From Clostridia bacterium (GTDB taxonomy: Bacteria; Bacillota; Clostridia; Christensenellales; Aristaeellaceae), in assembly GCA_017550745.1 (NCBI GenBank), contig JAFZOG010000148.1:29919-93918 (forward strand): 64,000 nt of DNA. Direction: 5' to 3'. The position numbers were made by a program, and so were the translations under genes. The notes under the pieces are model-generated. The model did not search any database. It had not been told where the DNA came from and saw only the letters and a list, made by a program, of their open reading frames with translations. Position 1 is the first letter of the stretch, and the number at the start of each line of letters is the position of its first letter. This document shows, piece after piece, positions 1 to 64,000 of the stretch.

Positions 1-12
1 GAGGTAATCATC

Positions 13-306
13 ATGTTGAAGCTCAATCTTCAGCTTTTCGCCCATAAAAAAGGTATGGGTTCCACCCGGAACGGCCGCGACAGCGAAAGCAAGCGCCTGG
101 GCCCGAAGCGGGCTGACGGCCAGTTCGTGCTCGCCGGCAACATCCTCGTGCGTCAGCGCGGCACCAAGATCCTGCCTGGCCTGAACGTTGGCATCGGCAA
201 GGACGACACCCTGTTCGCCAAGGCGGACGGCGTGATGAAATTCGAGCGCAAGGGCAAGTTCAAGAAACAGGTTTCCGTGCATCCCACCGAGACCGCCGCC
301 CAGTAA
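13..306 (+). CDS. rpmA: 50S ribosomal protein L27
   Basis: Large-subunit ribosomal protein near the peptidyl-transferase centre. The 97-residue length and the basic N-terminal HKKGMGST...NGRDS core are typical. The N terminus carries the extension [10 protein letters not shown], the leader known in Firmicutes to be removed by the Prp protease before L27 enters ribosomes (established knowledge of the family); the cut is expected just before the A-HKKG sequence. A GAGGT ribosome binding site lies at the extreme left edge of the window. The usual upstream partners rplU and prp would lie outside the window. A terminator follows directly, and obgE, a frequent downstream neighbour, is not here. Confidence 0.97.
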
Positions 307-319
307 CGGACAAGAAAAA

Positions 320-357
320 GAGCCGCTTTCCCATCACGGAAAAGCGGCCTTTATTAT
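320..357 (+). terminator. Terminator after rpmA
   Basis: A GC-rich stem (GCCGCTTTCC / GGAAAAGCGGC, short loop) is followed by CTTTATT. It lies between rpmA and the acetyltransferase gene and probably ends the ribosomal-protein transcript. Confidence 0.75.
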
Positions 358-368
358 GTGGAGGACGT

Positions 369-959
369 ATGCCGAAAGAGTACGAGGAATTTTACCATCT
401 TGAAACAGAACGCCTGCTCCTGCGTCCTTTCACAGAAGCGGATTATCCCCTGATCCTGCGCATTTCCTCCGATCAGGCCACCACGGAATACCTGTATTTT
501 TGGGGCCGCATCGGTTCTACGCCTGAATCCGACGCGAAGCGTTATCTGGAATACGCCATGGACAGTTGGTCGGCGTCCCCCATCCGCGCCAGGGAATTCT
601 GCCTTGTGGTGAAAGAAACCGGCGAAGCCATCGGAAACGGCAGTGTGGAATGGGCGGCCGATGAGCCCGGAACAGCCGAGCTCGGCTGGATCCTGCTGCC
701 CGGCCACCGCGGAAAAGGCTATGCCACCGAAGCAGGCCGGGAACTGATACGGGCGGCGTTTGAAATCATGGGGGCGGATACCGTCATCGCCCACTGCGAC
801 AGCCGGAACCGGGCGTCCAGGAACGTGATGGAACGGTTGGGGATGACGCTGCGTGAAACCGTGCCCGAAGCCCGTCCCGCCAAGCGCGCGGGAGAAAAAA
901 AGGGGGACGAATGCACCTATGCCCTGAACAGGGAATCATCGTCCCCACCAGCGCTTTAA
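369..959 (+). CDS. GNAT-family N-acetyltransferase, RimJ/RimL type
   Basis: A 196-residue acetyl-CoA-dependent acetyltransferase. The opening ETERLLLRPFTEADYP is the standard start of the RimJ/RimL-like group, and the acetyl-CoA loop is seen as LPGHRGKGYATEAGRELI. The later segment N-RASRNVMERLGM is the usual C-terminal family motif. Members acetylate protein N termini, small amines or antibiotics; the substrate cannot be read here. The start has GGAGG 7 bases upstream (GGAGGACGT-ATG). The C-terminal 30 residues are charged and look like an unstructured tail. It is flanked by two terminators and so is probably expressed alone. Confidence 0.85.
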   Translation: MPKEYEEFYHLETERLLLRPFTEADYPLILRISSDQATTEYLYFWGRIGSTPESDAKRYLEYAMDSWSASPIRAREFCLVVKETGEAIGNGSVEWAADEPGTAELGWILLPGHRGKGYATEAGRELIRAAFEIMGADTVIAHCDSRNRASRNVMERLGMTLRETVPEARPAKRAGEKKGDECTYALNRESSSPPAL

Positions 960-985
960 ACATACAGCTTTTCCGTTACGACGCG

Positions 986-1017
986 CGGTTTTCATTCTGC
1001 ATGAAAACCGTTTTTTC
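986..1017 (+). terminator. Terminator after the GNAT gene
   Basis: A perfect 10-bp stem CGGTTTTCAT / ATGAAAACCG with a 5-base loop, followed by TTTTTTC: a textbook intrinsic terminator. Confidence 0.88.
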
Positions 1018-1063
1018 GTGAAAAATATCAGGCCGTATGCGCAGAATTATTTCATGCGGTTGG

Positions 1064-1092
1064 TTGAAATTTTCATTTTAATTTGATATAAT
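1064..1092 (+). promoter_or_regulatory. Promoter of the rho-like gene
   Basis: A -35 box TTGAAA (1064-1069) and a -10 box TATAAT (1087-1092) are separated by exactly 17 bases. The predicted leader to the start codon at 1281 is about 180 nucleotides. Long leaders are common for rho genes, which are often autoregulated. No other feature is evident between 1093 and 1280, apart from a small CCGTTTTTTCACGG hairpin near 1212. Confidence 0.8.
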
Positions 1093-1280
1093 ACATTTAA
1101 CGGCGGAATCTTCAACCGCGCCGTTCAGTTTTTTTGAGAAAGAAGCATGCAATGAAAGTTTGTTAACGCCCTTTTTCCAATGGAAATGGATATCCGCTGG
1201 GCCTGCTCTTCCGTTTTTTCACGGACAGAGTGCTTCTGTTTGTCATTTCATCATTCACCACAGTATCAAGGAGGATATGG

Positions 1281-3131
1281 ATGAGCGAGTCTTTTGAAAA
1301 AATGTCTGTGATCGAGCTTCGTCAAAAAGCAAAAGAAATGGGCGTAAAGCTGGGTGCAGGGATCAATAAACAGGGGATCGTGGATAAATTAAACGAAGCC
1401 CTGGCTTCCACAGGCGCTCCCGCGCAAACGGCGCCGGAAACGGTATTCCAGGAAGAAGAAGCCGCTCCCAGGCCGATTCGTACTGCCGCGATCATCACGG
1501 ATGACGAGGAAAGCGACGAGGACGACATTCCCGTGCTCACCGCGAATCCCGCCTTGCGTTCTCCCGCGCGAATGGCAGCGCCGCACGCCGCCGCGCCTGC
1601 GCCCGGCGGGGCTTCGTCCCTCAGCACGATTTCCGCCAAAGCGCCTGCTTTCACCATGGAAGGTTCCCGCGCCTGGCACAATCCCAGGGCGTATCAGGCC
1701 CAGCAGAATAATTATCAGCGGCCCGCTGCCGCCAATTCCTGGACCCGCCCCGCGCCGCAGGAGCAGCGCGGCTACAGCCGTCCCGATGCCCGGATGCAGC
1801 AGCAGCGGCCGCAGCAGCCTTCTTATGTCAGCCGCTTCGGTCCCGAACAGGGACAGCCGGAGCCGGAAGCCTACCGCGGATACGGCAGCGCGCCCATCCA
1901 GCAGGATTACAGCGCCCCGCCCATGACGCAAACACCCAATCAAGGCGGATACGGCTATAATGCTTCCGGCTATGCCCCGCATCGGGACAGCGGCACAAAC
2001 GCAGGCCTGTCCGAGATCCTGGCCGCGGGCGATTTCTGCGATGGCGAAGGCGTGCTGGAAGTGCATCCCGAAGGCTACGGCTTCCTGCGCACCAACCACT
2101 ACCTGCCGGGCAAGCAGGACATCTACATTTCCAACGCCCAGATCCGGCGTTTTTCCCTGCGCACCGGCGATCATGTGGCCGGCAAGATCAGGCCCCAGCG
2201 TGAAGCCGACCGGTACAGCGCCATGCTGTATATCACGGAAATCAACGGCTCCCATCCGGACGAAATGCCTGAGCGCGCCCGCTTTGAGGATTTGACGCCC
2301 ATCTATCCCAAGAAGCGGATGACGCTGAGCGTGAAAAAGGAAAACGATCCCATCCTGCGGCTGATCGACCTCATTTGCCCCATCGGGTTCGGCCAGCGCG
2401 CCATGCTTTGCTGCGCTGCGCGGACGGACCGGCTGGCGCTGCTGAAAAAGCTCGCTGCCCATATCGCAAAGAACTACAGCAAAGCCCATCTGATGCTGCT
2501 GCTGCTGGATGAACGGCCGGAGGAAGTGACGGACGTTTCCGACAGCGTCAACGCCGATCTGGCTTATGCCACCTTCGACGAATCCCCGGAAAACCAGGCG
2601 CGGGCAGCCGACCTGGCGCTGGAGCGCGCCATGCGCCTTGTGGAGCAAAAGAAGGACGTGGTGCTGCTGGTGGACAGCCTGACCCGGCTGGCGCATGCCT
2701 GCAACGCGGCGGCGCCCTCCACTGCCCGGACCCTGGGCAGCGGCCTGGCGGCAGGGGCGATGAGCAAGCCGAAGCACTTTTTCGGCGCGGCCCGGAACAC
2801 CCGGGAGGGCGGCAGTCTGGCCATCATCGCCACGATACTCACGGACACCGGCAGCGAGCTGGACACCGCCATCTGTCAAAGCTTCCAGGGCAACGGGAAC
2901 ATGACCTGCGCGCTGAGCCAGCAGGGGCTGAACCAGCCCATGCTGATCGATCCCGCCAAGTGCGCAACCATTCACGACGAATGGCTGCTGACAGAGCAGG
3001 AACAGGCAATCAAGCAAAAGCTGATGGACATGGTGAAGGATATGCCGCCTGCCGAGGCCATGAACGCCCTGCTTCCCCTCTTTGTCCAGGCCGAAACCAA
3101 TGAACAGCTGGAAGCGCTGCTGAACAGCTGA
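1281..3131 (+). CDS. rho: Rho-family protein with a degenerate ATPase motor
   Basis: Homologue of the RNA helicase and termination factor Rho, 616 residues. In order: a Rho N-terminal helical domain (about 1-45), a roughly 200-residue disordered insert rich in Q, N, P, G, A and Y, then a cold-shock primary RNA-binding domain with intact GYGFLR and QIRRF motifs (about 255-335), then the RecA-like motor domain. In the motor, the expected P-loop PPKAGKTT is replaced by AARTDRLA (379-386), so the nucleotide-binding lysine, glycine and threonine are gone. The RNA-gripping lysine is Q536, and the arginines equivalent to E. coli R353 and R366 are missing. DERPEE (410-415), the Walker B aspartate (about D465) and FFGAARN remain. 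Start chosen at 1281 because AAGGAGG lies 6 bases upstream; the upstream in-frame codons have no site. It is read as one open frame with no sign of frameshift. Family assignment is secure; helicase activity is doubtful. Confidence 0.92.
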   Translation: MSESFEKMSVIELRQKAKEMGVKLGAGINKQGIVDKLNEALASTGAPAQTAPETVFQEEEAAPRPIRTAAIITDDEESDEDDIPVLTANPALRSPARMAAPHAAAPAPGGASSLSTISAKAPAFTMEGSRAWHNPRAYQAQQNNYQRPAAANSWTRPAPQEQRGYSRPDARMQQQRPQQPSYVSRFGPEQGQPEPEAYRGYGSAPIQQDYSAPPMTQTPNQGGYGYNASGYAPHRDSGTNAGLSEILAAGDFCDGEGVLEVHPEGYGFLRTNHYLPGKQDIYISNAQIRRFSLRTGDHVAGKIRPQREADRYSAMLYITEINGSHPDEMPERARFEDLTPIYPKKRMTLSVKKENDPILRLIDLICPIGFGQRAMLCCAARTDRLALLKKLAAHIAKNYSKAHLMLLLLDERPEEVTDVSDSVNADLAYATFDESPENQARAADLALERAMRLVEQKKDVVLLVDSLTRLAHACNAAAPSTARTLGSGLAAGAMSKPKHFFGAARNTREGGSLAIIATILTDTGSELDTAICQSFQGNGNMTCALSQQGLNQPMLIDPAKCATIHDEWLLTEQEQAIKQKLMDMVKDMPPAEAMNALLPLFVQAETNEQLEALLNS

Positions 3132-3153
3132 CGGCGCGGCAGAAGCATACAGC

Positions 3154-3190
3154 AAAACGGAGAAACGCGAAAAACGTTTCTCCGTTTTAT
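3154..3190. terminator. Bidirectional terminator between rho and rodA
   Basis: A 14-bp stem AAAACGGAGAAACG / CGTTTCTCCGTTTT with T-rich sequence on both outgoing strands. It sits between two convergent genes and should terminate both. Confidence 0.85.
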
Positions 3191-3217
3191 TATGTGTGTA
3201 CTGTGCCGCGGTGGCCG

Positions 3218-4411
3218 TTACAGATTCATCTTTGGCAGGGTTACCGTGGCAATGGCGGCCGTGTTTCCGCTGCGGGCAATATTGAGCACCAGCGCGATGG
3301 ACGCGATATTGGAAATAAAATTGGACCCGCCATAGCTCAGGAACGGCAGCGGGATGCCGGTAATGGGCATGATGCCCATGCACATGGCGACGTTCTGGAA
3401 CACGTGGAACAGCAGCATGGACATCACGCCGATGATCACCAGCTGGCAGAATTTATCCCGGGTAAACCGGGCGATCCAGGTCATGCGCAGCACAATGAAC
3501 AAATACGCCAGCAGCACCGCCGCGCAGCCCACGAACCCAAAGCTCTCCCCCACCACGGTAAATACAGCGTCGGTGGAGCTTTCGGGCACATAGCCCAGCG
3601 TCGTCCAGGAGCCGGGCAAGAACGTGCCCTGGCCGGTAAGCTGGCCCGAACCGATGGCTTTCTGGGACATCAGAATCTGATAACCGCCGCTTTGCTCATA
3701 CTTCTGGGGATCCAGGAACGCAAGCAGCCGCAGGATACGGTAGTCCGTCGTGTCGGACAGCATTCCGTAAGCTACCAGCGCGCCGACGCCGATCACGCCC
3801 AACAGGACGAACGTGAGGATGATCCGCATGTCCGTGCCGGCAAAAAAAATCATCACCAGGAACATAAAGGCGATCACGATGACCGTGCCCGTTTCGCCCT
3901 GGGCCAGCACCGTCAGGGCAGGCAGGCCAACGGTCACCATAACGCTGACAAAATCCTTGAACTTGCTCATGGGCTTTTCTGACCGCGCCAGCTGCCGCGC
4001 CAGCATCAAAAGGATAGACAGCTTGGAAAACTCGCTCACCTGAATGGAGCGGCCCAGAATGTCCGAACGCAGCCAGCCGCGCAAACCGTTGCTCACCTGG
4101 CCCAGCACCAGCGTGACCATCAGCAGGCCCAGGATGCCGTAATAGATCAGGCGGACACGGGCGCGGATGATTTCCGTGGGAATGGCCACGATGACGCCCA
4201 CCACGATGGGAGACACCAGGATAAAGATGGACTGCCACATGCTGGAGCGGTTGTTCAGGATCTTATTGAGCAGCGGCAGGCCCTCGCTTTCAGAAGGAAC
4301 ATAGCGGGCCATGGCGATGCACAGCAGGCCGAAAAAACTCAGCCCGTACACGGCGATCACCAGCGGCCAGTCAAACCGTCCCTCCCGGCTTCCACGGGTT
4401 TCCGTCATCAT
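3218..4411 (-). CDS. rodA: Rod-shape SEDS glycosyltransferase RodA
   Basis: SEDS-family peptidoglycan polymerase that works with a class B PBP in cell elongation. It is 397 residues with about ten hydrophobic segments. Family marks are GWLRSDILGRSIQVSEFSKL, PESSTDAVFTVVGESFGF (with the essential loop aspartate) and GIPLPFLSYGGSNFISN near the C terminus. Start placed at ATG 4411, one base after the minD stop; a longer frame to 4513 would overlap minD and is unlikely. It is the last gene of the elongation cluster and shares a terminator with rho. FtsW or SpoVE are alternatives within the family, but the neighbouring pbp2 and mreBCD genes favour RodA. Confidence 0.93.
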   Translation of the reverse strand: MMTETRGSREGRFDWPLVIAVYGLSFFGLLCIAMARYVPSESEGLPLLNKILNNRSSMWQSIFILVSPIVVGVIVAIPTEIIRARVRLIYYGILGLLMVTLVLGQVSNGLRGWLRSDILGRSIQVSEFSKLSILLMLARQLARSEKPMSKFKDFVSVMVTVGLPALTVLAQGETGTVIVIAFMFLVMIFFAGTDMRIILTFVLLGVIGVGALVAYGMLSDTTDYRILRLLAFLDPQKYEQSGGYQILMSQKAIGSGQLTGQGTFLPGSWTTLGYVPESSTDAVFTVVGESFGFVGCAAVLLAYLFIVLRMTWIARFTRDKFCQLVIIGVMSMLLFHVFQNVAMCMGIMPITGIPLPFLSYGGSNFISNIASIALVLNIARSGNTAAIATVTLPKMNL

Positions 4412-4412
4412 A

Positions 4413-5201
4413 TCAGGCTTCACCTCCCCGCTGGAAAAAGCGCAGCATGGCGCTGGGCGCGTATTCGGGCAGCGGCGCGTCAGCCCCCAGCAGGCGGGCA
4501 GCCAGTACTTCAATGGCTTTCACCATGTTTCTGTCGCCGCAGCCCAGCGGCGTTTCATGGCGCAGCAGCGCTTTATACACCTTGGGGCTTTCCGGTATCA
4601 CGCCCGCCAGCGGCAAATCCAGGGCCAGGGCAATCTGTTCGGGCGTGGGGATCAGCCCTTTGCGCACCCACAGGGGGTGTACGCGGTTCAGCACCAGCGA
4701 GGCGGAGGGCTCCTCCAGGTTCCTGAGCATCGCGTTTACCCTTTCGGCGTCGCGGATGGACACATCGTCCGGCGTTGCGACGATTACCGGCTCGGCGGTG
4801 GAGCCCAGCAGGTTTTTCAATCCCTTTCCAATGCCAGCCGGCGCGTCCAGCACCAGGATATCCGAGTTTTCGGAAAGGGCGGTGATGATTTTATCCATCT
4901 CCTTCCGCTTCACATCCGAAACCGTCAGCAGCTGCGGGGCGGCCAGCAGCGACAGCGCGGGCAGCCGCGGATGGGCAAGCAGCGCCTGGTCCAGTTCGCA
5001 GTTATTTTCCGCCACGTCGCCCAGGTCATAGACCACCCGATCCTGAAGGTTCAGCATCAGGTCGGCGCAGCGCTGGCCGATATCGCCGTCCATCAGCACC
5101 ACGCGCTTGCCCATTCGGGCGTAATACTCCGCCAGCGCGGCGGAAAGGGTGCTTTTCCCCACGCCGCCTTTGCCGGACATTACCGAGAAAATACGGCCCA
5201 T
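4413..5201 (-). CDS. minD: Septum-site determining ATPase MinD
   Basis: Deviant-Walker ParA/MinD ATPase of 262 residues. The P-loop is SGKGGVGKST, followed by LMDGDIGQRCADLML and the DAPAGIGKG switch. The short C-terminal stretch PSAMLRFFQRGG could act as an amphipathic membrane anchor, though it is shorter and less basic than usual. Start at 5201 because GAGGTGA precedes it by 5 bases; the longer reading from 5234 lacks a site. It is placed between pbp2 and rodA, a known position for min genes in Clostridia. Neither minC nor minE is found in the window, so its usual partners are absent locally. Confidence 0.92.
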   Translation of the reverse strand: MGRIFSVMSGKGGVGKSTLSAALAEYYARMGKRVVLMDGDIGQRCADLMLNLQDRVVYDLGDVAENNCELDQALLAHPRLPALSLLAAPQLLTVSDVKRKEMDKIITALSENSDILVLDAPAGIGKGLKNLLGSTAEPVIVATPDDVSIRDAERVNAMLRNLEEPSASLVLNRVHPLWVRKGLIPTPEQIALALDLPLAGVIPESPKVYKALLRHETPLGCGDRNMVKAIEVLAARLLGADAPLPEYAPSAMLRFFQRGGEA

Positions 5202-5259
5202 ATGTCTCACCTCGTTTGCCAGAAAAGCAATCAAGTAAAAAGAACGAGAGTGCAGAGAT

Positions 5260-5341
5260 CAGAGTACAGAGTACAGATTAGAAAGCGTGAACACATTGGA
5301 CACCAAGCTCAGCGGGTAAATCATCTGCACTCTGTTCTCTG
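5260..5341. repeat. Imperfect inverted repeat upstream of minD
   Basis: Arms of 19 bases at 5260-5278 and 5323-5341 (CAGAGTACAGAGTACAGAT against the complement CAGAGAACAGAGTGCAGAT) match at 17 positions around a 44-base spacer. A related GAGTGCAGAGA motif lies just before. This fills the pbp2-minD gap, where minC would be expected. It looks like a small repeat element or decayed insertion, not a terminator. Confidence 0.6.
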
Positions 5342-5348
5342 AATAGCG

Positions 5349-8033
5349 TTACGGCGCCAATTGATTCCCGCCGGGAAGGGCAATGGTCACGTTTTGTTTT
5401 TCCTTTTCATCCAGATAGTAGCCGATGAAGTCACGGTTGGCCGCAACGGTGTAGCTGCCGGAGAAGCCGTTGGGGATGAAGGATACGACGGCGATTTCCG
5501 GGTCGTCCTTGGGCGTTAAGGAAATGAACCAGCCGTTGTTTTCCAGGTCAATACGCACCTTGCCGATGGTCATCTGGGAGGTTCCCGTTTTCCCCACCAT
5601 GACATCTTCAGCTTTATACTTCCAGTTGCGGAACTGCCGCACGGCGGTACCGGCTTCGTCAACCACGCCTTTCAGCCCGTCCAGGATGTACGGCAGGTAT
5701 TCCCGGGCGCTTTCCAGCTTGTTGAACACGGTGGCGCTGCGCTGGGACAGGATCTCGCCCTCGGGAGAGATGATGGAGTCCACGATATTCGGGTTCCACA
5801 CGGTCAGGGAGCTGCTCAGCGCGCCCGCGTAGCGCACCACGGAAATGGGGGTCAGCAGGGTGATGGACTGGCCCACGCCCATCTGGATCTCCTGGCCGCC
5901 GCCCCATTTGATGGTGTTCAGGTAGTTCCACATGTCGCCCATCAGCGCCTGCTGCATCACCATCGTGCGGGTCATGCCCAGCTCGGTCATAAAGATGGGC
6001 CGGGCGGAGGAAACCCAGCTGCCCTGGGGGGTGTTGATGGCCATATCCATCAGCTTCTTGATGCACTTATTCAGGCGGGCCTCGTCATAGGTGATGCCGT
6101 AGCTGGCGGCGAAATTGTTGATGTGCTTCTTGAGCGACGCCGCCACCAGGATGGGGGTAGAGGTCATCTGCTCTTCCAGGCTCACGGTGGGGTCGTACAG
6201 GTTGGTCTGGTTGCCCACGATGGGCCGCAGCTCGCCCGGCAGGTCGATGCCGGTCTTGCTGGTCAGGCCCATCTGCGCCGCGTATTTGTACAGCAGCTCC
6301 TGGCCCGGGTTATTGTCAAACAGCCGGGAAGCCACCGTGTAGAAAAAGAAGTTGCAGGATTTTGTCAGCCCGCCGGCGATGTTCAGGTCATGGTGATCCT
6401 CCGGGTGGCTGGTCCAGCACTTGGGCGCGTCCTCCCAGTTGTCGGTGTAGTTGGTGAAGCGTCCGCCGTCGCTGATGAGGGTTTCAGGGGTGATGGCTTT
6501 GTTGGTCAGCCCGGCAAGGCCGGTGCACATTTTGAAAATGGAGCCGGGCTCGGCGCGGGTCTGGATGGCATAATTCATCAGCAGGCCGCGCTCGTCCTGC
6601 ACGATTTCCAGGGCGGAGCTGCCGCCGCGGGCCATGGCGTTCAGGTCATAGTTGGGGTACTGGGCCAGCGCCAGGATATTGCCGGTATGCACGTCCATCA
6701 CGATCAACACACCGGTGGTGGCCAAACGGATGGGGAATTCCTCCCAGTCGCGCACGGCGATTTTGTCTTTGTATGATTCCAGCCAGCTGGATTCGCGCAT
6801 GCGCTCCTCCTGCCGGTTGCGCGTTTCATTCACGTTGTCGCGGATATAGCGCTCCGCGGCGGCCTGATACTGGGCGTTGATGGTGAGCTTTACGGTGTTG
6901 CCGTCCTGGGGCGGGATGTAATTCAGCTCGCGGGTCACCTTGCCCTGGGGGTCCACCTCCACCACACGCGCGCCCTGCCGGTCCGTGATGTTGGCAGTCA
7001 GCCAGTTTTCCATGCTGTTTTCGATGCCGGCCTGTCCGATATAGTCGTTCATGGCATAGCCCGCGGGTTTCAGGTCGCTGAAATAGTATTCCGCGTCCTG
7101 GATCTTGCCGGTATAGCCGATCACGGTGGCGGCCAGGGAACCGTTGGGATACACTCGCTTATCGCCCATGGCAATGCCAACCCAGGGCATGGACATGCTG
7201 CGGCCCTCGATCTCGCTGACCGTTTCATAGCTCACGTCCTCGGCAAAAGCCACCGGCAGCGACAGGAAAGCATTGTCCTGCATCGTCGCGTTGATGGCGA
7301 TGACCTTGATCACGTCCTCTTCGCTGACGCGCATATACTCCGCCACCCTGTCCGGGTCCAGCCGGGAAAGATCCAGAATGCCGGGATTTCCGGGCTCTTT
7401 GGAGCCGGGCACGATCAGATCGTCCGTCTCCATGACGACGGAGTTGCCGTTTTTGTCCAGCGCCAGCAGGTACGTGCCGTCGCACAGCGCGGTAAAGCCG
7501 TACCGCTTGCGCAGGGTGTTGAAGCTGGCCTCCGGGCCGGGCTGCTTGCTGCCCATATAGTTGTTGGAATAGAAATAGCTGCGGCGGGTTTCCCAGGCGG
7601 TTTCCGAAATGCCGGAGCCAAAATTGAATTCCCAGGCGCCGGTTTCTTCGCTGCGGATCAGCGGCGACGTGACGGAGATCGTGCCGCCGTATTTCTCCAC
7701 GATCCCGATCGCTTCCAGCAGCTGCTTGGTGGGATAGTCCCAGTCCTCGTTTTCGCGGTAGAAGGTCACGTTGTAGGCTTTCTCGCTCTTGGCCAGCACC
7801 ACGGAATTGATGTCCGTGATCATGCCGCGGCTGCCCTTCACCACGATCTTTTTAATGCTCTGGCTTTCCGTCGCCTGGGCGTACTGGTCGCCGTTCTCAA
7901 TCTGCAACCGGTAGAGCCCGAAAAACAGCACGCTGAACATCGCCACCACGGCGGTCAGGAACACAATAAAACGGGCGTTCAGTTTGTAGTCCCTGCCGCG
8001 GGCTTTGCGGCTTTTGCGGAATTCCTCGCTCAC
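5349..8033 (-). CDS. mrdA: Penicillin-binding protein 2, elongation transpeptidase
   Basis: Class B PBP that cross-links side-wall peptidoglycan with RodA. It is 894 residues, clearly longer than the usual 600-700. It has an N-terminal cytoplasmic stub, a membrane anchor (VFLTAVVAMFSVLFFGLYRL), a pedestal domain, then a transpeptidase domain with nucleophile S498 in GSIFK, S559-C-N561, and K815-T-G. The gap between the SxN and KTG motifs is about 256 residues, roughly 100 more than in typical PBP2, pointing to an inserted segment around residues 590-690. GTG start at 8033 overlaps the mreD stop by four bases, with GGAGGTGA six bases upstream. Confidence 0.93.
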   Translation of the reverse strand: MSEEFRKSRKARGRDYKLNARFIVFLTAVVAMFSVLFFGLYRLQIENGDQYAQATESQSIKKIVVKGSRGMITDINSVVLAKSEKAYNVTFYRENEDWDYPTKQLLEAIGIVEKYGGTISVTSPLIRSEETGAWEFNFGSGISETAWETRRSYFYSNNYMGSKQPGPEASFNTLRKRYGFTALCDGTYLLALDKNGNSVVMETDDLIVPGSKEPGNPGILDLSRLDPDRVAEYMRVSEEDVIKVIAINATMQDNAFLSLPVAFAEDVSYETVSEIEGRSMSMPWVGIAMGDKRVYPNGSLAATVIGYTGKIQDAEYYFSDLKPAGYAMNDYIGQAGIENSMENWLTANITDRQGARVVEVDPQGKVTRELNYIPPQDGNTVKLTINAQYQAAAERYIRDNVNETRNRQEERMRESSWLESYKDKIAVRDWEEFPIRLATTGVLIVMDVHTGNILALAQYPNYDLNAMARGGSSALEIVQDERGLLMNYAIQTRAEPGSIFKMCTGLAGLTNKAITPETLISDGGRFTNYTDNWEDAPKCWTSHPEDHHDLNIAGGLTKSCNFFFYTVASRLFDNNPGQELLYKYAAQMGLTSKTGIDLPGELRPIVGNQTNLYDPTVSLEEQMTSTPILVAASLKKHINNFAASYGITYDEARLNKCIKKLMDMAINTPQGSWVSSARPIFMTELGMTRTMVMQQALMGDMWNYLNTIKWGGGQEIQMGVGQSITLLTPISVVRYAGALSSSLTVWNPNIVDSIISPEGEILSQRSATVFNKLESAREYLPYILDGLKGVVDEAGTAVRQFRNWKYKAEDVMVGKTGTSQMTIGKVRIDLENNGWFISLTPKDDPEIAVVSFIPNGFSGSYTVAANRDFIGYYLDEKEKQNVTIALPGGNQLAP

Positions 8034-8674
8034 GTCTCTTCACCTCCCTGCGCCCGCTTCCCGCGGGGATACATGCCCAGCATGGCGCGCAGCGGAAACA
8101 TCAATGCCCAGGCCAGCCCCATGGTATAGACCACGGAACCCGCCAGGCGGGTCAAATGGATCAATGTCAGTTCTTCCCCGATCAGATACATATAAATGAT
8201 CAGCACCAGGTTCAGGAAAAAGTCCATTTCCCCCGCGCACAGGGGAATGCGGATGAAGGGGGGAAAGTCGGCGTCCCGGTAGCGGATCATAAAAGAATAC
8301 CACCAATGCTTTTTCCCCTTGCCCTGGCTGATGCGCACCTGCGCCCGCTCGTAGGCCAGCCTGCGCTGCTCCAGCTGCCGGTCGGTCATATCGGCGAAGG
8401 TCTGGGCGCAGAGCATGGTGATGGCGGGATAAGCGATCACGTACAGCGAGGGCACGTTGGAGTTGGACAGCATGCTCTCCATCATCATCCCGATGATACA
8501 GGAGGCGCAGAAAGCGTACTTTTTTCCGCACGATACCACCAGGATGGCCAGCACCGCGAAAATCACGCTGCCCACCACGCTCTGCACCGTAAAGTAGCGC
8601 ATCACGCACACCTGCACAAGATACGCGCCGACGGTCAGCAGCAGCACTTTCAGCGCCCGTTTCAAAGGCTTCAC
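8030..8674 (-). CDS. mreD: Rod-shape determining protein MreD
   Basis: Small polytopic membrane protein of the elongasome, 214 residues with about five or six hydrophobic segments. Sequence similarity is weak, as is normal for MreD; the call rests on size, topology and position between mreC and pbp2. A charged loop around residues 95-135 separates two hydrophobic halves. The GTG start overlaps the mreC stop by four bases and the stop overlaps the pbp2 start, so translation is likely coupled. Confidence 0.85.
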   Translation of the reverse strand: MKPLKRALKVLLLTVGAYLVQVCVMRYFTVQSVVGSVIFAVLAILVVSCGKKYAFCASCIIGMMMESMLSNSNVPSLYVIAYPAITMLCAQTFADMTDRQLEQRRLAYERAQVRISQGKGKKHWWYSFMIRYRDADFPPFIRIPLCAGEMDFFLNLVLIIYMYLIGEELTLIHLTRLAGSVVYTMGLAWALMFPLRAMLGMYPRGKRAQGGEET

Positions 8675-10464
8675 TCGTCTTCCTCCACTGTCATCGCGCC
8701 GGGATCCGATGTGGGCACCGGAGACGGCGTGGGCGTAAACGTGGGCCGCGGCGAGGGCGAAGGCGTTTCGCCATAGGTATTGACCGCCACATATTCCAGG
8801 TTGGGCGGCAGCGCCGTGGCGTGGGGATCGGGCGTGGACGTCACCCGAGGCGTCGGGGTAGGCGCGGCGGCGGCTTCAGGGGTTGCCGTCGCCCCCGTTC
8901 CGGGAGCGGATGTGGCGGCGTAAATGAAGTCGCTCAGGCCCTCCAGCGCGAAGGTGGGCACAGGCCGCGCCGTCGTCAGCGGCTCCAGCTGGATATTCTG
9001 GGACGTGCTCACACGCGTCTGGGCGTCCTCGGCATAGGACGGGCGGTAGCGGTACACCGTCACATATTCCAGATGCTGGAAATCCACCACCGGCTCCAGC
9101 ACCACGTAGGATTTGTTTTCCTCCATGCCGCGGGTGCTTTCGCGGATATAGCCGATGGGAATGCCCTTGGGGAATTCCAGGCCCACGCCGGAGGTGACCA
9201 CCACGTCGCCGGGCCGGGGAAGAGAGTTGTCCGGCAGGTAATACATCCGGCACATGGGCTCGCCGTTTGTGCCCAGGGTGCCCTTGACGCTGCCCTGGTC
9301 GCGGCTGGACTGGACAAGCCCGGCCACGGTGCAGTCGCTGTCGATGATGCAGCGCACGTCGCACTGGTTCGCCTTCACGTTATACGTCACGCCCACCAGG
9401 CCGCCGGAGGACACCACCGCCATGTAATCCGTAACGCCGTTTTCCGTGCCCACGTTCAGGGTCAGGGTGGAAAAATAGTTATTGCCCACCGTGCCGATCA
9501 CCCGGGCCCCAATGGGGTTCATGGCCGCGTGGCTGGGCTGCTGGTGTTCGTAGACCAGCGCCTGCAGGGATTCGTTTTCCCGCCGAAGCTCCTCCATCAT
9601 GGCGGAATCGGTGGCGTATTCGTCCAGCTTCACGCGCAGCTGCTCATATTCATATTCAATGTTTCCGCGAACCTTGAGTAATCGCAGGTAATCCACCACA
9701 TTGTCTGTGATGGTGGAAAAAAACGTCTGGATCGGCGCCACCACTGAAGTAACGAGCTTTTGAGGAACAGACAGGATGGGCAGCTTCACGAAATTGGACA
9801 GCACCATCACAGCCGCCATCAGGAACAGGCCGCCGCACAGCAGGATAATCAGCATCATCCGCAGGAAGCTCTGCCGCTCTTCCTCCTGGGTCTTTTTCTT
9901 TTTGCTCTTTTTTCCCTTTTTCCCTTTGTCGGCGGGTTTCTTTGCGGCCTTCTTTCCTTTTCCCTTCTTTTTCCCGGCGGGCTCCTCCTCCGTTTTTCCC
10001 GCTGAAGGCGCATTTCTGCGGCTGAAAACGCCGCTTTCCACCCGCTGCCCTTCCTCAGGCTCCCCGTCCCAGAGCGTTTTATCGGCCCGGGTCTGCACGA
10101 TGCGTTCCCGCGTCCCCGCCGCGGACCCTTCCGTTTCCTCCGCCGTATCCCGTTCCTTCGGCTGTTCCGCTTCCGGTTCAGGTTCCTGTTCAGGGCCCGG
10201 CGCGGCATCAGGCTGTAGTTCTTCCGCCAGCGGTTCGTCAGGCGCAGGCGCCTGTGGCAAGTCCGGCGCAGGCTCCGGCAGATCAGCGTCCTCGCGCTCA
10301 CGCTTCATTTTCTGCGCAGGGCGCTGCCAGGAGGACAGATCATCTTCCTCCTGCCGCTGCCCCCAGGAGGGAAGGCGTTCCTCAGTGTCCTGGGCATATT
10401 TCCCCAAGTCTCTGGGGTTCAGGCCGTTTCCCTCAGAAAACTCCCGGTTCCGATTTCTCGCCAT
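8671..10464 (-). CDS. mreC: Rod-shape determining protein MreC with long disordered extensions
   Basis: Elongasome scaffold, 597 residues, about twice the usual length. Residues 1-200 are cytoplasmic and low complexity: an acidic, proline-rich block (about 60-110), then a lysine-rich block (about 163-191). A single membrane helix follows (about 203-223), then a coiled coil and the MreC beta-barrel domain (IGARVIGTVGNNYFSTLTLN, YLPDNSLPRPGDVVVTSG, FPKGIPIGYI). The C terminus adds a Pro/Thr/Ser-rich tail of about 120 residues with ATPTPTP-like repeats. The domain order and neighbours make the identity firm; the extensions are unusual and of unknown role. Confidence 0.92.
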   Translation of the reverse strand: MARNRNREFSEGNGLNPRDLGKYAQDTEERLPSWGQRQEEDDLSSWQRPAQKMKREREDADLPEPAPDLPQAPAPDEPLAEELQPDAAPGPEQEPEPEAEQPKERDTAEETEGSAAGTRERIVQTRADKTLWDGEPEEGQRVESGVFSRRNAPSAGKTEEEPAGKKKGKGKKAAKKPADKGKKGKKSKKKKTQEEERQSFLRMMLIILLCGGLFLMAAVMVLSNFVKLPILSVPQKLVTSVVAPIQTFFSTITDNVVDYLRLLKVRGNIEYEYEQLRVKLDEYATDSAMMEELRRENESLQALVYEHQQPSHAAMNPIGARVIGTVGNNYFSTLTLNVGTENGVTDYMAVVSSGGLVGVTYNVKANQCDVRCIIDSDCTVAGLVQSSRDQGSVKGTLGTNGEPMCRMYYLPDNSLPRPGDVVVTSGVGLEFPKGIPIGYIRESTRGMEENKSYVVLEPVVDFQHLEYVTVYRYRPSYAEDAQTRVSTSQNIQLEPLTTARPVPTFALEGLSDFIYAATSAPGTGATATPEAAAAPTPTPRVTSTPDPHATALPPNLEYVAVNTYGETPSPSPRPTFTPTPSPVPTSDPGAMTVEEDE

Positions 10465-10494
10465 GCCGTTTTTATACTCCTGCTTCTGTTCAAA

Positions 10495-11538
10495 TCATTC
10501 TTCTTCCTCTTCCCGGAGGAAGCTGGCCTTGCCGATGCGGTGGAGCAGCTCGATATTATCCGCCAGATGCCCCGCGCCCAGCACCGCGCTGCTCGTAGGA
10601 TCGCGCGCCAGCAGCACGGGCATATCCAGTTCAGAGGCAATGTACTGATCCAGGGCGAACAGCTGCGCGCCGCCGCCCGTCAGGTGAATGCCGGATTTCA
10701 GCACGTCCCCGGCCAATTCCGGCGGCGTGCGCTCCAGCACGTGCTGGATGGCGGCCAAAATGGCTTCGCAGGGCGTGCTCAGGGCTTCGTACACCTGGGT
10801 GGAGGAAATTTCCGCGGTTTGGGGCAGGTTGGTGATCATATCCCGCCCCCGCACCAGCACCCGGCGTTCCTCCTTCATGGGCAGCGCCGAACCCAGCGCC
10901 ATCTTCACATCCTCCGCGGTGCGGTCGCCGATGAGCATATTGAACTCCCGCTTCACGTAAGCGATGATGGCTTCGTCCATCTTCACCCCGCCCACGCGGA
11001 TAGAGCGGCTGACCACGATGCCGCCCAGGCTGATGACCGCCGCCTCGGTGGTGCCGCCGCCGATGTCCACCACCATGGAGCCCACCGGGTCAAACACCGG
11101 CAGGCCGCAGCCGATGGCCGAGGCGAAGGGCTTTTCCACCAAATGCAGCTGGTTTTCACGGATACCGGCATACACCGCCGCTTTCCGCACCGCCCGCTTT
11201 TCAATGGGCGAAATCCGGCAGGGGATGGTCATGATGGCCCGGGGCTTCACCAGCCTGGACACACCGATGGCCTTGCGGACAAAAAACTGCAGCATGGCCT
11301 GGGTCATTTCAAAGTCCCGGATCATGCCGTCCGAGAGCGGCCAAACAGCCGTAACATCCGCCGACGTGCGCCCCAGCATCACCCGTGCCTCCTCGCCGAT
11401 GGCGCGCACCGTATGCCGCCCCGCCCGGTCCGCTACCAGCAGGGACGGCTCGTTGATCACAATTCCCTTTCGCTTTACATATACCTGTGTGTTTGCCGTT
11501 CCCAGGTCGATCCCAATATCAGGCGCGACAATGGCCAT
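10495..11538 (-). CDS. mreB: Rod-shape actin homologue MreB
   Basis: Filament-forming actin-like ATPase that positions the wall-synthesis machinery. It is 347 residues. DIGIDLGTANT is the phosphate-1 motif, VVDIGGGTTEAAV phosphate-2, and GIHLTGGGAQLFALD the adenosine-binding motif. The C terminus ends in a run of glutamates (about residues 342-347), which is slightly unusual. It is first in the mreBCD block, 30 bases before mreC, and downstream of maf; radC, which often lies between maf and mreB, is not present. Confidence 0.96.
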   Translation of the reverse strand: MAIVAPDIGIDLGTANTQVYVKRKGIVINEPSLLVADRAGRHTVRAIGEEARVMLGRTSADVTAVWPLSDGMIRDFEMTQAMLQFFVRKAIGVSRLVKPRAIMTIPCRISPIEKRAVRKAAVYAGIRENQLHLVEKPFASAIGCGLPVFDPVGSMVVDIGGGTTEAAVISLGGIVVSRSIRVGGVKMDEAIIAYVKREFNMLIGDRTAEDVKMALGSALPMKEERRVLVRGRDMITNLPQTAEISSTQVYEALSTPCEAILAAIQHVLERTPPELAGDVLKSGIHLTGGGAQLFALDQYIASELDMPVLLARDPTSSAVLGAGHLADNIELLHRIGKASFLREEEEE

Positions 11539-11684
11539 CTATATCATCCGTCCTTTGTTCTTTTCTGGGGGAAACCTCTCCTCGGCTGCCAATGCGGCGG
11601 TTCCCTTCAGACCCGCTCGATCAAAAGGGAGATAGAAACTCTCCGTTCATGACCGTACCGGATGCCCGGTGAAATACATCCATC

Positions 11685-12254
11685 TTACGGCAGATCCGCC
11701 CCCGCCGTTTTCAGCATGTCCCGAACCAGCGCCATGGGCAGGCCGATCACGTTGGAAAAGCTGCCCGCGATGCGGCGCACGAACATCCCCGCCCGGCCCT
11801 GGACGGCGTATGCTCCCGCTTTGTCCATGGGCTCTTGGGTGGCGATGTACCAGCTGATGGCTTCGTCGCTCAGCGACACGAACTCCACTTCCGAAGCGTC
11901 CGCATCCACAAATTCTCTGCCATCCTCAGCGATCACGCACACGCCGGTATAGACCGTGTGGATGTTTCCCGACAGGCAGCGCAGCATGTCCCGGGCCTCC
12001 TGGGCGTCCCTGGGCTTCCCCAGCACGCGCCCGTTCAGATACACGACGGTATCGGCGCTGAGCACCATGCGTCCCGGGTACGTTTCGGCCGCAGCCCGGG
12101 CTTTGCGCCTGGCGTTTTCCATCACCAGCGCCTTCGGCGCACCGGTCTTCATTTCCTCCACGTCGGCGCTCACCGCCTCGAAGGGCAGGCTTGTATACGT
12201 CATCAGCTCCCGCCTCCGGGGAGAAGCGGACGCCAATATCAACGATTGCTTCAT
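11685..12254 (-). CDS. maf: Maf-type nucleoside triphosphate pyrophosphatase
   Basis: House-cleaning pyrophosphatase that hydrolyses non-canonical or methylated NTPs (dTTP/UTP class by family). It is 189 residues. The family start LILASASPRRRELM is clear, followed by LSADTVVYLNGRVLGKP and AGAYAVQGRAGMFV. The start is set at 12254, with AAGGAAG upstream, because the preceding 17 codons are low-complexity Lys/Gly/Arg and unlike the family. It leads the mre cluster, the common Firmicutes arrangement. Confidence 0.93.
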   Translation of the reverse strand: MKQSLILASASPRRRELMTYTSLPFEAVSADVEEMKTGAPKALVMENARRKARAAAETYPGRMVLSADTVVYLNGRVLGKPRDAQEARDMLRCLSGNIHTVYTGVCVIAEDGREFVDADASEVEFVSLSDEAISWYIATQEPMDKAGAYAVQGRAGMFVRRIAGSFSNVIGLPMALVRDMLKTAGADLP

Positions 12255-12301
12255 TCTTTTTCTTCCTTTTCCGCGTTTTCCGCCTTTCCCATTTTGGGTA
12301 C

Positions 12302-12342
12302 ACAAAAAACGCGCCCTTTATTATAACATAATCAAAGGGCGC
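12302..12342 (-). terminator. Terminator of the SH3-repeat gene
   Basis: On the minus strand, GCGCCCTTT and AAAGGGCGC form a 9-bp stem around a 14-base loop and are followed by GTTTTTTG. It sits between the SH3-repeat gene and maf. The loop contains TATAAT, but no matching -35 box was found. Confidence 0.75.
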
Positions 12343-12441
12343 AAGTACAGCCTTTTTCATCAGGCTGAAACATTTTTGTAAAAATGTTATAATTTTTGAT
12401 CTGGCAGCATTTTCCAGATTCAAGCGATTTTTCACGCTTTG

Positions 12442-14352
12442 TCAGCCGTTTCCGAAAAACACCGAAATGACGCAGTTGTGCACCTCCAGGAACATGCCGG
12501 GGAAGACCAGGCAGTCATACCATTCCCAGGGGGATTCGTTCTCAGAGACCTTTCCCTCATGCTCCCAGCCATCCTCCGATACCGGGAAAAAGTTTACCAG
12601 TTCGGTTTCGTCGGCGTTGCCGAACAGGGTAGACACCGCCGCGTAGCTGTCCGTGCTGCCGGGCATAGGCTGGACCATCAGGGTAAAATAATTTACATCG
12701 TTGGGAATCTGCCAGTCGCAGTAAAACCGGCCCGAACCCGAGAAGATTTCCTGGTTCTCCCCATAATTCCCCGGATACGGCGGCAGCAGGTACGGCCCCT
12801 CTTCCTTCCGCAGGGGATGGATTTCTCTCTCCCCCTGCACGGTCACTTTCGTCCCGGCTTCCATAAAGAAAGAATACGCGGTTTCATTCGGCATTTCTTC
12901 ATAGACTTCATATTCGATGACGGTACCGTCCGGCTTTTCCAGCGTCAGCAGGCCCTCCTGACCGGGAGCCAGGAAGTAATACCACAGGCCCTGTTCCGCT
13001 TTCGTGGCTGTCCAGGGGCCGTCCGCATCCCCGCCCATACCTTGGCTGTTATCCATATCCGCGTACAGCAGGGCTTCGCATTTTTCCTTTTCCATGTAGA
13101 AATTTCCAATGCTGTGGCTGCGCAGCTGCCAGTAGAAAACGCCGTTCCGCTCCATCTCCCCGATGATTTCCGCCAGCCGGGTTTCCGAATAATCGCTGCC
13201 CTCCTCCCATGGGTCGCCGGGATTCTTTTCGACAGGCACCATCATAAACTGCTGGCCATCCGGGCCCATTTCGCCTTGCGGCAGCAGGGCGAAGCCCAGC
13301 GCCGCGGGGCCCTGGTCGGTTGCCAGGCGGTCGGTCAGCTCGATCTGGGATACGGGCACCATCTTTTCCGTATACCACCCGGTCGGCGCGCCGCCATACA
13401 CGATCTGGTACTGCCCCTTCATCTCCCCTGCCACGGTCACGGACGCGCCCTTGGGGATCGTCACGTCACCCGCTTCGGTTTCAATGTCCGTCTTTGCGAT
13501 TCCTGTTCGCAGCTTTATTTCCGCCTGCCAGGGCTGGATGAACACGGTCACGTCCTCCATACGGACATAGCCGTTGATGTCCGCCTGCCACACCCATTCG
13601 TTTTTCACTTCATACGGCACGCCAAAGCTTTCTACCGTGGCCCGGGCCTTGGCTTTGGAATAATCCACGATCTTCACCGAAGCGCCGGGATACATTTTGG
13701 CGCATACCTTTTTCATCTCTTTATCCTCGTAGACTGGCACATAGCCGCCGCCGTCCGCGGGAAAAAGATACGCCTGCTTCACTTCAAACCGGGTATTCCG
13801 GATGCGGGAAGCGCGAATATAGCCTACCGCGCCGTTCTGGTTCGCCGCCAGCCGCCAGTCGTCGCCGATATCGCCCAGCAGATAGAGTTCTCCCTCCCCC
13901 ACTTTGCCCACGATGTCCGCGCCGTTCCGAGGCTCCTCCAGCAGGTTGGCGCTGGGCAGGGCGGACGCCCGGTAAAACAGCTGCGGCGCTTCAAAATTAA
14001 CGTTCATGGGCATCAGGTATTCCTTCAGCATATAGCCGGACAGGTTCACCCCCGCCTCGAAATTGGCGATCAGGTCCACATGCGCCCATTCCCGGCCCGT
14101 TTTGTCCCAGACAGGCGTATTATCGATCACGTACACCGGCGTACCGCTGTAAAACCGGCCCAAAGATTTGGAATTCATATCCGGTTTTTCGCGAAGATTC
14201 AGCCGGTCGCCCAATTTGGGATTCGCCACCACGGCCATGTAGCCCCCTATGTCCGCATCCCATCCGTATTCCGAATACTTGTCCGCCCGCGCCAGGGACA
14301 CGGCTGACAGCGCCAGGCACAGGGCCAGGAATACCGTATATATCCGCTTCAT
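12442..14352 (-). CDS. Secreted protein with bacterial SH3 repeats
   Basis: A 636-residue exported protein of unknown function. It has a clear signal peptide (KRIYTVFLALCLALSAVSLARA). At least three or four SH3-like repeats follow, recognised by RLNLREKPDMNSKSLGRFYSG, the LLEEPRNGADIVGKVGEGE segment, and IKLRTGIAKTD...IPKGASVTV. The C-terminal 300 residues lack repeats and are rich in W, Y, E and G. Such SH3 modules usually bind cell wall. Start at 14352 because the preceding ten codons are charged and AAGGAGTGGGAG provides the ribosome site. It lies 78 bases downstream of the zinc ATPase gene and may be co-transcribed. Confidence 0.8.
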   Translation of the reverse strand: MKRIYTVFLALCLALSAVSLARADKYSEYGWDADIGGYMAVVANPKLGDRLNLREKPDMNSKSLGRFYSGTPVYVIDNTPVWDKTGREWAHVDLIANFEAGVNLSGYMLKEYLMPMNVNFEAPQLFYRASALPSANLLEEPRNGADIVGKVGEGELYLLGDIGDDWRLAANQNGAVGYIRASRIRNTRFEVKQAYLFPADGGGYVPVYEDKEMKKVCAKMYPGASVKIVDYSKAKARATVESFGVPYEVKNEWVWQADINGYVRMEDVTVFIQPWQAEIKLRTGIAKTDIETEAGDVTIPKGASVTVAGEMKGQYQIVYGGAPTGWYTEKMVPVSQIELTDRLATDQGPAALGFALLPQGEMGPDGQQFMMVPVEKNPGDPWEEGSDYSETRLAEIIGEMERNGVFYWQLRSHSIGNFYMEKEKCEALLYADMDNSQGMGGDADGPWTATKAEQGLWYYFLAPGQEGLLTLEKPDGTVIEYEVYEEMPNETAYSFFMEAGTKVTVQGEREIHPLRKEEGPYLLPPYPGNYGENQEIFSGSGRFYCDWQIPNDVNYFTLMVQPMPGSTDSYAAVSTLFGNADETELVNFFPVSEDGWEHEGKVSENESPWEWYDCLVFPGMFLEVHNCVISVFFGNG

Positions 14353-14430
14353 CTGCTCCCACTCCTTCGTGTTCTCTTCCATATATTAAGACGCGGAAGG
14401 ACTGACATTTGTTCCATGGATTTGACAATT

Positions 14431-16413
14431 TTATTCCTTTTCCGCCGCTTTCATGGCGCGCATGGCGTTGAGGATGGCGAGGAAGCACACGCCCACATCG
14501 GCAAATACCGCCGCCCAGAGCGGTGCCAGGCGGAGCACGCCCAGCACCATCACCATGAGCTTTACCGCAAGGGAAAAGGCCACGTTCTGCCTGACAATGC
14601 CCAGCGTTTTCCGCGCGATACGGATGGCCGCTGCCAGCTTCCGCGGGTCGTCGTCCATCAGCACCACGTCCGCGGCCTCGATGGCCGCGTCGCTGCCCAG
14701 GGCGCCCATGGCCACGCCGATGTCGGCCCGGGCCAGCACCGGCGCGTCGTTGATGCCGTCGCCCACGAACACCAGCGCACCGCCCTCCTTCTGCTCCAGC
14801 AGCAGCTTTTCCACATGCAGCACCTTTTCGTCAGGCAGCAGCCCCGCGTGGGCCTCGTCCACGCCGACCGTCCGGGCAACCGCCTCCGCCACCGCATGGC
14901 TGTCGCCGGTGAGCATCACGGTCTTTTGGACACCCAGGCGCTTCATTTCCTGAACAGCCTCGGCGGAGCCGGGCTTCACAACGTCGGAAATGCAGATATA
15001 ACCCAGATACTTTCCGTCCGCCGCCACGTGCACCACCGTGCCTTCCTTCGGCGCGCGCCCGCAGGGAATGCCTTCCCGCAGCATCAGCTGGGTGTTTCCC
15101 ACATACACCGTATGCCCGTTGACCTTCGCCCGCACGCCGTGGCCGGAGATTTCCGCCACGTTTTCCACCGTCCAGCCGGAAATATCCCGCGGACACCCCT
15201 CCCGCAGGGACTCCGCGATGGGGTGGGTGCTGAACCGTTCGGCGGCGGCAGCCAGGGCGATCATATCGTCCTTTGTTCCCTGAACCGCCTTCGCCTCTGT
15301 GACGGCGAATTTTCCTTCGGTCAGCGTGCCGGTTTTATCGAAGACGATCACATCCGCTTTCGCCAGCGTTTCCAGGTATCCCGCGCCTTTCACCAGGATT
15401 CCGCGGCGGGACGCACCGCCGATGCCGCTGAAAAAGGTGAGGGGCACAGAAATGACCAGGGCGCAGGGGCAGGAGATGACCAGGAAAGTGAGGGCCGACG
15501 TGATCCACCGGCTCCACGCCCCGCCCAACAGCAGCGGAGGAACCAGCGCTACCAGCACGGCAAGGATGACCACCGCAGGGGTGTAGATCCGGGCAAAACG
15601 GGTGATAAACTGATCTGCCCGGGATTTATTTTCACCCGCGTGCTCCACCAGCTCCAGGATGCGGGAAACGGTGGAATCCTCATAAGCGTGGGTGACCTGG
15701 ATCCGCAGGAGGCCATTTAGGTTCACACAGCCGCTTAAAGCCGCGTCGCCGGGCTTCACATGGCGCGGCACGCTTTCTCCGGTGAGCGCCAGGGTGTTCA
15801 GGCTCGAATCCCCCGCGATGACCGTACCGTCCAGCGGCACCTTTTCCCCCGGGCGCACCACGATGGTCTCCCCTACTTGGACATACTGCGGCAGGATGGT
15901 TTCCACCCGGCCGTCTCGCTCCACGTTCGCAGCATCCGGGCGGATATCCATCAGCTCCGCGATGGATTCCCGGCTTTGGTCCACGGCATAGTCCTGGAAA
16001 AACTCGCCGATCTGGTACAGCAGCATCACCGCCACGCCCTCGGCGTAATCTCCCAGGCAGAACGCGCCGACGCTGGCCACGGTCATCAGGAACATCTCGT
16101 CCAGCGGCTCCAGGCGCAGGATGCTTTTCACCGCCTCCGTCACCACAGGCCAGCCCACCGTCAGGTAGGAAAGGGCAAACACGGCGATTTTCATCCAATC
16201 CGCCATGGGAACCAGCAGACCCATCAGCAGCAGGGCCGCGCTGACGCCGATGCGAATGAGCGCGGGTTTCCGGTTTTCTTCCCCGCCGTGTTCGTGCCCG
16301 TGGTCATGGCAGTGTCCGCAGCCGTGGTCATGGCATTCCGCATGATCATGGCAGTGTTCATGGCCGTGCTTTTCTTCGTGTTCATGCTCCGTATGGCAAT
16401 GCTTGCAGCTCAT
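14431..16413 (-). CDS. cadA: Zn/Cd/Pb-exporting P1B-type ATPase
   Basis: Heavy-metal efflux pump of 660 residues. The N terminus is a histidine-rich tail (about residues 3-45, many HxH and HxHxH pairs) in place of a CxxC metal-binding domain. The core has the metal-site motif SCPCAL, the phosphorylation motif DKTGTLTEG, THPIAESL (the HP motif), [20 protein letters not shown], and a last helix pair ending VKLMVMVLGVLRLAPLWAAVFADVG-like, whose K and D/G residues match ZntA/CadA pumps, not copper pumps. Start at 16413, preceded by GGAGGGG. It follows an SmtB-type repressor, which supports zinc or cadmium as substrate. Confidence 0.92.
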   Translation of the reverse strand: MSCKHCHTEHEHEEKHGHEHCHDHAECHDHGCGHCHDHGHEHGGEENRKPALIRIGVSAALLLMGLLVPMADWMKIAVFALSYLTVGWPVVTEAVKSILRLEPLDEMFLMTVASVGAFCLGDYAEGVAVMLLYQIGEFFQDYAVDQSRESIAELMDIRPDAANVERDGRVETILPQYVQVGETIVVRPGEKVPLDGTVIAGDSSLNTLALTGESVPRHVKPGDAALSGCVNLNGLLRIQVTHAYEDSTVSRILELVEHAGENKSRADQFITRFARIYTPAVVILAVLVALVPPLLLGGAWSRWITSALTFLVISCPCALVISVPLTFFSGIGGASRRGILVKGAGYLETLAKADVIVFDKTGTLTEGKFAVTEAKAVQGTKDDMIALAAAAERFSTHPIAESLREGCPRDISGWTVENVAEISGHGVRAKVNGHTVYVGNTQLMLREGIPCGRAPKEGTVVHVAADGKYLGYICISDVVKPGSAEAVQEMKRLGVQKTVMLTGDSHAVAEAVARTVGVDEAHAGLLPDEKVLHVEKLLLEQKEGGALVFVGDGINDAPVLARADIGVAMGALGSDAAIEAADVVLMDDDPRKLAAAIRIARKTLGIVRQNVAFSLAVKLMVMVLGVLRLAPLWAAVFADVGVCFLAILNAMRAMKAAEKE

Positions 16414-16471
16414 ATGCTCCCCTCCGGTTCCGTATCGTTTGAAACACTGGCTTTTTTCTGTCCGCCGCGCT

Positions 16472-16831
16472 CTACTCGCAAAGATGCTCCATCCCCATGT
16501 CGATGATGGTGCGCACATGCTCGTCCGCCAGGGAATAATACACCGTTTTTCCCTCCCGCCGGAACTTCACCAGCTTGTTCGCTTTCAGCACCCGAAGCTG
16601 GTGGGACACCGCGGACGGGCTGGCTTTCAGCAGCTCCGCAATGTCCCCCACGCACATTTCCGCCTCCATCAGCGCGTACAGGATTTTGATGCGCGTGCTG
16701 TCGCCGAACACCTTGTACAGCTCCGCCAGGTCGTAAAGCAATTCCTCGTCCGGCATGTCCGCACTGACGGAGGAAATCAATTCGGGATGGATGGTTTCCC
16801 CCGCTGTTTCCGGGGATTCACTCCTGTTCAT
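16472..16831 (-). CDS. ArsR/SmtB-family zinc-sensing repressor
   Basis: Winged-helix metal sensor of 119 residues that should repress the pump downstream. The DNA-reading helix is KASPSAVSHQLRVLKANKLV. The C-terminal helix DEHVRTIIDMGMEHLCE contains D-x-H, then a histidine 11 residues later and a glutamate 3 after that, exactly the SmtB/CzrA alpha-5 zinc site. MCVGDIAELL resembles the alpha-3 ELCV region, but with a single Cys. Start at 16831 gives an AGGA site at good spacing; ATG 16840 and 16864 are possible but less well placed. The gene lies 58 bases before cadA in one operon. Confidence 0.93.
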   Translation of the reverse strand: MNRSESPETAGETIHPELISSVSADMPDEELLYDLAELYKVFGDSTRIKILYALMEAEMCVGDIAELLKASPSAVSHQLRVLKANKLVKFRREGKTVYYSLADEHVRTIIDMGMEHLCE

Positions 16832-16849
16832 TGTGCTCATCCTTTCATT

Positions 16850-16863
16850 TGAACAACTGTTCA
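16850..16863. promoter_or_regulatory. SmtB/CzrA-type operator
   Basis: TGAACAACTGTTCA is a near-perfect dyad inside AT-rich flanks (ATATATGAACAG...). It matches the known 12-2-12 operators of zinc-sensing ArsR/SmtB proteins. It sits just downstream of the -10 box of the repressor promoter, where binding would block transcription. Confidence 0.85.
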
Positions 16864-16869
16864 TATATT

Positions 16870-16898
16870 ATTATATGCAAAACGCCCCCGGCTGTCAA
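16870..16898 (-). promoter_or_regulatory. Promoter of the arsR-cadA operon
   Basis: On the minus strand TTGACA (16898-16893) and TATAAT (16875-16870) are both perfect consensus and separated by 17 bases. The operator overlaps the expected start of transcription. Confidence 0.9.
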
Positions 16899-16909
16899 GG
16901 GCGTTTTGC
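16877..16909 (-). terminator. Hairpin ending the glycosyltransferase operon, overlapping the arsR promoter
   Basis: GCAAAACGCCC and GGGCGTTTTGC form an 11-bp stem whose loop holds the arsR -35 box. It lies directly downstream of the glycosyltransferase stop on the same strand. The trailing strand has only the TTTT within the stem, so terminator strength is uncertain. Confidence 0.5.
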
Positions 16910-16957
16910 AGTAAAAATGATTTTATATGCTTCTCAGTCTAAAAAATGAGATGGAGT

Positions 16958-17947
16958 TTAGCCTTGTTTTTCTTCGATCCAGTGCCGCGCCGTGCTTTTC
17001 CAGGTGCGTTCGCTGATGATATAACGCGGACGGCGCTTGGCCTCCAGGTAGGTTTTTCCCACGTATTGGCCGACGATGCCCAGGGCGATCATCTGCAGGC
17101 CCCCCAGCAGGCACAGGACGCAGATCACCGTGCTTAAGCCCGCCAAAGCGCTTTCGATGGCTGCCTGCACAATCGCGGCCACAGCCAGGATCAGGCCCGC
17201 CAAAATGAGGATGAAGCCTGCCCCCGTGACCATGGAAACGGGCTTGACAGACAGGCTGGTGATGCCGTTGAAGGCCAGCGCCAGCATTTTTTTCAGCGGA
17301 TAATGGCTTTCCCCCGCCATGCGTTCGGCGCGCTCATAATATACGCTGGCGCTCTTGAAGCCCACCAGCGGGATCATGCCGCGCAGGAAGATATTCACTT
17401 CCTCATAGTCCGCCAAATGGTTCAGCACCCGGCTGCTCACCAGGCGGTAATCCGCGTGGTTGAACACCACCTCCGCGCCCATCCAGTTCATGAGATGGTA
17501 AAAGCCCTCGGCGGTGGTGCGCTTGAACCAGGTATCGGTGGTCCGCTTGGAGCGCACGCCGTACACGATTTCGCACCCGGCCAGGTATTCGTCCACCATC
17601 TTATCCATGGCGTTGATGTCGTCCTGGCCGTCGCAGTCGATGGAGATGGTGATGTCGCACTTGTCCTTCGCTTCCATCAGCCCGGCCAGCACGGCGTTCT
17701 GATGGCCCCGGTTGCGGCTCTGGCAGATGCCGATGAAGTGTTCATCCTGCTCCGACAGGCCGCGGATGATTTCCCAGGTCTTGTCCTTCGACCCGTCGTT
17801 GACAAACAGCACCCGGCTGTTGGGGCTGATCTTGCCCGCGCCGGAAAGCGATTTGATTTTGTCCAGGAACATCGGCGCCGTCATCGGCAGCACCTGCTCC
17901 TCATTGTAGCAGGGAATCACGATCCACAGTATCGGTCTTGCGCTCAT
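16958..17947 (-). CDS. Membrane-anchored family 2 glycosyltransferase (GtrB/DPM1-like)
   Basis: A 329-residue GT-A glycosyltransferase that probably transfers a sugar to a polyprenyl phosphate. The family start is IVIPCYNEEQVLP; nucleotide-sugar and metal binding are at FVNDGSKDKTW and SIDCDGQDD; the later FRGMIPLVGFK-like stretch and YPLKKMLALAFNGITS lead into two C-terminal membrane helices. This is the layout of GtrB and YkcC-type proteins. Start at 17947, where AAGGA lies 8 bases upstream; the longer frame overlaps the regulator gene. It is third in a malQ-XRE-GT2 run on one strand. Confidence 0.88.
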   Translation of the reverse strand: MSARPILWIVIPCYNEEQVLPMTAPMFLDKIKSLSGAGKISPNSRVLFVNDGSKDKTWEIIRGLSEQDEHFIGICQSRNRGHQNAVLAGLMEAKDKCDITISIDCDGQDDINAMDKMVDEYLAGCEIVYGVRSKRTTDTWFKRTTAEGFYHLMNWMGAEVVFNHADYRLVSSRVLNHLADYEEVNIFLRGMIPLVGFKSASVYYERAERMAGESHYPLKKMLALAFNGITSLSVKPVSMVTGAGFILILAGLILAVAAIVQAAIESALAGLSTVICVLCLLGGLQMIALGIVGQYVGKTYLEAKRRPRYIISERTWKSTARHWIEEKQG

Positions 17948-18017
17948 ACGGTTTGTCCTTCCATGTTCAGATAGAATAACGCTTCCACGGCCCGGTTCTC
18001 CCGGAAAAACGCGGCCT

Positions 18018-18752
18018 TTACGCCAGCTCCGCTTCCAGGCGCACACAGCGGCCCACGAAGGTCAGGTCGCTAAAGTTTTTGATTTCGCTTTCAAAGGCTT
18101 CGTCATACTTTTGCAGCATCGCCTGGTAATCGTTCACCCGCTTGACCTTCCGCAGGATCCGTCCCTGGGGCGTTTGCAGCAGCATGATCGCCCCGTCCAC
18201 CGCCGCCTGGGCGGGCACCACCAGCAGCAGGTCGCCCCGCTGCACGCGGAAGCCCCGCAGGCTGTTGTCCGGTGCCATAAAGTAATACACCTTATCCGGC
18301 GCCGCTCCTTCGATCCTGCCGTTGGTGATCGGCAGCAGGCGGTGGCCCACTTCCTTCATGACGGCGTTGTAGATGGGCACATGCTTGAGCACGCCGGACA
18401 GCGCGTCCAGCCAGATGGACCCGGCAACGCCGGGGCCGCTCTCCGCCACCACCTCGGCTTTTTCCTGTTTGGCAGGGGCCTTCTTCGCTTCCGCCGCCTT
18501 GGTCAGCTGGGGCACGGCGGACTGCAGATCCACCGTTGCAGCGATGTCGTCCAGGGTAAAGTCCGCCTCCGTGTGCTCTGTCATGCCCATGGATTTCAGG
18601 ATGCGCCGGGCCTGGTCGTCCGCGATGATGCGGGTGCCAGCTTCCACTTCCATCAAGTATTTGTCGCTCACGCCGCACTTCCGGGCCACCTGCTTATGTG
18701 TCAGCCCCTGCCGCGTGCGCTCCAAACGAATCAAATCCCCTAATCTGCTCAC
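18018..18752 (-). CDS. XRE-family regulator with a S24/LexA-like C-terminal domain
   Basis: A 244-residue predicted DNA-binding regulator. The N-terminal helix-turn-helix is LIRLERTRQGLTHKQVARKC...SDKYLMEVEAG. An Ala/Lys-rich linker (about 80-105) leads to a C-terminal beta-rich domain in which YYFMAPDNSLRGFRVQRGD resembles the signal-peptidase-like fold of LexA/CI repressors. A matching catalytic lysine is not obvious, so self-cleavage is doubtful. The GTG start overlaps the malQ stop by four bases, indicating coupled translation; the target is unknown. Confidence 0.75.
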   Translation of the reverse strand: MSRLGDLIRLERTRQGLTHKQVARKCGVSDKYLMEVEAGTRIIADDQARRILKSMGMTEHTEADFTLDDIAATVDLQSAVPQLTKAAEAKKAPAKQEKAEVVAESGPGVAGSIWLDALSGVLKHVPIYNAVMKEVGHRLLPITNGRIEGAAPDKVYYFMAPDNSLRGFRVQRGDLLLVVPAQAAVDGAIMLLQTPQGRILRKVKRVNDYQAMLQKYDEAFESEIKNFSDLTFVGRCVRLEAELA

Positions 18753-20245
18753 TTGCCGTCTCCTTCATCCATCTGCCGTTTGCACTCACCATTCAGTTTT
18801 TTCAGCTTCCGCGCCAGGGCCGGGGTCGCCGCGCCGGGCTTCATGCGCCACAGCCAGTTGCCGCCGATGGTGCCGGGGCGGTTCATGGTGGCCCAGTCGT
18901 CCAGGCCTAACACATCCTGCATGGAAGCCATGGCGATGCGGGCTTTGCTTTCAAACACAGTCTTCACGAACGCCCAGGGCGCTTCGTCGATCGTCTTGAA
19001 GCCGGTGATTTCCTGGGCGGATTTCAATTCGTCCTTGGTGCATTCCTTCACCCGGCTCAGGGCGGTCACGTTGTCGTGGGTGCCGGTGTAATAGGCGGTA
19101 TTCTCAGGAATGTTTTCCGGTATATGCACGTTGGAGTCATCCGCGCCGAAGGCGAAGGACAGCACCTTCATGCCCGGGTACCCGGTGAAAGCAATGACCT
19201 CCCGCACGCGGTCATTCACCGCGCCCAGGTCTTCCGCCACGATGTCCAGGCCGGGCAGCTTTTTATTCAGCACTTTGAACAGGTCTTCCCCGGGGCCGAT
19301 CACCCAATGTCCGCCGCGGGCGTTGGGCGCGCCGTGGGCCACGGAGAAATAATTGGCAAAGCCGATGAAGTGGTCGACGCGGATGATGTCGTACATCTTG
19401 CCCATGTGCGCCATGCGCTTGACCCACCAGTCGTAGCCCTTTGTTTTCAGGTAGCTCCACCGGTACAGGGGATTGCCCCACAGCTGGCCGTCTTCGGAGA
19501 AGTAATCCGGGGGCACCCCCGCGATGCGCCGGGGCACGCGGTTCTTATCCAGCTGGAACACCTCCGGCTTCGTCCAGGTGTCGGCGCTGTCCTCGGCCAC
19601 GTAGATGGGCATATCCCCAAACAGCTTGATCCCCAAACCGTTGCAGTATTCCTTGAGCGCGAACCACTGCTGGGCGAACACATACTGGCACCACATATGG
19701 AAGCGGATTTCCTTGTCCAGTTTCTTTTCGTACTTGGCAACCGCTTCCGGCTCCCGCATCATGATCCCCCGGTCGGGCCACTTCGTCCACATGGCCTTGT
19801 CAAAGTGATTCTTCACCGCGGTGAACAGGGCGAAATCCCGCAGCCAGTCGTTTTCATCGGCAAACTGCCGGATGGCCTTTTTGAGCTTCCGCTCGGAAGC
19901 CGTAAACGCCTTGCGCAGCAGCGCCCATTTGTATTCCTGCACCGATGGGAAATCCACTTGATTCAGATCGGCGGGCACGAACCGCTCCGCGTCGGCCAGG
20001 TCCAGCCAGCCGTTTTCCGCCAGCTTGTCGATGGAAATCAGCATGGGATTGCCGGCGAAAATACTGGTGGATTGGTAGGGAGATTCCGCGTAGCCCGTTG
20101 GCCCCATGGGGAGCACCTGCCAAATGCCCATATTGGCGGCATGCAGAAAGTCCGCAAACTGATAGGCTTCCTTGCCCATGCTGCCGATGCCGTCAGGGCC
20201 TGGCAGAGAGGAAATGTGCAGCAGGATACCGCTTTGGCGTTTCAT
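18749..20245 (-). CDS. malQ: 4-alpha-glucanotransferase (GH77 amylomaltase)
   Basis: Disproportionating enzyme of maltodextrin and glycogen metabolism, 498 residues. It opens with RQSGILLHISSLPGPDGIGSMG and contains PYQSTSIFAGNP. The catalytic residues are the aspartate in IIRVDHFIGF, the glutamate in DIVAEDLGAV and the aspartate in GTHDNVT. The sequence fits the usual length when started at 20245; an upstream 77-residue extension is arginine-rich and unlike the family. AGGA precedes the start by 8 bases. It lies just after a LacI-type gene on the same strand, consistent with sugar-responsive control. Confidence 0.95.
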   Translation of the reverse strand: MKRQSGILLHISSLPGPDGIGSMGKEAYQFADFLHAANMGIWQVLPMGPTGYAESPYQSTSIFAGNPMLISIDKLAENGWLDLADAERFVPADLNQVDFPSVQEYKWALLRKAFTASERKLKKAIRQFADENDWLRDFALFTAVKNHFDKAMWTKWPDRGIMMREPEAVAKYEKKLDKEIRFHMWCQYVFAQQWFALKEYCNGLGIKLFGDMPIYVAEDSADTWTKPEVFQLDKNRVPRRIAGVPPDYFSEDGQLWGNPLYRWSYLKTKGYDWWVKRMAHMGKMYDIIRVDHFIGFANYFSVAHGAPNARGGHWVIGPGEDLFKVLNKKLPGLDIVAEDLGAVNDRVREVIAFTGYPGMKVLSFAFGADDSNVHIPENIPENTAYYTGTHDNVTALSRVKECTKDELKSAQEITGFKTIDEAPWAFVKTVFESKARIAMASMQDVLGLDDWATMNRPGTIGGNWLWRMKPGAATPALARKLKKLNGECKRQMDEGDGK

Positions 20246-20270
20246 ACAGTTCATCCTTTCCTTATGTAAA

Positions 20271-20297
20271 ATTATAAGTCTGTAAACAAAGTCGCAA
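20271..20297 (-). promoter_or_regulatory. Possible malQ promoter
   Basis: A TATAAT box (20276-20271 on the minus strand) lies 26 bases before the malQ start. The best -35 match, TTGCGA, is only 15 bases away, so this promoter may be weak or need an activator. Read-through from lacI is also possible. Confidence 0.4.
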
Positions 20298-20309
20298 ATG
20301 CTTGCATCT

Positions 20310-21314
20310 TTATCTGACCGATTCCCGGATCTCGATTTTGGCTTCCACGGTGATATGCCGGGCGGGCGCGTGGTTTTCCAGCATGTCGGTAAGCACCGCC
20401 ACGCTCTCCTTCGCGATTTCCTCCACCGGCTGGACAATGGTGGAAAGCCGGGGCGTGGTGTACTGGCCGATTTCAAGGCCGTCCACCCCCATCACGCTCA
20501 CATCCCGGGGCACATGCTTCCCCAGGTCAGCCAGCGCGCGCATGACGCCCAGCGCTACCGTATCGCTCATGCAGAACACCGCGTCGATCCCGGGATTTTT
20601 TTCAAAGAAGCGCAGCCCGGCTTCGTAAGCGTCAGGCAGGAGAAAGCGGGTTTCCACATAACGGCTTTCGTCCAGCGCCATTCCCTGCTCCCGCAATGCG
20701 TCCTCCGCGCCCAGCGCGCGGAGCACCAGGCTGTCGTCCCCCGTGCGCCTGCCGCCGAAGACGGCGATGTGCTTATGCCCGCGCTTCAGCAGCGCTTCCA
20801 CCGCTTTGCGCGCCATGGCTCGATTGTCCATCGCCACAGACGCGGCCCGTTCCATGGCGGTCGATGCTGTGTTCACCGTGGCGAACACCATGGGAATGCT
20901 TTCGCCCTTCAATACATTGCACCTTTCGTCGATGCGGCTGCCTAAAAAGATGATGCCCGCGATCCGCCGCCGGTTCATCAGCGTCAGGGCATGGAGAAAT
21001 TCATCGTCCTGCTCGTCGATGTATTCGGTGATCATGGCGATCCTCTCCCGCCTGGGGCAGAGCAGGATCGCTTCCGTGAGCGCGTTGAGAAAGGCGTTCT
21101 TCCGCCCGCGGATGATCAGCGCGACGGTCTCCCCCTCCGCCTGCTTGAGCCCGCGGGCATTGGCATTGCCCACGAAGTGGCACCTGGCCATCACCCGGCG
21201 CACCTTTTCCTTCGTTTCCTGGCTCACATCCGGCCGGTCATTCAGCACCCTGGACACTGTGGTCACGCTGACCCCCGCCATTTCCGCAATGTCCCGGATG
21301 GTATAAATCTTCAT
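20310..21314 (-). CDS. LacI/GalR-family transcriptional regulator
   Basis: A 334-residue sugar-responsive repressor. The N-terminal motif TIRDIAEMAGVSVTTVSRVLN is the LacI helix-turn-helix and hinge; the rest is a periplasmic-binding-protein-like sensor with FGGRRTGDDS, DAVFCMSDTVALGVMRAL and DVSVMGVDGLEIGQYTTPRLSTI. A LacI-type operator lies over its own promoter, so it probably controls itself, and malQ downstream is a likely target. The ligand cannot be determined. Confidence 0.93.
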   Translation of the reverse strand: MKIYTIRDIAEMAGVSVTTVSRVLNDRPDVSQETKEKVRRVMARCHFVGNANARGLKQAEGETVALIIRGRKNAFLNALTEAILLCPRRERIAMITEYIDEQDDEFLHALTLMNRRRIAGIIFLGSRIDERCNVLKGESIPMVFATVNTASTAMERAASVAMDNRAMARKAVEALLKRGHKHIAVFGGRRTGDDSLVLRALGAEDALREQGMALDESRYVETRFLLPDAYEAGLRFFEKNPGIDAVFCMSDTVALGVMRALADLGKHVPRDVSVMGVDGLEIGQYTTPRLSTIVQPVEEIAKESVAVLTDMLENHAPARHITVEAKIEIRESVR

Positions 21315-21351
21315 AGCGCTTTCCTCGTCAGACAGCTTGCCGCATCGTTAT

Positions 21352-21365
21352 CGGTAACGTTTTCA
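21352..21365. promoter_or_regulatory. LacI-family operator
   Basis: CGGTAACGTTTTCA keeps the central CG dyad and the AACGTTTTCA half of LacI/CcpA-type sites, matching the cre consensus at 11 of 14 positions. It lies just downstream of the lacI -10 box. The overlapping GTTATCGGTAAC is a second imperfect dyad. Confidence 0.6.
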
Positions 21366-21374
21366 ATCATCGGT

Positions 21375-21403
21375 ATCATATCATTTGGAATCCTTTCTGT
21401 CAA
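21375..21403 (-). promoter_or_regulatory. Promoter of the lacI-type gene
   Basis: Minus-strand TTGACA (21403-21398) and TATGAT (21380-21375) with a 17-base spacer. A divergent promoter for the kinase-like gene begins 22 bases away. Confidence 0.8.
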
Positions 21404-21424
21404 TAGCCCGCAGCGCTTATTCGG

Positions 21425-21453
21425 TTGACACGCCATGGAAGCCATGCTACAAT
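21425..21453 (+). promoter_or_regulatory. Promoter of the kinase-like gene
   Basis: TTGACA (21425-21430) and TACAAT (21448-21453) are separated by 17 bases, 30 bases before the start codon. Confidence 0.82.
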
Positions 21454-21482
21454 GGACGCACCGATTCAAGGAGGGGAAATAC

Positions 21483-21992
21483 ATGGAGGAAAGCGTTCCG
21501 CAGGCGTTGACCGTCAACGGGAAAGCCTATGCCATCGTGAAACTGCTCGGCAAGGGAAAGGGCGGCTATTCCTATCTTGCGCAGGACGCAGGCAGTGAAT
21601 ACGTGCTGAAACAGATCCACCACGAGCCCTGCGATTATTACCAATTCGGCAATAAAATCGAAGCGGAGAAGCGGGATTACGCGCGGCTGAAGGACATCGG
21701 CATCCCCCTGCCGAAGCTGCTGGACGTGGACGAAGAAAACGAACGCATCCTGAAGGAATACATCCCCGGCCCGACTGCGGAGCAGCTGGTAAAGGAAGGG
21801 AAAATGCGGCCCGAATACATCCGGCAGGTGCAGGACATGTGCCGCCTGCTGTACGCGAAAAATACGAACATCGACTATTATCCCACCAACTTTATCCTGT
21901 GCGGGGAGAAGCTGTATTACATCGACTACGAATGCAACGATTACATGGAACAGTGGGATTTTGAGCACTGGGGCGCGCAGTATTGGAAATAA
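21483..21992 (+). CDS. Small protein-kinase-like protein
   Basis: A 169-residue protein with the outline of a minimal kinase or aminoglycoside-phosphotransferase fold. LLGKGKGGYSYLA resembles a glycine-rich loop, YVLKQI supplies a candidate ATP lysine, NIDYYPTNFIL is in the position of the catalytic loop, and LYYIDYECNDYMEQW could hold the metal-binding aspartate. The length is well below that of standard kinases. Start at 21483, six bases downstream of AAGGAGG; an in-frame ATG at 21435 lies inside the promoter region. The substrate is unknown, and the assignment rests on motif spacing only. Confidence 0.6.
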   Translation: MEESVPQALTVNGKAYAIVKLLGKGKGGYSYLAQDAGSEYVLKQIHHEPCDYYQFGNKIEAEKRDYARLKDIGIPLPKLLDVDEENERILKEYIPGPTAEQLVKEGKMRPEYIRQVQDMCRLLYAKNTNIDYYPTNFILCGEKLYYIDYECNDYMEQWDFEHWGAQYWK

Positions 21993-22030
21993 CTCAATTG
22001 TACAAGGATTGTTTTTCCATCTCCATCCTA

Positions 22031-22059
22031 TTGACAAGCGGCACATCCGACGATATAAT
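22031..22059 (+). promoter_or_regulatory. Promoter of the T-box and ABC transporter operon
   Basis: TTGACA (22031-22036) and TATAAT (22054-22059), both perfect consensus, are 17 bases apart. Transcription should start near 22066, at the beginning of the T-box leader. Confidence 0.9.
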
Positions 22060-22065
22060 GCACCC

Positions 22066-22345
22066 AATCAAAGGCGATGACCGGGAAACGTGCCGTGTCG
22101 CGGGCGCTTTGCAGAGAGCTCCGGGTGCTGAAAGCGGAGCAGGCGCCAGAACGGGAATTCCTCCCGGAAGCTGCAGCTTGAACGCGCCGAAGAAGGCGCA
22201 TTGTAGGGCCCGCCGGATTCCCACCGTTACAGGGGAAGGGCAGTGACGGCTGCCCGCTGAGGTCTGGGAAACCGGACAAATTGAGGTGGTACCGCGGATG
22301 TTATTCCTTCCGCCCTCTGTTTTGAGCAGAGGGCGGTTTTTATTA
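22066..22345 (+). promoter_or_regulatory. T-box riboswitch leader
   Basis: tRNA-sensing leader. Stem I is recognised by a base helix CCGGGA/TCCCGG (22081-22086 with 22162-22167), the AGAGAGC bulge (22113-22119) and the distal loop GGGTGCTGAAAGC. The T-box TGGTACCGCG (22287-22296), which pairs with the uncharged tRNA end, is perfect, and a strong terminator hairpin (22310-22336, CCGCCCTCTG/CAGAGGGCGG plus TTTTTA) follows. The specifier-loop strand reads GAATTCC; by the usual GAA-NNN layout the codon would be TTC (Phe) at 22158-22160, though ATT cannot be excluded. It should switch on the downstream importer when the matching tRNA is uncharged. Confidence 0.93.
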
Positions 22346-22400
22346 TTCATTCCCGGTTCCGGGCCGGTGATGATAAACATTTTTCAGGAGGAAACATGGT

Positions 22401-23366
22401 ATGAAGAAATGGACCGCATTGATTCTTTCCCTGGCGCTCTGCTTATCCTGCGCCGCCGTTTGCGCGGAGGACAAGCCCGTGATCGGCATTATCCAGCTGA
22501 TGGAGCATGTGGCGCTCAGCGCCGCGCGGGACGGTTTTATCGCCGCCCTCAAGGACAACGGCTATGAAGACGGCGTGAACGTGACCATTGACCTGCAGAA
22601 CGGCCAAGGCGAACAGTCCAACCTGTCCACCATCGCCGACCGGTTCGTGGGCGAAAACGCCGACCTGGTGCTGGCCATCGCCACCCCCGCCGCCACCATG
22701 ATGGCCAGCAAGACCGAAACCATCCCGATCCTGGGCACCGCCATCACGGACTACGCCACCGCCAACCTGGTGGAAAGCAACGAGCATCCCGGCTATAACA
22801 TCTCCGGCACCTCCGACATGAACCCCGTGAAAGACCAGATCGCCCTGATCAAGGAGCTGTTCCCCGAAGCCAAGACCGTGGGCGTGGTCTATACCTCTTC
22901 CGAACCCAACTCCAAGCTGCAGGCTGACATAGCCAAGGAAGCCATGGAAGAAATCGGGCTGGCCTATGTGGAACGCACAGTGACCAGCACCAACGACGTG
23001 CAGCAGGCTGTGCAATGGATCGTGAACCAGTGCGACGCCATTTACATCCCCACCGACAACACCTTTGCTTCCTCCATGGCCCTGGTATTCGGCGTGACGG
23101 CTGAAAGCAAAACGCCCGTTATCTGCGGCGAGGAAGGCATGTGCATGGCCGGCGGCCTGGCCACGCTGGGCATCAATTATTACGATCTGGGCTACCAGAC
23201 CGGCATCATGGCCGTCGACGTGCTAAAGGGCGCGAATATTTCCGAAATGCCCGTGCAGTTCGCCACCGGCTTCGATTATTGCTTCAACAAGACTGTGGCG
23301 GATGAGATCGGCTATGAAATCCCTGAAAAGTACGTTCCGTATATCCAGGAAATGGCCGCGGAATAA
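22401..23366 (+). CDS. ABC transporter substrate-binding protein, TrpX type
   Basis: Exported solute-binding component of an amino-acid or related importer, 321 residues. The signal peptide (KKWTALILSLALCLSCAAVCA) is followed by IGIIQLMEHVALSAARDGF, the start typical of the COG2984 family, whose T-box-controlled members are predicted tryptophan transporters. Further marks are DLVLAIATPAATMMASKT, GTSDMNP and DAIYIPTDNT. No convincing lipobox is seen. The start follows AGGAGG by 9 bases; an out-of-frame ATG at 22395 encodes only two codons. First gene of a three-gene operon under the T-box. Confidence 0.88.
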   Translation: MKKWTALILSLALCLSCAAVCAEDKPVIGIIQLMEHVALSAARDGFIAALKDNGYEDGVNVTIDLQNGQGEQSNLSTIADRFVGENADLVLAIATPAATMMASKTETIPILGTAITDYATANLVESNEHPGYNISGTSDMNPVKDQIALIKELFPEAKTVGVVYTSSEPNSKLQADIAKEAMEEIGLAYVERTVTSTNDVQQAVQWIVNQCDAIYIPTDNTFASSMALVFGVTAESKTPVICGEEGMCMAGGLATLGINYYDLGYQTGIMAVDVLKGANISEMPVQFATGFDYCFNKTVADEIGYEIPEKYVPYIQEMAAE

Positions 23367-23449
23367 GCCTGCTTTCCGGAGAGCGCGGCGCGCGGACGCC
23401 CCGCTCTCCTTCTCCCCGTTTTGAACCTGCATAGATTGGAAGGAACACC

Positions 23450-24346
23450 ATGACGCAAGTATTGCTGGGCGCGGTAGCGCTGGGCCTGCTGTGGTCAATC
23501 ATGACCATCGGCGTATACATCACTTATCGGATCCTGGACGTGGCGGATCTGTCTGTAGAGGGCACGCTGCCCTTAGGCGCCGCGGTAGCCTGCGCCATGA
23601 TCACGCGGAAAGCCGACCCTTACCTGGCCTCCTTCTGTGCGCTGCTCGCGGGATGCCTGGCGGGTTTTGTCACCGGGCTGCTGCATACGAAGCTGAAAAT
23701 CCCCGCCCTGCTCTCCGGCATCCTGACCATGATCGCGCTGTATTCCGTCAACCTGCGGGTCATGGGCGCGCCCAATATCTCCATCCTGCGGATGAACACC
23801 GTGTTCAGGCCCTTCGTAAAAATGGGCATGAGCAGCACGGTGGCGGTGATCGTGGTGGGCGGCCTGTGCGCGTTCCTGCTGATCACCATCCTGTATTGGT
23901 TCTTCGGCACCGAGCTGGGCAGCTCCATCCGCGCCACGGGCAATAACCAGAACATGGTGCGCGCCCAGGGCATCAACACCGACACGATGAAGATCCTGGG
24001 CCTGGTGCTGAGCAACGGGCTGGTGGCGCTGTCCGGCGCGTTCATTGCCCAAAGCCAGAATTTCTCCGACGTCCAAATGGGGCAGGGCAGCATCGTGATC
24101 GGCCTGGCCTCCCTCATCATCGGCGAGGTGCTGTTCGGCGGAAAGAATTTTTACCGGCGCCTGGTGGCCATTATCCTGGGCGCTGTGGTTTACCGCCTCA
24201 TCATCGCCCTGGTGCTGGAGATGGGCATGAACCCCAACGACCTCAAGCTCTTCACTGCCATCACCGTGGCGCTGGCCCTGTGGCTTCCCCAGGGGAAATC
24301 CATGCTGAAGACGTTTAAAAAGTCACTGCGCAGGGAGGGCGTGTAA
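23450..24346 (+). CDS. ABC transporter permease, TrpY type
   Basis: Membrane component of the importer, 298 residues with about eight hydrophobic segments. It belongs to the branched-chain-type permease superfamily: DLSVEGTLPLGAAVACAMI near the N terminus, then LHTKLKIPALLSGILTMIALYSVNLRVMG in the middle, and ATGNNQNMVRAQGINTDTMK, LSNGLVALSGAFIAQSQNF and GLASLIIGEVLFG in the second half. An 83-base gap separates it from the binding protein, and it ends one base before the ATPase gene. Confidence 0.9.
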   Translation: MTQVLLGAVALGLLWSIMTIGVYITYRILDVADLSVEGTLPLGAAVACAMITRKADPYLASFCALLAGCLAGFVTGLLHTKLKIPALLSGILTMIALYSVNLRVMGAPNISILRMNTVFRPFVKMGMSSTVAVIVVGGLCAFLLITILYWFFGTELGSSIRATGNNQNMVRAQGINTDTMKILGLVLSNGLVALSGAFIAQSQNFSDVQMGQGSIVIGLASLIIGEVLFGGKNFYRRLVAIILGAVVYRLIIALVLEMGMNPNDLKLFTAITVALALWLPQGKSMLKTFKKSLRREGV

Positions 24347-24347
24347 C

Positions 24348-25139
24348 ATGTTGCAAATTCAGAACCTGACCAAAGTGTTCAACCCGGGCACCGTCAATGA
24401 AAAAACAGCCCTGTCAAAGGTCAGCCTGCGCCTGGCCCCCGGCGATTTCGTCACCGTCATCGGCGGCAACGGCGCGGGCAAATCCACCATGCTCAACAGC
24501 GTGGCGGGCGTTTTCCCCACGGACGGGGGCAGGATCCTCCTGGACGGGCAGGACGTGACGAAGCTGTCCGAGCATAAGCGCGCGCGGTATCTGGGCCGGG
24601 TCTTCCAGGATCCCATGATGGGGACCGCGGCGGACATGAACATCGAGGAAAACCTGGCCCTGGCCTATCGGCGGGGACAAAGGCGCACCCTCAAATGGGG
24701 CGTCACAGGCGCGGAACGGGCCCGGTACAGGGATTTGCTGCGCGAACTGGATCTTGGCCTGGAAGACCGCATGACCGACAAGGTGGGCCTGCTCTCCGGC
24801 GGCCAGCGCCAGGCGCTTACCCTGCTGATGGCCACCCTGAAGCCCCCGAAGCTGCTGCTGCTGGACGAACACACCGCGGCCCTGGACCCCAAGACCGCCG
24901 CCAAAGTGCTGCATCTGACGCAGAAGCTGGTGGAAGAAAACCATTTGACCACCCTGATGGTGACCCACAACATGTCCGACGCCATCCGCCTGGGCAACCG
25001 CCTGATCATGATGAGCGAAGGCCGTATCGCCATTGAGATTTCCGGAGAGGAAAAGAAATCCCTCCATAAGTCTGACCTCATCGCCCTCTTTGAAAAGGCC
25101 GGCGGCGACCTGGAAAACGATCGGATGCTGCTGTCGTAG
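24348..25139 (+). CDS. ABC transporter ATP-binding protein, TrpZ type
   Basis: Energising subunit of the importer, 263 residues. Walker A is GGNGAGKSTMLN, the Q-loop is in GRVFQDPMMGT, the signature is GLLSGGQRQALTLLM, Walker B LLLLDEHTAALD, and the switch histidine lies in LMVTHNMSDAI. The insertion AYRRGQRRTLKWGVTG after the Q-loop is typical of the COG1101 group. It is the last gene of the T-box operon and is followed by a strong terminator. Confidence 0.92.
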   Translation: MLQIQNLTKVFNPGTVNEKTALSKVSLRLAPGDFVTVIGGNGAGKSTMLNSVAGVFPTDGGRILLDGQDVTKLSEHKRARYLGRVFQDPMMGTAADMNIEENLALAYRRGQRRTLKWGVTGAERARYRDLLRELDLGLEDRMTDKVGLLSGGQRQALTLLMATLKPPKLLLLDEHTAALDPKTAAKVLHLTQKLVEENHLTTLMVTHNMSDAIRLGNRLIMMSEGRIAIEISGEEKKSLHKSDLIALFEKAGGDLENDRMLLS

Positions 25140-25150
25140 CCAAGAGAAAT

Positions 25151-25199
25151 AAAACACTGCCATCCCGAACACGGCGGTTGGGATGGCAGTGTTTTATTA
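25151..25199. terminator. Terminator after the ABC operon
   Basis: A 16-bp stem AAAACACTGCCATCCC / GGGATGGCAGTGTTTT, followed by ATTAT. The A/T-rich flanks on both sides suggest it also stops copA transcripts arriving from the right. Confidence 0.87.
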
Positions 25200-25236
25200 T
25201 GCTATGCAGCTATAAATATTCCGGCAAAGGGAGCGC

Positions 25237-27738
25237 TTAACCCACCACCGTATAGCCGGCGTCGGTAACGGCTTTGACCAGCATAGCGTCCGGCACAGCC
25301 TTTGTCATGGTGACGACTGCAGTGCCGGTTTCATGGCTCACCTGGGCGGCTTCCACGCCGTCGACGGCTTCCAGGGCTTTCTGCACCCGGCCGGAGCAAT
25401 GCATGCACATCATGCCTTCGATCTTCATTGTCTTTTCCATCTTTTTCTTCTCCTTTTTCACTTTGATTTTTCTATCCCGTTTCGCGCTGTACAGGTCAAA
25501 GAAATTGAGCCGCAGCGCGTTGGATACCACGCAGAAGCTGGACAGGCTCATGGCCGCAGCGCCGAACATGGGGTTCAGCGTCCAGCCGAAAAGAGAGATG
25601 AACGCGCCTGCCGCCAAAGGAATGCCGATGGCATTGTAAAAGAACGCCCAGAACAGGTTTTCGCGGATATTCCGCAGGGTGGCGCGGCTCAGGCGGATGG
25701 CGGCGGCCACGTCGGTAAGCCTGCTGTTCATCAGCACCACGTCTGCCGCGTCGATGGCCACGTCCGCCCCGGCCCCGATGGCGATCCCCAGGTCAGCCCG
25801 GGTCAGGGCGGGCGCGTCGTTGATGCCGTCGCCCACCATGGCGGTCCTGCCCTTCTTTTTCAGGTCTTTGATCACCTGCTCTTTGCCCTCCGGCAGCACG
25901 CCCGCGATCACCTGGTCCACCCCCGCCTCCTTGCCGACGGCGTCCGCGGTGCGCTGGTTGTCGCCGGTGAGCATCACCACCCGGACACCCATGTTCCGCA
26001 GCTGGGCGATGGCCTCGGCGCTGTCTTCCTTCAAGGTGTCCGCCACCGCGATCACGCCCAGCGTTTGTCCGTTCCTGGCAAAGAACAGGGGGGTCTTTCC
26101 CTGGTCGGAAAGCTGCTCCGCCCGCTTTTGCAGGTCAGCGGAAACCGCTCCTTGGGTCATCATGAATTTCTGGCTGCCGCCCATCAGCGCAGCGCCGTCC
26201 AGCGTTCCCGTCAGGCCGTTGCCGGGCAGGGCGGTAAAGCCGGTGATTTCAGGCGCAGTAAGATTCAGCTGCTTTCCGTATTCCACGATCGCCTTGGCCA
26301 GGGGATGCTCGCTTTTTCCCTCCAGGGCAAAGGCGGCGGACAGCAGTTCTTCTTCCTTTACGCCGTCAGCGGGCAGCACGTCCGTGACCCTGGGCCGTCC
26401 CTCCGTGATCGTGCCGGTTTTGTCCAGCGCCACGATCTCGGTTTTCCCCGCTTCTTCCAGGGACACGGCGGTCTTGAACAGGATGCCGTGCTTCGCGCCC
26501 AGGCCATTGCCCACCATGATGGCCACCGGCGTCGCCAGGCCCAGCGCGCAGGGACAGGAGATCACCAGCACGGATATGCCCCGGGCCAGGGCGTAGCTGA
26601 ATTCCTTCCCCACGATCATCCAGACGATCAGGGCAATGACCGCAATAGTGATCACCACCGGCACGAATATGCCGGACACCCGGTCGGCGATCTTGGCGAT
26701 GGGCGCTTTTGTCGCCGCCGCGTCGCTGACCATTTTGATGATCTGGGACAGGGTGGTATCCTGGCCCACACGGGTGGCGCGGCATTGCAGGTAACCGCTC
26801 TGGTTCACCGTGGCGGCGGACACCCGGTCGTCCACGGTTTTGTCCACGGGGATGCTTTCCCCCGTCAGCGCCGCTTCATTCACCGCGCTTTCGCCGCTGA
26901 CCACCACGCCGTCTGCCGGGATGTTTTCGCCGGGACGCACGGCAAAGATATCCCCCACCTGCACCTCGGCGATGGGAACGGTCACTTCCCGGCCGTCCCG
27001 AAGGAGGGTAGCGGTCTGAGGGGCCAGCTTCATCAGGCTTTTTAAAGCGTCGGTGGTTTTGCCCTTGGATCTGGCTTCCAGCATTTTCCCCACCGTGATC
27101 AGGGTCAGGATCATGGCTGCCGATTCAAAATAGAAGTCCATCATGCAGGCCATCACCGCCTCATGATTTCCATCCGCCGCGGCGCGGGTCATGATAAAGA
27201 GCACGTACAGGCTCCAAACAAAGCTGGCCGCCGACCCAAGCGCCACCAGGGTGTCCATGTTCGGCGCCCTGTGCCACAGCGCTTTGAAGCCGCTGATAAA
27301 GAATTTCTGGTTGACCACCATGACCAGCGCTGCAAGCGTCATCTGGGCCAGGCCCATCGCCACATGATTTCCGTCGAAGAACGCAGGCAGCGGGAAGCCT
27401 GCCATACTGTGCCCCATGGAAAGATACATCAGCGGCAGCAGCAGGCACAAAGACACTGCCAGGCGTTTTTTCAGCTTTGGGGTTTCCCTGTCCTCCAATG
27501 CTTTTTCGTCCATGGAGGCACTTTGCGTCCGCGCCGCCGCGTCCTTGCGCGCAGCGCCGTAACCCGCCTCCTCCACGGCCTTGATGATGTCGCTTTCGCT
27601 GGCGGCGCCCTCCACGCCCATGGAGTTGGTAAGCAGGCTCACCGAGCAGCTCTCCACCCCCGGCACCTTTCTAACCGCTTTTTCCACCCGCGCGCTGCAG
27701 GCCGCGCAGCTCATGCCCGTGACGGTATACTGTTTCAT
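25237..27738 (-). CDS. copA: Copper-exporting P1B-type ATPase fused to a C-terminal CopZ-like domain
   Basis: Cu(I) efflux pump of 833 residues. An N-terminal metal-binding domain carries [15 protein letters not shown]. The core has [33 protein letters not shown] and [20 protein letters not shown], and the last helices contain the YN and M-x-x-S-S residues of copper pumps. After the membrane region a Lys-rich linker ([12 protein letters not shown]) joins a second metal-binding domain, [20 protein letters not shown], that looks like an entire CopZ chaperone. A separate copZ gene would normally begin at that methionine, so the fusion may have arisen by loss of a stop. It is the second gene of the csoR operon. 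Confidence 0.94.
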
Positions 27739-27749
27739 AGACGCTTCCC

Positions 27750-28088
27750 CTATTTCATCAATTTTTGCAGGGTCGCAAGCAGCTCATCGATGGTTTCGTC
27801 CCTGCCGGCCAGAATGTCCTGCTTCACGCAGGTTTTGATGTGTTCGCCCAGCAGTTCCCGGTTGAAAGCCGCCAGCGCCGCGTTTACCGCCGCCACCTGC
27901 ACCAGAATATCCGTGCAGTAAGCGTTCTTTTCCACCATGCCCCGGATGCCCCGGATCTGGCCCTCGATGCGGTTCAGCCGGTGGATCAGCTTTTTATACT
28001 CTTCCTCGCTTCGCTGCTTGGTTTTGTGGGAGCAGGCCACGGCTTCCTCTGATCTTATCTCCCCGCAGCAGCATTTTACTTCTTCCAT
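27750..28088 (-). CDS. csoR: Copper-sensing repressor CsoR
   Basis: DUF156-family copper-responsive repressor of 112 residues. The Cu(I) ligands appear with the exact CsoR spacing: Cys in NAYCTDIL, His 25 residues later in GEHIKTC, and Cys 4 after that. [18 protein letters not shown] is the family signature. A cysteine-rich N-terminal extension ([19 protein letters not shown]) adds four further Cys, an unusual feature that could also bind metal. Start at 28088, with GGAGG 8 bases upstream. It lies 11 bases before copA, and two CsoR-type operators flank its promoter. Confidence 0.94.
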
Positions 28089-28106
28089 TCGCTTTCCTCC
28101 AAACAG

Positions 28107-28123
28107 ATACCCCGTTGGGGTAT
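28107..28123. promoter_or_regulatory. CsoR operator 1
   Basis: ATACCCCGTTGGGGTAT is a dyad matching the TACCC-N-GGGTA form of CsoR sites. It lies in the leader between the -10 box and the csoR start. Confidence 0.8.
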
Positions 28124-28127
28124 TTTG

Positions 28128-28156
28128 ATTATATACCCCTATAGGGTATATGTCAA
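28128..28156 (-). promoter_or_regulatory. Promoter of the csoR-copA operon
   Basis: Minus-strand TTGACA (28156-28151) and TATAAT (28133-28128), both perfect, with a 17-base spacer that contains the second CsoR operator. Confidence 0.9.
28133..28149. promoter_or_regulatory. CsoR operator 2
   Basis: ATACCCCTATAGGGTAT, a near-perfect dyad, occupies the spacer between the -35 and -10 boxes, so bound CsoR would exclude RNA polymerase. Confidence 0.85.
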
Positions 28157-28258
28157 TCATATTTTTCCCCAAAGTTTTATAGAAATACTGCCACAATCAT
28201 GTATGGCGCGTGTATTCCGAACGGTGCTTCGCTGTAACAAAGAAAAACGAAAAACAGA

Positions 28259-28287
28259 TTGACAAGCAAGACCGACGCCCGTACAAT
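28259..28287 (+). promoter_or_regulatory. Promoter of the xylanase gene
   Basis: TTGACA (28259-28264) and TACAAT (28282-28287) with 17 bases between. The leader to the GTG start at 28409 is about 115 nucleotides. Apart from this and the csoR control sites, nothing else is seen between 28157 and 28408. Confidence 0.83.
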
Positions 28288-28408
28288 AAAAACTATCATT
28301 GAAATCCTTCAGGATGCGCGGGTCATCAAGCCCGCTGACCGATTGCGGAGAAAGGAAAACACTGCGGTATTACTTGCGGATCGCCGTATGGATGAGGGAG
28401 GAAAAACG

Positions 28409-31060
28409 GTGCGGATCAAAAGAACGACCGCCCTGCTGCTGGGGCTGCTCACGCTGTTTGGCGGGATGAACATCGCGGCTGCGGAGGAAACCATGACTGC
28501 GTATGAAGCGTATCTAACGGGCAAAGAAGCGCCCAGCCTGGCCGGGCGGTATCAAGGCGTATTCGCCGTCGGCGTCGCCGTTTCGCACGAAACGCTGCGG
28601 GACGAAAAGGCCGCGGCACTGGTGGCCGCGCAGTTCAATTCCCTGACCTGCGAAAACCAGATGAAGGCCGACTTCGTGATGGACAAATCAGCCACCTTCC
28701 GCAGCGGAGACAGCACCCGGGTGAAGCTGAATTTCTCCAGCGCCGCGCCGGTGCTGAAATTTGCCCAGGAGCACGGCATGAAGGTGCGGGCGCATACGCT
28801 GGTGTGGCACGCGCAGACGCCGCGCTGGTTTTTCACCGAAAACTGGTCGGACAGGAAGGACGCGCCGCTGGCGGACCGGGACACCATGGTCCTGCGCATG
28901 GAAAACTATATCCGTGATGAAATGGATTACATCAATACCAAGTATCCCGGCCTGGTGTACGCCTGGGACGTGGTAAACGAGGCCATCGAGCCCGCCAACG
29001 GCCACCCGGACGGCCTCCGGACGGAAAACAACCTGTGGTATGAAACCGTGGGGGACGACTGGGTGGAGCTGGCTTTCACCTTCGCCCGCAAATACGCCGC
29101 CGAAGGGCAGAAGCTGTTCTACAACGATTACGGCTGCACCGGCTCCCTGAAGGCCGCGCCGCTGCGCAAGCTGCTGAAAAAGCTGCACGACCAGGGCATT
29201 CTGGACGGCCTGGGGATGCAGAGCCACATCGGTATCGACTCCCCCAGCCTGACCGAGTATGAAAGCGCCCTGAGCCTGTACGCCCGCCTGGGCATCACCA
29301 TCCATGTGACCGAACTGGACGTGGGCACGGCCGACCCTTCCGCCCTGGGCCAGATGCGCCTGGCGGTCCGTTACCGCGGGCTGTTCGCCCTGCTGGAAAG
29401 GCTGAAAACCGAGGCCGGATACGATATCGAAAGCGTCACCTTCTGGGGCATCCGGGACGACCAGTCCTGGCTGAACACCGCATCGGAAAAGAAATACCCG
29501 CTGCTGTTCGATCAGGCATACCGCTGCAAGCCCGCGTTATTCGGAGCCTTGCAGGACAGTTCCATCCCCATGACGGCCGGGGAGGCAAAGCTCCAGGAGG
29601 CCGTTGATCAGCTGGGGCTGAATAAAATCAACGCGCAGGAGGAAACGCCCGTGTATAAAACATTGGATCAGCATAACCCCGTAATGGTGCAGCGCTTCGG
29701 GGCCGACCCCTGGGCGATGGTATATCAGGACAGGGTCTACCTGTATATGACCGGCGACGAGCCCATGCTGGGCCCGGACGGTAAACCGCGCACCAACGAT
29801 TACAGCAACATCACCGCCCTGCGGGTGCTGTCCTCCGAAGATCTGGTGAACTGGCAGGATCACGGCTCCGTGAACGCGGCCGGAAAGACAGGCGCGGCGA
29901 AATGGGCAAATAACTCCTGGGCTCCCTGCGCCGCCTGGAAGAACATCGGCGGGCAGGACAAATTCTTCCTGTATTTCGCCAACAGCGGCGGCGGCATCGG
30001 CGTGCTGACAGCGGACAGTCCCACCGGCCCCTTCACCGACCCCCTGGGCAAGGCGCTCATCAGCCGTTCCACCCCCACCTGCGCGGAAGTGACCTGGCTT
30101 TTTGACCCTGCCGTGCTGGTGGACGGCGACGGCAGCGCTTACCTGTACTTTGGCGGCGGCATTCCGGGGGGCCAGGCGGAAGACCCCGGCACCGCGCGGG
30201 TGGTAAAGCTGGGAGAAGATATGATCAGCCTGGACGGAGACCCGGCGGTGATCAATCCCCCCTGGCTGTTTGAGGACTCCGGCATCAATAAGATCGGGGA
30301 CACCTACGTGTATTCCTACTGCTCCAATTTCAACGTGCCCGCCTCCGGCAGCGCCCAGGGCTTCATGAGCGGCGAGATCGTGTACATGACCTCCGCATCG
30401 CCCATGGGCCCCTTCACCTATACGGGGCGCGTGCTGCAAAACCCCGGCGTGTATTTCGGCGTGGGCGGCAACAACCACCACTGCATGTTTGAATTCAAGG
30501 GCCGGTACTATATCACCTATCACGCCGCCACGGTGGACAAGGCAATGGGCTGGAACGCGGGCTACCGCAGCACCTTCGTGGACAAGCTTAACCTGAACGA
30601 AGGGGGGCTTCCCGCGCTGACTGAAGGCACGTATCAGGGCGTTGAACAGCTGATTCCCTTTGATCCCTGCCGGCCTGTATCCGGCGCGGCGCTGGCTTCC
30701 CTTGCCGGGGCGGATACCAGATTGGTTCATGAAGAAGATCAGGCGGCGGGCACCGGGGAGATGATGGCGGTCAGCACCGTGGCGGGCGGCTGGATCGGCA
30801 TTGCAGGCGCGGATTTCGGCGCGGACGGAGCGAACCGTGTTGTCCTGACGTATGCCGCCCCGGAAGGAGCGTCCATAGAAATCCTGCTGGACAGCCCGGA
30901 GAACAGCCCTGCCGCGAGGATCGCCCTGCCTGCCCTTTCGGAAACAGCGGCGTTCGACCTGCCCGAACCCATCACTGGCGTCCATGACCTGTATTTCCGC
31001 TTTTCCCAGGCGGACATGGCTTTACTGCAATGGCAGTTTGTTTCCGCATCTGATAAATAA
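28409..31060 (+). CDS. Secreted bifunctional GH10 xylanase - GH43 glycosidase
   Basis: Plant-cell-wall enzyme of 883 residues. A signal peptide (RIKRTTALLLGLLTLFGGMNIAAA) is followed by a GH10 endoxylanase domain (about 50-380), with the acid/base glutamate in YAWDVVNEAIEP and the nucleophile in IHVTELDVG. Next comes a GH43 domain (about 400-750; RFGADPWAMVYQDRVYLYMTGDE at its start, TWLFDPAVLVDGDGSAYLYFGG in the middle) that would remove arabinose or xylose side units, and a C-terminal CBM6-like beta-sandwich. A GTG start at 28409 is preferred because GGGAGG precedes it; the longer frame begins inside the promoter. It would act outside the cell on arabinoxylan. Confidence 0.9.
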   Translation: MRIKRTTALLLGLLTLFGGMNIAAAEETMTAYEAYLTGKEAPSLAGRYQGVFAVGVAVSHETLRDEKAAALVAAQFNSLTCENQMKADFVMDKSATFRSGDSTRVKLNFSSAAPVLKFAQEHGMKVRAHTLVWHAQTPRWFFTENWSDRKDAPLADRDTMVLRMENYIRDEMDYINTKYPGLVYAWDVVNEAIEPANGHPDGLRTENNLWYETVGDDWVELAFTFARKYAAEGQKLFYNDYGCTGSLKAAPLRKLLKKLHDQGILDGLGMQSHIGIDSPSLTEYESALSLYARLGITIHVTELDVGTADPSALGQMRLAVRYRGLFALLERLKTEAGYDIESVTFWGIRDDQSWLNTASEKKYPLLFDQAYRCKPALFGALQDSSIPMTAGEAKLQEAVDQLGLNKINAQEETPVYKTLDQHNPVMVQRFGADPWAMVYQDRVYLYMTGDEPMLGPDGKPRTNDYSNITALRVLSSEDLVNWQDHGSVNAAGKTGAAKWANNSWAPCAAWKNIGGQDKFFLYFANSGGGIGVLTADSPTGPFTDPLGKALISRSTPTCAEVTWLFDPAVLVDGDGSAYLYFGGGIPGGQAEDPGTARVVKLGEDMISLDGDPAVINPPWLFEDSGINKIGDTYVYSYCSNFNVPASGSAQGFMSGEIVYMTSASPMGPFTYTGRVLQNPGVYFGVGGNNHHCMFEFKGRYYITYHAATVDKAMGWNAGYRSTFVDKLNLNEGGLPALTEGTYQGVEQLIPFDPCRPVSGAALASLAGADTRLVHEEDQAAGTGEMMAVSTVAGGWIGIAGADFGADGANRVVLTYAAPEGASIEILLDSPENSPAARIALPALSETAAFDLPEPITGVHDLYFRFSQADMALLQWQFVSASDK

Positions 31061-31081
31061 ATAAACGCGTTGAAGTATACA

Positions 31082-31119
31082 GGCACTGTCATACCGGCTT
31101 CCATCGGGATGACAGTGTC
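31082..31119 (+). terminator. Possible terminator after the xylanase gene
   Basis: GGCACTGTCAT and ATGACAGTGTC form a stem around a 16-base loop and are followed by TGTTTAT. The T-run is short, so termination may be partial. Confidence 0.55.
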
Positions 31120-31156
31120 TGTTTATCCATATTTGTCCGAATTTGTCATAACCGCC

Positions 31157-31185
31157 TTGACACGCGTTCCGCGATCGTCTACAAT
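31157..31185 (+). promoter_or_regulatory. Promoter of the yfcE-like gene
   Basis: TTGACA (31157-31162) and TACAAT (31180-31185) with a 17-base spacer. Confidence 0.83.
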
Positions 31186-31225
31186 ATATGGTAGAAATCA
31201 AGAGATTCAGAGGGGTACAGCCGCA

Positions 31226-31780
31226 ATGAGATGGATGATTGCTTCCGATATACACGGTTCTGCCCTGTACTGCGCCCAATTATTGGAAGCCTATGCCCGG
31301 GAAAAGGCGGACCGCCTCCTTCTTTTAGGCGATATCCTGTACCACGGCCCGCGAAACGACTTGCCAAAGGAATACGCGCCGAAGCGGGTGATCGAGATGC
31401 TGAACCCGCTGCGTCAGTATATCCTCTGCGTGCGGGGCAACTGCGACACCGAAGTGGACCAGATGGTGCTGCAATTCCCCATCCTGGCGGATTACGCGCT
31501 GTTGGCGCTGGGCAGACGCATGGTATTTCTCACCCACGGCCATACCTACAACAGCTCGCGTCTGCCGCCCCTGCATCCGGGCGACATCCTGCTGCACGGC
31601 CACACCCATGTGCCCGCCTGCCGGGAATACGCCTCCCACATCTATCTGAATCCCGGTTCCGTATCCATTCCCAAGGAGAACTCGCCCCGCGGATATATGA
31701 CGCTCGTGGAGCAGACGTTCCGCTGGAAAAACCTGGAGGGCGAAACGTATCGGGAATTTGCCGTGGCGGATGAAATGTAA
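31226..31780 (+). CDS. yfcE: YfcE-type metallophosphodiesterase
   Basis: Calcineurin-like phosphoesterase of 184 residues, the same length as E. coli YfcE. The metal-binding motifs are in order: ASDIHGS, LLGDILYHGPRNDLP, VRGNCDTEVDQM, LTHGHTY and LLHGHTHVPA, ending in LNPGSVSIPK. Family members hydrolyse model phosphodiesters in vitro; the natural substrate is not known. Start at 31226 (RWMIASDIHGS) because the 52 residues before it lie within the promoter and are unlike the family. Confidence 0.92.
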   Translation: MRWMIASDIHGSALYCAQLLEAYAREKADRLLLLGDILYHGPRNDLPKEYAPKRVIEMLNPLRQYILCVRGNCDTEVDQMVLQFPILADYALLALGRRMVFLTHGHTYNSSRLPPLHPGDILLHGHTHVPACREYASHIYLNPGSVSIPKENSPRGYMTLVEQTFRWKNLEGETYREFAVADEM

Positions 31781-31860
31781 AAATCGCCGCCGTATCCGCA
31801 AGATTCCTTTTCCCCGCAACGTTTTATGGTTGATTTTCCAGATAGAGGAGGCGAAAGACA

Positions 31861-32604
31861 ATGATCCGCTTGGCAAAAGCCCTTCACCGGCGCCTGCTGC
31901 CCTTTCTGCTGGCGCTGTCGCTCGTTTGTTTATTTATGCCGGTTCACGCGGAAAGCTATCAGCCCGGCACCACGCTGCTTCGCAGCCTGACCCATAACTG
32001 CCCCAACACCGGCGTGATGCTGCCGGAAACGTTCAGCCCCTACCAGACCACATACCTGCTGACAGTGGCCAGCTGGGTTTCCCGCCCCACCTTCACCCCT
32101 GTGGCCATGGATCCAAACGCGGTCATCCTGGTCAACGGCCAGATCGTGCGCAGCGGGGATACCAGCCAGGTGATCCCCATGACGGACCAGCCCCAGGCCG
32201 TGACCATCGAGGTGCGGAACGGTACCGGTTCCACCGTGTATACGGTTTATCTCCAGCGCCGTCCCAGCGAGCGCCGCACCCGCGTTTCCGCGGGCTACAT
32301 TCAGAATATCTACCTGAAAGGCACCACCTGGCACATCGACGCCGATCTGGTGACCGTCAAATACAGTGGCACCGACTATTCCAGCGGCGATCTTTCCACT
32401 TTTACCAACAACAAGGTGGAACACTATGATTACGAGGTGGACCCCAACTGCATCTTCTATTACGGCACAAAAGCCAGCTGCATCCGCGCCTATAATATAT
32501 TCACCTTCATGAACACATATCTGCAATACGGCAGTTCGCTGTATACCATCGTCTATATCGAAGATAAAATCGTGTCGGTCTTCCCTTACGGCGCGGATTA
32601 TTGA
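31861..32604 (+). CDS. Secreted protein with a cadherin-like beta-sandwich domain
   Basis: Exported protein of 247 residues and unknown function. A signal peptide ends near MPVHAES. Residues about 40-140 match the cadherin-like beta-sandwich pattern found in many Firmicutes surface proteins: LPETFSPYQTTYLLTV, then MDPNAVILVNGQIVRSGD, then VTIEVRNGTGSTVYTVYL. The C-terminal 100 residues are Tyr/Thr-rich with no recognised domain. GAGGAGG lies 10 bases upstream of the ATG. It has no anchor, so it is probably released or wall-associated. Confidence 0.75.
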   Translation: MIRLAKALHRRLLPFLLALSLVCLFMPVHAESYQPGTTLLRSLTHNCPNTGVMLPETFSPYQTTYLLTVASWVSRPTFTPVAMDPNAVILVNGQIVRSGDTSQVIPMTDQPQAVTIEVRNGTGSTVYTVYLQRRPSERRTRVSAGYIQNIYLKGTTWHIDADLVTVKYSGTDYSSGDLSTFTNNKVEHYDYEVDPNCIFYYGTKASCIRAYNIFTFMNTYLQYGSSLYTIVYIEDKIVSVFPYGADY

Positions 32605-32627
32605 CCCTTCGCTCCGCAAAATCCATC

Positions 32628-32656
32628 TTGCATTTCCATTTCCGTTCCTGTATAAT
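32628..32656 (+). promoter_or_regulatory. Promoter of the HPt gene
   Basis: TTGCAT (32628-32633) and TATAAT (32651-32656) with 17 bases between. Confidence 0.8.
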
Positions 32657-32714
32657 AAACGCGAAATCAAACTGATGAAGAATACATGACAGTCAAAAGA
32701 AGGGAGTCAGTCAA

Positions 32715-33089
32715 ATGACGGTGCAAGCGTTATATTCCCGCATCGAAGGAAACTATGATCAGGCGATCCGGATCATGCGAATGGATAAGATGATCAGCCG
32801 CTACCTGCTGAAGTTAAAGGACAACCCGGCCCACAGCCGGCTGATGTCCGCGGGCGAAGCCATGGATCCGACGCAGCTGTTTGAAGCCGCCCACGCCCTT
32901 AAGGGGGTCTGCGCCAATCTGGGGCTGGACGCGCTGTCCCAGGCTGCCAGCGATATCGCCGAGGAATTCCGTCCCGGCTCCCCCCGCAGGCATTCCGACG
33001 CGGAGGTAAAAGCCATGCTGGAAAAAGCGGACGCCCTTTACCAGAAATTCCTGGCCGGCATCCAGCAGTACGAAGCCGATCCGCAGTAA
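32715..33089 (+). CDS. Orphan histidine phosphotransfer (HPt) domain protein
   Basis: A 124-residue single-domain HPt phosphorelay protein. The phosphate-accepting histidine lies in AAHALKGVCANLGL, the HxLKG motif of the family, followed by an amphipathic helix and a second long helix (AKAMLEKADALYQKFL). It should pass phosphate between a hybrid histidine kinase and a response regulator. Neither partner is encoded nearby, and it has its own promoter and terminator, so partners must act in trans. Confidence 0.9.
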   Translation: MTVQALYSRIEGNYDQAIRIMRMDKMISRYLLKLKDNPAHSRLMSAGEAMDPTQLFEAAHALKGVCANLGLDALSQAASDIAEEFRPGSPRRHSDAEVKAMLEKADALYQKFLAGIQQYEADPQ

Positions 33090-33101
33090 TCCTTCTTATT
33101 C

Positions 33102-33155
33102 AAACAGAGCGTTCACCCGCTTCCTTGATATGCGGATGAACGCTCTGTTTTGTTT
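33102..33155. terminator. Bidirectional terminator between the HPt gene and mltG
   Basis: A long stem AACAGAGCGTTCACCCGC with GCGGATGAACGCTCTGTT (one mismatch), followed by TTGTTTTGTTT, lies between two convergent genes. Confidence 0.85.
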
Positions 33156-33162
33156 TGTTTAA

Positions 33163-34350
33163 TTACAGTCCCTTTTCCCGGTCATACGCCTGCCACAGCG
33201 GGGAATAAATGCTCACGGCCAGCTCATGCTCCTGCAATGTGCGGCTGAAATGCAGTTCCCCGGTGTTGGGATCCTTGGAGCAGAAGTAGAGGTATCCATC
33301 CTGCACATACTGCTCGTCGGGATACAGCGCGGCACGGATGGCCGCCGGAGAGGGGGAACAGATGGGGCCCAGCGGCAGACCGCTGACAAGATAGGTATTA
33401 TAGGGAGAATTGACCCGCAAATCGCTGTCGGTCAGGGCCATGCGCCTGACGCCGCTGACGTACTTGACCGTCACGTCGCTGCCCAGGTTCATGTTTCTCT
33501 TCAGGCGGTTGTGGAACACGGCGGATACCTTGGCAAAGTCAGCGTTCTTCGCTTCCTTTTCGATCATGGACGCCAAGGTGAGCGCCTGGTCCATGGTCAT
33601 GCCCAGCTGTTCCGCGCGTTCATGGTATTCCTCGGTGAACACCGCTTCCGTCTGGCTCAGCAGCTTGCGGATCACATCGTCCGCCGTGGCGGTGGTGTAG
33701 ATTTCATAGGTGTCCGGGGCCAGGTAGCCCTCCAGCGCATAGAGGCGCGATGCGGCGTTGGCGCTGGCCAGCACGTCGGCGATATAGTAATAGGCGGAAA
33801 AATCCGTGCCAGTTCTGCACAGGCTCAGGAAAACGGCCTCATCCCCGATCACCTGCTCCTCCGCCAGATAATGCGCGATATCCTGCACTGTCCAGCCCGG
33901 AATGATGGTGATGTTCCGGGTGATGGGGTTCCCGTCGCCGGTGGTAAGCAGCTCCATGATCTGCCGCATGCTCATGCTGCGGTTCACCTTGTATTCGCCC
34001 GACTGGATCTTTTGCCCGTAGCCCAGAAAGTCCGCCACATATTTAAAGACCGTCCGGTTATGGATCAGCCCGGCTTCCTCCAGGTTATTCGCCACACGGG
34101 TCAGGCTGCTGCCGGAAGACACCACAAAGGTGACCGGGGTCTCGTCCTCCGCATTGACCGGGGCGAGGTAATTGCGGTTGACCCAGTTCCATACCCCCAT
34201 CGCCACACCGGCCACCACGATGAGTACGCACACAATCAGCAGCAGCGGCCGCAGCGCCGTCCACAGCCAGCTGTACCAGAATACGCCGTATTCCCGTTCC
34301 CTGTGCAGTTCCTCCGGCGTATAATCCCGTTCTTCCCGATACTTTTTCAA
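33163..34350 (-). CDS. mltG: Endolytic murein transglycosylase MltG
   Basis: Membrane-anchored lytic transglycosylase that cuts nascent glycan strands. It is 395 residues with one membrane helix (about 34-56), a LysM-like region (VTFVVSSGSSLTRVANNLEEAGLI), then the YceG core: LEGYLAPDTYEIY, the catalytic glutamate in LASMIEKEAKN, VFHNRL, LGSDVTVKY and SPYNTYLVSGLPLGPI. It ends an operon that also holds ylbF and, upstream, the motor-like genes and a D,D-dipeptidase, so all may act on the cell wall. Confidence 0.94.
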   Translation of the reverse strand: MKKYREERDYTPEELHREREYGVFWYSWLWTALRPLLLIVCVLIVVAGVAMGVWNWVNRNYLAPVNAEDETPVTFVVSSGSSLTRVANNLEEAGLIHNRTVFKYVADFLGYGQKIQSGEYKVNRSMSMRQIMELLTTGDGNPITRNITIIPGWTVQDIAHYLAEEQVIGDEAVFLSLCRTGTDFSAYYYIADVLASANAASRLYALEGYLAPDTYEIYTTATADDVIRKLLSQTEAVFTEEYHERAEQLGMTMDQALTLASMIEKEAKNADFAKVSAVFHNRLKRNMNLGSDVTVKYVSGVRRMALTDSDLRVNSPYNTYLVSGLPLGPICSPSPAAIRAALYPDEQYVQDGYLYFCSKDPNTGELHFSRTLQEHELAVSIYSPLWQAYDREKGL

Positions 34351-34369
34351 GGCGTCCTCCTGCTAAAGC

Positions 34370-34717
34370 TCACATGCCCGGCACAGGGATTTCCATGCCT
34401 GCCGCCTGGGTGAGCGTCTGGAATATTTCAGCCATCATGCGCTGCATTTTCATTTCCGCCATCAGGAAGCCCGACGTGCGGCTGTCCGCGAACAAAAGCA
34501 TATTCAGGGATTGAAACCGCTGCGTCTTTTCGCTGTCCATACCCTGGCCTGAAAGCATGCGCATCTGCAGGTCCGTTTGCAGCTTGCGGTACTCCTGGAT
34601 CAGCGCTTTGATCCCGGCATCCTCGTCGATCTCCTTTTTCAGTTGTATGTATTCCCGGTATTCCGGGCTTTCCTGAATGGCCTGCGCCAATACCTTGGCC
34701 GCCTCCATTGCCTGCAT
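34370..34717 (-). CDS. YlbF/YmcA-family regulatory protein
   Basis: A small helical protein of 115 residues. The family core is AAKVLAQAIQESPEYREYIQLKKEIDEDAGIKALIQEYRKLQ (split here: the EYREYIQLKKEI and YRKLQTDLQMRM segments are the diagnostic ones). In Bacillus such proteins adjust RNase Y and affect competence, sporulation and biofilm formation (established for YlbF, YmcA and YaaT); whether that applies here is unknown. Start at 34717 with GGAGGG upstream. It lies 19 bases before mltG, a frequent Clostridia arrangement. Confidence 0.83.
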   Translation of the reverse strand: MQAMEAAKVLAQAIQESPEYREYIQLKKEIDEDAGIKALIQEYRKLQTDLQMRMLSGQGMDSEKTQRFQSLNMLLFADSRTSGFLMAEMKMQRMMAEIFQTLTQAAGMEIPVPGM

Positions 34718-34778
34718 AGTATTCCCTCCGATCATGATAACGATACGCCCAAAAGCCGCCATTCCGGCAAAGCCGGGT

Positions 34779-35492
34779 TTATTTCACCGGGAAATCAAAC
34801 CCATCCTTGTACGGCTCCTTGACGAGGCGGTAATGCCACCATTCCTTTTCAAATGCCTTAAAGCCGTGCTTTTCCATGACGGCGCGAAGCAGCTCCCGGT
34901 TGGCGGCCTGTTCCGCGGTGACGCCCTTTGCGCCGTGCCAGGCCAGCTTGCCGAAGTAATCAAAGCCCGTCCCCATGTCCAGGGGATTGCCGTCCGCATC
35001 GGTGATGGTCATATCGACAGCGCTGCCCCGGCAGTGGGCGGAGTTGCGGGCGATGTAGCCCTGGTCCACCAGCTGGCTTTTCTTTTTGAACTCCGGGTAG
35101 AATTCCTCCCGCATCCGCATGTCGTCGGCAATCTTCGACCAGCGCACGAAATGGCGAACCGCGCTTTGGGGGCGGTAAGCGTCGAAGATCATGACCCGAA
35201 AACCCAGGGAACGAAATTCATCGGCCGCTTCCCGCAGGGCGTCAGCCGCCTCATTCGTAAGGATGGCGAAGGGAGCTTCATAGCCGTCGATCGGGTCGCC
35301 CACAAAATTGTGCGTCCCGGCGTACCGAATGTCCAGGAGCACATCGGGGATGGCTTCATGGACATAGCAGAAGCCATCCGGCAATTCATATGCAGGCTCT
35401 GGCAATTCCTCCGCCCAGGCGGAGGAAAACAGGAAACAGGCGAACATCGCCGCGCCAATCCCGCGGCAAAGCAGCTTATCGGAACGCATCAT
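34779..35492 (-). CDS. Secreted D-alanyl-D-alanine dipeptidase (VanX/DdpX type)
   Basis: M15D zinc dipeptidase of 237 residues. A signal peptide ends near SSAWAEE. The zinc and catalytic residues are in place: the SAHCRGSAVDMTI motif (His and Asp ligands), the EWWHYR motif (catalytic Glu and His ligand) and the YRPQSAV arginine. True VanX acts in the cytoplasm to remove D-Ala-D-Ala; the signal peptide here makes a role outside the membrane, in wall or nutrient turnover, more likely. Its start overlaps the stop of the upstream gene by 17 bases, tying it to the motor-like operon. Confidence 0.9.
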   Translation of the reverse strand: MMRSDKLLCRGIGAAMFACFLFSSAWAEELPEPAYELPDGFCYVHEAIPDVLLDIRYAGTHNFVGDPIDGYEAPFAILTNEAADALREAADEFRSLGFRVMIFDAYRPQSAVRHFVRWSKIADDMRMREEFYPEFKKKSQLVDQGYIARNSAHCRGSAVDMTITDADGNPLDMGTGFDYFGKLAWHGAKGVTAEQAANRELLRAVMEKHGFKAFEKEWWHYRLVKEPYKDGFDFPVK

Positions 35493-35964
35493 AGGTGTAT
35501 TTCACTTCCTGAGAATGTCCCCACAGATAGTAGGTAATATAGATTTCCCGCACGGCGTGGGGCGTGCCCCGGGTGAGCAGCACGCACCATACGTCCCGCG
35601 TTTCCCCGGCGGGAATAACGGTTTCCCCGGTGTCGCAGTAAAACAGCACGTCGCTGTCCATCGGCGCGATTTGCAGCTCCACCATCTCGGCGGGAATGAG
35701 GCATTTGTTTTCCAGCCGCAGGGTATATATGTAATAGGTGTAGTCCTCCGCCGCGCCGATCTCTCCGGTTTTCAGCACGGTGCCCAGCAGGCTTTGGCGC
35801 TGTACGGCGGTTTTCAGCGCGTCAAACTCCGCCGTGCGCTGGGCGGCGGGCAGGACCTCCAGGCTTTTGCCCACCACATGCAGGTCGGTGTTGAACAGGG
35901 CGTAGCCCAGGCAGCCGCCCGCGGCCAGCACCAGCACCAGTAAAATGATCGCTGCGGATTTCAA
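35476..35964 (-). CDS. Unknown single-pass membrane protein of the motor-like operon
   Basis: A 162-residue protein with an N-terminal membrane helix (AAIILLVLVLAAGGCLGYALF) and an outer domain predicted to be beta-rich: YYIYTLRLENKCLIPAEMVEL and ETRDVWCVLLTRGTP resemble Ig-like folds that stabilise exported proteins. I recognise no family. Its start overlaps the OmpA-domain gene by four bases and its stop lies within the dipeptidase start, so it is an integral member of this operon and a candidate accessory subunit. Confidence 0.7.
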   Translation of the reverse strand: MKSAAIILLVLVLAAGGCLGYALFNTDLHVVGKSLEVLPAAQRTAEFDALKTAVQRQSLLGTVLKTGEIGAAEDYTYYIYTLRLENKCLIPAEMVELQIAPMDSDVLFYCDTGETVIPAGETRDVWCVLLTRGTPHAVREIYITYYLWGHSQEVKYTYDAFR

Positions 35965-36971
35965 TTCGTTCCCGTCGCCTCCATCTGGGTCAGGATCCGG
36001 TTCATTTCCTCAATCATTTCCGCGTCCTTTAAGCGGAACTTGAATTCCACGCGGCGCGAGGCGTCCATGTCCACGGTGCCGTCCGCTTTATAGATGGGGT
36101 CTGAATAGCTGCGGCCCTTCGCCGTGAGCAGGTTTTGCAGCTGCGTGATCTGGATGCGGGAGAGCGACGGCAGCTGCAGGCAGTATTCCGCAACGGAAAG
36201 CGCGCGGTTCTGGCTCAAACGCAGGTTGGTCAGGTAAGAGCCCGCCGTGTCCGTGTGGCCCTCAATGACGATCTCGCCCACGTAGTCCGCGTATTCCGGC
36301 CTGGTGAGCACGCCCAGGTAAACGGGCAGGAAGCGGGAAAGCAACTGCTTGCCTTCTTCTTTGATATTATAGGAATTGGAATCAAAGAACACAGTGCTTT
36401 CCAATACGATGTCGCCGGTGGTCTTGTCCACGGAGGCGCCCAGGTTCGCGTCCGTCAGCGCCCGGCTCAGCTCCTGAATGATCCTGCTGCGGACGCCCAC
36501 CATATCGTCAATGCGCCGCTGGTACGTGAGCATCTCGGCCCGCTGCGCTTCCAGCACGCTCTGCATGGCGGCAAGGGCGTCGGCTTGTGTGGCCAGCTGC
36601 AATTGCAGGGCTGCCTGCTCTTCTTCCTTGGTTTTCAGCGCGTCCTGGGCGGCGTGCAGCTCATTTTCCTGCTGGTCCAGCTGGATCTGAATAGCGGCCA
36701 GTTCCTCCTGCTTGCCCATCAGGGTCACGTTGGCGGCTTCCAGCTCCTCCTCCCGCTGCACCAGGGTGATGGTGGCGCGGTCCAGCTCGGCCTGCTGTTC
36801 ATTCAGCTGCTTGGTTTTGATTTCCAGCATGCTGTAATATTGGTACACGCTGTACACCACCGCCAGCACGAACACCAGGAGCAAGGAAGCCATCATGTCC
36901 GAATAGGAGATCCAGTGCGCGCCGTTGTCCCCGCCGCCGGGCGCGCGGCGTATTCTTCTGCGAGACTGCAT
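35961..36971 (-). CDS. MotB/ZorB-like OmpA-domain stator protein
   Basis: Peptidoglycan-binding half of an ion-driven motor, 336 residues. One membrane helix (about 24-45) begins with ISYSDMMASLLLVFVL; D25 occupies the place of the proton-carrying aspartate of MotB, TolR and ZorB. A long coiled coil (about 50-150) follows, then an OmpA domain with VFFDSNSYNIKEEGKQLL and IEGHTDTAGSYLTNLRLSQNRA, which holds the Asp and Arg that bind diaminopimelate. Start is one base after the stop of the channel gene. No flagellar genes are near, and ZorC/ZorD are absent. Confidence 0.88.
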   Translation of the reverse strand: MQSRRRIRRAPGGGDNGAHWISYSDMMASLLLVFVLAVVYSVYQYYSMLEIKTKQLNEQQAELDRATITLVQREEELEAANVTLMGKQEELAAIQIQLDQQENELHAAQDALKTKEEEQAALQLQLATQADALAAMQSVLEAQRAEMLTYQRRIDDMVGVRSRIIQELSRALTDANLGASVDKTTGDIVLESTVFFDSNSYNIKEEGKQLLSRFLPVYLGVLTRPEYADYVGEIVIEGHTDTAGSYLTNLRLSQNRALSVAEYCLQLPSLSRIQITQLQNLLTAKGRSYSDPIYKADGTVDMDASRRVEFKFRLKDAEMIEEMNRILTQMEATGTN

Positions 36972-36972
36972 G

Positions 36973-38526
36973 TTACGCCTCCTTCGCGGGCTTAGCGGAC
37001 GCTTCCAGCTCCTTTGTCATGGCGGCGACGGCGCGCTGCAGCTGCCCCAGGGCTTGTACGCAGTTTTTCGCTTCCTCCTGCAGCTGAGCGGTCTGGGCCG
37101 GATTGTCGGCGTTCAGGCGGCGGATTTCCTCCAGCCGCTCGTTCATGGCTTTCAGCGCGCCGCTGATGTTTTCGTCAAACATATGCATGGCCTTGCTGAA
37201 ACCGCCGGACAGGTTCTGCACAAAGCTGGTATAGGTTTCAGCCAGCCGTTTGCTGCTGGCGTCCATCTGGGCGGTCATGTTGGCGGTCACGTTCATCGCG
37301 CCCTCCGCCTGTTCCTGCACCGCCTTCATCACCCGTCCGCTCCAGTCCGCGTACCCGCGCATGGAATCGCGCACCTCCTGCTGGGCGGTCTTGAGGTCGG
37401 CCATGAAATCGGTCTGCTCCTGGTTGGCGGTCATCATGCCGGACAGCACCTGGCTGCCGTGGGTCAGGAACGCGCCGGTGGCGTCGGTGGTCTTTTCAAT
37501 GGTTTCCACGTAGCTTTCAAACTTTTCCATCACCCGCTTGGTGGTGTCCTGCACCTGATGCATGCCGTTGAGGATTTCCTCCGACGCCTGCATCGCGCGG
37601 TCCAGGGATTCAAACGACACCGCCTGCGCCTGGTTCACCTGGGAAAGCGTCTGGCCAAGCTGGGCGAACTGGTTGCCCAGCATCCGGTTCATATGGTTGA
37701 CGAACTGTCCGGCGATATTCGCTATGCCCTCCAGCTGGCCCTGGGTCTGGCCCATGATAAAGCTGTTCATGCTCTGGGTAACGGGCGTCAGGCTCTGCTG
37801 CACGGACGAAACGATGCCCTCGCTGACCCGCTGGCCCATATCCGCGCTCACCTGGCGCAGAAGCAAAGCCTGGTCCTCCTGCTGGCAGATCATTTGCACG
37901 TTGTCCTCCAGGGGCTTTTGCATCACCAGGTCGGCAAAGGCGTCGGTGAAATCGTCGATCGCGCTGGTGGCGCTGCCGTAGGCCATGCGGTTGAACATGT
38001 TAAAGACCAAAGAGCAGGAAATACCGGCGATGGAGGTCATGAACGCGAACGTCATGCCGCTGATCATCTGGGGGATGCTGTCCATGGTCTTGGCCGCGTC
38101 GGTCATATCCAGCCCGCTCAGGCCGCGCATCAGGCCGATGAATGTGCCCAATATACCCAGGCTGGTCAGCAGGGACGGAACCACCTCGCCCAGCTGCAAA
38201 TGGCCCAGGCCGCCGATCACCGTGTCGTCGTTGATATAATCCTCCACGTTGCAGTTGAGCCCCCGGGCGTCCAGCTGCTCCGCGTTCACCAGGAAACGCC
38301 GCCAGGGGCCCTGCAGCTCCTTGCCTAAAAACAGCACGTCCTGCCATACCGGGCGGCCCTCCCCCGTGCTGGTTTCCAGCAGGTGAATGCCCCGCCGCAG
38401 CCTCCGGGAGCCCCGTGACAGGGGAAATACGCACTTTACCAGCCCCGTGAGCATCACCAGCCCGATGGCCAGATAAATCGCAAAATCAGTCAGGTTCGCA
38501 GCGAGGTTATCCATCAGGTACTCCAT
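36973..38526 (-). CDS. MotA/TolQ/ExbB/ZorA-like proton-channel protein with a long tail
   Basis: Channel half of the motor, 517 residues. Three membrane helices (about 14-34, 115-136, 152-178): VVPSLLTSLGILGTFIGLMRGL and MISGMTFAFMTSIAGISCSLVFNMF match the last two helices of TolQ/ExbB/ZorA. After them come about 340 residues of helical tail rich in Q, M, A and N, as in ZorA, which builds a long cytoplasmic tail in the Zorya phage-defence motor (established for ZorA). The start at 38526 follows AAGGAGG; a frame to 38925 overlaps the divergent gene. A promoter lies directly upstream. Confidence 0.85.
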   Translation of the reverse strand: MEYLMDNLAANLTDFAIYLAIGLVMLTGLVKCVFPLSRGSRRLRRGIHLLETSTGEGRPVWQDVLFLGKELQGPWRRFLVNAEQLDARGLNCNVEDYINDDTVIGGLGHLQLGEVVPSLLTSLGILGTFIGLMRGLSGLDMTDAAKTMDSIPQMISGMTFAFMTSIAGISCSLVFNMFNRMAYGSATSAIDDFTDAFADLVMQKPLEDNVQMICQQEDQALLLRQVSADMGQRVSEGIVSSVQQSLTPVTQSMNSFIMGQTQGQLEGIANIAGQFVNHMNRMLGNQFAQLGQTLSQVNQAQAVSFESLDRAMQASEEILNGMHQVQDTTKRVMEKFESYVETIEKTTDATGAFLTHGSQVLSGMMTANQEQTDFMADLKTAQQEVRDSMRGYADWSGRVMKAVQEQAEGAMNVTANMTAQMDASSKRLAETYTSFVQNLSGGFSKAMHMFDENISGALKAMNERLEEIRRLNADNPAQTAQLQEEAKNCVQALGQLQRAVAAMTKELEASAKPAKEA

Positions 38527-38559
38527 CGTTTCTTCCTCCTTCCGCTGCTTAGCGTTTAT

Positions 38560-38588
38560 ATTGTAATAGATTTTCCCCAAAATTGCAA
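38560..38588 (-). promoter_or_regulatory. Promoter of the motor-like operon
   Basis: Minus-strand TTGCAA (38588-38583) and TACAAT (38565-38560) with a 17-base spacer, 34 bases upstream of the channel gene. Confidence 0.8.
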
Positions 38589-38647
38589 CAAATTTGTAAT
38601 GAATGGTATGTAAAAAGTGGGGCATTCCATTGTTCTTCCGCACAGGC

Positions 38648-38676
38648 TTGCAAGAATGCCCAATTCCGGTTATAAT
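38648..38676 (+). promoter_or_regulatory. Promoter of the yycJ-MBL-comEC operon
   Basis: TTGCAA (38648-38653) and TATAAT (38671-38676) with a 17-base spacer, divergent from the motor-operon promoter 60 bases away. Confidence 0.82.
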
Positions 38677-38716
38677 ATAAATGAATCGGTTTTGAGTATG
38701 CTGAAAGGGAACGTAC

Positions 38717-39517
38717 ATGCGCTTTACATTTTGCCCGCTGTACAGCGGGAGCAGCGGAAACGCGCTGTTTATCGGCGCGGGAAACACACGGATTTTGATT
38801 GACGCGGGGATGACGGGAAAAGCCATCGAAGCAGCGCTGCGGGAGATCCATGTGCTGCCCGAAACGCTGAACGGCATCGCGGTGACGCATGAGCACAGCG
38901 ACCATATCAAGGGCGTCGGCATCATCAGCCGGAAATACCGCGTGCCCGTCTATGCCAATGAACGCACATGGAACGCCATGGCCAGGAGCGTCGGAGAGAT
39001 CCATCCGGGAAACCGCCGGATATTCGAGGACGAAGAAGACTTTTATATCGGCGATCTGGCCCTCCATCCCTTTTCCATCCCCCATGACGCCGCCGACCCG
39101 GTGGGCTACCGCGTGTATTACGGCGGGCGAAGCGCGGCGACAGCCACGGATATGGGCTATGCCAGGAAGAACGTGATCAAGACATTGGCCGGGGTGGATG
39201 TGCTGCTGCTGGAAAGCAACCACGATCCCGAGCTGCTCCGGCTGAACCCCCATTATCCCCTTTACCTGAAGCAGAGGATCCTGAGCAACCACGGCCACCT
39301 GTCCAACCAGGCCAGCGCGGAAGCGCTGCTGGCGCTGCTGGAATCGGGGGTGCGGGAAGTGCTGCTGGGCCATCTGAGCGGGGAAAACAACACCCCCGAG
39401 CTGGCGCTCCAGACCCATACCGATATTCTGACCCGGGCAGGCGTAAAGCCGGGCGAGGACATTCACCTGGGCCTGGCCTGGCGGGACCGGGTGAGCAAAA
39501 AATTTGAAATAGAATGA
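38717..39517 (+). CDS. yycJ: YycJ/WalJ-type metallo-beta-lactamase-fold hydrolase
   Basis: Cytoplasmic metallo-hydrolase of 266 residues. YSGSSGNALFIGAGNTRILIDAG is the YycJ start, THEHSDHIKGV holds the HxHxDH metal motif, and further ligands are in IPHDAADPVGY, ATATDMGYARKN, LLLESNHD and LGHLSGENN. In Bacillus the gene belongs to the WalRK (YycFG) operon and acts as a 5'-exonuclease in DNA repair or cell-wall control; the WalRK genes are not here. First gene of a plus-strand run leading to comEC. Confidence 0.9.
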   Translation: MRFTFCPLYSGSSGNALFIGAGNTRILIDAGMTGKAIEAALREIHVLPETLNGIAVTHEHSDHIKGVGIISRKYRVPVYANERTWNAMARSVGEIHPGNRRIFEDEEDFYIGDLALHPFSIPHDAADPVGYRVYYGGRSAATATDMGYARKNVIKTLAGVDVLLLESNHDPELLRLNPHYPLYLKQRILSNHGHLSNQASAEALLALLESGVREVLLGHLSGENNTPELALQTHTDILTRAGVKPGEDIHLGLAWRDRVSKKFEIE

Positions 39518-39526
39518 GGTTGTTGT

Positions 39527-40234
39527 ATGAAGCTGCATGTATTGGGCTGCCACGGCCCTTTCCCTCCGGCGGGCGGAACCACCAGCGGATACCTGATCGA
39601 GAACAGCGGAAAGCTGCTGCTGATGGACTGCGGCGCGGGGAACATGGGACGCCTCATGCGCCTGTGCGACCCGGCGGACCTGGAAGGCATCCTGCTGAGC
39701 CACCTGCATTTTGACCATGCCAGCGATTTGCTGGTGATGCGGTATTATCTGGAGAAAGCCGGCAGGACCCTGCCCGTCTTTGTTCCGCCGGAGGATGACA
39801 GCGCTTTCCTCTCGCTGCTGACCGCGCCCGCCTTTGACGTGCGGCCTTATCCCGAAGCCCTGGAAATCGCCGGGCTCACCGTCACTACCCTGCCGGTGCG
39901 CCATCCTGTGCCATGCCGGGCGATCAGGCTGGCGGACGGAAAAAAGTCGCTGGTATTTACCGGCGACACCAACGACTGCGACGGCCTGGGCGCGTTTGCC
40001 CAAAACGCCACCCTGCTGCTGGCGGACGCCGCTTTCCTGGACGAGGAATGGACGGACGCCAAGCCCCATATGAGCGCTTCCGGCGCGGCAAGGCTGGCGC
40101 GGGGAGCCAGCGTGAAAGCGCTGTTTCTGACCCATCTGCCGGTTGGGCATGAACCCGCTGCCCTGGTAAAGGAGGCGCAGGCGGTATATCCCGGCGCGCA
40201 GGCGGTATTTCCGGGACTGGTGATCTCGCTGTGA
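39527..40234 (+). CDS. Metallo-beta-lactamase-fold hydrolase, RNase Z-like
   Basis: A 235-residue metallo-hydrolase. TSGYLIENSGKLLLMDCGAGNMGRL and LSHLHFDHASDLLVMRY hold the HxHxDH motif, and YTGDTNDCD-type and HMSASGAARLA segments follow as in the YhfI/RNase Z-like group. Such enzymes cleave phosphodiesters or cyclic phosphates; the substrate is unknown here. It ends by overlapping the GTG start of comEC by four bases. Confidence 0.85.
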   Translation: MKLHVLGCHGPFPPAGGTTSGYLIENSGKLLLMDCGAGNMGRLMRLCDPADLEGILLSHLHFDHASDLLVMRYYLEKAGRTLPVFVPPEDDSAFLSLLTAPAFDVRPYPEALEIAGLTVTTLPVRHPVPCRAIRLADGKKSLVFTGDTNDCDGLGAFAQNATLLLADAAFLDEEWTDAKPHMSASGAARLARGASVKALFLTHLPVGHEPAALVKEAQAVYPGAQAVFPGLVISL

Positions 40235-42537
40235 GTGTTCGCCCGTTTCATCACCAACGTCCGTTGGTCAGCATTGCGCTGGCCTACGGATTGGGGGTAT
40301 GGGCGGGCGTTTCGTTTGTCTACCGCCCGCTTTTGTACGGCGCGGCCTTTGCCGCCGCTGTGGCCGCCACCATCCTGCTGCCCCGGGCCGGGCGCAGAAG
40401 GACCGCCGGTTTCATGGCCTGCTTTTTGTTTCTCGGCATGCTGCTGGGCGGCTGGCAAAGCCACCCTTCGCTGCCGCCCGAGGGAAAATACCGCGTCACC
40501 GGCGTGATGGCCTGCGATGCCGTGCTGCGGGAAGACGGCACCGCCGCGGGCTATCTGGACAGCGCTTGGCTTCAAACGGAAGGCAGCAAAATCAGCGTTG
40601 GAAAGCTGTACTGGACATACACGCCGGACAGTGAAGCGCCCTTCCTGCCGAAAGAGGGAGATCAAGCTGCTTTCGACGCCGTACTGTACCATCCTGATGG
40701 ACAGGTGAATCCTTACGGGTTTGATTTCCGCATGTTCCTGCTGCAAAAGGGCGTGCGGGCAGGCGTTACCGGCGCGGGGAACGCGGAGCTCATCAGCCGC
40801 CAGGGGCGCGGCCTTGCCTCCGTCCTTTATCATGCCAAGGAAAAGCTGGCGGAGCAGGTGCGCCTGATCTTCGGCGAGGACAGCGCGCTGCCGGAAGCGC
40901 TGCTGCTGGGCCAGCGCGAACAGCTTCCCCAGGAAACCAAGCGCGGCTTTTCCGATGCGGGCACGGCGCACCTGCTGGCGGTCTCCGGGCTGCACGCGGG
41001 CCTGCTGGCGGGCCTTTTGATGATCCCCCTGAGGCGGCTCTTGGACCCGAAGCGGCGGCTCTTGGCTTTGGGAACGTTTCTGTTTTTCTATTGCGCCTTG
41101 CTGAACTTCTCCGCGCCTGTGCTGCGGGCGTCTGTGCTCATCATGATCGGCGCATGGCGGCGGACCGTCCGCCGCACGCCGGATCCGCTGACCGCGCTGT
41201 GCGCCGCGTTCCTTCTGATCCTGCTGTTCCGCCCGCTGGATTTGTTTTCAGCCAGCTTCCAGCTTTCCTTCTGCGCGGTGCTGGGCATGATCGGTCTTTC
41301 TCCTTTCTTTGCCCGCCTGGACAAGCGTTCTTTCGGCGGGACCGTGCTGCTTGCATGGCAGGCGACCGTATCCGCGACCCTCGGCGTGTTCCTGCCAACC
41401 GTTCAGACGTTCCACCGGTTTTCCGTGATCGGTCTGCTGGTGAATCCTTTCGCGTGCGCGTTCTTTGCCATCCTGCTGCCGGTCTATCTGCTGGTAACGG
41501 CGGCTGGCTGCATCTGGCTGCCAGGCGGCGTTTGGCTGGCGCGTCTTTTGAATCCCGTCACCCGGGGCGTGTTGGATGTGGTCACGCGGCTGGGCAGGCT
41601 GCCCTTTTCCACCGTGCAAGTCCCCATGCTGCCCTGGTACTGCGTGCTTGCCATCGCATGCGCCCTCATCCTGCTGACCCGCTTCACAGTCTGGCCCCGA
41701 AAGAAAAAGCTGTTGTGCGGCATCCTGGCATTGGCCTTTTCCTTCGGTGTGTGGCGGCTGACGCTGTGCCGGGAGGTTCAGTACATCCAGCTTGCCATGG
41801 GCCAGGCGGATGCCGCCGTGCTGGCCGACGGAACGGAAACCGCCGTGATCGACGCGGGGTCTTATGGCGGCGACCTGGCATCCTATCTGCTGTCCACCGG
41901 CAGAAAAACGGATCATCTGATATTGACCCACCTGCACACCGACCATTGCGCGGGCGTGGCGCAATTGCTGGAAAACGAGGTTCCCATCGGAAGGGTATAC
42001 CTTCCCGAAGGCGCGGAAGAACAGCAGGTGGACGAAGCCTGCCTTCTGCTGCTGGATGAACTCAAAAACAAGGAGATCCCCATCGTGCACCTCTCCGCCG
42101 GGGATACAATTTCGCTTCCCCGCTCCACCCTCACCGTCACCTGGCCGGTGGGCGGCACGGTGCCTCCCGGCCAGGACGCCAACCGTTACTGCCTCTGCCT
42201 GCTGTGCGACCTGGACGGCGTGAAACTGCTGGCCTGCTCGGATATTCCCGGCGCTTACGAGCGCTACGCCGCCCTGGACGCGGATCTTTTGAAAGCAGCG
42301 CACCATGGCAGCAAAAGCAGCTCGGGGGAAGGCTTTCTTAAGGCCGTTTCTCCCCAGGCCATTCTGCTGACCTCCAACCGGCTCAGCGCCCGCCTGCCCA
42401 ACCCCGACACGCTGAAGCGCCTGCAAGCCACCGGCGCGCTTATTTACGAAACCGGCCATACCGGGGCCGTTACGGTCACGGTATGGCAAGGACAAGCCCA
42501 CATCGCCACCTTCATCAATGAAAAGGAACAGCCATGA
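40231..42537 (+). CDS. comEC: Competence DNA-uptake channel ComEC/Rec2
   Basis: Polytopic membrane protein that moves transforming single-stranded DNA into the cell. It is 768 residues with an N-terminal DUF4131-like region, then a competence domain (LPQETKRGFSDAGTAHLLAVSGLHAGLL, LNFSAPVLRASVLIMIG), then a C-terminal metallo-beta-lactamase domain (AMGQADAAVLADGTETAVIDAG, LTHLHTDHCAGVAQLL, LKAAHHGSKSSSGEGFL). GTG start overlaps the upstream stop. The full three-domain form suggests it works; a ComEA-like protein lies 3.4 kb downstream. Confidence 0.95.
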   Translation: MSVRPFHHQRPLVSIALAYGLGVWAGVSFVYRPLLYGAAFAAAVAATILLPRAGRRRTAGFMACFLFLGMLLGGWQSHPSLPPEGKYRVTGVMACDAVLREDGTAAGYLDSAWLQTEGSKISVGKLYWTYTPDSEAPFLPKEGDQAAFDAVLYHPDGQVNPYGFDFRMFLLQKGVRAGVTGAGNAELISRQGRGLASVLYHAKEKLAEQVRLIFGEDSALPEALLLGQREQLPQETKRGFSDAGTAHLLAVSGLHAGLLAGLLMIPLRRLLDPKRRLLALGTFLFFYCALLNFSAPVLRASVLIMIGAWRRTVRRTPDPLTALCAAFLLILLFRPLDLFSASFQLSFCAVLGMIGLSPFFARLDKRSFGGTVLLAWQATVSATLGVFLPTVQTFHRFSVIGLLVNPFACAFFAILLPVYLLVTAAGCIWLPGGVWLARLLNPVTRGVLDVVTRLGRLPFSTVQVPMLPWYCVLAIACALILLTRFTVWPRKKKLLCGILALAFSFGVWRLTLCREVQYIQLAMGQADAAVLADGTETAVIDAGSYGGDLASYLLSTGRKTDHLILTHLHTDHCAGVAQLLENEVPIGRVYLPEGAEEQQVDEACLLLLDELKNKEIPIVHLSAGDTISLPRSTLTVTWPVGGTVPPGQDANRYCLCLLCDLDGVKLLACSDIPGAYERYAALDADLLKAAHHGSKSSSGEGFLKAVSPQAILLTSNRLSARLPNPDTLKRLQATGALIYETGHTGAVTVTVWQGQAHIATFINEKEQP

Positions 42538-43571
42538 ATCACAGTGAGTTTTTTGCCGCTTTAAAGCAGGGAGACATCAGCGGGTGCTACCTGTTTGAAG
42601 GCGAGGAGGAATACACGAAGCGCTCCGCCCTGAAAGCGCTGCGGGAAAAAGTGGCGGGGGGCGGCTTTTCCGCCATGAACGATACCAGGCTCATCGACCC
42701 GGCCCCGGACGCGCTGATCGCCGCCGCCGAAACCCTGCCCTTCATGAGCGACCGGCGCTTCATTGAGGTGCGGGACAGCGCCATGCTGACCGCGGGCAAG
42801 GCCAAGGAATATGACGAGGACAGCGCGGCAAAGGAATTGGACGCCTACCTGGGCCAGGTGCCGGACACGGCGGTGATCGTGTTCTTTACGCGCGGCAAAG
42901 CGGACGGGCGGAAAAAGCTGTACCAGGCCATCAAAAAGAAGGGCCGGATCGTGGCCTTTGATCCCTTGGACGATAAGGAACTGGCCCGCTGGATCGCCGC
43001 CTCGCTGAAAAAAGAGGGCAAAAAGATCTCGCTGTCCGCCTGCCAAAGGCTCTGGTTCTCCGCCGGGCGCGACCTGACGCTGCTCTCCAACGAAATCGGC
43101 AAGCTGGCCGCCTACGCGGGGGAGCGGGAGGAAGTGACGGAGGATGACATCGCGGCGGTGTGCGTCCAGTCTACGGAATACAAGGTGTATGATATGGCGG
43201 ACATCCTGCTGTCCGGCCAGGGCGCGAAAGCGCTGCGGATCCTGGAAACGCTGCTGAAGGACGGCGAGGAGCGGCTGATGCTTATATCGCTGCTGGGCCG
43301 CCAGTGCCGCCAGCTCTGCTACGCGAAGGCCATGGCGTCAGGCGGCGCGCAGCAGGGAGAAATCGCCGGAAAAATGGGCCTGCCGGGCTTCGTGGTCAGA
43401 AAACTGCTGGACGCTGCCAGGGCATATACCCAGGCGCAGCTGAACGAGATGGCCCGGCTGTGCCTGGATACGGAATACCAGGTCAAGTCCGGCCGGCTGA
43501 TGGAAGCGGGATCACTGGAAAAGGTCATGCTGCAAATCCTTTCCATGCGGGAGGCGAACCGTTATGGCTGA
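42534..43571 (+). CDS. holA: DNA polymerase III delta subunit
   Basis: Clamp-loader wrench subunit of 345 residues. It has the fold-specific start GCYLFEGEEEYTKRSALKALRE, FMSDRRFIEVRD, VIVFFTRGKADGRKKLYQAIKKKG, and SAGRDLTLLSNEIGKLAAYAG, all at the positions expected for HolA. The start overlaps the comEC stop by four bases, the common comEC-holA pairing in Firmicutes; rpsT, which often follows, is not present. Confidence 0.93.
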   Translation: MNHSEFFAALKQGDISGCYLFEGEEEYTKRSALKALREKVAGGGFSAMNDTRLIDPAPDALIAAAETLPFMSDRRFIEVRDSAMLTAGKAKEYDEDSAAKELDAYLGQVPDTAVIVFFTRGKADGRKKLYQAIKKKGRIVAFDPLDDKELARWIAASLKKEGKKISLSACQRLWFSAGRDLTLLSNEIGKLAAYAGEREEVTEDDIAAVCVQSTEYKVYDMADILLSGQGAKALRILETLLKDGEERLMLISLLGRQCRQLCYAKAMASGGAQQGEIAGKMGLPGFVVRKLLDAARAYTQAQLNEMARLCLDTEYQVKSGRLMEAGSLEKVMLQILSMREANRYG

Positions 43572-44277
43572 TATGGCGCAATTGCTGATGGACGCGGGCA
43601 TCCCCATCGAAAAAGACCGGATCATTGCTTTGAACGTATATCACGATATGCTGCTGGACTGGAACCGGCGCATGGATCTGACCAGCGTGCCGGACGCGGA
43701 GGTTGCGGCCCGGCATTTCCTGGATTCGCTGCTGCCGCTTACGCTGGATCATTTTTTCCCCCAGGGCGCGCGCCTCATCGACGTGGGTACCGGCGCGGGC
43801 TTTCCGGGCCTGGCCCTGGCCATAGCCCGGCCTGATTTGCAGGTCACGCTGCTGGAAGCCCAGGGAAAGCGCTGCGCCTTCCTGCAGGCTGTGTGCGGCG
43901 CACTGCGCCTTGAGAACGCGGCCGTATGCCAGGAGCGCGCGGAGGTGCTGGGCCATGCGGAGGGGCACAGGGAAGCCTACGGCCTGGCAGTGGCCCGGGC
44001 CGTGGCGCCGCTGAACATCCTGTGCGAATACCTGCTGCCCTTTGTGAAGGCAGGCGGCTATGCCCTCTGCTGGAAGGGCCCCGCCGTGGCCGGGGAAATG
44101 GAAGACGGCGCCGCCGCCGCGCGGAAGCTGGGCGGAACGCCGGAAACGCCCGTCACCCTCCCGCTGCGGGAAGCCGAACGGCTGCTGCTCCCCATCCGCA
44201 AAACGGAAACAACCCTTCCCCAATATCCGCGAAAAAACGGCATCCCCGCCAAGCGTCCCCTGAAAAAAGACAAATAA
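43564..44277 (+). CDS. rsmG: 16S rRNA (guanine-527-N7) methyltransferase
   Basis: SAM-dependent methyltransferase of 237 residues acting on helix 18 of 16S rRNA. NRRMDLTSVPDAEVAARHFLDSL and LIDVGTGAGFPGLALAIARPDLQVTLLEA are the family signatures; RAVAPLNILCEYLLPFVKAGGY marks the C-terminal half. It overlaps holA by eight bases and precedes a ParB-like gene, the classical rsmG-noc order of Firmicutes. Confidence 0.96.
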   Translation: MADMAQLLMDAGIPIEKDRIIALNVYHDMLLDWNRRMDLTSVPDAEVAARHFLDSLLPLTLDHFFPQGARLIDVGTGAGFPGLALAIARPDLQVTLLEAQGKRCAFLQAVCGALRLENAAVCQERAEVLGHAEGHREAYGLAVARAVAPLNILCEYLLPFVKAGGYALCWKGPAVAGEMEDGAAAARKLGGTPETPVTLPLREAERLLLPIRKTETTLPQYPRKNGIPAKRPLKKDK

Positions 44278-44327
44278 CGGCAGGCTTCCTCCCGGTTTTT
44301 GCGGTTTCCTGTCCGACGGTTTCCGCC

Positions 44328-44360
44328 CCTCCCGCCCGCATTCGGGCAGGAGGTTTTTTT
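44328..44360 (+). terminator. Terminator after rsmG
   Basis: A stem CCTCCCGCCCG / CGGGCAGGAGG with a short loop, followed by TTTTTTT, ends the yycJ-to-rsmG transcript. Confidence 0.9.
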
Positions 44361-44504
44361 GCGCGCGCAGAATACCCCCTGCAGAGCGCCGTTCCTTTTT
44401 TCGGCTTGCACGAAGGGGGCATGCAGCCCGGAAAAGGACGCGCTCCTTCCGCGCGGAGAATAAACCGATCCCTGCCAAAGCAATGATTTACCGGAGGAAC
44501 ATCC

Positions 44505-45284
44505 ATGAGCGTGATGCGGAATATACAGCCAAGCTATCGGGCGGTATGCTATGTACCGACGGCGTTGATTCGCCCCCGGCCTTATTCCGCGCGAGGCGGC
44601 GAAGACGACAGCGGCTTGCTGGAGCTGGCGGCGTCCATTCGGCAGTACGGCCTTTTGCAGCCTGTGACTGTTCGGGCAGTGGAGGACGGCTATGAAATCG
44701 TACTGGGCCAGCGGCGGCTGCGGGCCTGCATCCTGCTTGGTTTTTCCTACATCGACGCGTTTGTGCTGCAAGCCGGGGAGCAGGAGGCGGCGCTGTATTC
44801 CCTGCTGGAAAATATCCAGCAGACACCGCTGCATTATTTTGACCTGGCCCAATTGTTTTCCGCCCAGGCCGCACGCGGCGCGTCGCCGGAAGCCATCGCC
44901 CGGCAGACGGGGAAAAGCGCGCTGTGGGTCAGCCGGAAGCTGGAACTGATGCGGCTGGCCCCCGACGTGCGGGATTATATTCGGGAAGCCGGCCTTTCCG
45001 AACGCCACGCCCAGGCCATCCTGCGCGTTCCGGGCCCGGAAGAGCAGCTGAGGATCGCGCGGAAGGCGGCGCATCTGCGCTTGTCGCCGCGGGAAACGGA
45101 AGCGCTCATCGGGGACGCGCCGCCCCGGCGCAAGGTCATTTCCATGGTTTGGGAGCCGCGCCTGTACCTCAACGCGATCCGGGACATCGTGCGCCAAATG
45201 CGCTGCGCCGGGTTGGAGGCCCTGGAAGAAACAGGCGAGGACGGCGACTGGCTGACCCTGAACATCAAAATCCGCAGGCGATAG
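44505..45284 (+). CDS. ParB/Noc-like chromosome-binding protein
   Basis: ParB-superfamily protein of 259 residues. The CTP-binding domain has LAASIRQYGLLQPVTVR and the box-2 motif GQRRLRACILLG, where the usual GERR glutamate is glutamine. ENIQQTPLHYFDLAQLF and QTGKSALWVSRKLELMRL (helix-turn-helix) follow, then LSERHAQAILR, and a short C-terminal dimer domain. Position after rsmG suggests Noc, but no soj/parA or second parB is in the window, so it might be the only ParB. GGAGG precedes the start by 7 bases. Confidence 0.88.
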   Translation: MSVMRNIQPSYRAVCYVPTALIRPRPYSARGGEDDSGLLELAASIRQYGLLQPVTVRAVEDGYEIVLGQRRLRACILLGFSYIDAFVLQAGEQEAALYSLLENIQQTPLHYFDLAQLFSAQAARGASPEAIARQTGKSALWVSRKLELMRLAPDVRDYIREAGLSERHAQAILRVPGPEEQLRIARKAAHLRLSPRETEALIGDAPPRRKVISMVWEPRLYLNAIRDIVRQMRCAGLEALEETGEDGDWLTLNIKIRRR

Positions 45285-45300
45285 CGCGCTTGCGGATTTT
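45267..45300 (+). terminator. Hairpin at the end of the parB-like gene
   Basis: AAAATCCGCA and TGCGGATTTT form a 10-bp stem that begins inside the last codons of the gene and overlaps the -35 box of the next promoter. Confidence 0.6.
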
Positions 45301-45318
45301 GTGACATGCTGATATAAT
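45290..45318 (+). promoter_or_regulatory. Promoter of the NUDIX gene
   Basis: TTGCGG (45290-45295) and TATAAT (45313-45318) with a 17-base spacer. Confidence 0.7.
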
Positions 45319-45351
45319 CATTTCAGAAAGCGAAGGAAGAAGGAAATCTCC

Positions 45352-45942
45352 ATGGGATACGATGTATCGGCGGCATTGAAAGCGTACACGCCCTGGAACG
45401 AACAGGAAGCGCGGGACAGGGACATCATGCTGGCGGCGCTGGACGCGCGCCCGGATCCTTTCACCCGGGAAAACGAAGTGATGCACTTTTCCGCGTCCTC
45501 CTGGATCGTGAACCGGGACTTTACGAAGGTGCTGATGGCCTACCACAATATTTACCAGGCCTGGGCGTGGACAGGCGGCCACGCGGACGGGGAGCGGGAT
45601 CTTCTGGCCGTAGCCGTCCGGGAGGCGCGGGAAGAAACAGGCGTTCACGCCGTTCCCATGACGGGTGAAATCTTTTCCCTGGAAATCCTCACGGTGGACG
45701 GGCATGAAAAACGGGGACGGTATGTGCCCAGCCATCTGCATCTGAATGTTACCTATCTGCTGGCGGCGGATGAAAACGAAGCCCTCCGGTCAAAAGCCGA
45801 CGAGAATGCCGCCGTGCGCTGGTTCACGCCGGACGAGGCATTGAACAGCAGCGTGGAAAAATGGATGGTCCAGCGCGTCTACAGCAAGCTGAATCAGAAG
45901 GCCGGCGAATGGAAAGCGGCGGGAAGCGGGCAGAAGAAGTAA
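45352..45942 (+). CDS. NUDIX-fold hydrolase with a shifted catalytic box
   Basis: Predicted nucleoside-diphosphate-X hydrolase of 196 residues. The box reads GGHADGERDLLAVAVREAREETG: relative to the standard form the GE pair is moved one residue, and the position normally held by the first glutamate is Arg, while the REAREE part is intact. Related family members show GGHADGD-E at this place. HFSASSWIVNRDFTKVLMAYHN precedes it. The substrate is unknown. Its 3' end overlaps the convergent ComEA-like gene by 49 bases. Confidence 0.85.
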   Translation: MGYDVSAALKAYTPWNEQEARDRDIMLAALDARPDPFTRENEVMHFSASSWIVNRDFTKVLMAYHNIYQAWAWTGGHADGERDLLAVAVREAREETGVHAVPMTGEIFSLEILTVDGHEKRGRYVPSHLHLNVTYLLAADENEALRSKADENAAVRWFTPDEALNSSVEKWMVQRVYSKLNQKAGEWKAAGSGQKK

Positions 45943-46319
45943 TCCTTCAGCACATCAAAGCGCTTGTCCCCGATGCCGGGCACATCGGTCAGTTCTTCCA
46001 GAAAGGAAAAGCCGCCCCGCTCCTCCCGAAACGCGACGATGCGCCGGGACAGCTCGGGGCCGATCCCCGGAACGGTTTGGAAATCCGCGGCGTCCGCCCG
46101 GTTGACGTCCTCTTTTCCCTCCGCGCCGTCCGGCAGGAGGCGTGCGCTGTATTCCCCGGAGGCATTCAAAGCAGTGTACGCCCGAAGAAAAGACAAGGCG
46201 TATTCAACCCCCTCAAACAGGAAAACACCCGCGCAGAGGATCAGCGCAAAAAAGACAGCAAGGCGCGCCGCGTTTTCACGGCGCGCTTTTGGATGTTCTG
46301 TTATAACCGGACGCGGCAC
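45894..46319 (-). CDS. ComEA-like membrane-anchored helix-hairpin-helix protein
   Basis: Short DNA-binding protein of 141 residues. An N-terminal membrane helix (AARLAVFFALILCAGVFLF) and linker lead to a double helix-hairpin-helix: VNRADAADFQTVPGIGPELS and FLEELTDVPGIGDKRFDVLK. This is the DNA-binding end of ComEA; the SLBB domain often found in ComEA is absent. The GTG start lies 6 bases after the surface-protein stop, so expression may be coupled. Together with ComEC it suggests at least part of a DNA-uptake system. Confidence 0.83.
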   Translation of the reverse strand: MPRPVITEHPKARRENAARLAVFFALILCAGVFLFEGVEYALSFLRAYTALNASGEYSARLLPDGAEGKEDVNRADAADFQTVPGIGPELSRRIVAFREERGGFSFLEELTDVPGIGDKRFDVLKDYFFCPLPAAFHSPAF

Positions 46320-46325
46320 CCCTGC

Positions 46326-49300
46326 TTACCTTTCAGAGTAGGGGCGCCAGTCCTTCACGGGAATATCGTTCATCGCGTCGGGATACACGCCCTTCTTTTT
46401 CAGCTGGAAGCCCAGGTCGCAGTGCAGGTTCCGGCCGCCGCTGGGCACGACCACCGAGGGAACGACGACGGTGGTGCCCTTTTCCTCCGGCATGATGCTG
46501 GCCACCAGGGGGAATTCAGTCTGATGCACGGTAGCCTTGAGCTCTTTATGCATGGTCACGCGCATTTCATATTCACCCGGATAAACGTCGGTGACCAGGT
46601 ATTTCCCGTACTCGTTGGTGACGGTTTCAGCGATTTTTTCACCGTGCTGGTACAGGGCGATCTGGATCCCCGGCATATACGGCTCGCCCACGTCCTGCAT
46701 CCCGTTGCCGTTTTCGTCCAGCCACGCCCGGTCGCCGATCCCGCCCATCGCGCCCATGCCGATGTCCACGCCGGACAGTTCTTCGCCCATGGGCAGGGTG
46801 AAGGGAATGGCCCTGGGCGAGCCGTCAGGATTGCCCTGGATATAGCTTTCCCGGTTCTCGGTGTCCTGTGCCCGGGCGAACAGGTGGCCCATGGGCAGCG
46901 TAGCGGTCAGGGTGTAATCGCCGGGGAGCAGGCGGACAAATTCATATGCGCCCGTCTCATCGGTCATGGTGGAAGCGACGGTGGCCCCATCCTCATCCAG
47001 CAGGCCCACATACAGCCCGTTAACACCGGACATGGAGCCGTCCAGGCTCCACACCTGGCCGGAGATGGCGGAATAGCGCATCATGGGCAGCGTCAATTCG
47101 CTGTCGGAGCGGACAGACAGGGGCACGATCCAGCTTTCTGCCTGCTGCATCGCGCCGTCCACGTTCACCAGCACTTCGTTTTCGTCCATGCCGATGCGCA
47201 GCTCGTAATCCGCGGGGATCAGGTGCTCGATGGTGAATTGGCCGTTTTCATCGGTATATACGAAAGCCGTTTCCTCTCCGTTGCGCCACAGGGACAGGCT
47301 GCGCCCCTCCGCGCCGTATTCGTTTTCATCCATGGAGGCGGACATATCGTCGTCATAGAACACCACGCCCGAAACCGTCACCGGCAGCGAAGCCAGGATG
47401 TTGGCGTCCGTTCGCTGCTCGCCCATGGCGAAGGTGATCGTAGCGGTGGCGGTGGAATCGGCAGTAGGCGCCACGGGTGAGCCTTCCGTTTCGCCGAACA
47501 CCAGATATTCCGGCAGCATCACCTGCATCACATAGGTGTCAGGCTTCAGGCTGTTAAAAGCATAGGATCCGTCGGGCTGGGCGTGAATCTGGAACGCCTG
47601 GCGGGTGCGCTGGCCCACCAGGGAGATCAGCGCGCTGAAGTTTTCGTCGGTGCCGATGCCGTCATAGAGGATCCTGCCGGACAGGGTGGAGGTGTAAACG
47701 CCGAACAGCGTGGCCATATGGGTTTCGGAGCCGCTTTCGCTGGCAAACGCCGGGGAGGTCCACTGCTTATCCGCGGTGCGGGGAGAAATGAACTGCCCGT
47801 TGTCCGGCATGACATAATTGATGGAATAGGTGCCGGGCAGCACCCCCTTGATGTAGAAATAACCGGTATCGTCGGTAGCGCCGTAGCTGTAGGCGGAAGC
47901 GGGCTGGCCGTTTTCGTTGAGCAGCACCACGCTTACGCCCGCAAGGCCGGTGCCGGCGGGGGCAAACTCTTCGTCGATCAGCACATAGCCGTCCACCCGG
48001 CCCGCGCGGAACACTCCCCCGTCCATGCCCGACACCGTCTGTCCGGGGCTGAGGGTGAACGTTTCGGTCTGGCCGTATTCTGGCGTCTGGGACACGATAT
48101 GGCTGTACATACCCTGGGGCTCAGCGGGGGAGGAAGACGCCACATAATCGCCCGTAAGCAGGAAGCGCAGGGAATACGAGCCGGGCAGCAGGGAAGAAAA
48201 GCTATAAACGCCGGTATCGTCGGTCTGGGTCTGGGCCTGCACGCTGCCGTTCTGGTCAACGGCCTGCACCGCAATGCCCGCCACCGGCTGGCTTCCCTCC
48301 CGGTACACGCCCGCATTGGCGGCATCCTCAAAAACGCTTCCGCTCACCGCGCCGGGAACCGTCACCGCCGCGGAGTAGGACACCTCTGTCTGGGAACCGT
48401 CCAGGAACACCGTGGTTTCCGCCACATTCTGCGCCCCCGCGCCCGACAAACGGAACAACTGCGTCTGGTCCGCGCTGAACACATAGCCCTGGGGCAGGGA
48501 AGCGCTCAGCCGCGTTTCGCCGCCGCGCAGCATGTGGAACACCGCCCGGCCTTCCTGATCGGTAAAGGCGGTTTCAATGGCATTGCCGCCCTGGAAGGCT
48601 GTCACCTGCGCCCCGTAAACGGGCAGGTCGGTTTCATCCGGCAGGCCGTTCAGATCCGCGTCCTGGTACAGATACAGGGAAAGCCCTGCGCTGGGCATCG
48701 CGCCTACGCTGCCCAGGTTCGTGGTGACGCCCACCTGTACGGACACGTTGACGGTGGCCTGGCCGGCCGTTTCGGAAATCATGGAAGCGCCGGGATAGGT
48801 AAAGATCATGCCCTCCGGCAGCTGGAAGCTGAGCTGGTATTCGCCGGACTGGAGGCTCTGGAACACATAGTCGCCCTGCTCATTGGGATAAGCCGTGCGG
48901 GTCAGGCCCAGCATTGGCGAATAAAGCGTCACCACGGCCTGTGTCAGGCCGCCCTCCCCGGCGTCCCAGACGCCGTTGAAGTTGGCGTCATACCACACCT
49001 TGCCGGTCAGCGAGCCGGTGCGCACCAGGCCGATGCCCAGGCCGATGCTTTCCTTGGCGGAGAGGGTAAACGCGTCGGAAATGCCGGTATTATCCGCATT
49101 GGCATAAAAGCAGTTGTAGAACGTGTTGATTTTTTGGCCCATGGGACCGATCACCAGGTTATTGGGGAGGGTCACACGCACCTTGAAAGTGCCCGGCGAA
49201 AGGTCGCGGATCACGGCCTCGCCCTGCAGGTTGGTGGTGCCGGAAGCCACCACATACGTCTCCCCCGCGTATTCGTAGAGCACCTCGGCCTGCACGCCCT

Positions 49301-49811
49301 GCACCGTCGGCTCCTGCTGCAGGCGCCCGCCGTTTGCGTTTTCATCCACAAACGCGATCAAAGAAACGGCGCAGTAGTTTTTGGTCAGGCCCACGTTCAT
49401 CGTCAGGCTCATGCCGTCCTGCACGGTAAAATACGGCGTATAACCGATATTGCCCTGGGAAGGCAGAATACAGCTGTCCGCCCCGTGGACGGTGAAGCGG
49501 TAATCGCTCGTCACCTCGATGCGCATCCGGTATTCGCCCGCGGCCAGCCCGGTATAAACATACGCGCCGGCCTGGTCGGACATTTTATTGATATACTGGT
49601 CGTTCTGGCCGGAGGGATAGCGCTTTTCCAGCGTGATCTTCGCGCCGAAGCCGTAGCCGTTTTCCCCGCTTTCATACCTGCCGTCAACGTTTTTTTCCAC
49701 CCAGACCGTACCGCTGACCTGGCCTTCCGCCGCAGCCCCGGCCGCGCCAAGGAAAAGCAGCAACAGGCAGGCAATCAAAAACATCCATCCTCGCTTTGGT
49801 AACACGCGCAT
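46326..49811 (-). CDS. Large secreted SdrD-B/Cna-B-type repeat protein
   Basis: A 1161-residue surface protein. A signal peptide (WMFLIACLLLLFLGAAGAAA) is followed by about ten beta-sandwich repeats of the SdrD-B/Cna-B type. Each shows a variant of G-V/T-V-W/F-x-D-x-N/D-x-x-G, then YVFQSLQSGEYQLSFQLP-like and YEFVRLLPGDYTLTATLP-like blocks. Acidic D/N-rich openings such as YDANFNGVWDAGEGG suggest calcium binding. No LPxTG sorting motif or C-terminal membrane helix is seen, so its attachment is unclear. Start at 49811 with GGAGG 8 bases upstream. Possible roles are adhesion or a structural stalk. Confidence 0.88.
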   Translation of the reverse strand: MRVLPKRGWMFLIACLLLLFLGAAGAAAEGQVSGTVWVEKNVDGRYESGENGYGFGAKITLEKRYPSGQNDQYINKMSDQAGAYVYTGLAAGEYRMRIEVTSDYRFTVHGADSCILPSQGNIGYTPYFTVQDGMSLTMNVGLTKNYCAVSLIAFVDENANGGRLQQEPTVQGVQAEVLYEYAGETYVVASGTTNLQGEAVIRDLSPGTFKVRVTLPNNLVIGPMGQKINTFYNCFYANADNTGISDAFTLSAKESIGLGIGLVRTGSLTGKVWYDANFNGVWDAGEGGLTQAVVTLYSPMLGLTRTAYPNEQGDYVFQSLQSGEYQLSFQLPEGMIFTYPGASMISETAGQATVNVSVQVGVTTNLGSVGAMPSAGLSLYLYQDADLNGLPDETDLPVYGAQVTAFQGGNAIETAFTDQEGRAVFHMLRGGETRLSASLPQGYVFSADQTQLFRLSGAGAQNVAETTVFLDGSQTEVSYSAAVTVPGAVSGSVFEDAANAGVYREGSQPVAGIAVQAVDQNGSVQAQTQTDDTGVYSFSSLLPGSYSLRFLLTGDYVASSSPAEPQGMYSHIVSQTPEYGQTETFTLSPGQTVSGMDGGVFRAGRVDGYVLIDEEFAPAGTGLAGVSVVLLNENGQPASAYSYGATDDTGYFYIKGVLPGTYSINYVMPDNGQFISPRTADKQWTSPAFASESGSETHMATLFGVYTSTLSGRILYDGIGTDENFSALISLVGQRTRQAFQIHAQPDGSYAFNSLKPDTYVMQVMLPEYLVFGETEGSPVAPTADSTATATITFAMGEQRTDANILASLPVTVSGVVFYDDDMSASMDENEYGAEGRSLSLWRNGEETAFVYTDENGQFTIEHLIPADYELRIGMDENEVLVNVDGAMQQAESWIVPLSVRSDSELTLPMMRYSAISGQVWSLDGSMSGVNGLYVGLLDEDGATVASTMTDETGAYEFVRLLPGDYTLTATLPMGHLFARAQDTENRESYIQGNPDGSPRAIPFTLPMGEELSGVDIGMGAMGGIGDRAWLDENGNGMQDVGEPYMPGIQIALYQHGEKIAETVTNEYGKYLVTDVYPGEYEMRVTMHKELKATVHQTEFPLVASIMPEEKGTTVVVPSVVVPSGGRNLHCDLGFQLKKKGVYPDAMNDIPVKDWRPYSER

Positions 49812-49976
49812 ACACCGAGCCTCCATTTTCTATCGCGTCCGTTTCCCGGCAAAAGCATACCGCCGGGAAAGCATAAGCATTCCTTTAACATGATAATCCA
49901 AAGCGGCGGGAATGTCAATCACAAGCCCGGAGGGAAAACAGAAAAAACCGCAGGCGCCGTTACGATTCAGGTATTC

Positions 49977-50162
49977 CTGGGGGAACCGCTCTTTGATGCC
50001 CAAAGAGCGGTTCCCCCAGCCCCCTTCCGAGAAAGGCTATAAGAGGGAAACAATTTACTGTAAGAAACAACCTACTATCTATGTTTGTTTTTCTTTATGG
50101 CTTTCTTGGAAAGGGGTCTGGGGGAAACCATTCTTTGGCCTTCAAAGAATGGTTTCCCCCAG
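49977..50162. repeat. Palindromic MITE-like element, copy A
   Basis: Fills most of the gap between the surface-protein gene and the DUF896 gene. It has two end hairpins, 49977-50019 (19-bp arms beginning CTGGGGGAACCGCTCTTTG) and 50118-50162 (20-bp arms beginning CTGGGGGAAACCATTCTTTG), plus inner inverted arms (50020-50042 against 50094-50116, AGAAAGGC / GGCTTTCTTGG cores) and an AT-rich centre. The same inner arms occur at 62886-63001. No gene is found in it. The remaining bases of this gap (49812-49976, 50163-50229) hold nothing recognisable. Confidence 0.7.
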
Positions 50163-50229
50163 ATATGTGAATGGTAACCAGGCGCTTTTCCTATCACCAG
50201 GCGCCTGCGTGATGATTCCGTATACAGCC

Positions 50230-50442
50230 TCAGTTGACCGGCGGCTTTTTCTTCAGTTTCTCGTACGTGCCGTCCTCGCGCTCGATGTAGACCTGGTCCA
50301 GGGTGTCCTTCAGGTTGGCCTTGAATTCTTCAATGTACTGGCGGCGCAGGCGCTGCTGCTCCTCCATTTCGGACGCAGAGAGGCCCACCGTTTTTTTCTT
50401 CCGCGCCAGCTCGTTGATCCGTTCGATGTCCTGTTTATTCAC
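50230..50442 (-). CDS. DUF896/UPF0291 small protein
   Basis: A 70-residue cytoplasmic protein of the YnzC/YneR-like UPF0291 family. IERINELARKKKTVGLSASE and RLRRQYIEEFKANLKD are diagnostic; DNA or RNA binding is suspected for the family but its function is not settled. It overlaps the Lgt-like gene by eight bases and ends the operon. Confidence 0.92.
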   Translation of the reverse strand: MNKQDIERINELARKKKTVGLSASEMEEQQRLRRQYIEEFKANLKDTLDQVYIEREDGTYEKLKKKPPVN

Positions 50443-51391
50443 GCTTCGCTGTCTCCTTCCGCATCATCAGTCCCAAAGCCACGGGCACGCAGACCACGGC
50501 CAGAAACATGGCGTAAAGCAGGTAATGGCTCACGGCGGTGCGGTCGATCATGAACTCGATGCCCACGCCGATGCCAACGGCAACGGGCAGGGAAATGAAC
50601 GCGGCCAGCGACAGCCCCCGGCGCTTTCGCCAGCACCTGCAGGCCAGCGCGATCACCCCCGCGCCCATCAGCATCATCGCCATCACCTGCTGCAGCTTCA
50701 CATAAGCTTTGACGGTCATATGCTGATCATAGCGCAGGCTTTCCATCAGGATCTGCGTTCCGCCGAAAAGCAGCAGGAATTTGAGGAAAGTATCCCCCGG
50801 CCTGCGCTGGGGCGAAAGATCGAAATACAGCGCGGCTGCCAGCGCCAACGCAACGGCGGACTCCAGGTAATAGGTATTCAGCCGCAGGCCGAAATCCCCT
50901 TCCGACGTCAGGAAGGAACCCTGGAGCAGGTTGTCAGACAGGTAGCGGCTGACCCCGAATTCCTCGATCCACCGTTCCCCCAGCCGTTCGCAGGCAACGA
51001 AGAGCATCAGGCAGGGAACCAGCAGATCCAGCATCCTGCCGGGATGCTGCCCGGTGATCTTCGCGGAAATGACCATGCCGACGCTGGCGCCGATCAGCGC
51101 GCCGATCATGGAGTACCCGCCGGTATCCACCCGCAGCATGGCCCACAGGGGCAGGGTCTGGCCCAGGGATTCATCCATAAACCCGAAGAACAGGCGCGAA
51201 AACACGAAGCCGCAGGCCAGCGCAAGCAGACCTGAAAGCTGCGCCGTTCCGGCTTTCACTTTCGCCCGCCGCATCAACAGCGCCAGGGCAGCCAGCGCCA
51301 GCGCAATGCCCACCGCCACGTACAGCCCGAAGGTGTAGAATTCAATGCCCAGGAAGGTGGTCTTCGCGGCGTCCTCACGCAAAACGAACAC
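50435..51391 (-). CDS. Lgt-like membrane protein with altered active-site residues
   Basis: Polytopic protein of 318 residues related to prolipoprotein diacylglyceryl transferase. The fold is suggested by EFYTFGLYVAVGIALAL, GGYSMIGALIGASVGMV, RMLDLLVPCLMLFVACERLGERW and LMESLRYDQ. The Lgt signature GRIGNFING is replaced by ERLGERWIE: the arginine stays, the asparagine is lost, and the essential histidine of the HGG loop is not seen. It may have another function. The start is uncertain: TTG 51400 overlaps the upstream stop, while GTG 51391 has GGAGG at good spacing and is preferred. Operon member between a NAGPA-type gene and DUF896. Confidence 0.7.
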   Translation of the reverse strand: MFVLREDAAKTTFLGIEFYTFGLYVAVGIALALAALALLMRRAKVKAGTAQLSGLLALACGFVFSRLFFGFMDESLGQTLPLWAMLRVDTGGYSMIGALIGASVGMVISAKITGQHPGRMLDLLVPCLMLFVACERLGERWIEEFGVSRYLSDNLLQGSFLTSEGDFGLRLNTYYLESAVALALAAALYFDLSPQRRPGDTFLKFLLLFGGTQILMESLRYDQHMTVKAYVKLQQVMAMMLMGAGVIALACRCWRKRRGLSLAAFISLPVAVGIGVGIEFMIDRTAVSHYLLYAMFLAVVCVPVALGLMMRKETAKRE

Positions 51392-51396
51392 GGCGG

Positions 51397-52374
51397 TCAA
51401 TCCTCCGCGGGAACGGCGCTGGCGAAGTAAATCATGTCGGCCACGTCCCGCTCCCTTGCTTTATAGTTGTAGATTTCATTGTTATAGACCATGATGGCGC
51501 TGTTGCCGCCGTCCAGGTTATAGGCTTCGCGGCAGCCCAGGGAGGCCATGAAATCAGCCAGCTCCTGGTGCGTGGCGCCGTCGCTGCCGGAATTGCCGCG
51601 GCCGTCGGCGATGACCATCACGTAGCTCAAGGTATCCAGCTGGCCGATGGCGCAGCGGGGCTCGCGTCCGTTGGGGTTGAAATTGTAATCCTTATCCATT
51701 TTCAGTTCTTCGCCGTTCTGCACCAGGGCAGGGCCGAACATGAAGGCGTTTACGATCACATGTCCGGTGTCCTTTTCAAACGTGTCCGCCCCCGCGGACT
51801 TGATGAAGGTATGGAAATCGCCGTTCTCGTCAATGATCAGAATGTCCTTCTGCTTATTCAGCTTGGCCTGGCGCTTTTCGCCCATGCGGTAAATAAAGCT
51901 GTGCTTCGCGGGTTCATTGGTATAATTGTCGCCGTTGATCGCCACGATGGCATTCTGCTTTTTCGCCATGGCGGTGACAAAGCCGGTGGTGTCCTTTTTG
52001 ATGGTTTTCCCGGCGTAAGCGGTGCGCAGCTGCGTGGGGGACGCCACCTCCACCCAGGCGATGCGCCACACCACGCCGTTCTCCTCCCGGGTCTCCATCT
52101 GCACGCGGATGGAGGCGTCCTCATAGCCGCCCTCGGTAAACAGGGCGGGATCCGGCTTCATGCCGGCGGAGGTATCCACAGGCAGGCTGTATTCCGCTTC
52201 CTCCGCACAGGCGGCGGGAATCAGGCGCAAAAGCGCGGCATCCCTGCTGTCCAGCTCATCCTGCATTTCCCACCGGGCGTCCTCCAGGATCGCGGGGGAA
52301 GAAATCACAAAAGCTGCGGAAAGCGCCAGCGCGGCGCACAGCACAGTCAGAAAAATACGAACGGGCAATTTCAT
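51397..52374 (-). CDS. Exported phosphodiester glycosidase (NAGPA-domain) protein
   Basis: A 325-residue exported protein with a signal peptide or anchor (VRIFLTVLCAALALSAAFVI). The NAGPA/DUF2233 core shows AIVAINGDNYTNEP, FGPALVQNGE, REPRCAIGQLD, IADGRG and GCREAYNLDGGNSAIMVY. NAGPA proteins cleave N-acetylglucosamine-1-phosphodiesters; bacterial versions modify envelope polymers or exopolysaccharide. It overlaps the glycosyltransferase gene by four bases, suggesting the two act on one surface polymer. Confidence 0.9.
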   Translation of the reverse strand: MKLPVRIFLTVLCAALALSAAFVISSPAILEDARWEMQDELDSRDAALLRLIPAACAEEAEYSLPVDTSAGMKPDPALFTEGGYEDASIRVQMETREENGVVWRIAWVEVASPTQLRTAYAGKTIKKDTTGFVTAMAKKQNAIVAINGDNYTNEPAKHSFIYRMGEKRQAKLNKQKDILIIDENGDFHTFIKSAGADTFEKDTGHVIVNAFMFGPALVQNGEELKMDKDYNFNPNGREPRCAIGQLDTLSYVMVIADGRGNSGSDGATHQELADFMASLGCREAYNLDGGNSAIMVYNNEIYNYKARERDVADMIYFASAVPAED

Positions 52375-53498
52375 TTTTTTATTTCTCCTTTCAGTTTTTC
52401 CGCCGGGAACACCCAGGCCTTTTGAATGCGGTAATTGATCACATACATCGCCACGTCAATGACGATTTTCAGCAGGAGATGCAGAAAATTCGTATGCACG
52501 TAATGATCCAGGAACCCAAAGACGAACGTGGTAATCACCAGCGAGCATATCGCCAGGATGATATACCGCCCCACCGCTCCCCGGGAATTGGCGGACTGGA
52601 AAACATAATTTTTGTTCAGCAGAAAGTTGACCGGCGCGGAGCAAAGGCGGGCGATGGGTGTGGCGACCAGCGCCTTGAAGCTGAACGGAATGCCCAGCAG
52701 GGTGATGTCCGGCTCGTCCTTGAACACCCAGAACATCATCAGCGACAGGATCAGATAATCCACCAGGAAGGAAATCACGCTGGCCGCGCTGTAGCGGAAA
52801 AAGTTCCCCAGCAGCAGCTTATAGATGCGCCAGGAATCCCGGATGGGATGGAAGTGGGTGCCCTTGTTTTCCTCATGGTAGATGGTTTCGATGGTGACGG
52901 CCCGCATGGGGATCCTGCGGTTGCTGGCCTGGATGAGCATGTTCATTTCATACTCGAACCGGTCGCCGGAGACAGACAGCATAAAATCCGTCAGGCTCCT
53001 GGGGAACGCCCGCAGGCCCGTCTGGGTGTCCGGCAGCCACTGGCCGTAAAGCACCCGGAACACGCCGCTGGTCAAACGGTTGCCGAAGCGGGATTTAGGC
53101 GGCACGTTGGGATTGTTCTTCGAAAAATCCCGGCTGCCCAGCAGCAGCTCCTCCTTTTCGCCGTTTCCCAGCTCCGCCGCCAGCTTGAGGGTATCGGGCA
53201 CGGTATGCTGCCCGTCTGAATCGGCGGTGATGATGCCCTTCAGCCGGGTATGCTTTTTCAGGTAGGAAAAGCCCGTGCGAAGGGCCGCGCCTTTTCCTTT
53301 GTTCACCTCGTGATGCAGCACGCGGCAGCGGTCCCATCCGGCGATTTCGTCAAAAATCTTCCGGTATTTCGCGCCGGAGCCGTCGTCCACCACGAGGATC
53401 AGGCCAAAATCTGCCGCCAAAAGCTCCTTGACATAAGCGGGCAGCCGTTCATCCGGGGACAGGGAGGGAATCAGAACGCAGCATTCCTGTGGTTTCAT
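52371..53498 (-). CDS. GT2 glycosyltransferase fused to a GtrA-like membrane domain
   Basis: A 375-residue fusion. The N-terminal 230 residues are a GT-A glycosyltransferase (CVLIPSLSPDERLPAYVKEL, VVDDGSGAKY, NKGKGAALRTGF, ADSDGQH, DTQTGLRAFP). The C-terminal 130 residues are a four-helix GtrA domain (FFRYSAASVISFLVDYLIL, PVNFLLNKNYVFQS, INYRIQKAWVFP) that usually helps flip polyprenyl-linked sugars. It likely makes and translocates a lipid-linked sugar for envelope glycosylation. It lies 46 bases after the M1 peptidase gene. Confidence 0.92.
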   Translation of the reverse strand: MKPQECCVLIPSLSPDERLPAYVKELLAADFGLILVVDDGSGAKYRKIFDEIAGWDRCRVLHHEVNKGKGAALRTGFSYLKKHTRLKGIITADSDGQHTVPDTLKLAAELGNGEKEELLLGSRDFSKNNPNVPPKSRFGNRLTSGVFRVLYGQWLPDTQTGLRAFPRSLTDFMLSVSGDRFEYEMNMLIQASNRRIPMRAVTIETIYHEENKGTHFHPIRDSWRIYKLLLGNFFRYSAASVISFLVDYLILSLMMFWVFKDEPDITLLGIPFSFKALVATPIARLCSAPVNFLLNKNYVFQSANSRGAVGRYIILAICSLVITTFVFGFLDHYVHTNFLHLLLKIVIDVAMYVINYRIQKAWVFPAEKLKGEIKK

Positions 53499-53544
53499 GA
53501 CGTGTCTCCTTCGCTTGCATCCGAGGGACGGATGTTTCTTCTGT

Positions 53545-55071
53545 TCAATCCATTTTCGTGTCCAGATAATCCAGCAGCAGCGGCCCTGCGTCCAGCCCGG
53601 CGTACGCGTTCAGAAACGCGTCAAAATCGGCCCGGGAAGCCATGTGAAAGGAAAACCGCTGTACATAGGCCCGGAGGAAGCCGTCCGCGCCGCCCGGCAA
53701 AAACTCGTCCAGCGCCAGCAGCAGCGCGGCCCCCCGGTCATATACCACCGCGTGGTAATCGTCCAGGTCGGAAAAATCGGAAATGGGGGTGCCGGGGGTC
53801 AGCCCCCCCGGAACGCTCTCCATCACGGCCGCTTCCACCCGCAGGTATTTCAGCGTTTCATAGCTGCTTTGGCCGTACTGCCTGCGCACATACCGCAGCA
53901 TGGCGTATTCGCACAGCGCTTCATCCTGCCAGGGGGACAGCGCCTGGTCCGACCCCACCAGGGCGTAAAACCACTGATGCGCCGTTTCGTGCGCCACGAT
54001 GAGCTCCAGGCTGTCCTCCTGGCCTTTGGCATAGTATTCCCGCCCGATCATGCTCAGGGCAGGGTATTCCATGCCGCTGAAAGGAAAAGCCGCGGAGCAC
54101 ACGGAGTAAACGGGATAGGGATAATTCCCGTACAGATCGGAAAACGCTTGCAGCGCTTTCCGGGCGTACGCCAGCGCCTGCTTTGCCTCCGCCTCCGCCG
54201 CCGCGTAGGAATACACTTTGGTTTCCCCCACGCTTCCCATCGCGACAGCCGGGTTTTTATACAGCACCAGGGCGATGTCCCGCGCCGCTGGCAATTCCCC
54301 CTGCCAGAGGCCGTTTTTCCCGCGCGTGAGATATGCGGAGCAGGCGGGGGTATATTCCTGCGGCACATCCAGCGTCAAACGGAAGTTGGCGCATTCGCTG
54401 AGGAACGGATCGCCGATGGGGTGGTAAGCGTCCGTCCGCCACGCGCCGTCCGTATAGCAGGAGAGCAGCGGGATCACGTTTCCCAGCTGGTACTGCCCGT
54501 CCACGGTCCCCGTGCGGTAAGCACAAGAGGGGATCCGGGCGACACAGCGCAGAAACAGCGTGCCTTCCTCCCCCGCCGGAAGCGAAGGGATCTCGATCCG
54601 TAAGACAGTCCCATCTTCCCCTTCCAGGGAATACTTCATCTGCGCGTCGTTCCATCGCACGTCGTACAGCGTGACGCCCCCCTGCGAGAAGCCTGACGGA
54701 TAGCAGGCGTCGTACAGCGCGTCCAGCGCCGCAGGGCTGGTTTCTTCCTTTTGAAACGCGTTGAGCCACAGGCGCAGCACCAGGGAATCCAGCGTTTCCC
54801 CCGTACCGTTTCGGAAACGGACGGTCTCGGAGATCGCCAACGCTTGCTCTTCCGGCAGCAGGCGCAGGGTGATTTCATAATCGTTCAGCCCCTCCGAGGC
54901 GGCGCGCAATGCCGGGCTGACCTTCACAGCAGCCGGCCGATGGAAAAGGAACCAGCCTCCCGCCGCCAGCAGCATAAGCAGCGCGGCCGCCGCGGCTTTC
55001 CCCCGCCCGGAACGCGGGAAGAGCATAGGTATTATACACCTGTTTCGCCCCATTTTCCAGCCCCTTTCCAT
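53545..55071 (-). CDS. M1-family zinc metallopeptidase
   Basis: Gluzincin-type aminopeptidase-like protein, 508 residues. An N-terminal membrane anchor (AAAAALLMLLAAGGWFLFH) places it outside the cell. The catalytic motif is LIVAHETAHQWFYALVGSD, with the third zinc ligand in WQDEALCEYAML. The gluzincin exopeptidase motif appears as FSGMEYPAL rather than GxMEN, which suggests altered specificity. Either ATG 55071 (GGAG upstream) or ATG 55053 (GGAAAGGGG upstream) could be the start. Confidence 0.88.
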   Translation of the reverse strand: MERGWKMGRNRCIIPMLFPRSGRGKAAAAALLMLLAAGGWFLFHRPAAVKVSPALRAASEGLNDYEITLRLLPEEQALAISETVRFRNGTGETLDSLVLRLWLNAFQKEETSPAALDALYDACYPSGFSQGGVTLYDVRWNDAQMKYSLEGEDGTVLRIEIPSLPAGEEGTLFLRCVARIPSCAYRTGTVDGQYQLGNVIPLLSCYTDGAWRTDAYHPIGDPFLSECANFRLTLDVPQEYTPACSAYLTRGKNGLWQGELPAARDIALVLYKNPAVAMGSVGETKVYSYAAAEAEAKQALAYARKALQAFSDLYGNYPYPVYSVCSAAFPFSGMEYPALSMIGREYYAKGQEDSLELIVAHETAHQWFYALVGSDQALSPWQDEALCEYAMLRYVRRQYGQSSYETLKYLRVEAAVMESVPGGLTPGTPISDFSDLDDYHAVVYDRGAALLLALDEFLPGGADGFLRAYVQRFSFHMASRADFDAFLNAYAGLDAGPLLLDYLDTKMD

Positions 55072-55083
55072 CAGTTCTCCATC

Positions 55084-55092
55084 ATTATAACA
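55084..55092 (-). promoter_or_regulatory. Extended -10 promoter of the envelope operon
   Basis: Minus-strand TGTTATAAT matches an extended -10 element, 12 bases or so before the M1 start. No good -35 box was found. Confidence 0.4.
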
Positions 55093-55299
55093 CAGATTTC
55101 ATCGGTTTTCTTGCAGGATGCGGGAAAAAAGCAAAAATTTTCAGTCTCCGCACCCGCCTCTTTCCCGGCCGGAAAAAGCGTGTCCCCATCAATGAAAATG
55201 GCAAAAAATATTTTTTGAAAAAAATTTTGTAAATAGCAGGAAAATAAAAAGATGCGGCGAACAATGAGAAAATAGCCACTACTATGGAGAGGTATCCGT

Positions 55300-57408
55300 A
55301 TGCCGTACACCATCGCGCGCTATGCCGGTTACTGCTCCGGCGTCCGCCGGGCCATGGAGATCGCTTTCCAGGCTGCCCGCGAAGCGCGGGAATCGGGCGT
55401 CGCCTGCTACTCCCTGGGGGAGCTGATCCACAATCCCGAAGCGGTGGACGCCCTTCGGCGGGAAGGCATCCTGCCCATCAGCAGCGTGGAAGAAGCGGAA
55501 AGCGGCAGCATCATCCTGCTGCGCAGCCACGGCGTGTCTCCCCAGGTGGAGGAGCAATGCCGCCGCCAGGGCCTGATCGTGCGGGATACCACCTGCGGCT
55601 CCGTTCAGGCGCTGCACAAGATCGTGCGCGAAAGCGGCGAAAGGGGCGTGCCGGTGATCCTGGTGGGAGAGCCGGACCATCCCGAGGTGCAGGGAACGGC
55701 TGCCTGGTGCAGCGGCCCGTGCCACATCATCCGCAGCGAACAGGACGCGGACGCGCTGCCGGAAATGGATGCCGCCCTGGCTGTATCCCAGACCACGTTT
55801 TCCCTAAGCGAATGGGAAAAGATCTTATCCCGGCTGGAAAAGCGCTTTAAACGCCTGGATGTCCGGTGCACCATCTGCCCCGCCACGCAGATGCGCCAGA
55901 AGGAAGCGCAGGAGCTGGCCGCCCGGGTGGACGCCATGGTGGTGGTGGGCGGAAAAAGCAGCGCCAACACCCGAAAGCTGTATGAAGTTTGCCGGGCCAT
56001 CTGCCCCAACACCATTTTGGTGGAACGTGCCGCTGAAATCCCAGCGGACTTTATCGATATCCACAATCATCACATAGGAATAGCCGCCGGCGCCTCTACG
56101 CCGGATTGGTCATTTAAGGAGGTTGTCACACGCATGAACGACATGGAACACATCGACCAGGAAACCCAGCAGGAACCCGTCGCCCAGGTTGAGCAGGAAG
56201 TCCAGGAGCCCCAGGCGCTCACCATGGAAGACATCGAAAAGACCGTGGTTCGCATCCGCACGGGCCAAACCGTTACGGGCACCGTGGTACAAATCACCGA
56301 GGACGAAGTGTGCGTCAACATCGGTTATAAGTCCGATGGGCTGATCAAGCGCTCCGACCTGGTGGATCAGGACGTGAAACTCGGCGACGAGATTGAGGTC
56401 GAGGTCGTCAAGGTCAACGACGGCGAAGGCAACGTCCTGCTCTCTCAGCGCAATATCGTCAACCGCAAGGCTTGGGACGCGCTGATGGAGAAGTTTGAAA
56501 ACGGCGAATACATCGACGCCGTGGGCAAGGAAGCCGTCAAGGGCGGCCTGCTCGCCAGCGTCGAGGGCGGCGTGCGCGCTTTCGTGCCCGCTTCCCAGCT
56601 CGCCCAGCGCTACGTGGAAAAGATCGGCCAGTTCGTGGGCCAGCCCATGAAGCTCAAGATCATCGACGTGGACAAGCAGAAGAAGCGCATCGTGGCCAGC
56701 CGCAAGCAGGTCATCGAGGAAGAAAACAAGGCCAAGAAGGAAGCGGCCTGGGAAAAGCTGGAAGTGGGTGCTGTGGTGACCGGTATCGTTCGCCGCTTCG
56801 CGGACTTCGGCGCGTTTGTTGACCTGGGCGGCGTGGACGGCCTGATCCATATCACCGACCTGGCCTGGAGCCGCGTCAATCATCCCAGCGACGTGCTGCA
56901 GGTGAACCAGGAAGTGCAAGTGAAGATCAAGAGCGTGGACCGCGAACGCGAACGCATCCAGCTGGGCTATAAAGAGCTGCAGCCCAAGCCCTGGGACAAT
57001 ATCGAAGAAAAGTATCCCGTAGGCGTCATCCTGGAGCGTCCCGTGGTGCGCATCCGTCCCTTCGGCGCGTTCATCGAGCTGGAGCCCGGCGTGGACGGCC
57101 TGGTGCACATTTCCCAGTGTGCTCCCACCCGCGTGGCGAAGGTGGAAGACGTGCTGCAGGAAGGCCAGACTGTGCTGGTGAAGGTGCTGGCGGTTGATCC
57201 CGAAGCCAAGCGCATCAGCCTGAGCATCCGTGAAGCCCTGGCCGACGAAACCGTTCTGGAGAACGGCGACCTGGAAATCCCCGGCGAAGCGGAAGAAGCG
57301 CCTGCCGCTGAAGAAGCGCCCGCTGCTGAAGAAGCTGCCCCCGCTGAAGAGGCTGCTCCTGCCGAAGAAGCTGCCCCCGCTGAAGAAGCGCCCGCCGACG
57401 CTGAATAA
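55300..57408 (+). CDS. ispH: Fused HMBPP reductase (IspH) and ribosomal protein S1
   Basis: Bifunctional protein of 702 residues, a fusion known from many Clostridia. Residues 1-280 are IspH, which makes IPP and DMAPP at the end of the MEP pathway; the iron-sulfur cysteines are in GYCSGVRRA, RDTTCGSVQ and CTICPATQMRQ, and the catalytic Glu lies in VGEPDHPEVQGTA, with SQTTFS and SSANTRKLYEV. Residues about 325-675 hold four S1 RNA-binding domains (VTGTVVQITEDEVCVNIGYKSDG and others). A Glu/Ala/Pro repeat tail ends the protein. GGAGAGG precedes the start. Confidence 0.96.
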   Translation: MPYTIARYAGYCSGVRRAMEIAFQAAREARESGVACYSLGELIHNPEAVDALRREGILPISSVEEAESGSIILLRSHGVSPQVEEQCRRQGLIVRDTTCGSVQALHKIVRESGERGVPVILVGEPDHPEVQGTAAWCSGPCHIIRSEQDADALPEMDAALAVSQTTFSLSEWEKILSRLEKRFKRLDVRCTICPATQMRQKEAQELAARVDAMVVVGGKSSANTRKLYEVCRAICPNTILVERAAEIPADFIDIHNHHIGIAAGASTPDWSFKEVVTRMNDMEHIDQETQQEPVAQVEQEVQEPQALTMEDIEKTVVRIRTGQTVTGTVVQITEDEVCVNIGYKSDGLIKRSDLVDQDVKLGDEIEVEVVKVNDGEGNVLLSQRNIVNRKAWDALMEKFENGEYIDAVGKEAVKGGLLASVEGGVRAFVPASQLAQRYVEKIGQFVGQPMKLKIIDVDKQKKRIVASRKQVIEEENKAKKEAAWEKLEVGAVVTGIVRRFADFGAFVDLGGVDGLIHITDLAWSRVNHPSDVLQVNQEVQVKIKSVDRERERIQLGYKELQPKPWDNIEEKYPVGVILERPVVRIRPFGAFIELEPGVDGLVHISQCAPTRVAKVEDVLQEGQTVLVKVLAVDPEAKRISLSIREALADETVLENGDLEIPGEAEEAPAAEEAPAAEEAAPAEEAAPAEEAAPAEEAPADAE

Positions 57409-57424
57409 CCCTTCTGTATCCCCT

Positions 57425-57459
57425 GCCGCGCCCGCATTACTGCGGCGCGGCGTTTTCTT
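57425..57459 (+). terminator. Terminator after ispH-rpsA
   Basis: GCCGCG(CCCGCA) pairs with (TGCGG)CGCGGC around a short loop, followed by GTTTTCTTT. Confidence 0.78.
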
Positions 57460-57553
57460 TCCCGAGCGCAGCGTGCTGACGCGTGCAATTGCATCACATC
57501 AGATTACATGATCCAAGCCAAACGCTGTACTCTCAATAACCCGGAGGTTTCCT

Positions 57554-58798
57554 ATGAAAAAAGTTTTTTCCCTTCTTCTTCTGTTTCTCCTTTTATCCTG
57601 CGTCCCCGCTTTGGCGGAGGAAGCGCAGGACATCACCGCCCAGTGCAAAATCACGGTTTCGTCCCAATCCAAGCGCGCTGCCCGGATGAGCGACCGGGAC
57701 TACCTGACCGGCTTCATCAGCGACAAGCAGAAAAACGCCAGCATCGAAATCGCCGCGCCCAAAGGCCAGACGATGTACGGCGTGTATGTTTGCTTCGGCG
57801 GCAAGCTGGTTCCCTGGGTCGTGGAAGCCAAGCGCAGCGGCAAATGGGTGGGCGTGTACCAGAGCGACGGCGAATTTGCCCATGAGTACGCCCCGCTGCC
57901 CGAGGGAGAAACGGACATCCGCGTGCGGCTGAACAGCGATAAGCAGGCGGTGCTGGCTGTCAGCGAGCTGTTTGTCTTCGGCGAAGGCGATACCCCCTCC
58001 TATGTACAGCGATGGCAGAAGGCCCCTGAGAAGGTGGATCTGCTGGTGCTGTCCGGCCATCCGGACGATGAGATCCTCTTCTTCGGCGGCACGATCCCTT
58101 ATTACGCCGCCGAACGGAACATGCAGGTGGTGGTGGCGTATCTCACGGCTGGCAACATGAGCGACCTGATCAAGAACGACCGCGTCACCGGACGCCGCAG
58201 CGAGCTGCTCAATGGCCTGTGGGAGATGGGCCTGAAAAACTATCCCGTGATCTATGATTTCTGGGACAAGTTTTCCAAGAAACTGGAGACCGGCTATGAA
58301 GCCGTAGGCAAGAAAAAGGTGCAGGAGACCATGGTGGAGCTGCTGCGCCAGTATAAACCCGAAGTCATCGTCACCCATGACGTGAACGGCGAATACGGCC
58401 ACGGCATCCACCGGGTGTGTGCCGACGTGATGATGCACTGCATCCCCGTTGCCGCCGAGGCCGCCAATTACAGCGATTCCGCCCAGAAGTACGGCGCCTG
58501 GCAGGTCAAGAAGCTGTACCTGCATATGTACAGCCAGAACCAGATCGAAATGGATTGGGACCAGCCGCTGTCCGCTTTCGGCGGGCGCACGGGCTATCAG
58601 GTGGCCGAAGCGGGCTACCAGTGGCATGTTTCCCAGCACGAAGCGGGCCAGAAGAACCCGGAAACTGGCAAGTTTGAATACTTTATCGTGGAACCCCGGG
58701 ACAGCAAATACAGCTGCTACCTGTTCGGCCTGGCCTATTCCATGGTCGGTTACGACGTAGCCGGCAACGATTTCTTTGAGAATATTCCCGGTTTCTGA
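57554..58798 (+). CDS. Secreted PIG-L-family deacetylase
   Basis: A 414-residue exported zinc deacetylase. The signal peptide is KKVFSLLLLFLLLSCVPALA; a beta-sandwich-like N-terminal domain (30-150) precedes the catalytic PIG-L/LmbE domain. Zinc ligands are in LSGHPDDEILFFGG and VTHDVNGEYGHGIHR. Substrates of the family are N-acetylglucosamine conjugates. Start with GGAGG 7 bases upstream. No partner gene in the pathway is adjacent. Confidence 0.9.
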   Translation: MKKVFSLLLLFLLLSCVPALAEEAQDITAQCKITVSSQSKRAARMSDRDYLTGFISDKQKNASIEIAAPKGQTMYGVYVCFGGKLVPWVVEAKRSGKWVGVYQSDGEFAHEYAPLPEGETDIRVRLNSDKQAVLAVSELFVFGEGDTPSYVQRWQKAPEKVDLLVLSGHPDDEILFFGGTIPYYAAERNMQVVVAYLTAGNMSDLIKNDRVTGRRSELLNGLWEMGLKNYPVIYDFWDKFSKKLETGYEAVGKKKVQETMVELLRQYKPEVIVTHDVNGEYGHGIHRVCADVMMHCIPVAAEAANYSDSAQKYGAWQVKKLYLHMYSQNQIEMDWDQPLSAFGGRTGYQVAEAGYQWHVSQHEAGQKNPETGKFEYFIVEPRDSKYSCYLFGLAYSMVGYDVAGNDFFENIPGF

Positions 58799-58805
58799 TT
58801 TCCCT

Positions 58806-58841
58806 TCCGCGCCTGCGGTTTTCCCGGGCGCGGATTTTTAT
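58806..58841 (+). terminator. Terminator after the PIG-L gene
   Basis: TCCGCGCC and GGGCGCGGA form a stem followed by TTTTTAT. Confidence 0.87.
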
Positions 58842-58862
58842 CGCGCTTGAGGTGAAGAAGAG

Positions 58863-59333
58863 ATGCGCCTGACCACGCTTTGCTATATTGAACATGAGGG
58901 CTGCTGGCTGATGCTGAACCGGGACAAGAAGGCCGTCGACGAGAACAAAGGAAAATGGATCGGGGTGGGCGGCCACCTGGAGGAAGGCGAATCCCCGGAG
59001 GAATGCGTGCTGCGGGAAATCAAAGAAGAAACGGGACTGAACGTGACAAACCTGCGGCTGCGCGGCATCATCACCTTCATCCTGCCGGACTGGGGCAACG
59101 AATTGACCTTCCTGTATACCGCGCAGGCCGACAGCAGCCATGTGGCGGAATGCGCGGAAGGAACGCTCAAATGGATTCCGGTTGAAAGCGTCGCCGCCCT
59201 TCCCTTATGGGAGGGGGACCGGGTGTTCCTGCCCCTGCTGCAAACGCGGCAGGACTGCTTTTCCCTGAAGCTGATCTATGCCTCCGGCGGCGCGCTGTCC
59301 GGGGCCGTACTGGACGCAGAAAGGACCGTATGA
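58863..59333 (+). CDS. MutT-type NUDIX hydrolase
   Basis: A 156-residue hydrolase that probably cleans damaged nucleotides such as 8-oxo-dGTP. The NUDIX box GGHLEEGESPEECVLREIKEETGL is complete (split at PEECVLREIKEETG), and DKKAVDENKGKWIGV precedes it as in the MutT/YtkD-like group. GAGGTGA lies 9 bases upstream. Its stop overlaps the next start by four bases (ATGA). Confidence 0.9.
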   Translation: MRLTTLCYIEHEGCWLMLNRDKKAVDENKGKWIGVGGHLEEGESPEECVLREIKEETGLNVTNLRLRGIITFILPDWGNELTFLYTAQADSSHVAECAEGTLKWIPVESVAALPLWEGDRVFLPLLQTRQDCFSLKLIYASGGALSGAVLDAERTV

Positions 59334-60376
59334 AGGACATTTTGATCCGGCGCATCCGGGTGCAGGAGGACACGGACGCGGTCAAGCTGTGGAACGGCTG
59401 CGCGGAAGCAGGTGAAACGCTGTATACTCCCATGACCAGGCTGGAATTCCGGCACAAATTCTTCAACCCTGCCGGGGTCATGGCGGCAGCCGAATACGGG
59501 GGCCGGTTTGCCGGGTTTGCCCATGCCGCGTATCCGGGAACATTTCCCGGCGCGAAGCCTGGCCGGGCCTACCTGACCGTGGTGATGGTGCCGCCTTCCT
59601 TCCGCGGGCTGGGCATCGGCCGGGCGCTGGTGAATGATCTGAAGCGCCGCATGAAAGCGCTGAACGCGGAATCCCTGTGGATTTCCAGCGTGAATCCCGT
59701 GAACCTGAGCTGGCGTATTCCCGGCACGCCGGGACACGGGCACAACAACATGCCCGGCGCGGATATGGCGGCGGACGGCTTTGGCTTTCTGTTGAGCCAG
59801 GGATTTGAGACGGTCTGCCGGGAAGAAGCCATGTACCTGAATCTGGCCGGCTGCCAGATCGATCCGGCGATGCAGGACCTTCGGCAGCGCCTGCTTTCAG
59901 AAGGGATTTATACCGGCAGGTACGACCCTGCCCGGGATTATGGGTTTGACCGCATGTGCGACCGCGTGGGAAGCGAATACTGGCGCTTCGTGCTGCGGAC
60001 GGAAATCGCCGCCTGGAAGACCCAAACGCCCAACGCTGATCCCGCGCTCTGGGCGGACGGCATTCCCCCGAAAGGCCCCCGCCCGCTGCTCATTGCCGCG
60101 CATGAAGGAGAAATCATCGGCTTTACCGGGCCTGTTGACGTGCAAAAAAACGGCAGAGGGTGGTTCACCGGCATCTGCGTCGATCCCGCCTACCGGCGGC
60201 GCGGCATCGGAAAAGCGCTGTTTCACATGCTGCTGCAATCCTTCGCCGAATCAGGCGCTTCCTATACCTCCCTGTTTACGGGGACGGACAATCCCGCCCG
60301 GTCCATCTACCTTTCCGCCGGGATGCGCGGCGTGCGCCTGTTCGCGCTGATGCGGGCCGGCTTAACTGAATTATGA
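59330..60376 (+). CDS. Tandem GNAT acetyltransferase
   Basis: A 348-residue protein with two GNAT domains. The first has its acetyl-CoA loop at VPPSFRGLGIGRALVND, the second at VDPAYRRRGIGKALFHML near the C terminus. Two-domain GNAT proteins resemble MshD and Eis-type enzymes, but no substrate can be assigned. The start at 59330 overlaps the NUDIX stop; the 41-residue upstream extension is arginine-rich shadow sequence of the NUDIX gene. Confidence 0.88.
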   Translation: MKDILIRRIRVQEDTDAVKLWNGCAEAGETLYTPMTRLEFRHKFFNPAGVMAAAEYGGRFAGFAHAAYPGTFPGAKPGRAYLTVVMVPPSFRGLGIGRALVNDLKRRMKALNAESLWISSVNPVNLSWRIPGTPGHGHNNMPGADMAADGFGFLLSQGFETVCREEAMYLNLAGCQIDPAMQDLRQRLLSEGIYTGRYDPARDYGFDRMCDRVGSEYWRFVLRTEIAAWKTQTPNADPALWADGIPPKGPRPLLIAAHEGEIIGFTGPVDVQKNGRGWFTGICVDPAYRRRGIGKALFHMLLQSFAESGASYTSLFTGTDNPARSIYLSAGMRGVRLFALMRAGLTEL

Positions 60377-60435
60377 CGAAACGGTAAACTTTTTAATCCC
60401 GGGCGATTTCTTCGTCCAAGCGCTTTCTTTCCTGC

Positions 60436-60464
60436 TTTACAATTTATTTCCGCTATGGTATACT
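60436..60464 (+). promoter_or_regulatory. Promoter of the cggR-pgk-tpiA operon
   Basis: TTTACA (60436-60441) and TATACT (60459-60464) are separated by 17 bases. Confidence 0.75.
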
Positions 60465-60470
60465 ATCCAG

Positions 60471-60506
60471 CGGGACATCATCTGCCCAGTGGGGCAAGGT
60501 TTGTCC
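60471..60506 (+). promoter_or_regulatory. CggR-type operator
   Basis: CGGGAC-N6-TGCC is followed by a diverged second copy ending TGTCC, close to the tandem CGGGAC-N6-TGTC repeats known for Bacillus CggR. It lies just after the promoter -10 box, the place expected for repression. Confidence 0.75.
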
Positions 60507-60531
60507 AATCAGAAGGAGAGAGGGGCTGCGG

Positions 60532-61554
60532 ATGCTGGACGAAATGACGGTGTTGCACCGTATTGCCCCGGATTTGATGGCGGATATCGGCAGGCGGGCG
60601 CAGGTGCTTTCCTCCATTGAAAGCATGCAGCCGGTGGGCAGGCGGGCTTTGGCCGCGCGGCTGAACCTGCCGGAGCGCGAGGTGCGCGCCGCGGCGGCTG
60701 CGCTGAAGGAACAGGGCCTGATCTCCATGGACGCCGCCGGTATGCAGCTGACCCCCCAGGCCATCGAGGTATTGGCCGGGGCCCATGACCTGAGCCGCGC
60801 CATGTTCGGCCTGACGAAGCTGGAGCAGGCGCTTTCCAGGCTGCTGGACGTGCCCCACGTCATTGTGGTGTCCGGCAACGCGGACAGCGACCAGCAGGTG
60901 CTCCGGGAGGTAGGCCGCGCGGCGGCGCACCGGGTGCACAAGCTGCTGCAAAGCGGTATGACCCTGGCCGTGACCGGCGGGCGCACCATGAGCGAAATGG
61001 CCCATGGGATACAGTCCGCCAGCCCCATGAACGTGATGGTGGTGCCTGCCCGCGGGGGCGTGGGCTCCTCGGTGGAGACCCAGGCCAGCACCGTGGCGGC
61101 GGAAATCGCCAAGCGCATCGGCGGGCATTACCGGGTGATGCACCTGCCGGATTCCCTGGACGCGGCAGCGCTCCAGGAGATGATGAAGCTGCCCGAGGTG
61201 CGGGAAACCCTGGAGCTTTTGCAGCGCACCGACCTGGTGGTGCACGGCATCGGGCGGGCGGATACCATGGCCCAGCGGCGGCGGCTGCCGGCGGACGACC
61301 TGGACCTCCTGCGGAAAAATAAGGCAGTGGGCGAGGCGTTCGGCGATTTCTTCGACAGCGAAGGAAAAACCGTCCTGAAAACCAGCACCGTGACCGTCCG
61401 GCTCGGCAAGAACTACAAAGAAAGCAAGATCGTTGCCGTCGCTGCGGGCGAACGCAAGGCAGAGGCCATCATCGCCGCCTGCCGCCACGAAAAGCACGAT
61501 TCCCTCATCACCGACGAAGCGGCGGCGCAGAAGATCGCGGCCCTGCTCAAATGA
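60532..61554 (+). CDS. cggR: Central glycolytic genes regulator CggR
   Basis: SorC/DeoR-family repressor of 340 residues that senses fructose-1,6-bisphosphate. The N-terminal winged helix ([22 protein letters not shown]) and the sugar-binding domain ([91 protein letters not shown]) match CggR. It precedes pgk and tpiA with an operator in front, the typical operon, but gapA is absent. AGGAGAGAGGGG precedes the start. Confidence 0.94.
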
Positions 61555-61630
61555 CGGTACCACGGCCCATCGGGCCTTGGCATACAATTCCCGTAAGAAT
61601 TTTCATGAAGAAAAAGGAGTGGCATCAACC

Positions 61631-62833
61631 ATGGCAAAGAAAACCATCGACGACATCAATGTAAAAGGCAAGCGGGTCCTGGTTCGCGTTGACTTCAACG
61701 TGCCCATGAAGGACGGCAAAATCACCAACGACAAGCGCATCCAGGCGGCTCTGCCCACCATCCAGAAGCTGATCGCTGACGGCGGCAAAGTGATCCTGTG
61801 CAGCCATCTGGGCAAGCCGAAGAACGGCCCCGAAGCCAAGTTCTCCCTGGCTCCCGCCGCGGAGCGCCTGGGCGAGCTGCTGGGCAAGAAGGTCGTGTTC
61901 GCAGATGATGACAGCGTGGTCGGCGAAAACGCCAAGGCCGCCGTCGCCGCCATGAAAGAGGGCGACGTGGTGCTGCTGCAGAATACCCGCTTCCGCAAGG
62001 AAGAAACCAAGAACATCGAAGACTTCTCCAAGGAGCTGGCTTCCCTGGCGGACTGCTATGTGGATGACGCTTTCGGCTCCTGCCACCGCGCCCACTGCTC
62101 CACCGAGGGCGTGACCAAGTTCACCTCCCCGAACGTGGCCGGTTACCTGATCGGCAAAGAGCTGTCCATTATGGGCAAGGCCCTGGAGAACGCCGACCGT
62201 CCCTTCGTGGCGGTGCTCGGCGGCGCGAAGATCGAGGATAAGCTGAACGTGATCAACAACCTGCTGGAAAAAGTCGACACTTTGATCATCGGCGGCGGCA
62301 TGGCTTTCACCTTCCTCAAGGCCAAGGGCTATGAAATCGGCCAGAGCCTGCTGGACGAAACCAAGCTGGACTACTGCAAGGACATGATGAAGAAGGCCGA
62401 AGAAAAAGGCGTGAAGCTGCTTCTGCCCATCGACACCGTGATCGTGAAGGAATTCCCCAACCCCATCGACGCCGAAATCGAAACCAAAGTCGTGGATTCC
62501 GATAAGATTCCCGCCGACATGCAGGGCTGCGACATCGGCCCCAAGACCGCCGAGCTGTTCGGCAATGCCGTGAAGGCCGCCAAGACCGTGGTATGGAACG
62601 GCCCCATGGGCGTGTTTGAGAACCCCATCCTGGCCAAGGGCACCCTGGCCGTGGCCCAGGCCATGGCGGACAGCGACGCCGTGACCATCATCGGCGGCGG
62701 CGACAGCGCGGCGGCTGTGGAACAGATGGGCCTGGCTGCCAAGATGACCCACATCTCCACCGGCGGCGGCGCTTCCCTGGAATACCTGGAAGGCAAAATC
62801 CTTCCCGGCGTCGCGGCTCTGGACGAGAAATAA
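61631..62833 (+). CDS. pgk: Phosphoglycerate kinase
   Basis: Glycolytic kinase converting 1,3-bisphosphoglycerate and ADP to 3-phosphoglycerate and ATP; 400 residues, normal length. Marks are [80 protein letters not shown], and the nucleotide-binding [13 protein letters not shown]. Start at 61631 with AAGGAG 13 bases upstream, a rather wide spacing. It lies 76 bases after cggR. Confidence 0.97.
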
Positions 62834-62845
62834 GACGGAGTTTTT

Positions 62846-63018
62846 GCGAGAAACCTTTCTTTCAGGAGAAAGAAAGGTTTCTCGCCTCTTCCAAAGAAAG
62901 CCTCTGAGGGATATTTCTTTCCTTCTCCTGAGCGAATACTTTCCCTTGTAATTTTTCGAAACGGGATAAACTGTCTCCTTACGGCTTTCTTAGAAAGGGA
63001 ACTGGGGAAAAACCCCAG
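62846..63018. repeat. Palindromic MITE-like element, copy B
   Basis: Lies between pgk and tpiA. It has a perfect 18-bp hairpin with a 4-base loop (62846-62885, arms GCGAGAAACCTTTCTTTC), inner arms CCAAAGAAAGCC (62891 on) and ACGGCTTTCTTAGAAAGGGA (62981-63000), and a small hairpin CTGGGGAAAAACCCCAG (63002-63018). The inner arms and layout match copy A at 49977-50162. It may also act as a terminator or attenuator between the two genes. Confidence 0.65.
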
Positions 63019-63048
63019 AAAAAAAAGAGAAAAGAAGGAGTGATTCCC

Positions 63049-63801
63049 ATGCGCACCCCCATTATCGCCGGTAACTGGAAAATGAACAAGACCCCCGCGG
63101 AAGCGAAAGCGCTGGTAGCGGAGCTCAAGCCCCTGGTCGCTGACGCAAAGGCCACCGTCGTGGTTTGCGTTCCCGCCGTGGACATTTACGCCGTAAAAGA
63201 AGAAATCGCCGGCAGCAACATCCACCTGGGCGCCCAGAACGTACACTTCAAAGAATCCGGCGCGTATACCGGCGAGCTTTCCGCCGCCATGCTGAAGGAA
63301 GCGGGCGTGGAATACGTGATCATCGGCCACAGCGAGCGCCGCCAGTATTTCGGCGAAACTGACGCCACCGTGAACCTGCGCACCCTGGCCGCCGTGAAGG
63401 CCGGCCTGATCCCCATCATCTGCGTGGGCGAACGCAAAGAAGAACGCGAAGCGGGCTACACCAACGCGCTGGTGGAATACCAGACCCTGATCGCCCTGAA
63501 CGGCCTGACTGACGATGAAATCAAGAACCTGGTCATCGCCTATGAGCCCGTGTGGGCCATCGGCACCGGCCTCACCGCCACCGACGAACAGGCCAATGAG
63601 ACCATCGGCGTCATCCGCGCCGCCATCTGCCGCAAGTACGGCAAGGAAGTGGCCGATGCCGTGCGTATCCAGTACGGCGGCAGTATGAACCCCAAGAACG
63701 TGAAGGGCCTGATGGCGCAGCCCGAAATCGACGGCGGCCTCATCGGCGGCGCGTCCCTGAAAGCGCCCGACTTCTCCTTGGTGGTCAACTTCGATAAATA
63801 A
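63049..63801 (+). CDS. tpiA: Triose-phosphate isomerase
   Basis: Glycolytic isomerase of 250 residues interconverting DHAP and glyceraldehyde-3-phosphate. The catalytic residues are the lysine in GNWKMNKT, the histidine in IIGHSERRQYF and the glutamate in AYEPVWAIGTG; the phosphate loops are seen at YGGSMNPKN and LIGGASLKA. Start at 63049 with AAGGAG 9 bases upstream; the in-frame GTG at 63040 sits on that site. Last gene of the window's glycolytic operon. Confidence 0.97.
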   Translation: MRTPIIAGNWKMNKTPAEAKALVAELKPLVADAKATVVVCVPAVDIYAVKEEIAGSNIHLGAQNVHFKESGAYTGELSAAMLKEAGVEYVIIGHSERRQYFGETDATVNLRTLAAVKAGLIPIICVGERKEEREAGYTNALVEYQTLIALNGLTDDEIKNLVIAYEPVWAIGTGLTATDEQANETIGVIRAAICRKYGKEVADAVRIQYGGSMNPKNVKGLMAQPEIDGGLIGGASLKAPDFSLVVNFDK

Positions 63802-63814
63802 TCTCTATATCAAC

Positions 63815-63850
63815 ATAACAGCGGGCATAACGCCCGCTGTTATCATTTTA
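63815..63850 (+). terminator. Terminator after tpiA
   Basis: A perfect 12-bp stem ATAACAGCGGGC / GCCCGCTGTTAT with a 5-base loop, followed by CATTTTA. Confidence 0.88.
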
Positions 63851-63902
63851 AAAAAACTATGGGATGCATCGAAGGGCCGCAGCCCTTCGATTGTAATCCG
63901 CA

Positions 63903-64000
63903 GGGGCCGAAGCGCCCGGAAAACGGTACAGTGTACCGTTTTCAGCGTAGGCCGGGCGGCAGCCCAAGGCGGTCGCCGGGGCCCGAAGCGCCCGGAAAAC
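63903..64000. repeat. Start of a structured direct-repeat array
   Basis: GAAGCGCCCGGAAAAC (16 bases) occurs at 63909-63924 and again at 63985-64000, a 76-base period, each preceded by a GGGGCC(C) run. After the first copy the palindrome GAAAACGGTAC-AGT-GTACCGTTTTC (63919-63943) appears. The second unit is cut by the window end. A small hairpin CGAAGGGCCGCAGCCCTTCG lies just before (63870-63889). No coding region is seen. Confidence 0.65.

Follow-up and report, generated by a model that had tools for sequence, protein, structure and literature searches.

The rho gene in the DNA analysed here raises the question of what becomes of a termination factor whose motor residues have been replaced and whose reading frame is intact. 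Is it a remnant on its way to gene loss, the partner of a second Rho, or a maintained protein that does something other than terminate transcription? The window, that is, the whole stretch of 64,000 nucleotides that was analysed, comes from a Clostridia bacterium (GenBank assembly GCA_017550745.1, contig JAFZOG010000148.1) whose genome is a draft, 88.8% complete and 7.45% contaminated.

The rho gene of the window and its motor residues

The gene occupies 1281-3131 of the forward strand, on which all features given here lie unless stated otherwise, and encodes 616 amino acids from an ATG, upstream of which the open reading frame list gives a GTG at 1230 as the start. The protein opens with a helical segment followed by a long low-complexity linker rich in Q, N, P, Y and G (1281-2045, read from the sequence), after which comes the Rho_RNA_bind domain of the OB or cold-shock type (residues 256-327, 2046-2261), recognised by Pfam model PF07497 at 104.8 bits with a cut-off of 27. 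Pfam also reports a weak ATP-synthase-type motor domain at residues 360-535, solved Rho structures match from about residue 247 to 613, and the match to PRK09376 starts at residue 4. The protein reaches 407 bits with NF006886 (cut-off 315).

Like canonical Rho (E. coli; NF006886/TIGR00767), the window Rho has the same domain order, an OB domain with RNP1, and the PIGFGQR, RPEE, Walker B and FFGAARN stretches, but unlike canonical Rho, it is devoid of the P-loop, the R-loop lysine, R353 and R366, and its TIGR00767 score of 388 bits falls below the cut-off of 509. In the alignment to E. coli Rho, numbered after the K-12 record, the P-loop PPKAGKT corresponds to AARTDRL (former P-loop AARTDRLA, residues 379-386, 2415-2438), with K181 replaced by R381, G183 by D383, K184 by R384 and T185 by L385. 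Both catalytic arginines are gone from the stretch at 2937-2987, where P553 stands at R353 and I564 at R366, and where W568 is newly fixed at the position of L370. The retained parts are RNP1 (EGYGFLR, residues 264-270, 2070-2090), DERPEEV with E211 and R212 (residues 410-416, 2508-2528), and the Walker B strand VVLLVDS with its aspartate D265 (residues 460-466, 2658-2678). The first-pass annotation, which was made from the sequence alone, had described the open frame, the replaced P-loop lysine, glycine and threonine, the missing arginines, and the persistence of the cold-shock motifs, DERPEEV and the Walker B aspartate, all of which the alignment bears out. It was also right that the R-loop lysine is lost, but it named the wrong residue: the position of K326 is taken by the acidic E526 in TGSELDT (residues 523-529, 2847-2867), and Q536 sits in the SFQG stretch. 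Because the phosphate loop and the arginines are missing and the R-loop residue is acidic, ATP-driven translocation is not to be expected.

An assignment to a divergent paralogue such as NF041509 'paralog_Rho2' was considered and rejected; the short form of that model also describes a divergent Rho, but the window protein scores 318 bits against its cut-off of 628 and, as no other Rho was found in its genome, is not a paralogue. The reverse strand has an open frame of 664 codons that passes antisense through rho (1389-3383), as is expected from the high GC3, and was rejected by the gene caller.

Distribution and descent of the decayed Rho

Rho was found in 28 of the 29 genomes of the genus, and 26 of those 28 have no GKT P-loop, so the loss is clade-wide; in the remaining genome (G025), the search matched only ATP synthase. 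One of the two exceptions, G028, has GKT but no R353, and the other, G004, keeps G183, K184, T185, E211, R353 and R366 with isoleucine at the R-loop position, and was grouped with the decayed set in the purine and residue counts. In the family, 107 of 120 genomes have a rho match at E <= 1e-30, and the scores of the full-length proteins are bimodal, with one group at 519-629 bits, another at 211-464 bits, and none between 464 and 519. Low-scoring Rho is the only kind in 45 of the 107 rho-bearing genomes (46 matches), 61 have a high-scoring one, and G121 has just a piece covering 96 positions; G106 carries a second, partial match outside the residues read. Residues were read in 49 of the 61 high-scoring genes and in all 46 low-scoring matches.

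The two groups differ sharply at the catalytic positions. All 49 high scorers that were read keep K181, G183, K184, T185, E211, R212, D265, R269, R353 and R366, while the 69 decayed rows retain R353 in 3 cases, R366 in 23, K184 in 36 and G183 in 33. The OB residues of the same 69 rows are far better preserved (R66 in 65, Y80 in 65 and F64 in 60), and the mean column entropy of the OB domain is 0.90 bits in intact and 1.21 bits in decayed Rho, compared with 0.10 and 1.88 bits, respectively, for the catalytic set. The relatives form a graded series that extends from GKT-bearing proteins (23 of the 69 decayed rows, plus G004) to those whose P-loop is fully lost, and in genus g7 of the same family, no rho match at E <= 1e-30 was found in any of the four genomes (G034, G081, G107 and G128), which indicates that rho can be dispensable. 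Sequencing error or a lone pseudogene was rejected as an explanation, because G183D and K184R are fixed in 93% and 100%, respectively, of the rows of the window gene's own 14-row clade, which come from separate assemblies.

One Rho, L013, was left out of the 69-row set: it lies on a 3.6-kb contig of the g1 draft genome G018, is nearly identical to the Rho of G093 (genus g27) and stands beside a g1-type Rho piece (L036), so that it is probably bin contamination. The N-terminal lengths of intact family Rho are very uneven, with open frames of 405-889 codons, some of which include sequence before the start or are cut by contig ends (L037-L066).

Beyond the family, damaged motors occur elsewhere in the order, in single genomes of families f7, f5 and f23 and in genus g61 of f12, where five Rho proteins (L215, L216, L218, L219 and L221) are eroded in both halves, RNP1 included. 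In the class, 123 of 146 genomes have rho, and outside the order, 118 of the 119 class genomes with a rho match score at least 547 bits, the other being an unread contig-edge piece (G431). The relatives include rumen and gut assemblies, such as 'Clostridiales bacterium RUG563', a red-deer 'Christensenellaceae bacterium' and Candidatus Avichristensenella.

The descent of the decayed genes was followed in a tree of 137 rows, from which the motif columns had been removed and L214, a 215-aa piece, was left out; it was built by a quick method with SH-aLRT support only and long branches flagged. Decayed Rho falls into a 27-row clade (support 82), the four-row genus g35 (100), nested with ten intact rows in a clade of 14 (95), and a clade of 41 rows that contains the window gene (98), and all three groups lie within an 83-row clade (98) that also includes intact members. 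Given the starred branches of the tree, the no-GKT label must have changed 11 times or more. Judged from these sequences, the motor would have been lost at least three times in the family, unless catalytic sites were regained, so the loss, with its three or more family clades and further cases in the order, goes beyond what the first-pass annotation had supposed.

Gene order points in the same direction as the tree. The canonical neighbours encoding L31, DUF1385 and PrmC come after rho in G053 and G069, which are intact, and equally in decayed G060 and G052, they are partly retained at the decayed rho of G091, G036 and G125, and an aldose-epimerase neighbour is common to decayed g35 and intact g20 and g30. 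This shared order supports the orthology of decayed and canonical rho. The window gene itself has a GNAT gene on one side and a RodA/FtsW gene on the other, with the canonical neighbours absent, and its orthology thus rests on the tree and the single copy: since it lies inside the family rho tree and is the one Rho that two domain searches found in this draft genome, it descends from canonical rho and is not a duplicate.

Selection on the gene and its expression signals

The next question is whether such a gene is maintained or decaying, as the second-best explanation holds that it is being slowly eroded. According to that explanation, Rho-dependent termination is dispensable in the family, the motor is drifting, and the end state is gene loss, the OB domain and the fold remaining for no other reason than that a remnant which misfolds or fails to bind would do harm, or that the process has not yet run its course. 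The graded series of P-loops, the absence of a rho match from g7, the raised dN/dS of the motor and the erosion of both P-loop and RNP1 in g61 would all fit. Nevertheless, no internal stops were seen in the rho matches listed for the genus and family. In chosen near pairs, some of which have dS above 1, the motor dN/dS was 0.05-0.29 in decayed (39 pairs) and 0.05-0.23 in intact Rho (19 pairs). When all within-genus pairs with a core dS of 0.08-1.3 were taken, most of the decayed ones being in g1, the decayed medians were 0.38 for the N-terminal tail, 0.185 for the OB domain and 0.47 for the motor (345 pairs, maximum 0.895), and the intact medians were 0.88 (8 pairs), 0.14 and 0.17 (28 pairs), respectively. 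The motor is therefore relaxed yet still selected, with a ratio below 1 in every one of the 345 pairs, and the OB domain is held; the tail appears more constrained than in intact Rho, although few intact pairs enter that comparison. In addition, twelve residues that are otherwise fixed in intact Rho are newly fixed in the window gene's 14-row clade, including G183D, K184R and L370W. Finally, g61 provides a contrast, as the OB motif does erode where decay of the whole gene seems to take place. Taken together, we consider slow erosion rather unlikely, though still the most serious of the competing explanations.

The expression signals around the gene also argue against erosion, because the promoter is conserved. 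A promoter-like site, TTGAAA-17-TATAAT with 11 of 12 matches and a TG before the second hexamer, is located at 1064-1092 (scan and conservation), followed by a 5' leader of about 190 nt (1093-1280, sequence and alignment) with a ribosome-binding site at its end (AAGGAGGA), and downstream of the gene, the scan gave a terminator-like hairpin of 14 pairs followed by ATTATGTGTG (3154-3188). The scan found 2 promoters versus 1.2 in shuffles and 6 terminators versus 3.4, so that the promoter and terminator proposed by the first-pass annotation are supported mainly by the strength of the match, and in the case of the promoter also by conservation. With both G018 rows excluded from these and the pairwise counts, 25 genus members were tested, of which 23 have a promoter-like site with at least 10 of 12 matches 199-298 nt upstream of the rho start codon, and 19 have one with 11 of 12 matches, versus 0.8% of block shuffles. 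Of the other decayed rho genes, 2 out of 18 had a site of that kind, and of the intact ones, none out of 20. Just past the promoter, the leader of the window gene contains a short hairpin with seven T after it (1100-1136, energy -10.0) that resembles an attenuator, and the same test revealed none at the corresponding place in the other genus leaders examined. No RNA family matched the leader at gathering level, and a miRNA match over the terminator was at chance level (E 0.34).

Thus, catalytic residues have been lost from a gene that is under purifying selection, as in pseudo-enzymes. The earlier view of the gene as maintained and of its product as an RNA-binding pseudo-enzyme is supported by the open frames, the dN/dS below 1 and the genus-wide promoter.

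Possible roles of a Rho without its motor

The explanation that we favour, with a probability of roughly 0.55, is that an ordinary rho with a dead motor has become a non-translocating, RNA-binding pseudo-Rho. Substitutions would have dismantled the ATP motor of the genome's ordinary, vertically inherited rho and left in place the OB domain with its primary RNA-binding site, the motifs of the fold, the long tail at the N-terminus and the expression signals. The resulting protein would be unable to hydrolyse ATP, to pull on RNA or to dislodge RNA polymerase; its OB domains would most likely bind pyrimidine-rich single-stranded RNA, perhaps still as an oligomer, and together with the disordered tail, it may bind RNA passively and coat, protect or gather transcripts that are not translated, with termination left to intrinsic terminators and other factors. 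A passive RNA-binding protein is favoured because the primary RNA site is the best-kept one, and we accordingly favour ranking it first, unfinished loss second and a modulator of elongation complexes third. The clearly more relaxed state of the motor compared with the OB domain (0.47 vs 0.185) and the lack of a rho match in g7 count against the passive-binder reading.

Two known systems illustrate parts of this picture. In the available text of PMC4499133, Mycobacterium tuberculosis Rho, a weak motor, is similar to the window protein in its weakened R-loop, with threonine for lysine or arginine, and in a long insertion in its N-terminal part, but differs in having a competent ATP site and helicase activity. 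Bacteroides thetaiotaomicron Rho also has a long disordered N-terminal region; however, according to the part of PMC13269538 that is accessible, it is an active terminator in which condensation raises termination, whereas motor residues are missing from the window protein.

The third-ranked explanation is that the N-terminal domain still docks on RNA polymerase and that the protein works as a roadblock, pausing factor or antiterminator, and not as a general RNA binder. Rho engages NusA/NusG elongation complexes via its N-terminal domains before transcript binding, as stated in the accessible portion of PMC11018626, and the best-kept part of the window protein, the OB domain, would suit such a role, which we regard as distinctly unlikely.

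It is very improbable that the protein is still a terminator, working through a rebuilt nucleotide site or by an ATP-independent mechanism. The retention of E211, R212, the Walker B aspartate and the overall frame, and of GKT in some decayed relatives, would agree with this, but the P-loop glycine, lysine and threonine, R353, R366 and the R-loop lysine are all missing from the window protein. The available part of PMC4499133 argues against motor-free termination by M. tuberculosis Rho, which needs a competent ATP site to disrupt duplexes and elongation complexes. Genome composition also bears on this point. Researchers have found that active Rho drives a purine bias of genes in species with runaway transcription, and that the bias falls with Rho loss and is weaker in rho-less Bacilli (PMC13323073, in the text available). 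We counted purines in genes called with a codon model in 20-kb stretches (mean coding density 0.88), where sense purine content was 0.524 in intact (20 genomes), 0.512 in decayed (35) and 0.5105 in rho-less g7 genomes (4), and wobble purine was 0.470, 0.408 and 0.423, respectively. Decayed and intact genomes differed for both measures (Mann-Whitney p ~0.002), also on genus means (p 0.013 for purine and 0.009 for wobble purine) and in a regression with GC, where the decayed effect was -0.0138 (t -3.4) for purine and -0.063 (t -3.2) for wobble purine and the phylogenetic weight chosen by likelihood was zero. The effect is small, comes from 20-kb samples and leaves the groups overlapping, with decayed G132, G060, G117 and G122 as purine-rich as intact genomes, and the tree offers only 2-3 independent pairs, which cannot reach significance. 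Intrinsic terminators at convergent gene ends were found at 56 of 82 decayed and 23 of 44 intact ends, a difference that is not significant (p = 0.085), and at 8 of 16 ends in rho-less g7. The loss of termination is thus favoured by the missing residues, a judgement drawn from sequence, and weakly by genome composition. Six rho-less genomes of other families in the order (L272-L281, f26 and f23) had a mean purine content of 0.548, contrary to what the accessible text of PMC13323073 would lead one to expect.

The idea that the cell also contains a true Rho, of which this protein is a subunit or which it regulates, was put forward by the first-pass annotation and has in its favour only that suggestion and the 88.8% completeness of the draft. 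It can practically be dismissed, because the two domain searches gave one Rho in this genome and a full-length canonical, high-scoring Rho was seen in none of the 45 genomes of the family that have a low-scoring one (drafts, in which single misses are possible). One genome, G075 of genus g48, has two Rho genes (L101 and L103), both motor-decayed and low scoring.

A wider reading can be offered tentatively, as one that is somewhat more likely wrong than right: within one family, Rho may on at least three occasions have ceased to be a termination motor and become a pseudohelicase, a maintained scaffold that binds RNA without a motor and in which selection acts on the OB domain and the disordered tail and not on the ATPase, for example for gathering or shielding untranslated RNA in condensates. 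Outside Moreira et al. 2024 (NAR) and D'Heygere et al. 2013, which our search did not cover and where a prior mention is possible, we found no report of a P-loop-less Rho lineage. For surveys of bacterial genomes, the presence of rho need not imply the presence of Rho-dependent termination, and the graded relatives (intact, GKT only, no GKT, gene not found) make up a series for biochemistry. If the wider reading is true, a key enzyme of genome surveillance would have been turned into an RNA-binding structural protein. Rho is usually treated as a motor, and this lineage would separate its RNA binding from the motor in nature, more than once, which raises the questions of what the RNA binding of Rho is worth without termination and of how such bacteria restrain untranslated and antisense transcription without a Rho motor.
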